Source: Cryomorphaceae bacterium
GTDB taxonomy: Bacteria > Bacteroidota > Bacteroidia > Flavobacteriales > Schleiferiaceae
Direction of reading: 5' to 3'
Assembly (NCBI GenBank): GCA_020832345.1
Contig: JAFIEY010000043.1
Span: forward strand, 1-45,295
Length of the DNA: 45,295 nt
Positions 1-45,295 of this stretch are shown one piece after another (position 1 is the stretch's first letter; each line of letters opens with the position of its first letter). Both the position numbers and the translations under genes were made by a program. Under the pieces are notes generated by a model that saw only the letters and a list, made by a program, of their open reading frames with translations, was not told the origin of the DNA and did no database searches.

Positions 1-1
1 G

Positions 2-97
2 GGAATTTACACTTATGTTTACACGTATTCTGGTTTCAACGAACTCGGTTTACAAACCTACGAATCCCGCCGCGGAACGGTCACCCTAATTCATTAA
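2..97 (+). CDS. C-terminal end of a T9SS type B (CHU_C-like) secreted protein, 5' partial
   Basis: An open frame enters from the window edge and stops at TAA 95-97, giving 31 residues that end in RRGTVTLIH. A run of aromatic beta-strand residues (YTYVYTYSGF) followed by a basic pair and GTVTLI is the usual ending of the gliding-motility-associated (type B) T9SS sorting domain. Such domains direct export through the outer membrane by the type IX system. Only the last strands are visible, so the passenger domain is unknown. A small barrel-like protein follows 22 bases downstream on the same strand. Confidence 0.6.
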   Translation, partial: GIYTYVYTYSGFNELGLQTYESRRGTVTLIH

Positions 98-119
98 CTC
101 TATCAAATCAAAAACCACT

Positions 120-608
120 ATGACCAAGAATCTATTTTTCAGTATAATTGTCCTAATTGCTTCAATTACCGCCAAAGCGCAGTATAAAAATGCGGTAAGT
201 GTCGATCCTTTTTCCTATTGGGGAACAGTTGGTTTAGAGTATGAACGGTTTGTTTTTTCTGAGAATAACCACCATATATCTGTGAGAGGAATTTTTGGCT
301 ACACAATACCTGTCGGTAAATTGGGTTTAGGTGCAGAGGTTCTATACGGATTTGGAAGAAATCATCGTTTTGAGTTGGGGCTGGGCGGTAATCATTTATT
401 AGGTAAATTTCCCGGCGGGTCTTCTGAAAATGAAAAGTCTTACTACGCTAATATGTTTTCACTTCGAGTGGGTTATGCATATTTTGCTAAAGAAAATCCC
501 ATGTTTTATCGAGTAGGGTTTATGCCGTTTAATATTAACTATTATGGAGGTTATAAAGACAATACAAATCTTTTAGGTCTTACTATAGGAGTTGGGTATA
601 GATTCTAA
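120..608 (+). CDS. Small exported beta-barrel-like protein, function unknown
   Basis: This 162-residue protein has a clear signal peptide (about residues 1-21, ending in TAKAQ). The rest alternates polar and aromatic or glycine residues (LGLGAEVLYGFG, RVGYAYFA, LLGLTIGVGYRF) and ends in an aromatic residue, as small outer-membrane beta-barrels do. It is much shorter than PorP/SprF proteins (about 300 residues), the usual partners of type B T9SS proteins, so I do not call it one. It starts 22 bases after the stop of the T9SS type B gene and is probably cotranscribed with it. No enzymatic motif is seen. Confidence 0.6.
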   Translation: MTKNLFFSIIVLIASITAKAQYKNAVSVDPFSYWGTVGLEYERFVFSENNHHISVRGIFGYTIPVGKLGLGAEVLYGFGRNHRFELGLGGNHLLGKFPGGSSENEKSYYANMFSLRVGYAYFAKENPMFYRVGFMPFNINYYGGYKDNTNLLGLTIGVGYRF

Positions 609-622
609 CAGCAAGTTGTTTT

Positions 623-723
623 AAAGTGCTCAAAGTTTTTCTTTGCGAACTTTGCGGTTAATCTTTTTTTACCGCAAAGGAGCGCAAAGTATTACGCAAA
701 GTGCTCAAAGTTTTTCTTCGCGA
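623..723. repeat. Direct and inverted GCAAAG-type intergenic repeat
   Basis: A 26-27 bp sequence beginning AAAGTGCTCAAAGTTTTTCTT occurs at about 623-649 and again at 698-723. Between the copies, CTTTGCGGT (650-658) pairs with ACCGCAAAG (671-679). It resembles the 'ttaaccgcaaag...cgcaaag' intergenic repeats I know from many Bacteroidota genomes. No gene is seen in the 609-792 gap. Confidence 0.6.
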
Positions 724-792
724 ATTTAACTTTGAATAACTTTAAAGCCTAAGATATTATGACGATTTTGGCAAAAACAGTATAAATGTAAA

Positions 793-1161
793 TTACGATT
801 TCGTTTTCAACATCTCACGTAAAAACGTTACCTCTTTAATAAGGTGATTAATTTGATCTTGTTGCTGGGTAATTAATTTTTCCGAGAAATTGTTGATAGT
901 GACTTTACCCATTCCTGTATTGCTTGTACAATTATCAAAAACATACTTCTCATCAAAACCAAACAACTGATCGGGATCTATTTCCAGCGCCTTACATATT
1001 CGCTGAATTCGCTAAAGCGTTAAATCAGATTCTCCGGTTTCTATCCGCTGGTATTGTCGTTGACTCAGTTCGGATGCCAATGCAACTGATTCTTGGCTGA
1101 AACCCTTGATTTCTCTCACTTTCCTTAGCTTTTGAGCAATGACTTTATTATAGTTTTCCAT
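793..1161 (-). pseudogene. XRE-family helix-turn-helix regulator interrupted by an in-frame TAG
   Basis: Reading the minus strand from ATG 1161-1159 gives 122 codons ending in TAA (793-795), with one internal TAG at codon 50 (plus-strand CTA 1012-1014). The first 49 codons are an XRE HTH: KVIAQKLRKVREIKGFSQE, then LASELSQRQYQRIETGESDLTL. After the TAG the frame resumes in register with RIQRICKALEIDPDQLFGF, the standard end of an XRE domain. A helical tail rich in Q, N and L follows. The expected residue at the stop is Lys or Asn, so AAG to TAG would be a single base change. The gene is therefore probably a recent nonsense pseudogene, unless the stop is read through or is a sequencing error. 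It is divergent from the secreted-protein genes starting at 1368. Confidence 0.8.
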
Positions 1162-1236
1162 GGATATGTATAAATTATGACATTTGAGGTCGCAATTTAT
1201 ACATTTTTTTTACAACGTACTAATTTGTTTTTAAAA

Positions 1237-1244
1237 TATATTTG
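1237..1244 (+). promoter_or_regulatory. Candidate -7 promoter element (TATATTTG)
   Basis: TATATTTG matches the Bacteroidota -7 consensus TAnnTTTG. It lies in the gap between the divergent broken XRE gene and the gene at 1368. A TTTG occurs only 9 bases upstream, too close for a normal -33 element, so support is partial. Confidence 0.3.
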
Positions 1245-1367
1245 TGAACGATAAGCAAAAGCACTTTTAACACCCAGTTTGCTATTGCTAAATTTAAGTC
1301 AAACCTTTGTCAATTAATTTTAATTTAATGAAAATTAGAAAATTGACATATTTAAACGAAATTAAAA

Positions 1368-2339
1368 ATGAGAAAAACTACTACACTTGGTGCATTGATT
1401 GTTCTATTCATTTTAACTAATCTTCCCACTTTTGGTCAGATTATTTTACCACCTACAGTGATTACCGGCACAACTAATTCTACTACTTTTGGGCCTGCAG
1501 TGAATCAGGAAGAAGCAAAAGTAGAAGTAAATGTCGCCATTCCAAATGAAAATTCAACTGAAGGAGGTATTCGAATAAATGTAAGTGGATCTATGGATGC
1601 ACCACCACCTGATGGTCCCGGAGATCCGGAGGGAAACCCTGAGGGAGGCTCAGAAGGGGAGTCTGGAGAAGACTTTGATGGCGAGTCAGTTGAGACAGAA
1701 TCCGGTGACCCAAACGGCTTACCATTTGCTTTGTGGGTAAATCGAATCATTGGCTCAGGTGGTGAAACGGTTTTTTCGGTGAGTCAAGGTGGAACAACAA
1801 ATGTCGGTGATAATTTTAACTTCCAAAACAGCAATGCGAGGCATAATGTAGCAGGATCCGGAAGGTTCTACCACCAAACACAAGGTGAATATACTGAATT
1901 GAACCATCATCAATTATTATGGAACAGATCAAATCATTTTAGAATTCGTCATCAAACGCCATCGGGGACTAACGATATGATGACCTTTTTTCCCAACGGA
2001 AAAATTGGTATAGGTACAGGCACTGAAATTTTATCGGGCGATTTTCTGTTTTATGTAAATGGTAAATTACTCACCGAAGAACATACCGTAAAACTAAAGC
2101 AAGACTGGCCGGATTATGTGTTTAAAGAGGATTATAAAATGATGAGTCTTGAAGAACTTGAAGCGTATGTAAAAGTATATAAGCACCTTCCGGATATGCC
2201 AACAGCTGAAGATGTAGCTGAAAACGGCGTAGAAATAGGCGCCACACAAGCCGCTTTGCTAAAACACATCGAAGAGTTAACTTTACGGCTGATAGAAATG
2301 GAAAAACGCCTAAACGAACTCGAAAATGAAACCAACTAA
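1368..2339 (+). CDS. Exported protein with acidic Gly/Pro-rich linker and coiled-coil C-terminus
   Basis: The 323-residue product has a signal peptide (about 1-23, ending TFGQ). An acidic Gly/Pro/Glu-rich stretch at roughly residues 75-110 (PPPDGPGDPEGNPEGGSEGE) is a likely flexible linker. A central domain follows, containing FFPNGKIGIGTG. The C-terminus has WPDYVFKEDYKMMSLEELEAYV, KHLPDMPTAEDV and a helix ending LIEMEKRLNELENE. That C-terminal pattern is common in Bacteroidota tail-fibre-like or S74-neighbouring surface proteins, where it forms a trimeric coiled coil (family knowledge). No T9SS sorting domain or catalytic residue is visible. It overlaps the next gene by 14 bases, which suggests translational coupling. 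Exact role unknown. Confidence 0.7.
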   Translation: MRKTTTLGALIVLFILTNLPTFGQIILPPTVITGTTNSTTFGPAVNQEEAKVEVNVAIPNENSTEGGIRINVSGSMDAPPPDGPGDPEGNPEGGSEGESGEDFDGESVETESGDPNGLPFALWVNRIIGSGGETVFSVSQGGTTNVGDNFNFQNSNARHNVAGSGRFYHQTQGEYTELNHHQLLWNRSNHFRIRHQTPSGTNDMMTFFPNGKIGIGTGTEILSGDFLFYVNGKLLTEEHTVKLKQDWPDYVFKEDYKMMSLEELEAYVKVYKHLPDMPTAEDVAENGVEIGATQAALLKHIEELTLRLIEMEKRLNELENETN

Positions 2340-3141
2340 CTATTTACCTCTACTTCTCGCGCTTTTTGTGGGTTTTAGCAATTGCAAACGAGACGACGAC
2401 TGCCCTTGTATCGATCCAACCAATCCCGAATGCCCGAATTACGATCCATGTTATGGGGTAGAGCCGCCGAGTGCGGGGTTTGAGATCCGGGAGAGTTATA
2501 ATTTATTTATTTTAGGTGTTCGTTTAGGCCCAGATGACAATACGTTTTGGGATGAGGTTCTATTCAGCTCACCCTACACGGGAGCCGAATACAAGCACAC
2601 TTGGTATTTGGGTGCTGAAGTGATAGACCAACCCAGTTTTCAACGAGGCCACGGAAGCATTGACGTAGCTCAGCGCCCCTACCAGATTACGGTAAGTCAT
2701 GTGTTGGAGTACCCAATAGATTCCAATTGTTATCCAGCAGCAAGTGGGCGTGATTCCGTAGCACGCATATATACCATAGTTAGGAACACAGGACAATTAG
2801 CTACGCACGGTTGGTATCGCGGGGTCTTTGAAAATCAAAAAGATTCATTTGATTTTTATTTTGGTTGGCATGGTTTAAACGGTGATCCTTATGAGCCTGG
2901 TCAGCAGTTTAGAAATATGGTATCAAAAAATTTTCACAATGAATTTGACTCAGTTAGCAGAATTGAATTTAGAATGATAAATGCTGAAATTGGGATTTAT
3001 AACGGACCAACCAATAATGCACCTAGAGGAATTCTTGAGTTAGATTTAAATACAGGACTTTTTGAAATGAATTATGATTTTACAGAGCCTGGAGTAGGAC
3101 GAAAACCCTTCCGTGTTCTGGGGCGGAAACTGAATCACTAA
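2326..3141 (+). CDS. Putative lipoprotein with Cys-rich N-terminus, function unknown
   Basis: The 271-residue protein begins with a hydrophobic segment followed by FSNC (Cys 20), a plausible lipobox. Next is a short Cys-rich, acidic stretch (DDDCPCIDPTNPECPNYDPC) and a soluble beta-rich domain. The start at 2326 overlaps the preceding gene by 14 bases. It is probably an outer-membrane lipoprotein expressed with its neighbours at 1368 and 3220. I recognise no family. A pair of competing hairpins follows its stop codon (3152-3183). Confidence 0.65.
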   Translation: MKPTNYLPLLLALFVGFSNCKRDDDCPCIDPTNPECPNYDPCYGVEPPSAGFEIRESYNLFILGVRLGPDDNTFWDEVLFSSPYTGAEYKHTWYLGAEVIDQPSFQRGHGSIDVAQRPYQITVSHVLEYPIDSNCYPAASGRDSVARIYTIVRNTGQLATHGWYRGVFENQKDSFDFYFGWHGLNGDPYEPGQQFRNMVSKNFHNEFDSVSRIEFRMINAEIGIYNGPTNNAPRGILELDLNTGLFEMNYDFTEPGVGRKPFRVLGRKLNH

Positions 3142-3151
3142 ACATTACTTT

Positions 3152-3183
3152 CCCAAAATTAAGATCCAAATTTTGGGTCTTAA
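3152..3183 (+). promoter_or_regulatory. Two mutually exclusive hairpins in the 3141-3220 gap
   Basis: Hairpin A pairs CCCAAAATT (3152-3160) with AATTTTGGG (3169-3177), 9 of 9 bases. Hairpin B pairs TTAAGATCC (3159-3167) with GGGTCTTAA (3175-3183), 8 of 9 bases. They share GGG 3175-3177 and cannot form together. No T-tract follows, so a simple terminator is unlikely. Confidence 0.35.
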
Positions 3184-3219
3184 TTCGGAAACTGTAATTT
3201 AAAACCAAAAAACTGTATC

Positions 3220-4407
3220 ATGAGAAACCTATATGTTTTGCTTTTATTTACATTTTTCGCAAAATGCGTATTACATGCGCAATGTGAAAAAGAAATCAGT
3301 ACGGACCCGGACAATCCGGTAAATAATGAATTTTTACTGCTTAAAAATACTTGGTATAGTGCTAATGCGCCTTATACAGTTAATTCATATTTAAACACCA
3401 CTATAAATTGGAAAGGTGGAAGTAACATTTTACTTGATTTAAGACCCGGGTGGATTAACCCCTTGTTCCCAGCCTATAACCCGCCTTCATCAACACAGGA
3501 GCTTTTTGAGATGCGTAGCCCTTTTTCCACATCCCATGCTGCATCACACTTAAATCCCGTTTCTTTAGATGAGTCATATAGAGATTTTCACTGGGAAGAT
3601 GGATGGGAATTATTATGGTCAAATTTGGGGAAGTTTCCTAATGGTGATCCTGTAAATAACTCATCTTCAGGTGTATTTTTTGAGAAGAATAATGACATAG
3701 AAAACCCCAAGGTATTCTCTCCTTCTCCTGATCATGTTCCCTATTTTGCGCTTTATAATCGCTATACAGGAATGGTTAGACTTTTTTCAAATGTCTGGTT
3801 CGATCCTTTAGGGTCATATTATGATGATGTCTTAATCACATTTCGTAGCAACCCTTTTGATTACGGTATTTCTGGGCTTTTTCGAACAATAGGTAATTAT
3901 GATGAAGCCTTGGATCAGCCTACAAAATATCATAGGATGTATTCAACTCGCAGCGACCCTAAAGCTTCAAGAGATTGGAATATTAGTGAGTTTCAAGTAG
4001 GCTTTGACCCTTGTATATGTTTAAGGCAAAAAACCAATGAAGATAATGGGCCGGGTAGTTTACTATTTGAATTTGAAACATTCACCAATTTAGATGTTAA
4101 TATTGTTTCAAGGTCAAGCTCAGTTGATGTTGAACAAAGTAATTATGACAATGGGATAAACCCTTTTTTAACTTTATCGGATTACAACACCGATTCTTAT
4201 ATACCCGGCTATGAAATACATAGAAGGGTTACAAGCCTTTTTGATGATTATCAAAAGAAATTAGAAGATTATAACACAAAACTAAATGATTACAATAATC
4301 CGTGGAATCAAGCAAAATGGGACTTGATAAATGTAGGAAAAACATTCGTTTCTGCAGGTGGTGTTTTCACAATACCTAAATGGAGGTGTTTACATTGTTA
4401 CTGTTGA
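3220..4407 (+). CDS. Exported protein, function unknown; apparently frameshifted before its T9SS tail
   Basis: The 395-residue product has a signal peptide (about 1-20, ending LHAQ) and a long beta-rich domain with many aromatic and Asp/Asn residues. A Tyr/Lys/Asn repeat region follows (DDYQKKLEDYNTKLNDYNNP, near residue 350). It ends abruptly in an unusual Cys-rich tail, PKWRCLHCYC. In the +1 frame the same DNA encodes a textbook T9SS ending (4382-4453), so the annotated C-terminus is probably an out-of-frame artefact of an indel. The rest of a normal T9SS domain (a YPNP-type start about 60 residues earlier) is not seen in any frame, so more than a single-base slip may have occurred. Likely in one transcription unit with 1368 and 2326. 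Confidence 0.6.
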   Translation: MRNLYVLLLFTFFAKCVLHAQCEKEISTDPDNPVNNEFLLLKNTWYSANAPYTVNSYLNTTINWKGGSNILLDLRPGWINPLFPAYNPPSSTQELFEMRSPFSTSHAASHLNPVSLDESYRDFHWEDGWELLWSNLGKFPNGDPVNNSSSGVFFEKNNDIENPKVFSPSPDHVPYFALYNRYTGMVRLFSNVWFDPLGSYYDDVLITFRSNPFDYGISGLFRTIGNYDEALDQPTKYHRMYSTRSDPKASRDWNISEFQVGFDPCICLRQKTNEDNGPGSLLFEFETFTNLDVNIVSRSSSVDVEQSNYDNGINPFLTLSDYNTDSYIPGYEIHRRVTSLFDDYQKKLEDYNTKLNDYNNPWNQAKWDLINVGKTFVSAGGVFTIPKWRCLHCYC

Positions 4408-4453
4408 GCGCAACAACGGCACGGTCTCAAGAAAGCGCTTGGTGAAAATATAG
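4382..4453 (+). other. T9SS type A sorting-domain remnant, +1 frame relative to the upstream gene
   Basis: From 4382 the frame reads GGVYIVTVERNNGTVSRKRL followed by VKI and TAG 4451-4453. This matches the last two strands of T9SS type A domains (GVYIVTV...N..VSRK.VK). The frame is closed upstream by TAG 4334-4336 and has no start, so it can only be expressed through a shift from the gene at 3220. Confidence 0.75.
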
Positions 4454-4473
4454 GCATACGCCATAAAACCATT

Positions 4474-4526
4474 AACAACCTTGCAAATTGAAAGTTTGGG
4501 TTTCAATTTGCAAGGTTGTTTGTTTT
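4474..4526 (+). terminator. Strong rho-independent terminator
   Basis: A perfect 20-bp stem (4474-4493 with 4501-4520) encloses the 7-base loop GTTTGGG and is followed by TGTTTT. It closes the 1368-4453 plus-strand unit. Confidence 0.85.
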
Positions 4527-4622
4527 AAAAACAAATTGCTTTTTGACAAAATGTCTGTTTCAGGAAAATTAAAAATGATGAGATACAGGAAAACATCCAT
4601 TTTTAATTCCAATTTTTTATAA

Positions 4623-4651
4623 AAAGGAGGGGAATTGCAATCCCCTCCTTT
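4623..4651 (-). terminator. Terminator of the icd end of the minus-strand operon
   Basis: AAAGGAGGGGA (4623-4633) pairs with TCCCCTCCTTT (4641-4651) around a 7-base loop. On the minus strand the stem follows the icd stop and leads into a T-rich tract (CTTTTTATAAAAAATT). It may also act on plus-strand transcripts. Confidence 0.75.
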
Positions 4652-4660
4652 ACCAAAAAT

Positions 4661-5887
4661 TTAAAGAAGTCTGCTTTTAAGCTCCTTATCCAAGGCTTCC
4701 AAAAATTCTTCTGTATTCAAATAATGCTCAGGCTTCATTTCTGAACCATAAATACAAAGCGCCAAATCCTTGGTCATCATTCCTTTTTCTACGGTATCTA
4801 CACAGACACTTTCGAGGGTAAGGGCGAAGTCGATTAGGGCTTGATTCCCATCGAGTTTTCCGCGGTGGGCGAGGCCTCGCGTCCATGCGAAGATTGATGC
4901 GATGGGGTTCGTTGAGGTTTTTTTGCCTGCCTGATGCTGACGGTAATGGCGGGTAACGGTACCGTGGGCTGCTTCTGCTTCCAGGGTTTTTCCGTCTGGG
5001 GTTACAAGGACGGAGGTCATTAAACCGAGTGAACCAAATCCCTGAGCAACTGTATCCGATTGCACATCGCCGTCGTAGTTCTTACAAGCCCAAACAAAAG
5101 CGCCTTCCCATTTGAGGGCAGATGCCACCATGTCGTCGATTAGACGATGCTCATAAATGAGTTTGTTTTTATCAAACTCGGCTTTAAATTCGTTTTGATA
5201 TACCTCTTCAAAGATGTCTTTAAAGCGTCCGTCGTATTTTTTAAGAATGGTGTTTTTTGTGCTTAGATACAATGGCCATCTTTTTTGAAGGGCCATATTA
5301 AAGCATGAACGGGCAAACCCAAATATAGATTCATCGGTATTGTACATGCTTAGGGCGACACCACCACCTTCAAAATCATACACGTTAAATACTTGGGGTT
5401 CACTTCCGTCCTCCGGTGTGAAGGTCATGGTAAGTTTCCCCTTTCCTTCAATTACGGTATCGGTGGCACGGTATTGATCGCCAAAAGCATGACGACCGAT
5501 AACGATGGGTTTGTTCCAGTTGGTGACCAGACGAGGGACATTGCTGCAAATAATGGGTTCGCGGAAAACGGTACCGCCGAGGATATTTCGGATGGTGCCA
5601 TTGGGTGACCGCCACATTTGCTTTAGGCCAAACTCCTCAACGCGGTCTTCGTCCGGTGTAATGGTTGCACATTTTATTCCGACGTTGTACTTCTTGATGG
5701 CGTGGGCAGCTTCTTTGGTAATTTCGTCGTTGGTTTGATCCCTGCTTTCCATTCCGAGATCGTAGTATTTGATATCGATATCAAGATAAGGCAGAATCAG
5801 TTTATCCTTTATAAATTTCCAGATGATTCTGGTCATTTCATCTCCGTCTAGTTCAACGACGGGATTGGCAACTTTGATTTTCTCCAT
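4661..5887 (-). CDS. icd: NADP-dependent isocitrate dehydrogenase (eukaryote-like dimeric type)
   Basis: The 408-residue protein oxidatively decarboxylates isocitrate to 2-oxoglutarate in the TCA cycle, making NADPH (family knowledge). [14 protein letters not shown] (residues 10-23) is the signature of the eukaryote-like (IDH1/IDH2) homodimeric class. Other visible motifs are [14 protein letters not shown] (92-105, substrate loop) and [14 protein letters not shown] near the C-terminus (nucleotide binding). Length is typical for the class (about 405-415). It lies 16 bases after dnaX on the same strand and ends at a strong terminator, so it is probably the last gene of the minus-strand run. Confidence 0.95.
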
Positions 5888-5903
5888 TGTGGGCGTTTTT
5901 GAA

Positions 5904-7661
5904 TTAATAATCTAATTTTAAATCTAATCTATCCATCACCTTTTGGGCAATGGGATGTTTTTCGAGCATGATCTCCAGCTTTTCCTTCGGATTTTTCACG
6001 GTATTTTCAGCATCTTCTTTTTTTATGTTTACCGTCATTTCTAAGGCGGCATGGCCGAGCTTGTCCCGCAAAAACCCCATCATCTCCGTTTGGCATTCTC
6101 CTAAAATGGTTTTTTGGGTTTCCGAGTGAAGCAAGAACTCAATGAGATAATCTCCCTTTTTTTCGGGCTTTAAACCTTGAAGGGTGGAATAGAGTAGGGG
6201 ACGGGCAGCGTCCTTTTTACTTTCAACAAATATGCGGTAATATTGAGAAAGGTGCTCTTCGCTTAACGAAAAATCCGCATCTTTTTCTACCACTTGTGTT
6301 TCCGACTCCTCTTGTTTTTTATCTTTTTCTTCTATGGCATTCAGCTTGGACTTGATGGAAAATCCTGTCGTTCTTCTACCCGAAACCGGGTTTGGTGTTG
6401 TTTCGGTTTTCGTCGGATTGGAATGCGTACTTTCCGCAGGTTTCCCTAAATCTTCCACAGGTGGTTCAGGTTTCCCTTCGACTGTTTGAAAAGTCGTATT
6501 GGTGGCTTCGGTCCCGGCGGCTTTTATTTCTGGAGATGCAGGTGCTTTTGTGGCCTGTGGAATGGCGTTTCCCGTGTGTTTTACCGGAGGTCTGTCATTT
6601 TTTTTTTCTTCCTCCTGCCCGGTGGCAAGACGAAGAAGAACCAGTTCAACCAGCAATTGTGGTTGTTGGGATCGCTTGTAATGCATGTCGGCTTCTTGAA
6701 TTAGCCGAAGGGCAAATACCAGCCAGTCGGCGGTACACAACTTCGCTTGTTCGAGGTATTGCGATTCCAAATCGGAGGAAACCTTGAGGAGATGAACGGT
6801 TCGTTGATCCTTACACATCCACAAATCTCGCAGGTGTGAAGCCAATCCACCGAGAAACATCTGTTGGTCAAATCCGCGGTCGATGATTTCGTTTAGAATG
6901 GTAATGGCGCCAACCTGATCATTTGCCAGTAGGGAATCGGTCACGCGGAAATAATAGCTGTAATCCAGCACGCTGAGCAAATCAGCGACAATTTCAAAGG
7001 TGACATTTTTTTGTGAAAAGGAGACCATACGGTCAAAAATCGAAAGTGCATCACGAAGTGCGCCATCTGCTTTTTGAGCGATGAGGTGGAGGGCGCGATC
7101 TTCATAGGCTACACCTTCTTTTTCGGCGATGGCTTTTAGGTGATCGATAATGCCTTCTACGGTAATTCTTCGGAAGTCGTAGATCTGACACCGACTTAAT
7201 ATGGTTGGAAGAATCTTGTGTTTTTCGGTGGTTGCCAGAATAAAAATGGCGTGCTTTGGTGGTTCTTCGAGGGTTTTTAGAAAAGCATTAAAGGCCGCTT
7301 GAGAAAGCATGTGTACCTCATCGATAATATACACCTTGAAGTTTCCCACCTGAGGGGCAAAGCGAACCTGATCGACCAAGCTCCTTATGTCGTCCACGGA
7401 GTTGTTCGACGCGGCGTCCAACTCAAATATATTTAGCGAGTAATCCGTTTGATCATCTTCGGAAGTACGGTTAATCATCCGGGCTAAAATTCTTGCGCAG
7501 GTTGTTTTGCCCACACCTCGCGGACCGGTAAACAAAAGCGCCTGTGCCAACTGGTTATTGTTGATGGCATTGAGAAGCGATTGGGTTATATGTGATTGAC
7601 CTACAACCGAATCAAAAGCTTGGGGGCGGTATTTACGCGCAGATACAACGAATGCTTCCAT
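5904..7661 (-). CDS. dnaX: DNA polymerase III subunit gamma/tau
   Basis: This is the ATPase of the sliding-clamp loader. Using Met at 7661, the 585-residue product has [12 protein letters not shown], Walker A GPRGVGKT (46-53), Walker B VYIIDEVH (about 110-117), the [10 protein letters not shown] motif and the sensor/SRC motif LSRCQIYDF. The rest is a Pro/Glu/Lys-rich linker and a tau-type C-terminal domain. The four-Cys zinc module usually found between Walker A and [11 protein letters not shown] is absent; a short [11 protein letters not shown] segment replaces it. The frame opens further upstream to 7685, but a promoter-like element at 7669-7676 overlaps that extension, and [13 protein letters not shown] is the usual N-terminus, so I chose 7661. 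Confidence 0.93.
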
Positions 7662-7668
7662 AGTGTGG

Positions 7669-7699
7669 CAAAGATAGAACGCCAAAGGGCATTTTCCAA
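7669..7699 (-). promoter_or_regulatory. Candidate dnaX promoter (TTG-N20-TATCTTTG)
   Basis: On the minus strand TTG (7697-7699) is followed after 20 bases by TATCTTTG (7676-7669), a full match to TAnnTTTG. Only 7 bases separate it from the dnaX ATG at 7661, so the transcript would have almost no leader. Confidence 0.5.
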
Positions 7700-7703
7700 G
7701 TCA

Positions 7704-8492
7704 TTAAAGACTTCCGGCCATTTCTATTAATTCGGCCAAATCCATGACCTTTACACTGCCTTCTTTTTCTTGGTTTTTCACACCATCGGTCATCATTGTA
7801 TTACAGAAAGGACAAGCTGCTGCAATGATTTCTGCTTTGGTTTCCAGGGCCTCCTCTGTGCGTTCAATATTGATGTCCTTATCGCCTTTTTCCGGTTCTT
7901 TAAACATTTGTGCACCGCCGGCACCACAGCACAATCCCTTTGATTTACATCGACGCATTTCCACAAACTCGGCCTCTATGGTTTCGATGAGTTTGCGGGG
8001 TGCTTCGTATTCTCCATTTGCACGGCCTAAGTAACAGGGGTCGTGGAAGGTAATTCGTTTTCCCTTCAGCTTACCACCTTCGATTTTGAGTTTTCCACTT
8101 TCCAATAATTCGCGTAGGTATTGCGTATGGTGCATAACTTCGTAATCTCCGCCCAGGGCGGGGTATTCATTTTTAAGGGTGTTGAAGCAATGCGGACAAG
8201 TGGTGACAATTTTTTTTATTTCGTAGGCATTCAACACCTCTATGTTGGTCATGGCCTGCATTTGAAACAAGAATTCGTTTCCGGCACGTTTGGCAGGATC
8301 TCCGGTGCAGCTTTCTTCCTTGCCCAAAATGGCAAAATCGATACCCGCTTTAAGTAGGGTTTTTGCAAATGCCCGGGTAATTTTTTTGGCTCGGTCATCA
8401 AAACTGCCGGCACATCCTACCCAAAACAATACTTCAGGCGATTTTCCTTGCGCCATTAAATCGGCCATGCTGGGAATTTTCATATCATTCAT
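7704..8492 (-). CDS. CCG-domain Fe-S protein (HdrB/LutA-like electron-transfer subunit)
   Basis: The 262-residue soluble protein carries two CCG-type cysteine motifs that bind a special [4Fe-4S] cluster in heterodisulfide-reductase-like enzymes. The first is C27, C62, C99 and C102 (CPHC). The second is C153 (HDPCYLGR), C188-C189 (LCCGAGG), C227 and C230 (CPFC). Two genes upstream lies a membrane protein with two ferredoxin-type clusters, its probable partner in electron transfer to or from the quinone pool (inference). A lipoprotein gene sits between them with only 14-base and 4-base gaps. The physiological donor is unknown; roles like those of ETF:menaquinone oxidoreductases are possible. 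Confidence 0.8.
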   Translation of the reverse strand: MNDMKIPSMADLMAQGKSPEVLFWVGCAGSFDDRAKKITRAFAKTLLKAGIDFAILGKEESCTGDPAKRAGNEFLFQMQAMTNIEVLNAYEIKKIVTTCPHCFNTLKNEYPALGGDYEVMHHTQYLRELLESGKLKIEGGKLKGKRITFHDPCYLGRANGEYEAPRKLIETIEAEFVEMRRCKSKGLCCGAGGAQMFKEPEKGDKDINIERTEEALETKAEIIAAACPFCNTMMTDGVKNQEKEGSVKVMDLAELIEMAGSL

Positions 8493-8506
8493 GTTCGGGT
8501 CAAATT

Positions 8507-9079
8507 TTAAATTCGTCTATATAATTGGCTATGGCTCAAAATGGCGGAAATTAATCCGGTTTGGCCGGTTGTAGTCGTTTCGATGGTGTAAATTATTTTT
8601 TCCAATGAGGGGTGTGATCCATTTCCAACCATTACGTCATTTAATGTATCTGATCCAATTATAAAATGGGGAACATAGTTGGTGTTGGTCCCGGCACTGA
8701 CCATTGGATACTCTAGCAACATCTCAATTACAACATCATTTCCAGAATGAGTTATGTTCAAAATGTCGCCCTGTTCTTGTCCCAAAGATTTCAATTTCAC
8801 CTCCAACTGGCCATTGTCATGTTTACTGAAAAAATGGATGATTTGCTGAACTACCTGAACCAATTCTCCGGTTTTTGATAATTGTTCATTATTGATTTCA
8901 CGTCTTCCCATATCCAAATACAAGGTGTCGGTTGTGTCATTGACATTTAAATACGAACGGACAACCATGGTGTCGGGCATGATATTTTTCGATTGTTGTT
9001 TAATCGGCCAAATGGTTTCCTCGCTGACGCAATGGCTCAGCAAAACACATAGAAAAAGAAGGGGAAATAACCTGTACAT
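8507..9079 (-). CDS. Lipoprotein of unknown function inside the Fe-S operon
   Basis: Starting at Met 9079 gives 190 residues with a typical lipoprotein signal, FPLLFLCVLLSHC (lipobox LSHC, Cys 17). An open extension to 9142 exists, but it overlaps the preceding Fe-S gene and lacks signal-peptide features, so I reject it. The mature part is a soluble alpha/beta protein without recognisable motifs. The start lies 4 bases after the stop of the 4Fe-4S gene, and its stop is 14 bases before the CCG gene, so it is almost certainly cotranscribed with the electron-transfer pair. Confidence 0.7.
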   Translation of the reverse strand: MYRLFPLLFLCVLLSHCVSEETIWPIKQQSKNIMPDTMVVRSYLNVNDTTDTLYLDMGRREINNEQLSKTGELVQVVQQIIHFFSKHDNGQLEVKLKSLGQEQGDILNITHSGNDVVIEMLLEYPMVSAGTNTNYVPHFIIGSDTLNDVMVGNGSHPSLEKIIYTIETTTTGQTGLISAILSHSQLYRRI

Positions 9080-9083
9080 CGGA

Positions 9084-10397
9084 CTACATTTCTTCGGTCC
9101 AGTTGGCTCGATCTGCTTGTGCAAACTGCCAGGGCGCACCATTATTTTCCACGTTGGTCATCATGAGGTTGAGCTCTTGCGCTGCACTGGACTCTTCCAT
9201 AACCAAAAACTGTCGCATACTCATGATGATGGAGAGCGGGTCTATTTCCACAGGACAAGCCTCGGTGCAGGCGTTACACGTCGTACAGGCCCAAAGTTCC
9301 TCGCGGGTAATATGGTCATCCAATAGCGATTTGCCGTCATCAATGAATTTACCTTGATTATGGTCGATGTTTTTTCCTACTACCTCTAACCTGTCGCGCA
9401 CATCCATCATGATTTTTCTCGGCGAAAGTTTCTTACCAGTTTGATTGGCCGGACACTCCGCTGTACAACGTCCACATTCTGTACAAGAATAGGCATTCAT
9501 CAGTTGCACCCAATTGAGATCCACGACATCTTTTGCGCCAAACCTTTCGGGTTCTCCCGCATCTTCAGCCGGAGCTGCGTATGGATCAGCATTGGGATCC
9601 ATCATCATTTTCACCTCTTTTGTAACCGTTTCGTTATTGGGGAATTTTCCCTTGGGCTCAAGCTTGGCATACCATGTATTGGGAAAAGCCAAAATGATGT
9701 GAAAGTGTTTTGAAAACGGCAGGTAGTTGAGAAATGCTAAAATTCCCAAGATATGTCCCCACCAAAAAACCCGCTCCATTATCATCAGGGATTCTTGCGA
9801 AAACCCGGAGAGTATTGGTGCCAAAGTACCACTGATGGCAAATCCCGCAGCCACTGAACCTTCGATATTGTGTTCAACGGCGTTCATGCCCAGTAGGGCA
9901 AACATCAAAATAATTTCAATGATGAGGATATAGTTCCCGTCTTTAGTGGCCCATCCTTTCATTTCCGGTTTGTGAAAACGCGATACCCGAGCGATGTTTC
10001 GTCGCCAAAGAAAAACCACACATGAAATAATGACCAATAGGGCTAATACTTCGAAAAAGTTGATCGCGCCTGTGTAAAGTCCACCCAATGGTGCTGCTAA
10101 TACGCGGTGCGTTCCAAAAATCCCGTCGATGAGGATTTCTAACACTTCAATATTGATCAGAACAAAACCCACATATATTAATATGTGAAAGAATCCCGCG
10201 ACAGGTCGAACCACCATTTTGCTTTGACCGAAGGCCACGCGAAGCATGTTGCCCCAGCGCTTAGGTTTATTGTCGTTGCGATCTAAATCTTTTCCCAAAA
10301 GAATGTTCCTGCGAATTTTCCCAACGTTTTTGCTAAAAAAGAAAACGGCCACTCCCAGGGCAATGAGAAATAAAAAATTTTCTATTCCAAAACTCAT
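9084..10397 (-). CDS. Membrane 4Fe-4S dicluster protein (HdrE/HdrC-like fusion)
   Basis: The 437-residue protein has about five hydrophobic helices in its N-terminal half (around residues 5-22, 67-90, 113-131, 155-175 and 210-228). The cytoplasmic C-terminal half carries two 4Fe-4S motifs: C305-C308-C311-C315 (CTECGRCTAEC) and C371-C374-C377-C381 (CTTCNACTEAC). The membrane part resembles the nitrate-reductase gamma or HdrE cytochrome b fold; His 71 and His 215 are possible heme ligands (inference). With the CCG subunit at 7704 it forms a split version of an EMO- or HdrDE-like quinone oxidoreductase. It starts 25 bases after the MCE gene. Confidence 0.8.
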   Translation of the reverse strand: MSFGIENFLFLIALGVAVFFFSKNVGKIRRNILLGKDLDRNDNKPKRWGNMLRVAFGQSKMVVRPVAGFFHILIYVGFVLINIEVLEILIDGIFGTHRVLAAPLGGLYTGAINFFEVLALLVIISCVVFLWRRNIARVSRFHKPEMKGWATKDGNYILIIEIILMFALLGMNAVEHNIEGSVAAGFAISGTLAPILSGFSQESLMIMERVFWWGHILGILAFLNYLPFSKHFHIILAFPNTWYAKLEPKGKFPNNETVTKEVKMMMDPNADPYAAPAEDAGEPERFGAKDVVDLNWVQLMNAYSCTECGRCTAECPANQTGKKLSPRKIMMDVRDRLEVVGKNIDHNQGKFIDDGKSLLDDHITREELWACTTCNACTEACPVEIDPLSIIMSMRQFLVMEESSAAQELNLMMTNVENNGAPWQFAQADRANWTEEM

Positions 10398-10422
10398 GGT
10401 TAAATATTTTTACAAAAAAACC

Positions 10423-11454
10423 TTATTTATTTTTCAGTTTTTTCCGTTTTTCTCTATCTTCTTTGTCTAACTGGTGAAGCTCTTCTGCGTTAAATTCCTT
10501 GGCCCTACCGAAGATTGAAACACCTACATATCGCTTCGGATTGAGTTGCATGTCGAGCAACAGCAGATTGAGTCGCTGTGAGGCGAGTTCCAAATTATTA
10601 AACAGATCTTCATCGTTGAGAAGTAAACCCAGATTTCCCTCCCCTTGTTCAACTCGTTGAAGTAAGTCGTTAAAATTTACAATGGTAGAAGTAAGCGATC
10701 GAAAGGCTTCTCCCGGGTTACTCTGAATGAGAGAATCACTGACGGCGGCAAGGTTTTTAGCGATTTTGTCGAGGTTGTGTTTGTTTTGTTGCAGAACGTG
10801 TGACACTTCGCCTACGTCTTCAATGGTTCTTGTAAGACTTTCCTCGTTGTCGGCCAAAAGGTGGTCAAATGCCTTTGCGGATGATTCCAGGCTGGCAAAG
10901 GTATTTTTCAATGAGTTCACTGAAGTTTCGATATTGTCCTTAAAATTATCCGTGAAAATTTCGGATGTTAAAACCAAAATCGTATCTACTGAGCCCAGTA
11001 ATTTCTCAATTTTATTTTTGAGGGGTAAAACTTGCATGTTCATCTCCTCTGTAAGACTCAAGCTAACCTCTGACATTAGTGTGTCCCCACTTTGTGCGGG
11101 TTGCCTATTGTCGCCGGGAACCAATTCGATGGCTTTTCCGCCCAACAAGTCGGTGCTAGTAATTCGCGCCACAGTGTTAGTGGAAAGCGGATATTCCGTA
11201 TGTATCTTCATTTCCACAACGACACTTCCGTCCATTTTGGGGTGAAAATACATATTGGCAATGCTGCCCACCGTAAAACCGCTAATAATGACCGGCTGGC
11301 TTTTTGTCAGTCCGTCAACTTTAGGATAAATAGCGAAAAACTTGGTATGCGTGGAGAAAATGTCTTCGCCTTTTAGAAAAGAGGTGCCCCAGTAGAGTAA
11401 TCCTATCGCGAGAATGGCCACGATGCCAACAGCGAATTCTTTAGTATATTTCAT
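10423..11454 (-). CDS. MlaD/MCE-family lipid-transport protein
   Basis: The 343-residue protein has one N-terminal membrane anchor (about residues 6-26). An MCE domain follows (about 37-118): FFAIYPKVDGLTKSQPVIISG and then DLLGGKAIELVPG. The remainder is a long helical region, predicted to form a tunnel or coiled coil. MCE proteins form periplasmic hexamers that move phospholipids between the membranes (family knowledge). The partner ATPase and permease (MlaF, MlaE) are not in this window. It is probably the first gene of the run toward icd: a -7-like element lies about 40 bases upstream, and the amidase gene precedes it beyond a repeat element. Confidence 0.85.
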   Translation of the reverse strand: MKYTKEFAVGIVAILAIGLLYWGTSFLKGEDIFSTHTKFFAIYPKVDGLTKSQPVIISGFTVGSIANMYFHPKMDGSVVVEMKIHTEYPLSTNTVARITSTDLLGGKAIELVPGDNRQPAQSGDTLMSEVSLSLTEEMNMQVLPLKNKIEKLLGSVDTILVLTSEIFTDNFKDNIETSVNSLKNTFASLESSAKAFDHLLADNEESLTRTIEDVGEVSHVLQQNKHNLDKIAKNLAAVSDSLIQSNPGEAFRSLTSTIVNFNDLLQRVEQGEGNLGLLLNDEDLFNNLELASQRLNLLLLDMQLNPKRYVGVSIFGRAKEFNAEELHQLDKEDREKRKKLKNK

Positions 11455-11494
11455 TGTTCATACTTTATTTTTCTCTTTGTTTTTTGTGTTTGAC

Positions 11495-11502
11495 CAAAGG
11501 TA
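11495..11502 (-). promoter_or_regulatory. Candidate -7 element upstream of the MCE gene (TACCTTTG)
   Basis: TACCTTTG on the minus strand matches TAnnTTTG and lies 40 bases upstream of the MCE start. A TTG lies 12 bases further upstream, closer than the usual spacing, so only the -7 half is well supported. Confidence 0.4.
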
Positions 11503-11555
11503 GTTTAAAATTGGCAAAAAACAGGTTTTAGACCAGAGGTTAATTGCCAAAACTA

Positions 11556-11700
11556 TGAGTCTGCTCCAAAAAGTCTCTTTCTGCCAAAATCTACCGACAA
11601 GGAATATTTTTTTAACCTTCACTAACAGCTAGTTAGCTCTGATTTAAAAATCCCCTTTGCGTTGATTTTGATTGAAATCTTCCTTTTTGGAGTGGACTCA
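11556..11700 (+). repeat. Dispersed inverted-repeat element, copy 1 (145 bp)
   Basis: The left end TGAGTCTGCTCCAAAAAG and the right end CTTTTTGGAGTGGACTCA are inverted repeats (16 of 18 positions). An internal palindrome-like CTAACAGCTAGTTAG is present. The right end lies 32 bases 3' of the amidase stop on the minus strand. Copies 2 and 3 are at 35757-35900 and 43876-43932. The element has no coding capacity. Confidence 0.85.
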
Positions 11701-11731
11701 ACTATCAAAAGCGAAAGTACGGGAAAATGCT

Positions 11732-12949
11732 TTATTTACCCATACTTTTTTCCTTTCGTTTGGCAGTTTCGAGATCGATGCGTTTTCCACCGTCAAAGGC
11801 GACGATAAATGCATCGGTAAAACCCGCATTTTTGCAAGTAACTAGGGCGTCTTTGGCTTCTGAATGTGTGGGAAAAATACCGTGATAAAATTTGTGCAAT
11901 CGTCCAATTTGTTCCTTGTGGATGGAATTTAATCCCGAGAAATTCTCCTCATTTACCTCCAATTCTTTTCCGGATACAAGAATTTGCACAGCGTAGTAAA
12001 ATGGAACTCCGGCGGGATTGACAACTTTTTCGTTGGCCTTTTTGTCCGGTGTCTCTGCTTCATTTACTACTGGTTCTTCGTTTTCATCTTCTTCATCTTC
12101 CGAAGCAACAATAGGCTTGCTGGTGATTTCCACATTATCAAAATGAGCAGCATCAACTTGTTCAATCTTGGTTTTATAGGATCTAAATGCTCGAAATATT
12201 GCGGAAGCCAAAATGTTTTGACCATTTTCACTTTGCAAATAATCCTCTTCGTTGTAGTTGGTTAAAAATCCGAGTTCGATAAGAACTGCCGGCATGGCTG
12301 TTCTACTGGTCACTACCAGGGGCTGTTGTTTTACCCCACGGTCTTTTCGCTTGGCCCTTTCGCGAAATTGATCCTGTACTTCCTGTGCAAATCCCACACT
12401 TTGTTGAAGAAAAGCATTTTGGTACAAACTCAGTGCTATATATGTTTCCGGACGATTTGGGTCAAAACCTTCGTATTTCTCCTCAAAATTGTCTTCCAGT
12501 TTAATAACGGCATTTTCTTGAATGGCCACCCGCATTTTTTTATCTGATTGTCCTTTTCCCATCACATAGGTTGAGGAACCAAAAGCTTGTGGATTGGTAA
12601 AGGCATCACAATGTATGGAGATGAATAGATCCGCTTTGTTTCGGTTGGCAATGGCAGCGCGTTCATGGAGCTCCACAAACTTATCGGTTTCACGTGTATA
12701 AATCACTTCTACATCGGGAAGGTGCTCCTTTATATATGCACCTAATTTTTTTGACACGGCCAATGCAACATCTTTTTCGCGCTTTTTATAGCGTCCGGTA
12801 CCTAGGTTTCCGGGATCCTTTCCACCATGTCCAGCATCTATCACCACTTTTTTTACACCCTTGTTGCTGGAAGGCATGAAGTTAAACCCCGGTGCAACCA
12901 CCAGACAGGCAATAATGGTAAATAATATTTTACGTATTGGGCTTCGCAT
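11732..12949 (-). CDS. N-acetylmuramoyl-L-alanine amidase (Amidase_3) with C-terminal SPOR-like domain
   Basis: The 405-residue exported enzyme cleaves the amide bond between MurNAc and the stem peptide. The signal anchor is residues 7-24. Zinc-site residues are visible: H41 (VVIDAGHGGKDPG), E58 (REKD), H113 (FISIHCDAF), and the catalytic Glu in VLIELGFLTN. An acidic linker (about 270-310) leads to a domain of about 80 residues (YYAVQILVSGKEL...AFIVAF) that looks like a SPOR peptidoglycan-binding fold. It is divergent from the LptD-like gene (160-base gap), an order I know from other Bacteroidota. It is followed by repeat copy 1 and the MCE gene. Confidence 0.9.
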   Translation of the reverse strand: MRSPIRKILFTIIACLVVAPGFNFMPSSNKGVKKVVIDAGHGGKDPGNLGTGRYKKREKDVALAVSKKLGAYIKEHLPDVEVIYTRETDKFVELHERAAIANRNKADLFISIHCDAFTNPQAFGSSTYVMGKGQSDKKMRVAIQENAVIKLEDNFEEKYEGFDPNRPETYIALSLYQNAFLQQSVGFAQEVQDQFRERAKRKDRGVKQQPLVVTSRTAMPAVLIELGFLTNYNEEDYLQSENGQNILASAIFRAFRSYKTKIEQVDAAHFDNVEITSKPIVASEDEEDENEEPVVNEAETPDKKANEKVVNPAGVPFYYAVQILVSGKELEVNEENFSGLNSIHKEQIGRLHKFYHGIFPTHSEAKDALVTCKNAGFTDAFIVAFDGGKRIDLETAKRKEKSMGK

Positions 12950-13108
12950 AATCTTTTTAACGTTTATATTTCAAAAACTATAATTAATTCTAATCCTTGT
13001 AAAAATAAATTGGTTTAGCTTTGGCGTTTTAAAATGCAAACTTTTTGCAATTTGTTTTTGAATAAAATAATGCTCTAAGGCAACCACAAAAATAAGGCCT
13101 GTTTTTCT

Positions 13109-15829
13109 ATGCCTAAACGTTTTTGGCATTTTTTCTTAACGGTGCTTTGTGTAGTACCCATCGCTAATTATGCGCAGGAGAAATCTAAAAGTGATTCACT
13201 CTCGCGCTTACCAACACATCTTTCTGATATGAAAGATTCAGTGTTGAACCCCGACATGTTTATAACTGACTCTATCCAGCCGGACACCACCGAGCGGAAA
13301 ATGCCCCCAATCGAATTTAGAACTTCAAATTCTTTGGAGGAAATTATAGATTCAGATGCATTGGATTCTATCGTTTCTAATATGCGGGAAGAAAAAACTT
13401 TTCTATACAATAAGGCCGTGGTGATTTATGGTGACATAAAACTTGAAGCCGGTTATATGGAAATCGACATGAAAATAAACGAGGTTTTGGCTACTGGATT
13501 TTACGACAGTACCGGAGCTTTGGTGCAAAAACCTGTATTTACAGAAGGCGGAAAGGAGTACAGAACGGACACCATTAGATATAATTTTGATACGGGGAAA
13601 GCCATTATCAAACAATTGTTAACTCAGGAAGGAGAGGCATTTATGCAGGGAGAAAGGGCCAAAAAGATGGATGATGATGTGATGTATATCAACAGGGCAT
13701 CTTATACCACATGTAGCCACGAAACGCCGCATTTTAGAATTATGACCACCAAAACCAAAGTGATTCCCAATGAAAGGTTGGTCACAGGGCCCGCATACCT
13801 CGAAGTACTCGAGTTGCCAACACCATTAGCGCTGCCTTTTGGTTTTTTTCCCACCATGGAGGAAAGAAAGTCGGGTATTTTGATTCCTGCGTACGGAAGT
13901 TCACTAGAACGGGGACATTTTTTAAGAGGTGGTGGTTTTTATCTTTCCATCAGCGATTACTGGGATTACACCATCCGAACCGATATTTTTACCCGTGGAG
14001 GTTATGGTTTATTTAATACGGTCAACTACGCCCAGCGTTATAAATTTAAGGGAAATGTAAATCTCGATTACAACCGAATCATTATAGGTCGCCCCGAGTT
14101 TGATGCATTTAACGCCTACCAAAACAGCAGCGATTTCTCCATCCGATGGAGTCACCAACAAGATCCCAAAGCCAACCCCAACCTTCAGTTTTCTGCCAAT
14201 GTCAATATTGCTACCCAGTCTTTTAACCAATTGGCCACCCAAGACCCCAACTCCTTTTTATCCAATCAACTCAACTCCTCGGTTAACCTCACCAAATCTT
14301 TCCCTTCACGACCGTTTACACTGGGTGTACAAGCCGGTCATGACCAAAGTAACGCCACGGGAAATCTCAATCTAAACCTGCCCACGGTAAACTTTAACAT
14401 GAACAGAATCTTCCCATTTAAACGCAGCATGGCTGTGGGAAAAGACCTTTGGTACGAAAAAATTATGGTACAATACACCGGTAATTTTCAAAATAGAATT
14501 GAAACCACCCTCGACGAATTTGAAGTCTCCCCGCAGTTTTTGGCAGATAATTCAAAAAGTGGAGTTCGCCACAATGTTCCCATTAGCGCGAGTTATAAGG
14601 TGTTTAAATTTTTCACACTAGCTCCTTCGGTAAATTACAGTCAACAGTGGTTCTTTTCGCGAAATGAATTTAGGCACAACCCCGACCGACCGGCTATAGA
14701 TAGCGTTACCGGACGTCCGCTGATGCAGGTGGACACCATCCGAGAGTCGGGATTTTTTACGCCGCAAACCTTTAATGTTCGGGCAGACCTGACCACGAAG
14801 ATTTACGGGATGTGGAATTATAAAAAAGGCCCGCTAAAAGCCTTGCGGCACGTATTGACGCCGCTAGTTGGTCTGAGTTATTCCCCCGATTTTTCCGATC
14901 CTTTTTGGGGTAGTTATCAGGAAGTGCAAATTAATCCCGAAGGCGAAACCCAAAGGTTGACCCAATACGGTCAAAATACTTTTGCGGGTCCCGGAGCTGG
15001 CAGACAAGGAAACGTAAACTTTCGTTTAGACAACGTCGTGGAAGCGAAAATGCGTAGTAAACGAGACACTACCGGAGAGCGGAAAATCAAGTTGCTCGAA
15101 GGATTTACCATAAATGGAAGTTACAACATGGCCGCCGAGCAATTTCAGTGGAGCCAAGTGCGCATCACGGCTCGTTCTTCCATTTTAAAGGGATTGATTT
15201 CGTTTAACTACAACACGGCATTTGACCCCTATGGATTGGATGAAAATGGTCAGAGAATCAACGAATTTTATTTGAATACCGACGGCAGATTACTTCGCCC
15301 GGTAAACAGTCAATTCAACGTAACCACAAATCTGAGTAGCAAAACCTTTGACTTTTTAAAAAGTGGAAAAGAAAATCCGGCCAAACAACCCGTGGGCAAC
15401 GGATATGATCCGCTCAATGTAGAGAGTGGATTTGGCGCATATACCACCGGAGACCCAAATTATTTTCACTTAAACTATTTTGTTGACTACACTGCTACCT
15501 GGAATTTGACCCTCAATTATGTGGCATCTACACAATTTGTGAACGACGAAGCGCGATTGACTCAGACCTTTGATTTTCGGGGGGATATATCCCTGACTCA
15601 ATCTTGGCGTATTGGTTTTAGCTCGGGTTACGATTTACAAAACAACGGATTTTCATATACCTCATTGGATTTTTACAAGGATTTGCACTGCTGGGAACTC
15701 AATTGCCGCTGGATTCCATTTGGGGTTCAGCAGTCCTATTTTCTCAGCTTGGGTGTAAAGGCCCCAATGTTTAAAGACCTTAAACTCGAACGTCAAAGGG
15801 GTATTGGTGATTTTGGCCAAAGACTTTAA
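13109..15829 (+). CDS. lptD: LptD-like LPS-assembly outer-membrane protein
   Basis: The 906-residue protein has a signal peptide (about 1-22, ending NYAQ). A periplasmic OstA/LptA-like beta region follows (about 100-230), including NKAVVIYGDIKLEAGYMEID, DGKA-type repeats and YTTCSHETPHFRI. A long C-terminal barrel contains LPFGFFPTMEERKSGILIPAYGSS, typical of LptD. The C-terminus has LHCWELNCRWIPFG with two cysteines. LptD inserts lipopolysaccharide into the outer leaflet (family knowledge). The Bacteroidota form is diverged, so function is inferred from domain order. It starts a plus-strand stretch and is followed 65 bases later by recF. Confidence 0.85.
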   Translation: MPKRFWHFFLTVLCVVPIANYAQEKSKSDSLSRLPTHLSDMKDSVLNPDMFITDSIQPDTTERKMPPIEFRTSNSLEEIIDSDALDSIVSNMREEKTFLYNKAVVIYGDIKLEAGYMEIDMKINEVLATGFYDSTGALVQKPVFTEGGKEYRTDTIRYNFDTGKAIIKQLLTQEGEAFMQGERAKKMDDDVMYINRASYTTCSHETPHFRIMTTKTKVIPNERLVTGPAYLEVLELPTPLALPFGFFPTMEERKSGILIPAYGSSLERGHFLRGGGFYLSISDYWDYTIRTDIFTRGGYGLFNTVNYAQRYKFKGNVNLDYNRIIIGRPEFDAFNAYQNSSDFSIRWSHQQDPKANPNLQFSANVNIATQSFNQLATQDPNSFLSNQLNSSVNLTKSFPSRPFTLGVQAGHDQSNATGNLNLNLPTVNFNMNRIFPFKRSMAVGKDLWYEKIMVQYTGNFQNRIETTLDEFEVSPQFLADNSKSGVRHNVPISASYKVFKFFTLAPSVNYSQQWFFSRNEFRHNPDRPAIDSVTGRPLMQVDTIRESGFFTPQTFNVRADLTTKIYGMWNYKKGPLKALRHVLTPLVGLSYSPDFSDPFWGSYQEVQINPEGETQRLTQYGQNTFAGPGAGRQGNVNFRLDNVVEAKMRSKRDTTGERKIKLLEGFTINGSYNMAAEQFQWSQVRITARSSILKGLISFNYNTAFDPYGLDENGQRINEFYLNTDGRLLRPVNSQFNVTTNLSSKTFDFLKSGKENPAKQPVGNGYDPLNVESGFGAYTTGDPNYFHLNYFVDYTATWNLTLNYVASTQFVNDEARLTQTFDFRGDISLTQSWRIGFSSGYDLQNNGFSYTSLDFYKDLHCWELNCRWIPFGVQQSYFLSLGVKAPMFKDLKLERQRGIGDFGQRL

Positions 15830-15841
15830 ATTGCGACTTTA

Positions 15842-15868
15842 TTGCGCTGCCCACTTACCTTATCTTTG
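15842..15868 (+). promoter_or_regulatory. Candidate recF operon promoter (TTG-N16-TATCTTTG)
   Basis: TTG (15842-15844), 16 bases, then TATCTTTG (15861-15868) fits the Bacteroidota -33/-7 pattern. The -7 element ends 26 bases before the recF ATG. Confidence 0.5.
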
Positions 15869-15894
15869 TCTCGATACAAAACCAACCAGAACAA

Positions 15895-16995
15895 ATGAAT
15901 GAATGGATACTTGAGTCATTGCAGCTGTTGAACTTCAAAAGTTATGAAGAAGCACAATTTGCGTTTGGTCCACGTATTAATTGTCTGGTTGGACAAAATG
16001 GTGCGGGAAAAACCAATGTGTTGGACGCCATTCATTATCTCAGCAATGGGAAAAGTTATTTCAACGCAATAGATGCTCAAAATATTAAGCATCAACAGAA
16101 TTTTATGACGGTAGAGGGCAAGTATTTGCATGCTGATCAAAGGGAGCATATTCATCTCGCATTAGAAAAAGGACAACGGAAAAAGATCCGCAGAAATCAG
16201 GAATTGTATAAAAGACTTTCCGACCATATTGGTTTAATCCCGGTTGTCGTTATTAGTCCATCTGATCGAGATTTGATTACAGAAGGCAGTGAGCCTCGCC
16301 GGAAATTTTTAGATGGTACCATCGCCCAAACCAACACCGCTTATCTCGATCATTTGCTACAATATCACCAGGTATTGAAGCAGCGAAATAGCATGTTGAG
16401 AAAAGGGATTTCGGATGAAAGCTTATTGGATATTTACGATGCACAACTCGTGAATCACGGTTTAGAAATCTATCGTCAGCGGTTGTCCTTTTGCGATGAT
16501 TTTGCAGAGAATGTAAGTCAACATTACAAAGAAATTTCCGGAGATGCAGAGCGTATTTCTTTTGCGTATAAGAGCAAAATAACGCCGGAAAATTACGTGG
16601 AGTTGATGCAGGGGGCACGGCAAAAAGATAGAATTTTGGAATACACCACGGTGGGCATACACAGAGACGACTTGGCCTTTAATATGGACGGTCGGTCGGT
16701 TAAGCGTTTCGGATCGCAAGGACAACAAAAAACGTATTTAATAGCCCTAAAACTCGCGCAGTATCATTATTTGCATCTCCAAAAAGGTTTTAAGCCATTG
16801 TTGCTTTTGGACGATATTTTTGATAAATTAGACGCTTCACGGGTTCATCATATTATTAACAGTGTGAGCAACGGCGTTTTTGGACAGATATTTATCACTG
16901 ATACCCACCCAGAGCGTGCAGAAAAGCTGGCAGGTGAAGGAGGATTTGACGCTAAAATTATTCGCATAGAGAGAAATAAAATGGAGGCATCATGA
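15895..16995 (+). CDS. recF: DNA replication and repair protein RecF
   Basis: The 366-residue SMC-like ATPase helps load RecA at single-strand gaps. Visible motifs are LNFKSYEEA, Walker A GQNGAGKT (33-40), the signature GSQGQQKTYLIALKLA and Walker B LLLLDDIFDKLD, followed by IFITDTHPE. Length is normal for the family. It overlaps the DUF721 gene by 4 bases (ATGA), a sign of translational coupling. Its own promoter-like element lies just upstream. Confidence 0.96.
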   Translation: MNEWILESLQLLNFKSYEEAQFAFGPRINCLVGQNGAGKTNVLDAIHYLSNGKSYFNAIDAQNIKHQQNFMTVEGKYLHADQREHIHLALEKGQRKKIRRNQELYKRLSDHIGLIPVVVISPSDRDLITEGSEPRRKFLDGTIAQTNTAYLDHLLQYHQVLKQRNSMLRKGISDESLLDIYDAQLVNHGLEIYRQRLSFCDDFAENVSQHYKEISGDAERISFAYKSKITPENYVELMQGARQKDRILEYTTVGIHRDDLAFNMDGRSVKRFGSQGQQKTYLIALKLAQYHYLHLQKGFKPLLLLDDIFDKLDASRVHHIINSVSNGVFGQIFITDTHPERAEKLAGEGGFDAKIIRIERNKMEAS

Positions 16996-17276
16996 GCAAC
17001 TTAAAAGGTATTGGACAAGTTATTAGCCAGATCATTAGAGAAAATGGATGGGAAGAACGCATTCATAAACAAGAGCTTTACCTCGCATGGGATGAAGTGA
17101 TGGGGCCGGCAGTCGCCAAAAGAACGGAGTCCATTTACCTAAAAGGCAGAAGACTTTTTATTACCATAAATTCGGCACCATTAAAACACGAGCTGAATAT
17201 GCAGCGCACGCGAATTGTGGAAATTTTGCGCGAACATACCGGTCGCGATTTGGTTGATCATGTGATAATTCGATAA
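16992..17276 (+). CDS. DUF721 (DciA-like) protein
   Basis: The 94-residue protein has the DUF721 pattern: an N-terminal helix (IGQVISQIIRENGWEERI), then LYLAWDEVMGPAVAKRTESIYLKGRRLFITINSAPLKHEL and a C-terminal DHVIIR. The family includes DciA, a replicative-helicase operator, and is often linked to dnaA, recF and gyrB. It overlaps recF by 4 bases and ends 2 bases before aroC. Confidence 0.85.
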   Translation: MSNLKGIGQVISQIIRENGWEERIHKQELYLAWDEVMGPAVAKRTESIYLKGRRLFITINSAPLKHELNMQRTRIVEILREHTGRDLVDHVIIR

Positions 17277-17278
17277 AA

Positions 17279-18319
17279 ATGGGAAATACCTTTGGCAAGC
17301 GACTGCAACTCCACACTTGGGGCGAATCTCACGGATCTCGTATTGGCGGCATTTTGGAGGGAATGCCCGCAGGAATTACGCTTGATCTAGAGAAAATCCA
17401 AGCCTTTTGCGACCGTAGAAAGCCGGGGCAAAGTGAATTGAGCACTCCGAGAAAGGAATCTGATATACTGCATATTTCCAGTGGTGTTTTTGAGGGTAAA
17501 ACAACCGGGATGCCCATTTCTTTTCACTTTGAAAACACCAATACCAAAAGTGAAGATTACGACAAGTTTAAAAATGTGTTTCGTCCGGGTCATGCCGATC
17601 AAACCTATCATCAGAAATATGGAAATCGCGATCACCGGGGTGGCGGACGCTCATCGGCGCGGGAAACGGCGAATTGGGTTGCTGCGGGTGCCATTGCCAG
17701 TCATCTTCTTCCCGAAGTTAAGGCGGTGGCTTTTGTAGAGCAAATCGGTGCAGTGAAGGTTGATGTTGATTTGAAATCCGTCCATAAAGATTTGGTAGAG
17801 CAGAGCATTGTTCGTTGCCCTGATTCTGCCGGCACTATGAAAATGGTAAAATCTATAGAATCAGCTCGTTTAGAAGGTGATAGTTTGGGAGGTGTAATTG
17901 GTTGCGTAGTTCGCAACGTTCCTGCCTCTTTGGGTGATCCGGTTTTTGATAAACTTCATGCGCGTTTGGGTTTTGCCATGCTGGCCATCAATGCGGTAAA
18001 GGGATTTGAATACGGCGCGGGTTTTTCCGCCGCCGCCATGAAAGGCAGTGCCCACAATGATTTATTCGACGAGCATGGTATGTTGGTAGAAAATCGCAGT
18101 GGAGGTGTAATAGGTGGCATAAGTAATGGACATGAAATCCATTTTAGGGTAGCCTTTAAGCCAGTGGCCAGTATTTCCAAGACGCAAAAAATGGCAAATG
18201 CCGAGGGCACTGGTGTTTCAGCGCAAGTCAAAGGTCGTCATGATCCCTGTGTAGTTCCGCGGGCGGTTCCCATAGTAGAGGCCATGACCTATTTGGTACT
18301 GGCGGATTTGTGGTTGTAA
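17279..18319 (+). CDS. aroC: Chorismate synthase
   Basis: The 346-residue enzyme converts EPSP to chorismate with reduced FMN, the last step of the shikimate pathway. All three family signatures are visible: GESHGSRIGGILEGMPAGI (residues 15-33), HRGGGRSSARETANWVAAGAIA (about 119-140) and RHDPCVVPRAVPIVEAM near the end. It starts 2 bases after the DUF721 gene and is cotranscribed with it. Confidence 0.97.
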   Translation: MGNTFGKRLQLHTWGESHGSRIGGILEGMPAGITLDLEKIQAFCDRRKPGQSELSTPRKESDILHISSGVFEGKTTGMPISFHFENTNTKSEDYDKFKNVFRPGHADQTYHQKYGNRDHRGGGRSSARETANWVAAGAIASHLLPEVKAVAFVEQIGAVKVDVDLKSVHKDLVEQSIVRCPDSAGTMKMVKSIESARLEGDSLGGVIGCVVRNVPASLGDPVFDKLHARLGFAMLAINAVKGFEYGAGFSAAAMKGSAHNDLFDEHGMLVENRSGGVIGGISNGHEIHFRVAFKPVASISKTQKMANAEGTGVSAQVKGRHDPCVVPRAVPIVEAMTYLVLADLWL

Positions 18320-18377
18320 AAAGTTTGCAGGTTATCCAAAAGGCAAGTCTGCCCCAACAGGAATTTTAAAAATGATA

Positions 18378-18408
18378 TTGGAAAAAGGGAATAGCGGACT
18401 TACATTTG
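18378..18408 (+). promoter_or_regulatory. Candidate tRNA-Arg promoter (TTG-N20-TACATTTG)
   Basis: TTG 18378-18380, a 20-base spacer and TACATTTG 18401-18408 match the Bacteroidota consensus. The element lies about 55 bases upstream of the mature tRNA. Confidence 0.5.
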
Positions 18409-18461
18409 CCACGCATTTTGAGTATATGTTGCTTTAAGTCTCAACTCCTTTCCTCAATTCC

Positions 18462-18533
18462 GGCCCCGTAGTTCAACGGATAGAATAGAAGTTTCCTAAA
18501 CTTTAGATCCAGGTTCGATTCCTGGCGGGGCTA
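18462..18533 (+). tRNA. tRNA-Arg (anticodon CCT)
   Basis: The sequence folds into a full cloverleaf. The acceptor GGCCCCG pairs with CGGGGCT (G-U at the top). The D arm is GTTC/GAAT and the anticodon stem GAAGT/ACTTT holds loop TTCCTAA. The T arm is CCAGG-TTCGATT-CCTGG. The anticodon is CCT (reads AGG, Arg). The CCA end is not encoded; a run of T follows directly. Confidence 0.95.
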
Positions 18534-18639
18534 CTTTTTTTGGTAATAAAGATAAAAAACATTTCTAATACCTATAGTATATCTTCAAAAATCAGGGGAA
18601 TCGTAGAAAAAATACGTTCCAATTATTTTATCTTTATGT

Positions 18640-18647
18640 TATATTTG
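18640..18647 (+). promoter_or_regulatory. Candidate -7 element (TATATTTG) upstream of the PEGA-type gene
   Basis: TATATTTG matches TAnnTTTG and lies about 120 bases upstream of the start at 18770. No good -33 TTG is seen. Confidence 0.35.
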
Positions 18648-18769
18648 CCCATTGAATCCCTAATGAGGAAAAACTTCTTCTTAATAATTTGTGGGAAGTG
18701 CATTAATAAGTGGGTACTCCAGCTAAACTGAATAAACAATTTGCCTGCAAAAAAAACCATTTTGAGCTA

Positions 18770-20575
18770 ATGAACCATTTTTATTTTTTGCTTTGCTTCC
18801 TTTTATCAAGTCAAGTTTTTGGTCAATTAAAAGAATTCCATATTACGGAGCGCGAAAGTGATGGAACTTCGGTTGTTCAGGGAAATACAACTTATCCAGA
18901 CAATGCCATGGTATTGGTTTATTCGGTTTTGCCCAATTTGGATTTTAGGTCTTCGGTGGGAGGCGTAAATCAAGTCAGATACAATGAACGCGCCAGTCGT
19001 TATGAAGTGTTGATTTCCCCACAAAAGCAAATTTTATTTGTATCCAGTCCCGGTTATATAGAACAACGTATTGGATTACTCAATCCAAATCCCAAACAAG
19101 TGTATTATTTTCAGGTGGAAGAAAGGGTTAAACAGGATGAAATTTCTGTTTTTTTCCTGGTTCAACCAGAGGACGCTCAATTGTATTTAGATAACATCCC
19201 ATACGAAATCAACACGACCATTCGCGCTCCAAAAGGAACGGTTGATGTACGTATAGAGCGACAAGGTTATCGAAGTGTTGAAGAAACTATTTCCATTTCT
19301 GAGTCGAGAATAAAATATGATTATAATATGGTGGAAGTGGATGTAGCACCGGTACAAATTAAGGGAAATGTGCCACAAGCTAAAGTAATAATCGACACCA
19401 ATGAACGCGGTTCTTTGGATAAATCAGGAAGTTTTGCTTTGTTTTTATACCCGGGAATTTATACCGTAGCGTTGCAAAAGGGGGGGTATCTTTCGCAAAC
19501 CAAAACATTGGAAGTGATGGAGAACGAGACCAATACACTTGAATTTAATTTGACGAAAAATTCGGGATTTGTAAACTTTGATATTTCACCATCTCATGCC
19601 CGAATAGAAATAAACAAGGAACAACATCTGGGCGGAAACAAAGCAGAGTTGGTTCCCGGTCGCTATCGAATAGATGTTTCTGCTGATGGATATCACTCTT
19701 ATTCAGAATCCGTTGATATTAGGCGTGGCGAAACCGTTGATTTGAAAAAGGAATTGGTACAAATGGTGGGTGGATTGCAGTTTTCGGTTTCCCCTACTGA
19801 AGCAAAGGTTCAGTTGAAAAATTCCGATGGTAAAGTTGTCGAGCGATGGGTGGGACTAAAACTCATCAACGATTTACCCGTAGGCACCTATACGCTTCAA
19901 GTATCTTCTGATGGCTATGTTGAACAGGAGCATCGATTGGTAATAATTGAGGGAAAACGAGAAAGTCTCAATGTGACCCTTTCGGAATCTCAAACTAAAG
20001 TAAAAACCCCGCGTATTCGTAGTGTAAATGATGATGGAGGGACTCATCAATTTTTACATCTAACCATGATGCCGAGTAATTCCTCCGAGGGAACCATGAT
20101 GCGGAATTCTAATTATGGTTTTAGATATACCAATGTTAAAAAACACGGATTTTTTGTGGATTTTAATATGGCACTAAATTTTAGCTCACATGATTTTGTG
20201 ATGGAAAACAACGCGATTCAAAGCGATGATTTTCCAGATGGGCTTGTGCAGTTTTCACCAACTTCCAACATAAAAAGTTTTTCGATAGGTGGCGGTTATA
20301 TTCAAAAAATAAATGGCAATTTTTATGTTTCGGCGGGTATGAGTTTTTATAATTACCAATTACGCCAAGAAGCAGAATACTTGGAGCTAGACGGAATTTT
20401 GGCGGGAGGTGAATTTAGGCAGGTATTGGTGAAACATGAAGATGCAGGTTTTAGTGGGATAGTTTTTAATGCCGGGGTATTGTATGCCTTGGATAATTTT
20501 TCGATGGGATTAAACTTGGGAAATTTCTATCCTTCTAAAGTATCCGTGCAATTTATGCTGGGTGTAAAATTTTAG
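18770..20575 (+). CDS. PEGA-type repeat protein with C-terminal outer-membrane barrel
   Basis: With the start at 18770 the 601-residue protein has a signal peptide (YFLLCFLLSSQVFGQ); an in-frame ATG at 18710 would put 20 charged residues before it. Residues about 130-420 contain at least four PEGA-like beta repeats: GTVDVRIERQGYRSVEETI, PGIYTVALQKGGYLSQTKTL, PGRYRIDVSADGYHSYSESV and PVGTYTLQVSSDGYVEQEHR. The last roughly 170 residues look like an 8-stranded barrel (FSIGGGYIQKINGNFYVSAG, VSVQFMLGVKF). PEGA domains are surface beta modules (family knowledge). The next gene, a FISUMP lipoprotein, starts 2 bases after the stop, so the two are probably coexpressed as a barrel and lipoprotein pair. 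Confidence 0.75.
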   Translation: MNHFYFLLCFLLSSQVFGQLKEFHITERESDGTSVVQGNTTYPDNAMVLVYSVLPNLDFRSSVGGVNQVRYNERASRYEVLISPQKQILFVSSPGYIEQRIGLLNPNPKQVYYFQVEERVKQDEISVFFLVQPEDAQLYLDNIPYEINTTIRAPKGTVDVRIERQGYRSVEETISISESRIKYDYNMVEVDVAPVQIKGNVPQAKVIIDTNERGSLDKSGSFALFLYPGIYTVALQKGGYLSQTKTLEVMENETNTLEFNLTKNSGFVNFDISPSHARIEINKEQHLGGNKAELVPGRYRIDVSADGYHSYSESVDIRRGETVDLKKELVQMVGGLQFSVSPTEAKVQLKNSDGKVVERWVGLKLINDLPVGTYTLQVSSDGYVEQEHRLVIIEGKRESLNVTLSESQTKVKTPRIRSVNDDGGTHQFLHLTMMPSNSSEGTMMRNSNYGFRYTNVKKHGFFVDFNMALNFSSHDFVMENNAIQSDDFPDGLVQFSPTSNIKSFSIGGGYIQKINGNFYVSAGMSFYNYQLRQEAEYLELDGILAGGEFRQVLVKHEDAGFSGIVFNAGVLYALDNFSMGLNLGNFYPSKVSVQFMLGVKF

Positions 20576-20577
20576 AT

Positions 20578-21723
20578 ATGAAGAAACTTATAATTTTATT
20601 TAGTTCGATTGTTGTTGTTTTAGGTTGCCGAAAGGACTTGGATTTATTAGAGGAACAACCAGGTCAAGGCGTAGTGTTTGTGAGTGGAGAAGGTTCAAAT
20701 CCTATATCTTGGGATTGTATTTCGGGTAACTGTATGGAAATGGAAGACGGCAATGGGTCATTTGCTACACAAAGCGAATGCGAAGCGAATTGTTCGGAAA
20801 ACAATACCGGTACCATCACCGCAATATCGTGTGATAATGCAACTAATGCTGGCACCTTAACCGAAGGGCAAACGGCCAGTGGAGTAACAAGCAGTGTTCC
20901 ATATACGGGAGGTAATGGTGAAGGACATAACGGCCAAACTGTAAACTCTATTGATGTAACAGGCTTAACAGCCACTGTTGCTGCGGGTAGTTTTGCCTAT
21001 GGTAACGGAAATTTGACCTATACCATAACGGGTTCACCTAATTCGGCGGGAAATGCTAGCTTTGCTTTGAATATTGGGGGAAGAAATTGCACATTAGTTA
21101 GAACAGTATCTTCAGCCCAACCTCAATACCCTTCTGGCACTGTTCATTGTTCTGGTACTCCAACTTTAGTTATTGATGTCACTAACCCCACCACTGGAAA
21201 AATCTGGATGGATCGCAATTTAGGAGCATCACAGGTAGCTACAGCTAGTACCAATAATTCTGGGGATTTATACCAATGGGGGCGTGGTGCTGATGGTCAC
21301 CAATGCCGAAACTCTTCCACAACAAATGTCGTAAGTAATTCGAATCAACCAGGACATAATGATTTCATTATAGCACCTGATGATTGGAGAAGTCCACCAA
21401 ATGATAATTTATGGCAGGGGGTAGAGGGAGTTAATAACCCTTGTCCGAGCGGCTATCGTTTACCTACTGAGGCAGAGTTAAACGATGAGCGAGTAAGTTG
21501 GAGCAGTAATAATTCTACAGGAGCATTCGCCTCTCCATTAAAATTAACTTTAGCAGGTTTTCGCAGAGGCAGTGATGGTTCCTTTGACACTCAATTTGGT
21601 ACTTATTGGAGTAGTACGGTTAGCGGATTCTTTTCAATTCGACTTTCATTTAGAGCTAGCACCGCAAGTGTGAGTACCACCTATCGAACAACAGGACATT
21701 CAGTACGCTGCATTAAGGATTAA
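20578..21723 (+). CDS. FISUMP-domain lipoprotein, paralogue A
   Basis: The 381-residue protein has a lipoprotein signal ending VVLGC (Cys 17) and then a short four-Cys motif (WDCISGNC, SECEANC). A beta domain follows (GTLTEGQTASGVTSSVPYTG...ITGSPNSAGNASFALNIGG). The C-terminal FISUMP domain (Fibrobacter succinogenes major paralogous type) is marked by GKIWMDRNLGAS, LYQWGRGADGHQC, CPSGYRLPTEAEL, YWSSTV and HSVRCIKD. These are extracellular domains related to DUF1566 and C-type-lectin-like folds; the ligand is unknown. It directly follows the PEGA/barrel gene. Paralogue B is at 22739. Confidence 0.85.
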   Translation: MKKLIILFSSIVVVLGCRKDLDLLEEQPGQGVVFVSGEGSNPISWDCISGNCMEMEDGNGSFATQSECEANCSENNTGTITAISCDNATNAGTLTEGQTASGVTSSVPYTGGNGEGHNGQTVNSIDVTGLTATVAAGSFAYGNGNLTYTITGSPNSAGNASFALNIGGRNCTLVRTVSSAQPQYPSGTVHCSGTPTLVIDVTNPTTGKIWMDRNLGASQVATASTNNSGDLYQWGRGADGHQCRNSSTTNVVSNSNQPGHNDFIIAPDDWRSPPNDNLWQGVEGVNNPCPSGYRLPTEAELNDERVSWSSNNSTGAFASPLKLTLAGFRRGSDGSFDTQFGTYWSSTVSGFFSIRLSFRASTASVSTTYRTTGHSVRCIKD

Positions 21724-21828
21724 TTTTTTTAATTAAGACCACCAACTAAGAATTTTTGAAAACCGCAGTATTGGAAAACATAATTTGGGGTTGGGTAAGA
21801 TTTTATGCCACACTTCCTATATATAGTA

Positions 21829-21836
21829 TAAATTTG
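21829..21836 (+). promoter_or_regulatory. Candidate -7 element (TAAATTTG) for the second barrel/FISUMP pair
   Basis: TAAATTTG fits TAnnTTTG and lies 57 bases before the start at 21894. A clear -33 element is lacking. Confidence 0.3.
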
Positions 21837-21893
21837 TTGTCCCGATTTGGTGTAAAAAAATCAAACAAATTGTAATAATTAAATGGTAATGGA

Positions 21894-22739
21894 ATGTTTT
21901 TTTGGTCAGTTAATAATGTTTCAAAATTTTCAATCGTATGTTTTTTGCTTAGTTTTCAAACCATATTAGCCCATAAAAATGAAATTTATGCCAATGATTT
22001 AATTCGCCATTGGGAATATTCAGAACGTATAAATTCGGAAAATGAAACCAATTTTTTTAATGATTTTCAAATGTCTGTCGGATTTTTATTCAATCATAGA
22101 AACCGAAATTTTCAGGGCGTTTACACCAACTTTCAACATGGCTCAATGAATATTGACCAAAGTCTGGAAAGCCGAAGCTATCAGTTTGTGAATTTATTGG
22201 CTCAGGTTGGAATTTTATATAAAAACACTTTTGAAGTTTGCTTTTCATCAAATCTTCGAACCAATAAATTACCGGATAAATCGCAAGCGTTTATTGGTGT
22301 CGATGAGTTTTCGGTTTTATATCATTACTATCGTCCTGAGAAAAGTAATTTCTCCTATACCGGTGGTTTATTTTATGGAAATGAAATCCTCGACTTACCA
22401 TTGGGTAGGCATGGAAGTAATGAGCGAAATGTGTTTTATACTTCCCAAATGTCATTTTTAGGACCTGAATTTCGCATAGCTTACAATTACCAATTAAAAA
22501 ATTTACGTTTTCAAGTTGGATTGACTTATCAAATTGGATTTGCAGTGGACCAACAAAGTTCGCCGTATTTATCGTATCCTGATGATTTATATGGTTACAG
22601 ACAGGAAATGAGCCGACAAAGTTATTCTGATTTAGCGTTTTCCCATAATGATTACCGTTTCGGTTCAACCCTACATGCGCTACAAATTGGGCTGAGAGTT
22701 ATTTTGGCGAACAATATTAACGATAAAAAAACAAATTAA
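21894..22739 (+). CDS. Exported beta-barrel-like protein paired with FISUMP paralogue B
   Basis: The 281-residue protein has an N-terminal hydrophobic segment (KFSIVCFLLSFQTILAHK) and a body rich in alternating aromatic residues (FQMSVGFLFNHRNRNFQGVY, FRIAYNYQLKNLRFQVGLTYQIGF). It ends in ALQIGLRVILANN, all consistent with an outer-membrane barrel. Its stop overlaps the ATG of the FISUMP gene at 22739 (TAATG), so the two are translationally coupled. No named family is recognised. It occupies the same position as the PEGA/barrel gene in the first pair but is not obviously its homologue. Confidence 0.65.
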   Translation: MFFWSVNNVSKFSIVCFLLSFQTILAHKNEIYANDLIRHWEYSERINSENETNFFNDFQMSVGFLFNHRNRNFQGVYTNFQHGSMNIDQSLESRSYQFVNLLAQVGILYKNTFEVCFSSNLRTNKLPDKSQAFIGVDEFSVLYHYYRPEKSNFSYTGGLFYGNEILDLPLGRHGSNERNVFYTSQMSFLGPEFRIAYNYQLKNLRFQVGLTYQIGFAVDQQSSPYLSYPDDLYGYRQEMSRQSYSDLAFSHNDYRFGSTLHALQIGLRVILANNINDKKTN

Positions 22740-23923
22740 TGAAGCATCGAATACCCAGAGCCACTATGTTTTCTTTAGCAAGTTTGGCATTTTTTTTCAT
22801 GGGTTGCCGAAAAGATTTGGAATTATTTGAGGAGCATGCAGGCCAAGGCACTGTGGTGGTGAGTGGTGGAGGTGCAAACCTAACATCCTGGTTTTGTGTT
22901 TCGGGCAACTGTCTGGAGTTGGATGACGAAAGCGGGCCCTATGCCACCCGAAGTGATTGTGAAGCCAATTGCTCGACCAATAACACCGGCACCATCACTG
23001 AATTATCTTGCAATAATGCAACCCACAGTGGTACATTAACCCAAGGGCAAATTGCCGGAGGCGTTTCCAGTAGTGTGCCTTACTCTGGAGGAAATGGAGA
23101 AGCACATAGTGGACAAACCGTTAATTCCACTGGAGTAACGGGGCTTACCGCTACGCTTTCTGCCGGGACTTTCAACAATGGAAATGGAAATGTCGTTTAC
23201 ACCATTACAGGAATGCCCTCGGATAATGGTACAGCGAGTTTTGCGTTAAGTATTGGAGGGCAGAGTTGTGGATTGGTAAGGAGTATAACCTCTACAAGCC
23301 CAACTTATCCTTCGGGCACAGTACACTGTGGAAGTACGCCTACGACTATCGTTGAAATCACAAACCCAACAACCGGAAAAACATGGATGGATCGCAATCT
23401 TGGTGCTAGTAGAGTTGCTATTAGCCCTACAGATGATCAGGCTTTTGGAGACCTCTACCAATGGGGTCGATTTGCAGATGGGCATCAGTGTCGTTCGTCA
23501 TCCACTACCCCCAATTTGAGCGGTAGTGATAAACCAAGTCATGGTAATTTTATTATAGTATCCAATTCTCCATTTGATTGGCGTTCACCTCAAAACGACA
23601 ACTTATGGCAAGGTGTAAATGGGGCAAACAACCCTTGCCCAATTGGATTTAGATTGCCAACAGAAACAGAGCTAAATTCTGAGCGAATAAGTTGGACCAG
23701 CAATGACAGTGCAGGTGCTTTTTCTTCCCAACTTAAATTGCCAGCGGCGGGTATCCGAGACGGCTTCAATGGTTCGCTTCAAGCCGAAGGCCAAAATGGC
23801 TCATATTGGTCAAGCGTTGTAAGTATGTCAAATGCACGCTTGCTTAGCATCGGATGGGGAAATGCCATTATTGCTAGTTCCAACCGGGATTCCGGACGCG
23901 CAATACGTTGTATAAAGGACTAG
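22739..23923 (+). CDS. FISUMP-domain lipoprotein, paralogue B
   Basis: The 394-residue protein repeats the architecture of the gene at 20578: a lipoprotein signal ending FFMGC followed by RKDLELFEE, a four-Cys motif (WFCVSGNC, SDCEANC) and a beta domain (PYSGGNGEAHSGQTVNSTGV). The C-terminal FISUMP domain contains GKTWMDRNLGAS, LYQWGRFADGHQC, CPIGFRLPTETEL, YWSSVV and RAIRCIKD. The two proteins are close paralogues throughout, pointing to a local duplication. It is coupled to the upstream barrel gene by a 1-base overlap. Confidence 0.85.
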   Translation: MKHRIPRATMFSLASLAFFFMGCRKDLELFEEHAGQGTVVVSGGGANLTSWFCVSGNCLELDDESGPYATRSDCEANCSTNNTGTITELSCNNATHSGTLTQGQIAGGVSSSVPYSGGNGEAHSGQTVNSTGVTGLTATLSAGTFNNGNGNVVYTITGMPSDNGTASFALSIGGQSCGLVRSITSTSPTYPSGTVHCGSTPTTIVEITNPTTGKTWMDRNLGASRVAISPTDDQAFGDLYQWGRFADGHQCRSSSTTPNLSGSDKPSHGNFIIVSNSPFDWRSPQNDNLWQGVNGANNPCPIGFRLPTETELNSERISWTSNDSAGAFSSQLKLPAAGIRDGFNGSLQAEGQNGSYWSSVVSMSNARLLSIGWGNAIIASSNRDSGRAIRCIKD

Positions 23924-24098
23924 TCATGTGAGTTTTACATGATAATATACTATGGTAAGTGGATGGATTTTATTGACAACTTCTTATTTTTTTCTGTATT
24001 AATTCCCAGTCCCAATGCTGGTGAATAAGTAAGTGGTCGGGTCAAAAAAAAGACATTATCATTTTATTTGGAAAGAAAAATTAATAATTCTCATAATT

Positions 24099-25505
24099 AT
24101 GAACACAGTTCTTCGTATTTTATTTTTCTCAATTTTTTTCACTTTCTCCTGCTCAGCAACAAATAAACATACCATTTCCGGTCATTTGCCCGATAATGCC
24201 GGTCAGTTGATAAAGCTGGAGGGATTTAGTGGTTTAAAATCTTATACCATTTCCCAAACCACCGTGGATAAAAACGGGGATTTTCAACTTTCCTATGCAC
24301 CTAAAGACTATGGTGTGGGTTTTCTTACAACTGAAGGAAAAAACCCTTTAATCGTTATTCTCAGCGGTGAGGGCATCCACCTAAAAGGAAGGAGTTTGGC
24401 TGATAAAGGAAGTTTGAAAGTCATAGAAGGCAAAGAAAACCAGTGGTTTGAACAATACGCTTTGGAGCATCCCAAGCGCGAACAGGCGCTTAGTGCCTGG
24501 CAGTATTTGGAGCGTTTATACGAGGAGGATCCACTGTTTGCCGCGCAGCAAGTTCCCATAGAGGCCATTCAAATGGAAAAGAGCCGCATTGTAGCCGAGG
24601 ACAGTGCTTTTGTGGCAAATTTACCAGAAGACAGTTATGTTCGGTGGTTTTTGCCTGTACGTAAACTGGTGAGTTCTGTGTCGGTAGTGGCACAGTACCG
24701 CGCAGAGGAAATTCCAACCTCTATTGCGGCATTTCGGAATCTTGATTATACCGACCCCCGACTGTATAAAAGTGGACTTTTTAAAGATGCCATCGAAAGT
24801 CATTTCTGGTTACTGGAAAACAGCGGACGTTCGCTGGATTCCGTTTTTATCGAAATGCAATTATCTATTGATGCCATGTTAGAAAACCTGGCCTCCAGTG
24901 AGGAAAAGCTCAACGAAGTGGCCGACTACTTATTTGATTTGTTGGAAAGACATAGCCTTTTTCAAGCGTCGGAATATCTAGCAATCAAAGTCTTAAATGA
25001 AGTCAGTTGTACCATCAACAGTGATTTAGCGAAACAACTTGAAACTTATCGGACCATGAAAAAGGGGAACATAGCGCCTGATATATCCTTTTCGGATGGA
25101 GTAGGTTTGGTATTTATGTCCAAAAATCAAAAGGTTAAAAAACTTTCCGAATTTAAAAGCGAATATACCGTTGTTGTATTTGGCGCGAGTTGGTGTCCCA
25201 AGTGCACAGAGGAAATCCCACAAATGGCGCAGCTTTATGAAAAGTGGAAAGCAAATGGGGTGGAAGTGTTATTTGTTTCTTTAGATCAGGATGAAAAATC
25301 ATTTCGAGACTTTTCGCAAAATCTTCCGTTTACTTCCATTTGTGATTTTAAAAAATGGGAGGGGAAAGTCGTAAATGACTATTACGTCTTTGCCACACCG
25401 ACCATGTATCTGCTCGATAAAAACCTAAAAATTGTATTGCGCCCCAATTCCCTAAAGCAAATGGATGCCTGGGTTGATTGGTTTTTAGTGGAAGGTAATA
25501 ATTAA
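24099..25505 (+). CDS. TlpA-like thioredoxin-fold lipoprotein
   Basis: With the start at 24099 the protein has 468 residues and a lipoprotein signal (FFSIFFTFSC, Cys 18); the frame is open to 24033 but that part is Lys/His-rich and unlike a signal. The N-terminal domain (about 25-110) resembles DUF4369 (HTISGHLPDNAGQLIKLEGF). A helical middle region follows. The C-terminal thioredoxin domain has SWCPKC (Cys 366 and 369) and the cis-Pro loop ATPT (Pro 434). It is a likely periplasmic thiol-disulfide oxidoreductase, which may serve the disulfide-containing exported proteins nearby (inference). It stands alone as a transcription unit. Confidence 0.88.
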   Translation: MNTVLRILFFSIFFTFSCSATNKHTISGHLPDNAGQLIKLEGFSGLKSYTISQTTVDKNGDFQLSYAPKDYGVGFLTTEGKNPLIVILSGEGIHLKGRSLADKGSLKVIEGKENQWFEQYALEHPKREQALSAWQYLERLYEEDPLFAAQQVPIEAIQMEKSRIVAEDSAFVANLPEDSYVRWFLPVRKLVSSVSVVAQYRAEEIPTSIAAFRNLDYTDPRLYKSGLFKDAIESHFWLLENSGRSLDSVFIEMQLSIDAMLENLASSEEKLNEVADYLFDLLERHSLFQASEYLAIKVLNEVSCTINSDLAKQLETYRTMKKGNIAPDISFSDGVGLVFMSKNQKVKKLSEFKSEYTVVVFGASWCPKCTEEIPQMAQLYEKWKANGVEVLFVSLDQDEKSFRDFSQNLPFTSICDFKKWEGKVVNDYYVFATPTMYLLDKNLKIVLRPNSLKQMDAWVDWFLVEGNN

Positions 25506-25699
25506 GGTAAAGATCCGACTTAAATTAATTATTATTTGCAAGTTTAATGACACCTTAATTTATTGAAAAATAAAGTTTTGTGATTTGTTCTGTTAAATAT
25601 TTAAGTAAAATAATACTATTTAACCGATTAATGTTTTTTTATATCAATTTTTATTTTACTTTTAACCCACCAAATTAATAACCTTTAAATTTTTTTAAA

Positions 25700-26362
25700 A
25701 TGAAAAAATTAATTTACTCGGCAGTCATTTTTATGGGTGCCTTTTGTGTCCAAGGTCAATTCGACCAAGGTAGTATTTTACTAACTGGAGATTTTAATTT
25801 TAATTCGATGTCCGCAAAGACAACGATGGAAGGTGGGGGTCAAACTAACACTGTGGATTTACCGGGCGCTATCGATTTTGGTCTTTCCGTAGGCGGAGGG
25901 TACTTTGTTGTCGATAATTTAGCCGTCGGATTGGGGATAGGCTATGGAATGAATTCAACAAAAATTGATGGTGATGACGGGGATTATAATAAATTCACAG
26001 CCAGCATGTTTATGCTGAATCCTTTTGCAAGGTATTACATATCTTATTCAGACAGGTTTGCCTTTTTTACCCAAATGGATTTAGGACTAGGATTTGGAGG
26101 AATTAAAGATGAAGAGAGAATTGACAATGTAACCACAACTGAAGAGCAATCTCTATCAACTTTTATAATTGGGCTTTCTCCCGGATTCACATACTTTTTA
26201 AATGACAAAATAGCGTTAGACATGCGTGTTGGGTTTATTGGTTTCACATCAACATCTCAATCAGTTGAAAATGAAAATTTTTCTATGAAAGACCAAAACA
26301 GTAATTTTGGTCTTGAACTTGGATTAAATACTTTAACATTTGGTTTAACCGTATTCTTGTAA
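25700..26362 (+). CDS. Outer-membrane beta-barrel protein (OMP_b-brl type)
   Basis: The 220-residue protein has a signal peptide (AVIFMGAFCVQGQ) and a glycine- and aromatic-rich body with alternating strands (GLSVGGGYFVVDNLAVGLGIGYGM, FARYYISYSDRFAFFTQMDLGLGFGG). It ends LGLNTLTFGLTVFL, a barrel-closing strand with a hydrophobic C-terminus. This fits the general 8-stranded porin-like family of Bacteroidota; the substrate is unknown. It has its own upstream AT-rich region and a terminator downstream (26417-26453). Confidence 0.75.
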   Translation: MKKLIYSAVIFMGAFCVQGQFDQGSILLTGDFNFNSMSAKTTMEGGGQTNTVDLPGAIDFGLSVGGGYFVVDNLAVGLGIGYGMNSTKIDGDDGDYNKFTASMFMLNPFARYYISYSDRFAFFTQMDLGLGFGGIKDEERIDNVTTTEEQSLSTFIIGLSPGFTYFLNDKIALDMRVGFIGFTSTSQSVENENFSMKDQNSNFGLELGLNTLTFGLTVFL

Positions 26363-26416
26363 TTTTATTTATTTTTAGAATTCCCCAAGACACTGTCTTG
26401 AGGTAGTTCATTTCTC

Positions 26417-26453
26417 AAAAATAGTCTCCACAATTTGGAGGCTATTTTTTTTT
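26417..26453 (+). terminator. Rho-independent terminator
   Basis: AAAATAGTCTCCA pairs with TGGAGGCTATTTT (one G-T pair) around CAATT and runs into nine T. A second short palindrome, CAAGACACTGTCTTG, precedes it at 26386-26400. Confidence 0.8.
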
Positions 26454-26500
26454 GGAAATAACATAAATAATAGCAGACTTCATAACATTTTTCCACTATC

Positions 26501-26550
26501 TATACCAAGCAGCAATCTATACCAAGCAGCTATCTACATAAGCAGCTATC
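26501..26550. repeat. Three 16-17 bp tandem repeats at the 3' end of the Kunitz gene
   Basis: Units TATACCAAGCAGCAATC (26501-26517), TATACCAAGCAGCTATC (26518-26534) and TACATAAGCAGCTATC (26535-26550) are adjacent. The last one and a half units contain the stop codon and final codons of the Kunitz gene. Confidence 0.8.
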
Positions 26551-26769
26551 CATACAGGCTTCCAGCGTTTCGAAAGGCACCTCACCACCGCAGCCACCCC
26601 AAATAAAGCTTTCGCATTCTCGCGTTTCGGTATTAAAGAAGTATCTGATAAATACGCTATCACAAATTCCCGGATCATGTTCTAAATCACACGCTGGGGT
26701 AGGTGCGCATATATCTGCGCAGCTTGTGAGCGTTAGGGCAAAAACCAATGTAGTTATGATGCGCTTCAT
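26530..26769 (-). CDS. Kunitz/BPTI-type domain lipoprotein
   Basis: The 79-residue protein has a lipoprotein signal (LVFALTLTSC, Cys 17) and then one Kunitz domain. Its six cysteines are C27, C36, C52, C60, C72 and C76, with spacings 8, 15, 7, 11 and 3. BPTI has 8, 15, 7, 12 and 3. IRYFFNTETRECESFIWGGC also matches the Kunitz core. The residue after the second Cys, the P1 site of canonical inhibitors, is Asp 37 instead of Lys or Arg, so trypsin inhibition is unlikely. Extra cysteines C21 and C78 flank the domain. The start at 26769 was chosen because an ATG three codons upstream adds nothing to the signal. It is a probable surface or periplasmic protease inhibitor or adhesion module. Confidence 0.88.
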   Translation of the reverse strand: MKRIITTLVFALTLTSCADICAPTPACDLEHDPGICDSVFIRYFFNTETRECESFIWGGCGGEVPFETLEACMDSCLCR

Positions 26770-26849
26770 AGAAGTCAAAAATGGGTTTGTCAGTTGGTTG
26801 AAAATGTAAAAAATGCTTTCAACTTACATCTGGCAATATTAACAAGGCT

Positions 26850-28892
26850 TTAAAAAACCCGGACAGCCCTTACGCGTTCGGCATTTCCCTTTGCATTCGA
26901 CAATTGATTTCCATTGGTGAAATTTTGGCCCCAAGCACTTGAGAATCCATACTCTGTAGAACTCCAGTAAATGCCGTTGGAAAAACCTCCAATTTCCTTA
27001 CGGGCTTTGTAAATTTCATCCAATTCAAACTTGGTTGGCATTCTCCAATCGCGGAAATTACCTCCGTCAGTATTATAGTTTTTAGGGTTGGAAATAGCGT
27101 TTTGAGCATCATACCAATTATCCGAAGTGCCTTGGTCGGTAGAAGCAACGACAAGTCCGTGCTTTCCATCATCCGAGACCCAAATAATATACCCACCTTG
27201 TTCGGCGCTGTATCCTATGGTATAGAATTTACTGGTGGTTTCTCCATCCGAAGATGATTGCTGTGTGCCTTCACCTTGTCCTCCACCTTGATTTCCTAAG
27301 GATTTAGGTACATTTATCCAAGCGGTTGCGTAATCATTATCGTCCACTTTGACTAAAATCTGGCCTTTTCGTCCACCACTGGGAACACCTTTTCCGGGTT
27401 CACCTTCCTTTCCACGAGCACCCTCAAGACCTTGAGGTCCGGCAGGTCCTTCGGGTCCTCTTTCACCTCTTTCACCTTTAGGTCCCATTGGCCCCTGCGG
27501 TCCTGTTGGGCCTTCGGGTCCTCTTTCACCTCTTTCTCCTTTCGGTCCTGCTGGGCCATTTGCCGGTCCAGCCGGTCCTTGTGGCCCCCGTTCACCATCT
27601 TTACCTGCTGGTCCTTGAGGTCCTTCAGGCCCTCTTGGTCCTTGAGGTCCGGCAGGCCCGGGTTCACCGTCTTTACCGGCTGGTCCTTCGGATCCTCGTG
27701 GTCCTGTAGGCCCTTCGGGACCTCGTTCGCCATCTCGACCTGCGGGTCCTTGTTCTCCTCTAGGTCCTTGCGGCCCTGCTGGCCCTTGCGGCCCTGTAGA
27801 TCCTCTTTCACCATCCTTACCGGAAGGTCCTTGCGGCCCTGTAGGTCCTTGTGGTCCTCTTGCTCCGTCGTTTCCGGAAGGTCCTTGTGGTCCTGTAGGT
27901 CCTTGTGGCCCTCTTTCACCGTCTTTTCCTGCTGCACCTTGTGGTCCTTTAGGCCCTTGTTGCCCCTGTGGTCCTTGCGGTCCTTGCGGTCCTTGTGGTC
28001 CGGTTTCTCCATCTTTACCGGGAAGCCCTTGTGGTCCGCGGTTACCCTGCGGTCCTTGCGGCCCTCTTTCACCATCTTTACCTGCGGGTCCTTGCGGCCC
28101 TCTTAATCCTCTTGCCCCCTGTGGTCCTTGCGGCCCGGTTTCTCCATCTTTACCGTCATTGCCACGTGGTCCTTGTTCACCTCTAGGTCCGGGAGGCCCT
28201 TGTGGTCCGCGATCTCCGTCTTTTCCTGCGGGTCCTTGAGGTCCTCTGGCTCCATCCTGACCGGGTCCTCCCTGAGGTCCTTGAGGTCCGGTTGGCCCAG
28301 TTAAACCAATTGGTCCTTGAGGCCCTGTTGCTCCATCATTGCCACGTGGTCCTTGTTCGCCTTTTTCACCCTGAGGTCCTTGAGGTCCTGATGGTCCTTG
28401 TGGCCCGGTTGTACCATCTGCACCGGGAAGTCCTTGCGGTCCTTGCGGTCCTGGAGGCCCAGTTGGCCCTTGTGGCCCTTGAGGCCCCGGTGTTCCATAC
28501 AAAGAAAACAGTGAATAGGAATGCGAAATAAAAGGTTTGGTCTCCCTTATATTATAGTTAGATCCAGCATTTGGATCAATCTCAGTTTTGACAAAATAGG
28601 GGCCATCTGCCCAAATGATTTTTGAAAAATCACCACTTATAACAGTTCCATCACCTATTCGAAATACGGCTACACTGTTGGAGTCTGAAGTAACGGTTTG
28701 GGTTTCTGAATAGACGACTTCACCATTTTCAGTGCCTTTTAGGATACTTACTTTAACACTGACGTTTTGCGACGGGAACGTATTGTTGTTAGCATCTTTG
28801 ACTACCACTTGATAATTTAGTCTTTGTGGCGACTGAGCAGCCAAAGTAGCAGTCATAAGCAGTGCTACACAAACGTAAAGCAACTTCTTCAT
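26850..28892 (-). CDS. Collagen-like repeat protein with C-terminal Lcl/DUF1566 (FISUMP-like) domain
   Basis: The 680-residue protein has a signal peptide (1-20, ending LAAQ). An N-terminal beta domain (21-132; [20 protein letters not shown]) is of a type often placed before surface modules in Bacteroidota. About 124 Gly-X-Y triplets follow (133 to about 505), mostly GPQ, GPT, GER and GKD. One visible break of the Gly period occurs at [11 protein letters not shown]. Residues about 545-680 form a DUF1566/Lcl-like domain: [22 protein letters not shown] and ERVRAVRVF. Legionella Lcl has the same collagen plus C-terminal arrangement and binds glycosaminoglycans (family knowledge). There is no T9SS domain, so the export and anchoring route is unknown. 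The promoter at 29098 implies a leader of about 200 bases. Confidence 0.92.
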
Positions 28893-29507
28893 TCGTTGGG
28901 TTTTTGGGCAATTATTTGATTGACGGGGTAGTAGAGCTTAGAGTAGGGGTGAGTTAAAAAGTGAGAAAGCGCATTTTTTAAGGTAAAAGGATTGTGGTAG
29001 TCTTTAAACAAAAACAACCTAAGGCCGCTTTTAGCGACTAAAAAAAGGTGAAGTACAGGATGAATCATGGCCATATTTGCCTTTTACAAAAACTAAACAA
29101 AACTAAGAACAATAGCCAATTTACCAAAAGTTCTAAGTCTTTCTTTTTTTAATATTTTCAAGGAAACAACGATGTATATTATCTCCATTGCGCTTCTCAA
29201 CGAATGCGGACAAATATACAATGTTTCCCAACGTAAAAAAATTTAGTGAAAATGGAAGTTTTGCATATTTATCAACCGATGTAATAGGTATATAGCGATT
29301 TGATATATGAATTCAATAAAACATTCTACAGGTTAGCACCCATTTTCTTTTGATCGATTTGAATCTAATTGATGATTTTTAGCGGGATAAGGACATTTTT
29401 TAATGAATCAAAAAGTGTTTGTAATAATAATGCAATGGAATTTGAGGGTATATGTGATTGTTGAAAAGTTTAATTTGGTTCAAATAAAATTACAACAATC
29501 ATTTTAC
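28893..29507. other. Long leader and intergenic region upstream of the collagen-like gene
   Basis: From 28893 to 29097 the DNA is the probable 5' leader of the collagen-like gene and contains a 61-codon minus-strand frame that overlaps its start by 3 bases (28889-29074). Further up, 29130-29507 is AT-rich and I see no gene; it includes an inverted pair GATTGTTG (29456-29463) and CAACAATC (29493-29500) just past the end of the CotH gene. Confidence 0.5.
29098..29128 (-). promoter_or_regulatory. Promoter of the collagen-like gene (TTTG-N19-TAGTTTTG)
   Basis: On the minus strand TTTG (29128-29125), 19 bases and TAGTTTTG (29105-29098) match both Bacteroidota elements with good spacing. Transcription would start near 29092, about 200 bases before the ATG. 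Confidence 0.55.
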
Positions 29508-32500
29508 TCAATTTTTGATAAGTCGCCGTGATACGTGCAAATTTCCCTGAATATTGAAAATATAAACCCCCGGAGCAAGATGGGACAAATCTAATTCAGC
29601 TTGGCCACTTTTAGGTGTTTGACTTTTGGTATAGACACACTTACCACTCATGTCGAATATTTCAAAAGTTATCGACGAACCAGTTTCATTATGCTGAGGT
29701 ATATTTTTCACAAAAACGTTTCCGTGTGAAGGATTTGGGTAAATCACAATATCATTTTTATATGGAAAGACGTTATCTTCGTAATATTCTTCTTTCTGCA
29801 GATTAAGGTGTACCCCAGAAACTCCAATATTATTAAACGTTACTCTGTGTCCATTGTCTTGATCTAAAGTGTTTCCAATAAAACTAATTCTTATTTTAAA
29901 ACTTTTATTATTATTTGCTGTTGGACAATTTGAAAAATCAGAAACAATTTTTTCGAAATTAAATGAAATTGGATAGATACTATCAGGCATACCATCGGTT
30001 ACCCATTTATTGGATATTGTATCCCAATAATCTATTTTTAATCCACTTGCTGCACCTTCATTTTTTACCGCAAAACTCAAGGTAATTTCATGGTATAGCT
30101 CAGTTGAAACGTCAATAATCAATTCATTTTTTGCACTATCTGTTTCAAAAGGTTGTTTTATTTGTAATCCTCTCATTGGGAAATTACCAAAAGGTTCATC
30201 GTCATTAACTGATGAGTCATAATTGAGCGCAGACGGTGCGTTTCGTCTTTCCATTGATGCCTTGCGCCAAAGTGGATGGTTTTGTGAAAAGGGATACATT
30301 GCGCCAAACGAAGAGTGAAAAATTATTTCACCGGAAATGGATTGTTTTGTATAAGTTGCTGATAAACTATCGAGTGGAGTGTTGTTGTCTATGTCTGTAT
30401 CAAAAACCCAAAAATGAATATAATCCGTTGAATCTTCAAACCCAAAATTGGCAATAAATTCCATGTTTGAGGTAGGTGTTATATTTATCTCGGGATCTGT
30501 ACCGGAAATATCACCAGACCAATGGGTAAAAACAAATCCTGGTTTCGCTATGGCTTTTATTGTGATTGGAATATCGTTAAAATATAATCCACTCCAGGGA
30601 TAAGGATTAAAATCAACGCCCGGGGTTTCTTCAATTATCTTAATAGTGTTAATTTTTACAAAACCATGTTGATTATTTGATACATCAAGAGTCAAGGTTA
30701 CGTCATTTCCAGAAATATTAAATTTTTCTCTAATGTGATCCCTTGCAAATGCCGGACGTTCATCAGCAAATTTTTTCATTCCTAAAACATTATCACCCCA
30801 ATTATTTAAAGTGCCCCAACGATTTTGGTGATTTGGGACTTCGTCAGCAATTGCAGCCTCGTATTGATCAATTAAAGCGTTAACTCTACTGGGTCTGAAT
30901 GTTGTATTTAACATGTCAGCATACCGATTAATAAAGCGGTGCTTAAACTCTGTGTTGTCAAACAACTTGTACAATAGTACTCTAGACCAACCAACAGATG
31001 AAGAGGCTCTTTCTAAACTGTTGTGAGTCCAACTAGAATCACCAGTCCAGCCAAATCCATGATCTGTATCAAACATTAGCCATCGCCATCTTCCGTCTTG
31101 TCCATAAGGCGCACTTGGCTCATATTGCGAGGTTTGTTTACGAAAGAAATCAATATTATTACTAGGCCAATCTGTGTTGCGTGAATAAATTTGAGCAATG
31201 GTGTAGTCTATGAAATTTTCTACATCCATTTGGGTTTTCACTACTTCATAATTGGAAGTAATTGACATATTGCTAAATTTCACAAAATTTCGCATTGAAA
31301 TATAATGTCCACTACTTCCAAGTTTTACTTCAGCATTCTGTGTGAGTAAGTCTAATTCACTTTCATTTATCCCAAAAACTCTATCTATATAGTGTTTGTC
31401 ATACCTTTCCCTTATATTGAGGATACCATAATACTCTCCATTTACGTAAAAATTTGCAGGTTGATAATCCTGGGTTTCAAAATTCATATGGGATACAATC
31501 CGTTGAATAAGCGCATCTCTAAAATACACAACGGGTGAGGTGACATATGTCTCGTTATTTCCAATCCACTCGTCCACGCCATCGTTGCCTGAATTTCTTA
31601 ATAATAGACGATTGAAGGAATTGCTGTTTTCAGAACCAAAAAATGGATAATCAAATCTGTTTTGGGTGTCATATTCTTTGCGGGCATATAGGCGAAATGA
31701 TTTATTTCTTAATGATCTCGAAAACCCTCCATGAATTCTTATGCCTATTTTTTGATTTAATACTTCGTTTTCATTAACAAAGTATTGAAATACTGCTTCT
31801 TTTTCGTGTGAGAGGCCACGCCTTTGATAGTTCCCACTAACATGACCAGTGGTGACGTCAGTTTGATTGGCAGTCCGCCAGTCGTCAAAATCTATCCCAG
31901 CCACGTTAATGCCCTGTTGATAATCAAATAGGTGGTTTTCATCTAAGCTTAAGGAAATGGTTGGAAGGGTTGAGTTAAACTTTGTGCCGGTTGTATCTAT
32001 GAAATAGGTTCGTGTGATATAGTTGCTCATGTGTCCGTCTTTTACCACGCGAGTTTTTATAACAGTGGATTTTTTTACCGTACTTGATGGAAGGTATGGT
32101 GGTGAATGATGCCATGTAGTTGATTTACTTGCCACAATATTTGAGTCAGCACTCCGATCCTTAATCTGGACAGTATTAGCAAAAACCATAGTTTGGATAT
32201 TCGATGGTAATAATTGACCAAACGGTTGTCCAGGTAATTCAGGGTAGCTGTTTTTAAAAAAATATGTAAATCCAGTTAGATTAGCAGTGTCTGGAACTGA
32301 ACCATCCAAAGTGTAAATAATAATAACAGATGAGTCGGGGTGTGTAATATTTAAGTTGAAACTATTATTGTAAAATCCAGATAGATGGGAAATATTTGGT
32401 GGAGGTAAATATGCGGCAGAACCATTTGGATGAGCTGGTGTGGTTTCGCTGTATAATTGCCAAGATCCGGTACCATTTGGGAAACGACCGTATGATAAAT

Positions 32501-32930
32501 CACGGGGGATAGGAGTGGGCGGGAGTTCATCTATTCGAACTGAATCAGGTCGGGTTAAAATTATCTCTTCTCCTGATGAATTTATTCGAAAGTTGGTGTG
32601 AAGTTCCAGGCCAGGAATATTTCGGTTTTTACCGGATGCAAAAATGAGAAGGTACTCGTTAGGATCTAAAATTACTTGGGGAAGAATCCATTTAAAAACA
32701 TCGCCGTAATCATCCGAAAGCCCATATCCATTCAAATTTATACTTGATGTTCCGTAATTATAAAGTTCAATCCAATCCTCATTGTGGCCATCCTCATCGG
32801 TTGTATCACTCCCGTTTGATGCCATCACCTCATTTATCGCAATTGATTGCGCTGTTAAGTAGTTGTTTGTGTGTAGGTTAAATAATGATATTCCAATAAC
32901 TTGAAAATAGAAGTGTAGCTTTTTAAGCAT
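29508..32930 (-). CDS. T9SS-secreted lamin-tail/CotH-domain protein
   Basis: With the start at 32930 the protein has about 1140 residues and a signal region (LHFYFQVIGISLFNLH...LTAQ). It contains in order: a lamin-tail domain (SIAINEVMASNG, EDWIELYNYG, LNGYGLSDD), a chitobiase-like C-terminal segment (YTLDGSVPDT), and a CotH domain. The CotH part has IGIRIHGGFSRSLRNKSFRL, RDALIQRI, NFYVNGEYYGILNIRERYD and MFDTDHGFGW. A T9SS type A sorting domain ends the protein (IVIYPNPSHGNVFV...LAPGVYIFNI...SRRLIKN). CotH proteins are atypical secreted kinases (family knowledge); the acceptor here is unknown. It is preceded by a -7-like element 19 bases upstream. Confidence 0.9.
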   Translation of the reverse strand: MLKKLHFYFQVIGISLFNLHTNNYLTAQSIAINEVMASNGSDTTDEDGHNEDWIELYNYGTSSINLNGYGLSDDYGDVFKWILPQVILDPNEYLLIFASGKNRNIPGLELHTNFRINSSGEEIILTRPDSVRIDELPPTPIPRDLSYGRFPNGTGSWQLYSETTPAHPNGSAAYLPPPNISHLSGFYNNSFNLNITHPDSSVIIIYTLDGSVPDTANLTGFTYFFKNSYPELPGQPFGQLLPSNIQTMVFANTVQIKDRSADSNIVASKSTTWHHSPPYLPSSTVKKSTVIKTRVVKDGHMSNYITRTYFIDTTGTKFNSTLPTISLSLDENHLFDYQQGINVAGIDFDDWRTANQTDVTTGHVSGNYQRRGLSHEKEAVFQYFVNENEVLNQKIGIRIHGGFSRSLRNKSFRLYARKEYDTQNRFDYPFFGSENSNSFNRLLLRNSGNDGVDEWIGNNETYVTSPVVYFRDALIQRIVSHMNFETQDYQPANFYVNGEYYGILNIRERYDKHYIDRVFGINESELDLLTQNAEVKLGSSGHYISMRNFVKFSNMSITSNYEVVKTQMDVENFIDYTIAQIYSRNTDWPSNNIDFFRKQTSQYEPSAPYGQDGRWRWLMFDTDHGFGWTGDSSWTHNSLERASSSVGWSRVLLYKLFDNTEFKHRFINRYADMLNTTFRPSRVNALIDQYEAAIADEVPNHQNRWGTLNNWGDNVLGMKKFADERPAFARDHIREKFNISGNDVTLTLDVSNNQHGFVKINTIKIIEETPGVDFNPYPWSGLYFNDIPITIKAIAKPGFVFTHWSGDISGTDPEINITPTSNMEFIANFGFEDSTDYIHFWVFDTDIDNNTPLDSLSATYTKQSISGEIIFHSSFGAMYPFSQNHPLWRKASMERRNAPSALNYDSSVNDDEPFGNFPMRGLQIKQPFETDSAKNELIIDVSTELYHEITLSFAVKNEGAASGLKIDYWDTISNKWVTDGMPDSIYPISFNFEKIVSDFSNCPTANNNKSFKIRISFIGNTLDQDNGHRVTFNNIGVSGVHLNLQKEEYYEDNVFPYKNDIVIYPNPSHGNVFVKNIPQHNETGSSITFEIFDMSGKCVYTKSQTPKSGQAELDLSHLAPGVYIFNIQGNLHVSRRLIKN

Positions 32931-32949
32931 TGTTAATTGTTCTTTCTTG

Positions 32950-32957
32950 CAAAAGTA
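32950..32957 (-). promoter_or_regulatory. Candidate -7 element (TACTTTTG) of the CotH gene
   Basis: TACTTTTG on the minus strand fits TAnnTTTG, 19 bases before the chosen ATG at 32930. It overlaps the in-frame extension to 32960 and so supports the downstream start. Confidence 0.45.
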
Positions 32958-33081
32958 CAATTTTGTATGCCATTTTGTTAAGTAATTTTCTTATTTTGCT
33001 GTTTTTTAAAGTAATTAGGTGGATGATGTTAAAATAATTTTAAACAATAGTATATTCTTTATATTAATTTTTGAGCAGACC

Positions 33082-35022
33082 CTAATTAAAAAAATCCCAT
33101 TTTACGCCCAACCTAAAAACTCGATCGGGAAGTGGATAACCTGGTGCAGCAAAGTATTGATCCGAAGTGAAGCCTTGTGAAATGTTTTCCAATTTAAAGA
33201 AAAGGATGGCCCGCTTGAGCTCAAAATTTACGAAAAAGTTGAAATAGGGAAAATTGCCAATCAGGGTTTCATCTTGTAAATGAAACATCCCGGTAGCCGG
33301 CATCCAATCGGGTGCGTAATAACTGCTGAAATAATTTACCTCAATACCAGGTTGAAAGTTTAAACGCTTGTAATACACCTTAAAATTGGTGTAAAACAAA
33401 CTCCGAATCTGAAAGTCTGGGACGCGAATGGGGCCGAGTGGATCATCCGTTACTTGAAAGGCTAAGCTGTTTTTCCAGCCAAACCATTTGGAGGGTTCAA
33501 ACGTGGTATGACCTATTATTTGAAATAGTTGTGAAACTCCGTCGAATTGCTCGGGAATTGCAGACTGATTTAAGGTGGTGTAATTTTGAAATAGGTGATA
33601 ACCAGTCTCAACTTCCAACCAGTTTTTATATCCCAACTTCCCACCTAGCGATTGGTGATTTACAGGAGAAAAACCTGTGTTTGACCAAATAAAATGGTTG
33701 CTGGAGAAAAACCGATAAAATATGCCGGGATCTATGGAGCTTAAATCCAACTGACCCGAAATGGAAAAGTCGTTTACTTTAAAACCGATTTCGCCGTGAA
33801 GATGGAAATTTCCAATTTGACTACCAGCATAATTAAATTGCCCATCACCTAAAATGTGAAAACCCTTCCAATCAAATTCACTCTTTCCAAACAAATAGAA
33901 ACTGGTCAATGGTCTGGTAAAAAACATTCCTCTGTTGGTCGCAATTTCATAGCCGGTACCCGCCATCCATCGCAGATTTCCCACCGGAGGACTGCCGATA
34001 TAAAATTTTTGGTCAAAGGTTTCAAAACTGGTAGAATCATACGTTTCTGAAAAGTCAAAATAGGTGTTTTCAAAATAATCCTGATTGGCTCGACCGGTAA
34101 ATACGTACGAAAAGCGATTGTACTCTATGGTACTACCAAGCGTGAATATGGGGGTAAATGTCCGATGAACACTGTCCTCGGCACTTGCGATACTGTCATT
34201 TGCAGGTACCGAGTTTTTTATGGTAATGCTGTCTGCCTCTGTTATGTCTGCTGTGTCTGTTTGTAATGCGTCTGATAGTTTTGGTTTGTCTCTTTTCATG
34301 TATCCCAAGTCGTATTGCATGGAAGTGTAAAACCGTCGCTGTCGGGTATTGGATCGACTGTTATTTAGGTTTACATTGACCAAATCTCTTTGCTGTTGGA
34401 CATCTCTTAATTGCCCTGACGGATTTATAATTCCGCCATTTTCAGAGTTTCTTCGTGAAAAACTGTCGAAGTGTCCTAGGATTCGAAAGCGATTATTTTC
34501 CGTCCGATAATGATAACCAATGGAAAAGTTGTTGAATTCTGCCTCCTGACGATTGTATAATCCAATCGAGTTTAATCTCTGAAATCGTATATTGTATCCC
34601 AATCGCTCATGAACACTAAGTCTCGCATCGACATCAAAGGATTGTCCGCGTTCGTATCCTTGCAGATATCTGGCCGAAACTAGAGGGGCGCGAACGGTGT
34701 AATACCGAAAATCGGACTTGCTGCGACGACCTACAGGATAAGGGTTTTGTCCCCATTGTAGCTGAGCGGATTGATCGTACCGAAAAAGCATTTGTTGCAC
34801 AGGTGACCCTAAATTTCCCAGGTTAAGTTGTCCGAATTCGTCTTTCCCGGTCAGCGTTAAATTGATTTGTTCTCGGATACAAAGTCCGGTGTCAATCATC
34901 TGGAATGACCCTCCTTCGTGAAAATAACTAAAAGCATCTCTCGCCGAATCGCGGGGAAACCACGACTGTGCGCTTACTTGAAAGGCAAACAGGAATAAAA
35001 GGAAAAAATGAAATGTCCTCAT
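33082..35022 (-). CDS. Putative porin (Porin_10 family)
   Basis: The 646-residue protein has a signal peptide (FFLLFLFAFQVSAQ). Near the N-terminus comes the family pattern DTGLCIREQINLTLTGKDEFGQLNLGNLGSP, with PYPVGRRSKSDFRYYTVRAPLVSARYLQGYERGQ after it. The rest is a large outer-membrane barrel ending RVFRLGVKWDFFN. The loop rich in Asp/Ser/Glu/Thr near residues 245-285 is probably periplasmic or extracellular. Porin_10 proteins are Bacteroidota-specific and their substrates are poorly known. ApaG lies downstream in the opposite direction of reading distance (80-base gap), on the same strand as this gene's upstream neighbour. Confidence 0.85.
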   Translation of the reverse strand: MRTFHFFLLFLFAFQVSAQSWFPRDSARDAFSYFHEGGSFQMIDTGLCIREQINLTLTGKDEFGQLNLGNLGSPVQQMLFRYDQSAQLQWGQNPYPVGRRSKSDFRYYTVRAPLVSARYLQGYERGQSFDVDARLSVHERLGYNIRFQRLNSIGLYNRQEAEFNNFSIGYHYRTENNRFRILGHFDSFSRRNSENGGIINPSGQLRDVQQQRDLVNVNLNNSRSNTRQRRFYTSMQYDLGYMKRDKPKLSDALQTDTADITEADSITIKNSVPANDSIASAEDSVHRTFTPIFTLGSTIEYNRFSYVFTGRANQDYFENTYFDFSETYDSTSFETFDQKFYIGSPPVGNLRWMAGTGYEIATNRGMFFTRPLTSFYLFGKSEFDWKGFHILGDGQFNYAGSQIGNFHLHGEIGFKVNDFSISGQLDLSSIDPGIFYRFFSSNHFIWSNTGFSPVNHQSLGGKLGYKNWLEVETGYHLFQNYTTLNQSAIPEQFDGVSQLFQIIGHTTFEPSKWFGWKNSLAFQVTDDPLGPIRVPDFQIRSLFYTNFKVYYKRLNFQPGIEVNYFSSYYAPDWMPATGMFHLQDETLIGNFPYFNFFVNFELKRAILFFKLENISQGFTSDQYFAAPGYPLPDRVFRLGVKWDFFN

Positions 35023-35027
35023 CGCCG

Positions 35028-35035
35028 CAAAAGTA
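35028..35035 (-). promoter_or_regulatory. -7 element (TACTTTTG) directly before the porin start
   Basis: TACTTTTG lies only 5 bases upstream of the porin ATG (35022). A TTG at the -33 position is not clear. Confidence 0.4.
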
Positions 35036-35102
35036 CGGGTAAGGTTCGGAAATTTTTCACGAAAAATGAAAGACTTGATCTCTGGTTTTTTTCTCGAAAA
35101 GA

Positions 35103-35489
35103 CTAATTGAGATAAGGAGCAGAAGATAGAATAATCTTCTCAGTGGTAATAATAAACACCTCGTTGTGTTGCGCCAACTGAAAAGAATAATCTCCTTGAA
35201 TGAACCCAAAAAATGTATCTAAGGGCAGAAGGGTGTGGTGGATAAAAGATTCTCCCGGATGTATTATAGGTGCATTTCCATCGAAGCCCAGACCGACAAT
35301 TTCTGAGGGTGTTTCATCGCGGGTGTGGATGAACCAATGCTTTCCCAAAAGCTGGATGACTTCCTCGCTGCGGTTTTCTATGCAAATCGAACACTCATAT
35401 AGGAACATAGAAATGTCCTTCGTAATGAATCGCCCCTTGAACCGGGGCGTCAAAGATAAATGAATGGCCGCTTTTACATCTGCTATCAT
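35103..35489 (-). CDS. apaG: ApaG-domain protein (DUF525)
   Basis: The 128-residue protein matches ApaG throughout: FLYECSICIENRSEEVIQLLGKHW, then PSEIVGLGFDGNAPIIHPGESF, GFIQGDYSF and a C-terminal EKIILSSAPYLN. ApaG is a small fibronectin-III-like protein linked to Co/Mg resistance in enterobacteria; its exact role is unclear. It lies 80 bases upstream of the porin gene on the same strand and may be transcribed separately because the porin has its own -7 element. Confidence 0.88.
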   Translation of the reverse strand: MIADVKAAIHLSLTPRFKGRFITKDISMFLYECSICIENRSEEVIQLLGKHWFIHTRDETPSEIVGLGFDGNAPIIHPGESFIHHTLLPLDTFFGFIQGDYSFQLAQHNEVFIITTEKIILSSAPYLN

Positions 35490-35756
35490 TCTAATTGGGT
35501 GTTGTTCAGGTGGCTAATCTATGTATTATTTTTTATTTATGCAAGTGTAAAGGTGAAAAAAATGTCAATCAATAATTTAGATGAAACAAATATCGTAGTT
35601 TTAATTCTACTTTTTTAATCACTACTGTCAACCAAAACCCTGTGGATACGGTTTTTTTAGGTTGGAAAAAATAATAATATGCTGCGTTTTTTCTAAATTA
35701 AAAAACACATCAAAACTAAAATTCGTTTGGGTATGATAAAGTGAAAGCTAAAACTT

Positions 35757-35900
35757 TGAGTCTGCTCTAAAAAGTCCCTTTCTGCCAAAATCTTCCTTGT
35801 CGGTAGATTTTTGAATCCTCACTAACAGCTGGTTAGCTGCGGTTCAAAAATCCCCTCCGCGTCGATTTTGATTGAAATCATCCTTTTTAGAGTGGACTCA
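35757..35900 (+). repeat. Dispersed inverted-repeat element, copy 2 (144 bp)
   Basis: Ends are TGAGTCTGCTCTAAAAAG and CTTTTTAGAGTGGACTCA. Internal TTTTTGAA and TTCAAAAA pair around CTAACAGCTGGTTAG. It aligns with copy 1 along its length except for an inverted core at 35793-35807. The rest of the 35490-35955 gap is AT-rich and apparently empty apart from the terminator at 35911. Confidence 0.85.
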
Positions 35901-35910
35901 TAAATTTAAA

Positions 35911-35948
35911 AAAAACCGCACAAAATGACATAGTTGTGCGGTTTTTTT
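35911..35948 (-). terminator. Terminator of the PKD/T9SS gene
   Basis: AAAAACCGCACAA (35911-35923) pairs with TTGTGCGGTTTTT (35934-35946) around a 10-base loop, with A/T tracts on both sides, so it could work in both directions. It lies 8 bases past the minus-strand stop at 35956. Confidence 0.85.
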
Positions 35949-35955
35949 TATTCTA

Positions 35956-38460
35956 TCATCTCAAAATATGAATCGGTCTAGTAACACGTCCCACATCATT
36001 AGATATGGTCAGGTAATAAGTTCCCCCAGCCAAATCTTGTAAGTCATAAGAAACACTGCCCTTGCCCGCAGGATGCACATCCGTTCTGATGGTGCGCCCC
36101 TGCATATCCCGAAGCTGCAAGGTAATCTTCCCTCCTTCGTTCGGTAAATGCTCCAAATGCACGATTCCACTTGAAGGATTTGGGAAAACGCTAAGGTTTT
36201 CAAATCCGTATTCATCAACTGAAACCCCAACAATCACAATACTTCGGGTGGTGGTATCGTAGTCACAGCCGTTACCGGCAACAAGTGTAACCGTAAAAGT
36301 ACCACTGCTTTGGTAGGTATGGGTGACGAACACACCTGAGTCAATGTTTCCATCTCCAAAGTCCCAGTAATATTCTGAGGCATTGGTCGCTCCAGCTGCA
36401 TCAACTTCTATTACACCTACTGCCACAAGGGTAAGGGTGAAACTTGCTCCCGGCTGAGGTGTAGAAACGGCAAAAGGACCTTCAAAATCACTCACTCCGC
36501 CCTCCAAGCAAGAATCTGCAACATATACATCGTAATTACCGGATGAAAGTCCGGAAACACTAAAAGGAGAAGAAACGCCGGAAATTAAAGTTCCGGTACC
36601 GGGTGTGAAACCTGTAGGGCCGTATTCAACCATACTACCTACAACCGAAGTTGAAGAAGTCCAGGAAACAGATATGCTGTCGCAAACCATAACGGCTTGA
36701 ACGTTATCCGGCTCGGCACAAGGAGGGGCACCCAAAATAGCATCTATCATTAAACGGAAATTATCCACGGTAGATAGTGCGCCTCCGGTGAGAACTGAGG
36801 TGTAATAAGCATTTGCTCTAGTAGGATTTTCACTTTGAAAAGCACATGGAAAATAACCTGTTGCTGTGTTTGCTGTCTGCGCCAATCCAATAAAAAAGGA
36901 TTCAGAATCAACGGTAACGGGATTCTGAAAAGTAAAGTTTACGTAATTTTCAAGGTTTGCCGCGGTAATCGTGTGGTTTGCCGATTGGGAAACGATATTT
37001 CCTCCGGTATCAACAACCACTGCATATACAGTATTTCCAATGGCCGCTGCATTGTCACTAAAACGAATTCTCATTCCAATGACACCGCGTTCCCCATTAA
37101 TATGGTAGCGGTTTAGTAATAAGCCTGATCCTGTATTGTACCCAACCCCGCCCAAACCAGACGTTGTACTATCTGCATATCCAATGCGATTATCTGTTAC
37201 TTCCTGAATCCAGTGCATGGTATCGTTGGCCGGTTCTAAATCGGGTGGAACTGAAGCGGTGATGGTATTATATCCGAGGTTGGTCGCAGAGAATCCCGAA
37301 AAAGTCAACAGGGTGTCTTCATCACTGGCTAGGGTGATAGATTGTGTTGAGGTAAAAGTATTTGCACCCGAAACATTGAGGGAAATGGTTTTAGTTCCCG
37401 CTAAAAACCCACGGTTTTCGACGCGAACCTGAATGTCTTCGGGGTAACCAAAATTGGGCAAGTTACTGCCCTTAGCAAAAATTTGTGTAATGGCAAAATC
37501 ATCAGATTTCCTGTCCATACCCCATAAAATTTCCGGACGCCAGTTTGAAGTTTGGTTAAGCGTAGGTGGCGGAGAAACAGTAGATTGTCCATTGACCAGA
37601 CCTCCAACTACAGATGTTTCACAAAGGTAGTTGAGTGCCGTAATCAAAGGCGGCCCAACCAATGCCCAATCAGAGGCAAAATACATGCTTTCACCGCCAT
37701 AATCAAAAGTACTTGAAAGGGGAATGGTATAAGATGTGACGCCTTGGGGAATGGTAATCGTATCATCAAAAACAAGGGTCATTCCGGTAATGATACCTGT
37801 CCAGGCTGTTCCGTTTAAATAAGTTACGTCACTGGTATTTTGAAGGTATATTTTCACATGAGCGCTAACAGAACCTGAAGAAGGTGCAGCAAGTGTAAAG
37901 CCTACACCACTAAAAGTACTTCCGCTATCTATGCCCGAAGCTGCATATTCACTACCCAAAATTATATAAGAATTCCGAAAATAGCTCGCGGCGCTATTTC
38001 CTGGAAAACCCCTTAAAGTTGAAGTAGAATTATTGGTTTGCGGTGCCGGCACATATAGCGGTGCTGGTACTGTAGTTAGATATTGTACCGTTGTTTGCCG
38101 GCAAGTAGTATTGGTGGCGCAATTCGCATCAGCTGTAATGTGCATTCTGAATATTCCGGATGACCTAATGACCACGGGAAATGGTTGTGGCCCATGATCG
38201 ATAACATTATTACTGGCATCGGTAATGGTGATGTAGTCTCCGGCTATGGCACTTGCAAATTCATAAACCCCGGGATCCTGAACGGTAATCGTTGCGTATT
38301 GATTTGCCTGATTACATGCGGCGATTACCAGTGGGGTTGTATTGGTGACACCCACAGTGGCTGTTCCTGAGGCATTGGTATTAATACATTGTGCAAGGGT
38401 GGTTTTTAAGCTTACAATAGATAAAGTGAAAACAAGTAGGAATGCGAAATTCCGATTCAT
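35956..38460 (-). CDS. T9SS-secreted protein with PKD and fibronectin-like domains
   Basis: With the start at 38460 the protein has about 834 residues and a signal peptide (FAFLLVFTLSIVSLKTTLAQ); the upstream extension to 38526 is Lys/Asn-rich. The N-terminal half has a small Cys-containing beta domain (about 25-110) and a large beta region with CARDB-like segments (GSNLPNFGYPEDIQVRVENR). Later come a fibronectin-III-like domain (NVQAVMVCDSISVSWTSS) and a PKD domain (YYWDFGDGNIDSGVFVTHTY). The T9SS type A domain follows (LSVFPNPSSGIVHL...LAGGTYYLTISN). No catalytic site is seen; adhesion or surface scaffolding is likely. Confidence 0.85.
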   Translation of the reverse strand: MNRNFAFLLVFTLSIVSLKTTLAQCINTNASGTATVGVTNTTPLVIAACNQANQYATITVQDPGVYEFASAIAGDYITITDASNNVIDHGPQPFPVVIRSSGIFRMHITADANCATNTTCRQTTVQYLTTVPAPLYVPAPQTNNSTSTLRGFPGNSAASYFRNSYIILGSEYAASGIDSGSTFSGVGFTLAAPSSGSVSAHVKIYLQNTSDVTYLNGTAWTGIITGMTLVFDDTITIPQGVTSYTIPLSSTFDYGGESMYFASDWALVGPPLITALNYLCETSVVGGLVNGQSTVSPPPTLNQTSNWRPEILWGMDRKSDDFAITQIFAKGSNLPNFGYPEDIQVRVENRGFLAGTKTISLNVSGANTFTSTQSITLASDEDTLLTFSGFSATNLGYNTITASVPPDLEPANDTMHWIQEVTDNRIGYADSTTSGLGGVGYNTGSGLLLNRYHINGERGVIGMRIRFSDNAAAIGNTVYAVVVDTGGNIVSQSANHTITAANLENYVNFTFQNPVTVDSESFFIGLAQTANTATGYFPCAFQSENPTRANAYYTSVLTGGALSTVDNFRLMIDAILGAPPCAEPDNVQAVMVCDSISVSWTSSTSVVGSMVEYGPTGFTPGTGTLISGVSSPFSVSGLSSGNYDVYVADSCLEGGVSDFEGPFAVSTPQPGASFTLTLVAVGVIEVDAAGATNASEYYWDFGDGNIDSGVFVTHTYQSSGTFTVTLVAGNGCDYDTTTRSIVIVGVSVDEYGFENLSVFPNPSSGIVHLEHLPNEGGKITLQLRDMQGRTIRTDVHPAGKGSVSYDLQDLAGGTYYLTISNDVGRVTRPIHILR

Positions 38461-38526
38461 TTTTTTGCGGCAGTAGTTTTTCAAATTCATTTTAATGGTA
38501 TTTAAAAGTTGAAATGACCTCAACAC

Positions 38527-38874
38527 CTAAAGAATACGAAAGCTATGCACCAAAAATGTGAAGTCATGCATAACCAAACTTTCTGTGTTGATAATTCTTT
38601 CCAAAAGTAAAAAATATTTTAATACCCTAGCCACTATTGGATAAAAAAATAAGATTGTGATTTTACGCGGCAAATACTGATTAAATGGTGCTATTTAACT
38701 TTTTAAACCTTCAAACCTCCATCACAAATTGCGTTTAGCTTAGAAAAATGATCGAATGAAAGGACTCAATTTGATGGATAATAACATCTTTTTTAATTGA
38801 TAAAAACAAAAACACCTGCCGGATTTTTCGTCGTCCGACAGGTGTTTTTATTAATGCTAAATGATTATGCGATA
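38527..38874. other. Gap between the PKD/T9SS and PorE-like genes
   Basis: AT-rich DNA without a credible reading frame. It holds only the terminator at 38808-38849. Confidence 0.6.
38808..38849 (-). terminator. Terminator of the PorE-like gene
   Basis: AAAAACACCTGCCGGA (38808-38823) pairs with TCCGACAGGTGTTTTT (38834-38849), one mismatch, around a 10-base loop. A T-tract is present on either strand; it lies 25 bases past the minus-strand stop. Confidence 0.85.
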
Positions 38875-41373
38875 TTAATAGGCAATTTTAATAATCATAC
38901 CCGGGGATATATCAGCATCCTTTATTCCCTCATTTAAATCCCGAAGTTCTTTTGCCTTTAAATCATGTTCTTTTGCAATTTTTGAAAGGTTGTCACCCAT
39001 TTGAACCCGATAACGCGTACGCTCCCAGTCGGAGTAGTCTGCTTCGGGAACCACTTTGAGCTCAAGTCCCTCAAATGGACGAACTCCGCGTAAACCTCCA
39101 TTTAAATCACGTAAGGTGCGTATATCGATATTGTATTGCTTGGCGATGGCGGCAAAACTTTCTCTACCCTCCACGGTGTGAATGATGGGCTTGATCTCCA
39201 CCTTCTTTTCTTCACCCGATTCGGTTTTAACTACTTTGGTCGGCACGTAATTATCATGAAGTACTTTAAAATCCGTACGACGGTTGATTTGGTTGGCCAC
39301 TTCTTGTATTTCGGCTTTCTGTTTGCGAATATATTGTTCTGTTAACACCGTACCTGCTTTGAAGTACTGATGACCAAATCCATCATAATTTTCGGGGATT
39401 GTAAATGGTTCTTCTTCACCGCGTCCCTTAGCTACCAAACGATCTTTGGGTATTCCTTTTTCAATTAGGTAATCAACACAAGACTGTGCACGCTTTTGGG
39501 AGAGCACCATGTTTCTTTCATCTGTATCCCGATAATCCGTATGCGACCGAAGTTCGACAACCAAAGTTGGGTTATTGTTTAAAATTTCCACTACGGTGTC
39601 CAACGCAACCTTTGACTCCGGTCTTAAGTCCCATTGAGCTGTAGTAAATAAAACATTGGGAAGTACAATGGGCACTTCAATGGGTTCTATTTCTTTATCC
39701 ACCTTAATGACATGCAGGTAATGCCGCTCATCGGGTACAAATTCAAAGGCATCAAATGGAATGCCCACGGTAGTTGCACTTGCTTGTCCGGCGAGGAATT
39801 GTTTTTTCTCAAAACTCAATTTGTAGGTAACATCCTCCCGCACCTGATCCAGGGTAAACTTATAATACCCGCTTTTATCCGTGACAACTGTATAGGAAGA
39901 TCCGCCCCCATCTAGCTTTACCGTTCCGGTATTAATGGGTTTCTTATCCTTCGAGCTGTATAATCTTCCTTCTATTTCAAACACCAGCGGCGCCAAAGTA
40001 ACCGAATATATATCAAATCCACCTCTACCCTCGTCCCGGTCTGAGCTCAAAAATCCCTTTTCAGCTTCATCTCCGTCAAAGACAATGGCGAAATCATTGG
40101 CATTTGTGTTTATGGGAAACTGCATGTTTTCAACTTCCCCTTCCGGCATACCATTGTCGTCGAGTTTTATCCGGAAAATATCCAATCCGCCCATTCCCGG
40201 ATGACCATCGGATGCAAAATAAAGGTAGCCATCCAAATGTACATAGGGATAAAGCTCGCTGCCCAAGGTATTTACTTTGGGGCCGAGATTTTTCGGTTTT
40301 TCCCACGACCGCTCCCTGCGATTGTAAGTCGTCATATATAAGTCTCTTCCGCCATAACCATCTTCCAGATCAGAGGCGAAGTAAAGGATTTCATCATCCG
40401 GGGACAAGCAAGGATGTCCTACAGAGGTAGCAGAATCCGGTGTAAGCAATTGCATTTCGGGCTCACCCCAACCTTGACCACGTTTATCAGCCTTAAAAAT
40501 TTTACATCCAAGTTTGTTGTTTTTTTGTTTTTCACACCGAGTAAAGTACATGGTACGTCGGCGGCTATCAAAAGCCAATGGGCCTTCGTGATGTTTGGTG
40601 TTAATAACTTCTCCCTCAATGGGCATGGGAATAGACCATGACATTTCCTCCTCAGCACCATCACTTTTCCCTCTGGTTCTGGTTTTCTTTTTACGCTCTG
40701 CCTTTGTCACAAAAATATCGGTAAAACCGTCACCTGTCCAGCCATCAGTTTGTTTGCCGGTAGCATCATCTCTATCCGACACAAAATAAAGTTCATCATT
40801 CATAGCTGGCTTTCCACCATAGGTAATAGCAAATTCATTTTGCTTGGTATTTAAATCACTCATGTTTTCAACGAGATACCTGGAGGGATTTTCCTTCCAC
40901 TTTTTTGCCATTTTCACCGATTCAATACCCATTTTACCACGGGGATCGTCAGGTTTGCGGTCAACATATTTTTGGTATTCCACGATAGCGTCCTCGTATT
41001 CACCCAGCATTTTCAACATTTCTGCATGCCGCAAATAGACGATGGGGTCACCGTAATCCAATTTGATGGCCCTGGAATACTGGCTGGCGGCAGACTTCCA
41101 ATCATCCATCATCCGATAACATTCTGCCATTAGGAAGGTAATTTCTACTTTTTCTTTCTTGGAACGGGTTCTGGTGAACGCCTTTTTGTATAAGGTCACC
41201 GCAGAATGGTATTCATTGTACTCGAAGGCTTCATTGGCTCTCGCCATTTCTTTCGATACAGATTCATTGCCGTCTGTTTCTTCTAAACCACTCTGTGCGT
41301 TAACAGCTGTCGTGGTAATCAAACAAAAAAACATCATGGGGAAAAGGGTAAAGGAAAGGCGTTTGATTGTCAT
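38875..41373 (-). CDS. TPR-PD40-CRD-OmpA protein with two C-terminal LysM domains (PorE-like)
   Basis: From Met 41373 the protein has 832 residues (an alternative Met is 10 codons upstream). The order is: signal peptide (LFPMMFFCLITTTAVNAQ), TPR repeats (about 30-150; NEYHSAVTLYKKAF, YEDAIVEYQKYV), a PD40 propeller (about 180-470; LYFVSDR, MYFTRCE, LYFASD repeats), and a carboxypeptidase-regulatory-like domain. An OmpA domain follows (NVLFTTAQWDLRPESK, ELRSHTDYRD, LSQKRAQSCVDYL). Two LysM-like repeats end the protein (HTVEGRESFAAIAKQYNI and YRVQMGDNLSKIAKEHDL). TPR-PD40-CRD-OmpA is the layout of PorE, a peptidoglycan-linked T9SS component. The LysM pair is an extra wall-binding module. No porP-like gene is adjacent. 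Confidence 0.85.
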   Translation of the reverse strand: MTIKRLSFTLFPMMFFCLITTTAVNAQSGLEETDGNESVSKEMARANEAFEYNEYHSAVTLYKKAFTRTRSKKEKVEITFLMAECYRMMDDWKSAASQYSRAIKLDYGDPIVYLRHAEMLKMLGEYEDAIVEYQKYVDRKPDDPRGKMGIESVKMAKKWKENPSRYLVENMSDLNTKQNEFAITYGGKPAMNDELYFVSDRDDATGKQTDGWTGDGFTDIFVTKAERKKKTRTRGKSDGAEEEMSWSIPMPIEGEVINTKHHEGPLAFDSRRRTMYFTRCEKQKNNKLGCKIFKADKRGQGWGEPEMQLLTPDSATSVGHPCLSPDDEILYFASDLEDGYGGRDLYMTTYNRRERSWEKPKNLGPKVNTLGSELYPYVHLDGYLYFASDGHPGMGGLDIFRIKLDDNGMPEGEVENMQFPINTNANDFAIVFDGDEAEKGFLSSDRDEGRGGFDIYSVTLAPLVFEIEGRLYSSKDKKPINTGTVKLDGGGSSYTVVTDKSGYYKFTLDQVREDVTYKLSFEKKQFLAGQASATTVGIPFDAFEFVPDERHYLHVIKVDKEIEPIEVPIVLPNVLFTTAQWDLRPESKVALDTVVEILNNNPTLVVELRSHTDYRDTDERNMVLSQKRAQSCVDYLIEKGIPKDRLVAKGRGEEEPFTIPENYDGFGHQYFKAGTVLTEQYIRKQKAEIQEVANQINRRTDFKVLHDNYVPTKVVKTESGEEKKVEIKPIIHTVEGRESFAAIAKQYNIDIRTLRDLNGGLRGVRPFEGLELKVVPEADYSDWERTRYRVQMGDNLSKIAKEHDLKAKELRDLNEGIKDADISPGMIIKIAY

Positions 41374-41403
41374 AGTTGATTGTCGATTTTTCATAAAATT
41401 CAT

Positions 41404-41784
41404 AAGTCTGTTCTCACAAAATTTTTTCTTTGTGCGTCACTGACATAAACGAATTGAAAATAGTTTTGTACTATAGATTAATTTTTGGTCTAAAAACGAA
41501 GGTAAAAATAGGCATTCCACACAATTCAGCAATAACAAAGTTTGAATTTTATGAAAATAAAAGTTTTTTTATTCGATCAAAAGCATGATGATCCGACCAA
41601 TTAGTAGCGGCTCATTATTGTCTAAGTAATTATAAAACATAATATTGTATGTCAAAAAAATACAAAAAAACTACACAGTTTAGTAATTTTTCTAAAAATC
41701 AAAAAGATTATCACATTGAATGTTTGAAAAAAATACCTCACCATCTCTGAAGGCAAAATTTCGTTTTGTACTTTTCTGCCCTTT
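41404..41784. other. Divergent intergenic region
   Basis: A 381-base AT-rich gap between the divergent PorE-like and DASS genes. Promoters for both must lie here, but I see no full match to the -33/-7 pattern; TACTTTTC at about 41769-41776 is one mismatch from a -7 element of the DASS gene. Confidence 0.4.
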
Positions 41785-43212
41785 ATGAAATTAACGGTTC
41801 AAAGCGCATTTTATTTTCACCGACTGGCCGGAGTAGCAGGTGCTTCCGTCCTTTGGACGTTGGGGTATTTGGTTTTTCCAGATTTCCTCAATGAGTTATT
41901 GGTACTCGGTATGATGTTCTGGATGCTGTATTGGTGGATAAGCGGCGCCGTTTCATTGGGCGTTACATCATTAATACCTCTTATATTTCTACCTATTTCG
42001 GGGATTTTCACCCTTCAGGAAACAAGCGACAAGTACGCCAATCCGATTATATTTTTGTTCTTGGGTGGATTTATGCTGGCCATTGCGCTGGAAAAATACA
42101 GTCTTCACCAATATGCAGCCAACCAAATCGTAAAGGTTCTTGGAACTTCGTTGCGCGCAAGGGTTCGATCCATCTTGTTCTCATCGGCAATCCTGAGCAT
42201 GTGGATCAGCAATACCGCAACAGCTCTGATTATGTTGCCCATTGCTATGAACTTTTCACAGCAGGCAGGTATGGCCTTTGGTAAAAATCATGTATTTCAT
42301 AAAAAGGTTTTTTTGAGCATTGCCGCTGGTGCAAATATCGGAGGCATTGCAACCTTGGTCGGCACCCCGCCCAATTTATTCTTTAGCGCATTTATCCAGC
42401 AGGAAACCGGCATTACAATTGATTTTTTCAAATGGATGATCATAGGTGTTCCGGTGGCAGCATTGCTGTTGTTTGCCGCTGAGCGTTTACTCATAAAAGG
42501 CTTAACCACAAAGATGACTTTAGACGAAAAAGTCATTTATCTAAAATTGGATCAAAATCAAAAAATCGTACTTTCCGTTTTCGGATTGGTTGCGCTGTTT
42601 TGGATGGCCAAACCACTTTTTGCTTTAATTTTTGCACCTTTGGGACAACTGCACGATGCAGTGATTGCCCTCGCCGGGGTAGTTCTGCTCAGTCTGATAC
42701 CCCAAAAAGGAAAAAGTCAGCCGCTAATAGAATGGCCTGATCTGAAACAATTGCCCTGGGATATCGTTCTGTTATTTGGCGCCGGATTGAGTTTGGCCGG
42801 TGCACTTCAATCCGCCGGTGTGTTTTCCCTTTTGGAGGAAAGTTTCCATCTGATCAACAACTTAAACCTGTGGATTATCGTTTTGATATTTGCGTGTATT
42901 GGCATTTTTCTCACTGAGGCCATGTCCAATATTGCCATGATTGCCGTGCTTCTACCCTACGTTTATGAGATTACTTCACGAAATGGTTTGGATTTCCCAA
43001 CCATTGCCATCCCTATGGTTATTGGAGCGAGTTGTGCTTTTATGTTGCCCATATCAACGCCACCCAATGCCATCGTTTTTGGTTCGGGTGCGTTAAAAGT
43101 AAAGGACATGGTGCATTTTGGTTTCAGACTCAACATTTTCGCCATGTTGATTATTACCGTAATCTGTATGCTTTTTTTGGAAGGATTTGGTCTATTTGCT
43201 CAGTTGAGATAA
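41785..43212 (+). CDS. DASS-family sodium:dicarboxylate/sulfate symporter
   Basis: The 475-residue polytopic membrane protein has the duplicated SNT and TPPN motifs of the divalent anion:sodium symporter family. First set: SNTATALIMLPIA (142-154) and GTPPNLFF (193-200). Second set: SNIAMIAVLLPYV and PISTPPNAIVFGSG near the C-terminus. These line the sodium and substrate site (family knowledge). About eleven hydrophobic segments are visible. The substrate (C4-dicarboxylate, sulfate or phosphate) cannot be told from sequence alone. Its 3' end overlaps the convergent LON-domain gene by 13 bases. Confidence 0.92.
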   Translation: MKLTVQSAFYFHRLAGVAGASVLWTLGYLVFPDFLNELLVLGMMFWMLYWWISGAVSLGVTSLIPLIFLPISGIFTLQETSDKYANPIIFLFLGGFMLAIALEKYSLHQYAANQIVKVLGTSLRARVRSILFSSAILSMWISNTATALIMLPIAMNFSQQAGMAFGKNHVFHKKVFLSIAAGANIGGIATLVGTPPNLFFSAFIQQETGITIDFFKWMIIGVPVAALLLFAAERLLIKGLTTKMTLDEKVIYLKLDQNQKIVLSVFGLVALFWMAKPLFALIFAPLGQLHDAVIALAGVVLLSLIPQKGKSQPLIEWPDLKQLPWDIVLLFGAGLSLAGALQSAGVFSLLEESFHLINNLNLWIIVLIFACIGIFLTEAMSNIAMIAVLLPYVYEITSRNGLDFPTIAIPMVIGASCAFMLPISTPPNAIVFGSGALKVKDMVHFGFRLNIFAMLIITVICMLFLEGFGLFAQLR

Positions 43213-43787
43213 AAGTTATTGTAAACACTTTCTTCCTGTTTCGATATGAGTTCCATATAAGAAAGGTAACTCTCCAAAAAGATCAGTCTTTCTTCGTCTT
43301 TATTTTTTTGAAAAAAAGACAATCGATTTTGCACATTGGGATTTAGGGCAATCATAATATCAAGAATACCCGGTTGATGATTCATCCAATGGGCATCGGC
43401 TTGTCTGGAATCTATTAAATACGATCTGAATCGTTCGGAAATTGCAGGCGGCGCAGGCAGATTATGTATTTTTTTATACATTTTTAGTCGTCCACCGGGA
43501 TAGGGTTTTTCTTCACTTATTTTCTGTGAATATTGCTCCACCCTGAAATTCTGGAGACATTGTACAACAATATCCATTTCGCCCAAAGGATTTTCATTAA
43601 AAACCTCTACAATCTCAACCCATGAACCAATGTTATCCGCATTTATCGGATTAAAAAAAGGAATGCCAAAACACTTATCGCCGCACAAAACATCACGCAT
43701 CAAACTTTTGTAGCGGGGTTCAAAAATATGTAATTGAAAAAATTCGCCGGGCAGCAGAAAAATATCAAGCGGAAAAAACGGCTTCAT
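43200..43787 (-). CDS. LON substrate-binding-domain protein (stand-alone)
   Basis: Starting at Met 43787 (another Met is at 43796, and the frame opens to 43841) gives 195 residues. MKPFFPLDIFLLPGEFFQLHIFEPRYKSLMRD is the classic beginning of the Lon N-terminal (LON/PUA-like) domain. FGIPFF and DIVVQCLQNFRV are further family strands. There is no AAA+ or protease domain, as in many Bacteroidota stand-alone versions. Its function is not established; protein or ligand binding is assumed. The 3' end overlaps the DASS gene tail-to-tail by 13 bases. Confidence 0.85.
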   Translation of the reverse strand: MKPFFPLDIFLLPGEFFQLHIFEPRYKSLMRDVLCGDKCFGIPFFNPINADNIGSWVEIVEVFNENPLGEMDIVVQCLQNFRVEQYSQKISEEKPYPGGRLKMYKKIHNLPAPPAISERFRSYLIDSRQADAHWMNHQPGILDIMIALNPNVQNRLSFFQKNKDEERLIFLESYLSYMELISKQEESVYNNFYLN

Positions 43788-43875
43788 TTGTACCATGGAT
43801 GATGATTTACCTGATAACCTAAATTGAACTAAAAGGTTCAAAGGGACAACATCACCATAACCGAATATGCTCTTA

Positions 43876-43932
43876 TGAGTCTGCTCTAAAAAGTCCCTTT
43901 CTGCAAAAATCTTCCTTGTCGAAGTGGGCTCA
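43876..43932 (+). repeat. Dispersed inverted-repeat element, copy 3 (57 bp, internally deleted)
   Basis: The left end TGAGTCTGCTCTAAAAAG and following bases match copy 2 up to CTTCCTTGTCG. The sequence then jumps to a right end AAGTGGGCTCA, losing about 87 internal bases. It ends 4 bases from the oxyR stop codon. Confidence 0.8.
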
Positions 43933-43935
43933 AAA

Positions 43936-44871
43936 TTATCGAGGTGAGAGAACTTTCCCGTCTTTGGTCAACATTTTCTCGGGCACATTGGACCTAATTA
44001 TTTTGGCAAGGGCTTTAATAAAGTGTACCTTTAGTTGTGTTTTGGCATAAAGTAAGCCAATTTCCCTCACTGGTCTGGGTTCAGCAACGGGTCTTACCCA
44101 CTTCCTTTCTTTCTCATCTAAGTCGAGGGCCATCAAATACGGAATTAACGTCATTCCGTGACCTTGCTTGACCAATCGGATTAAGGTTTCAAAATTTCCA
44201 CTTTCCAAAACGAGTTTGCCGTCCAGGCTTTGTCCGCGATTTGCATCACACATATTAATAACCGAATTTCTAAAACAGTGGCCCTCCGAAAGCAGCAGCA
44301 TATCGTCTAGTGAAAGTTCGGAATTAAGCACAAATGCCTCACCGGCCAGTCGATGTCCGGCGTGAAGAAAGGCCATAAAAGACTCATAATAAAGTGGCAT
44401 TTCCTGCAAACCTGCTTCCCTTAGCGGCGTGGCCAAAATCCCAACATCTATTTCGTCATCTTTAATCATTTGTAAAAGTTGATCTGTATGCGCCTCTTGA
44501 AAAACGCACCGTACCTCGGGAAAAGCTTTTTGGAAAGGCAAAATAATCCGATGGAGTAAATATGGGCTAACAGTGGGAATGACCCCAATTCGGAACACCC
44601 CGTGATACATACCCTTAGAAAGTTGAATGACGTCTTCCAGCCGTCGCGCTTCATGTAAAATCACTTGCATCTGCCGAATGATTTTTTCGCCGACTTTGGT
44701 AGGGCAAATAGGTTTTCTGCTCCTGTCAAAAAGTGAGACCTTCCACTCTTCCTCAAGACGCTGAATCTGCATACTTAGGGTAGGCTGGGTCACACCACAA
44801 CTTTCCGCCGCTTTACCAAAATGACGAAATTTATCCACCGCCACGACATATTCCAATTGGGTAATTGTCAT
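43936..44871 (-). CDS. oxyR: OxyR-type LysR-family peroxide sensor
   Basis: From Met 44871 the protein has 311 residues. The N-terminal winged helix (MTITQLEYVVAV, FGKAAESCGVTQPTLSMQIQRLEEE) binds DNA. The regulatory domain carries EGHCFRNSVINMC, which places cysteines at 199 and 208, the same numbers and spacing as the peroxide-sensing disulfide pair of E. coli OxyR. It is thus very likely an H2O2-responsive activator. The frame continues upstream to 44946, but that extension is hydrophobic and overlaps a -7-like element (44883-44890), so I reject it. No catalase or peroxidase gene is in the window. Confidence 0.93.
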   Translation of the reverse strand: MTITQLEYVVAVDKFRHFGKAAESCGVTQPTLSMQIQRLEEEWKVSLFDRSRKPICPTKVGEKIIRQMQVILHEARRLEDVIQLSKGMYHGVFRIGVIPTVSPYLLHRIILPFQKAFPEVRCVFQEAHTDQLLQMIKDDEIDVGILATPLREAGLQEMPLYYESFMAFLHAGHRLAGEAFVLNSELSLDDMLLLSEGHCFRNSVINMCDANRGQSLDGKLVLESGNFETLIRLVKQGHGMTLIPYLMALDLDEKERKWVRPVAEPRPVREIGLLYAKTQLKVHFIKALAKIIRSNVPEKMLTKDGKVLSPR

Positions 44872-44882
44872 CTTTTTTTGGC

Positions 44883-44890
44883 CAAATATA
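44883..44890 (-). promoter_or_regulatory. Candidate oxyR -7 element (TATATTTG)
   Basis: TATATTTG on the minus strand lies 11 bases before the oxyR ATG. A TTG occurs 12 bases further upstream, closer than usual. Confidence 0.4.
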
Positions 44891-45026
44891 AAAAAGAATG
44901 ACCAATTGGATGGGATAAAATTTAAAAAAGCGCAAGCCCACGCCACTTAAACATTTATTTATTAGCACTTTACTTGATTTCTTAAGAAATACATATTTTT
45001 TCGACAGAAGGGAAGTGTTTTTGAGT

Positions 45027-45295
45027 CCGAACCTTTTTCGGTATTCGTGGAAGTTTCGAAAAACCGAATGATTTTGGGTAATGGGATTGAATGTTTAGGC
45101 GTTGAGTCGTTTTTAGACCGAACCTTTTTCGGTATTCGTGGAGGATTCGTAAGACCGGGACTTTTTGTGCAATGGGGTTAAGGTTTAGGCGTTGAGTCGT
45201 TTAGGTGTTTAGTCGTTTTTAGACCGAACTATTTTCGGTATTCGTATGGGTTGCGAGAAACCGAGAGTTTTTGTGCAATGGGATTGAATGTTTAG
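45027..45295. repeat. Tandem repeats of about 91 bp with hairpin ACCGAA...TTCGGT
   Basis: The motif CCGAAC(C/T)(T/A)TTTTCGGTATTCGT starts at 45027, 45118 and 45224. Units are about 91 and 106 bp; the longer carries an extra 15-bp GTTTAGGTGTTTAGTCG-like copy. Each unit also holds GTTTAGGCGTTGAGTCG and GTGCAATGGG(A/G)TT. ACCGAA-CCTTT-TTCGGT can form a small hairpin. The array runs off the window. No gene is seen from 44947 to 45295. Confidence 0.85.

Follow-up and report, generated by a model that had tools for sequence, protein, structure and literature searches.

A high-copy MITE family with matched changes of the terminal repeats in a Cryomorphaceae genome

Short elements bounded by terminal inverted repeats (TIRs) are scattered through the genome of a Cryomorphaceae bacterium, and are interpreted, with a probability of about 0.92, as non-autonomous DNA transposons (MITEs) served in trans by a transposase and derived from two source types. 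The genome in which they were found (home genome) measures 4,026,091 bases in 260 contigs. Three copies reside in the window, the whole stretch of 45,295 nucleotides analyzed here. TIRs are 18 bp long, conform to TGAGTC-NNN-TCYAAAAAG, and bound a non-coding palindromic body. The family is new, its MITE anatomy is of a known kind. The home genome hosts about 500 copies, a figure scaled up from the 1.53 Mb read, which places the family among the more abundant bacterial MITEs.

Copies in the window and in the home genome

Five matches to the element end (up to 3 mismatches) were found in the window, against 0.06 expected by chance. Copy 1 (11556..11700, plus strand) measures 145 bp and is of the C/C type, as denoted by the residues at TIR position 12 in the two arms. 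The left TIR, TGAGTCTGCTCCAAAAAG (11556..11573, plus strand), is an exact 18-bp end in the C form; the right TIR (11683..11700, minus strand) reads TGAGTCCACTCCAAAAAG inward. Copy 1 is flanked by a 4-bp target-site duplication, ACTA, at 11552..11555, preceded by A, and at 11701..11704, followed by T. Copy 2 (35757..35900, plus strand) is a 144 bp T/T element close to the young consensus, with an exact 18-bp left TIR in the T form (35757..35774, plus strand) and the right TIR at 35883..35900 (minus strand); its flanks, ACTT and TAAA, are not an exact duplication. Copy 3 (43876..43932, plus strand) is a short, internal-deletion form of 57 bp, in which the left end (43876-43893) is an exact 18-bp end in the T form, and the right end, TGAGCCCACTTCGACAAG when read inward, is decayed. 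The preliminary description had the three copies sharing both ends. This holds true for the left end of all three, but the right end is shared by copies 1 and 2 only. The description of the TIRs as imperfect was correct, as a fixed mismatch, TG at the left and CA at the right, is found at positions 7 and 8 (141 and 137 of 158 copies, respectively). An inner 25-bp hairpin of copy 1 (11586..11610, plus strand) is inverted relative to the other copies, since positions 31-55 of the element match the opposite strand of the others at 96%; such an inversion would be expected from template switching within a hairpin.

Further copies, sought in the genome as had been proposed, here with the terminal repeat, abound. 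Sequences matching TGAGTCYRCTCYAAAAAG with up to 2 mismatches number 1010 in the home genome, and the reversed control gave none. Paired elements were read in 1.53 Mb, corresponding to 38% of the home genome, in which 407 ends and 186 paired elements were identified. Elements measure 56-145 bp, with peaks at 57, 86, 127, 133, 138 and 144 bp, and the size classes appear to derive from internal deletions which spread as subfamilies. Copies are located at the start or the end of many contigs, and the assembly is broken inside many of them. Among 14 ends of the home genome followed by a base other than T, 13 were MITE variants and one was a lone end. Lone TIR ends flanked by unrelated sequence were observed at L097:18312 (contig G000:C146) and L155:12167 (contig G000:C47); the latter is 131 bp from the contig end, and could belong to another element.

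Insertion sites and the search for a transposase

The target-site duplications that had been suggested as a check were found, and measure 4 bp. Exact 4-bp duplications flank 98 of 180 copies, compared to a mean of 3.9 and a maximum of 12 in 1000 shuffles; the 82 copies without one count against the MITE reading. Duplications of 2, 5 and more bases occur at chance level, and those of 3 bases are at the upper limit of what shuffling gives. The preferred target is A-NNNN-T: of 89 copies bearing a duplication, 79 have A at -5 and 81 have T at +5. A nested insertion was also identified, in which a T/T 144-mer (L094:1379-1522) lies within an older C/C copy and TGAT is duplicated; removing the nested copy and joining the flanks restores a 144-bp element identical to the consensus at 126 of 144 positions. 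Copies avoid genes, 170 of 186 being located outside open reading frames of at least 130 aa, against 16% expected at random. The view of a dispersed MITE served by a transposase in trans, put forward earlier from the window alone, is strongly supported by copy number (about 500), TIRs, 4-bp duplications, nested insertion and lack of coding capacity.

The same data bear on the alternative suggestion that these sequences are REP or BIME-type elements, mobilized by a transposase of the single-strand (RAYT / Y1) type. REP super-families are palindromes of 20-40 bp, recognized by a terminal GTAG or CGTC tag on one side (PMC3733652). The present elements are similarly numerous, intergenic and palindromic, but they combine exact 4-bp duplications with 18-bp terminal repeats, bound a 57-145 bp body, and have TGAGTC...GACTCA ends with neither GTAG nor CGTC tags. 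The REP-type reading is accordingly not supported, and is extremely improbable.

In the MITE interpretation, a transposase supplied from elsewhere would bind and cut both ends, and the cut ends would be joined to a target site cleaved with a stagger of 4 bp, the repair of which would generate the duplication. A DDE-type enzyme is most likely, because TIRs are associated with a duplication of fixed length. The enzyme probably does not treat the left and the right end alike, because positions 7-9 differ between the two sides in this family, as they do in most of those described below.

The home genome and three relatives were searched with profiles PF01609, PF05598, PF13751 and PF00665, and with NF033591, which was also applied to MITE-bearing genomes of other families. 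DDE_Tnp_1, DUF772, DDE_Tnp_1_6, rve and IS4_2 proteins were either absent or associated with other ends, and none was bounded by the TIR; similarly, no long facing TIR pair encloses a transposase in the 38% of the home genome read. The transposase with matching ends that had been proposed was thus not found with these five models, and its action in trans is therefore something that we infer. The assembly consists of 260 contigs, many of which are broken at these repeats, and could therefore lack a parent element present in several copies.

Several candidate partners were rejected. IS5/IS1182-type parentage was discarded as DUF772, the domain of the IS group of ISPg4, and DDE_Tnp_1_6 have no match in the four genomes searched. 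The IS4_2 element (NF033591) has the TIR TAAGTACACGACAAAAA, which resembles one MITE end at just 12/17 positions, and its relatives in other MITE-bearing genomes have different ends, none of them closer. IS4-family elements with TAAGTACACGACAAAAA ends are found at three loci (L106 in contig G000:C56, L107, L118), as copies broken at contig ends. An IS21-type element of the relative G003 contains TIR-like repeats, TGATTCCGCTCCAAACCG, but was excluded as its outer ends are TATTCCAC. Ends differ also at ISAs1, IS1634, IS481-like and IS3-like loci. One transposase-containing contig (G000:C239; loci L105 and L271) features long open reading frames which overlap in several frames, is set apart by this from the remainder of the genome, and is possibly an assembly contaminant.

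The paired change of the terminal repeats

The change from CTCC/GGAG in copy 1 to CTCT/AGAG in copy 2, a replacement of a C-G by a T-A pair, is real, and had been taken as a sign of selection on a folded structure or on end recognition by a transposase. At TIR position 12, 84 copies are C/C, 65 are T/T and 24 are mixed C/T. The association of the two arms is strong (Fisher p = 4e-16, duplication-bearing copies), and C/C and T/T pairs are found in all the length classes. The expectation that arm changes are correlated among copies is thus verified at position 12; at other positions changes are uncompensated, and nearly always involve one arm only. C/C elements are older than T/T elements, because the median divergence of the core is 8.5% in the former versus 3.1% in the latter, and a T/T element is nested inside a C/C one; the copies thus fall into at least two strata of age. 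The paired change distinguishes an older wave of C/C copies from a younger one of T/T copies. The two source types would have populated the genome in succession, and the arms would be matched at position 12 in most copies for this reason. Mixed ends would have mostly been formed after insertion, by mutation or recombination. It counts against this account that mixed copies lack a duplication only slightly more often (p = 0.045). Changes affect 3-10% of the copies per arm at many other TIR positions, and by this estimate the mixed fraction (24/173) is roughly that expected from mutation of one arm after insertion. The best core tree features 13 C/T switches, 3 of them forced, but has few supported branches, and resolution is too poor to give the number of both-arm switches. 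In G009, which belongs to a related genus, a second paired change is found at position 13, as both arms have GAAAAG where others have AAAAAG, and the core has the TGC-type end on its opposite side. The position 13 pair fits with ends that stay matched while lineages diverge.

The element is an imperfect palindrome, predicted to fold into a single hairpin on either strand, with z scores of -5.4 to -6.9 for DNA and -5.7 to -8.3 for RNA. This strong fold, the intergenic location of the copies, and the conserved TG/CA difference, which would give G-U pairs on one strand, are features that a structured RNA, or a regulatory hairpin maintained by selection on the fold, would exhibit. However, in 55 distinct 144-bp copies pair 12:133 accounts for 22 of the 34 doubly changed pair-cells, and at all the other pairs 12 cells are compensated versus 243 broken. 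Copies had no match in Rfam, the elements are mobile, as denoted by duplications and nested insertion, and G-U pairing is not kept by the 7-9 triplets of other families. A structured RNA is hence very unlikely. Structural selection was rejected as position 12 alone covaries, and the paired change probably reflects subfamily structure, rather than selection on the fold; even where two copies differ by a striking compensatory change, subfamilies can be the cause, and fold selection is not required. The hairpin, as modelled, could nonetheless account for the deletion classes and for the inversion seen within copy 1.

Another explanation concerns the paired arm change only, and leaves the element a MITE. 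The two arms may have changed together by template switching, one arm of the hairpin formed by the long palindrome templating the other at replication. In its favor, the entire element is predicted to form a long hairpin from either strand (z -5.4 to -6.9 for DNA), copy 1 has its inner hairpin in inverse orientation, as hairpin-mediated switching would yield, both C/C and T/T pairs are represented among copies of all lengths classes, and position 13 of G009 provides another paired change. Against it, left and right still differ at positions 7 and 8 in 141 and 137 of 158 copies, one-arm mutations elsewhere were not transferred to the other arm, and C/C and T/T copies differ in age, as lineages would. 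Template switching is accordingly held to be rather unlikely, and the two source lineages are preferred.

Relatives, the phylum and known elements

The search of relatives that had been proposed did yield copies. Four of 88 genomes of the family carry the element, three belonging to one genus and one to another; besides the home genome, copies are found in G002, G003 and G009, and several are flanked by duplications. The end sequence TGAGTCNNNTCYAAAAAG was found in 18 of 395 genomes across the phylum, though some of the single matches, especially outside the phylum, may be chance hits, about 15 being expected for a collection of that size. Clusters of 5-14 TGAGTCNNNTCYAAAAAG sequences mark four genomes besides the home genome. 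Carriers include an Ignavibacteria MAG, a Melioribacter roseus MAG, Saprospiraceae MAGs and a Bacteroidetes MAG. Elements of other genomes which have both ends measure 47-208 bp, and their interiors are unrelated. Exact 4-bp duplications flank 17 of 35 distinct elements, compared to 1.6 expected, and the two ends differ chiefly at positions 7-9, but also at positions 5 and 18. No copies were found in the plasmids, phages and viral contigs searched; a single viral match, located in a phage gene, was discarded as due to chance.

Some carriers deserve a brief description. In the Melioribacter MAG (G496; loci L295, L299 and L303, among others) no more than about 50 bp separate the exact TIRs from the contig ends, and the TIRs are followed by CTAATTATTAAAACCAGTGG at the loci read; given this position, the full repeat is not assembled at the loci inspected, and the TIRs are taken to belong to a collapsed multicopy repeat. 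In Ignavibacteria HyVt-408 (L187, L194, L298) one of the MITE ends is recurrently chimeric, with ATAGGCAGG next to CGTTTCGGC in place of TGAGTCGAA. In Saprospiraceae MAGs (L218, L293, L305) identical TIRs bound CGCAGAGGCGCAGAGAACGCAGAG interiors, and three such elements are found in a row in L218.

It may tentatively be proposed, though the idea is doubtful, that all these elements form a phylum-wide superfamily which shares only the split 18-bp end TGAGTC-NNN-TCYAAAAAG, and is moved by one undescribed type of transposase. The ends would be unequal at the 7-9 triplet, and the families would have been independently recruited to one end signal, rather than descend from one parent. A common end signal on unrelated interiors, extending from the Bacteroidota family of the window to Ignavibacteria, provides a handle for finding the transposase serving them all.

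The 17-18 bp TIR had no match in the literature searched, and the 11-mer TGAGTCTGCTC alone gave unrelated matches only. Known elements are similar in anatomy. Correia elements of Neisseria are also short, non-coding and bounded by terminal inverted repeats, but differ in TIR sequence and host phylum, and duplicate TA rather than 4 bp. More than 120 copies, often close to genes, are present in N. gonorrhoeae (PMC10969869), versus about 500 elements here. ERIC sequences of enterobacteria are intergenic MITE-like repeats as well; in contrast to them, the present element features several deletion classes and clear 4-bp duplications. ERICs measure about 127 bp, and are unrelated in sequence to the present element. 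Their copy number varies from 30 up to 711 (PMC10969869). A MITE burst in a Bacteroidota genome is represented also by MITECca01 of Cardinium, 169 copies of about 240 bp located mostly in intergenic regions or in other mobile elements (PMC9769881). MITECca01 shares its ends with a parent, ISCca4 (IS982 family), whereas no parent was found here. BrickBuilt/MITE464 elements of Porphyromonas gingivalis have TIRs of the GAGACTGTTGCA type, found in the IS5-family ISPg4, and the GAAA duplication of one copy was verified by the empty site (PMC4596501). They are Bacteroidota MITEs as well, and GAGACTGTTGCA loosely resembles GAGTCTGCTC; they differ from the present family in having 12 bp TIRs, internal 23-bp tandem repeats, and about 19 copies.
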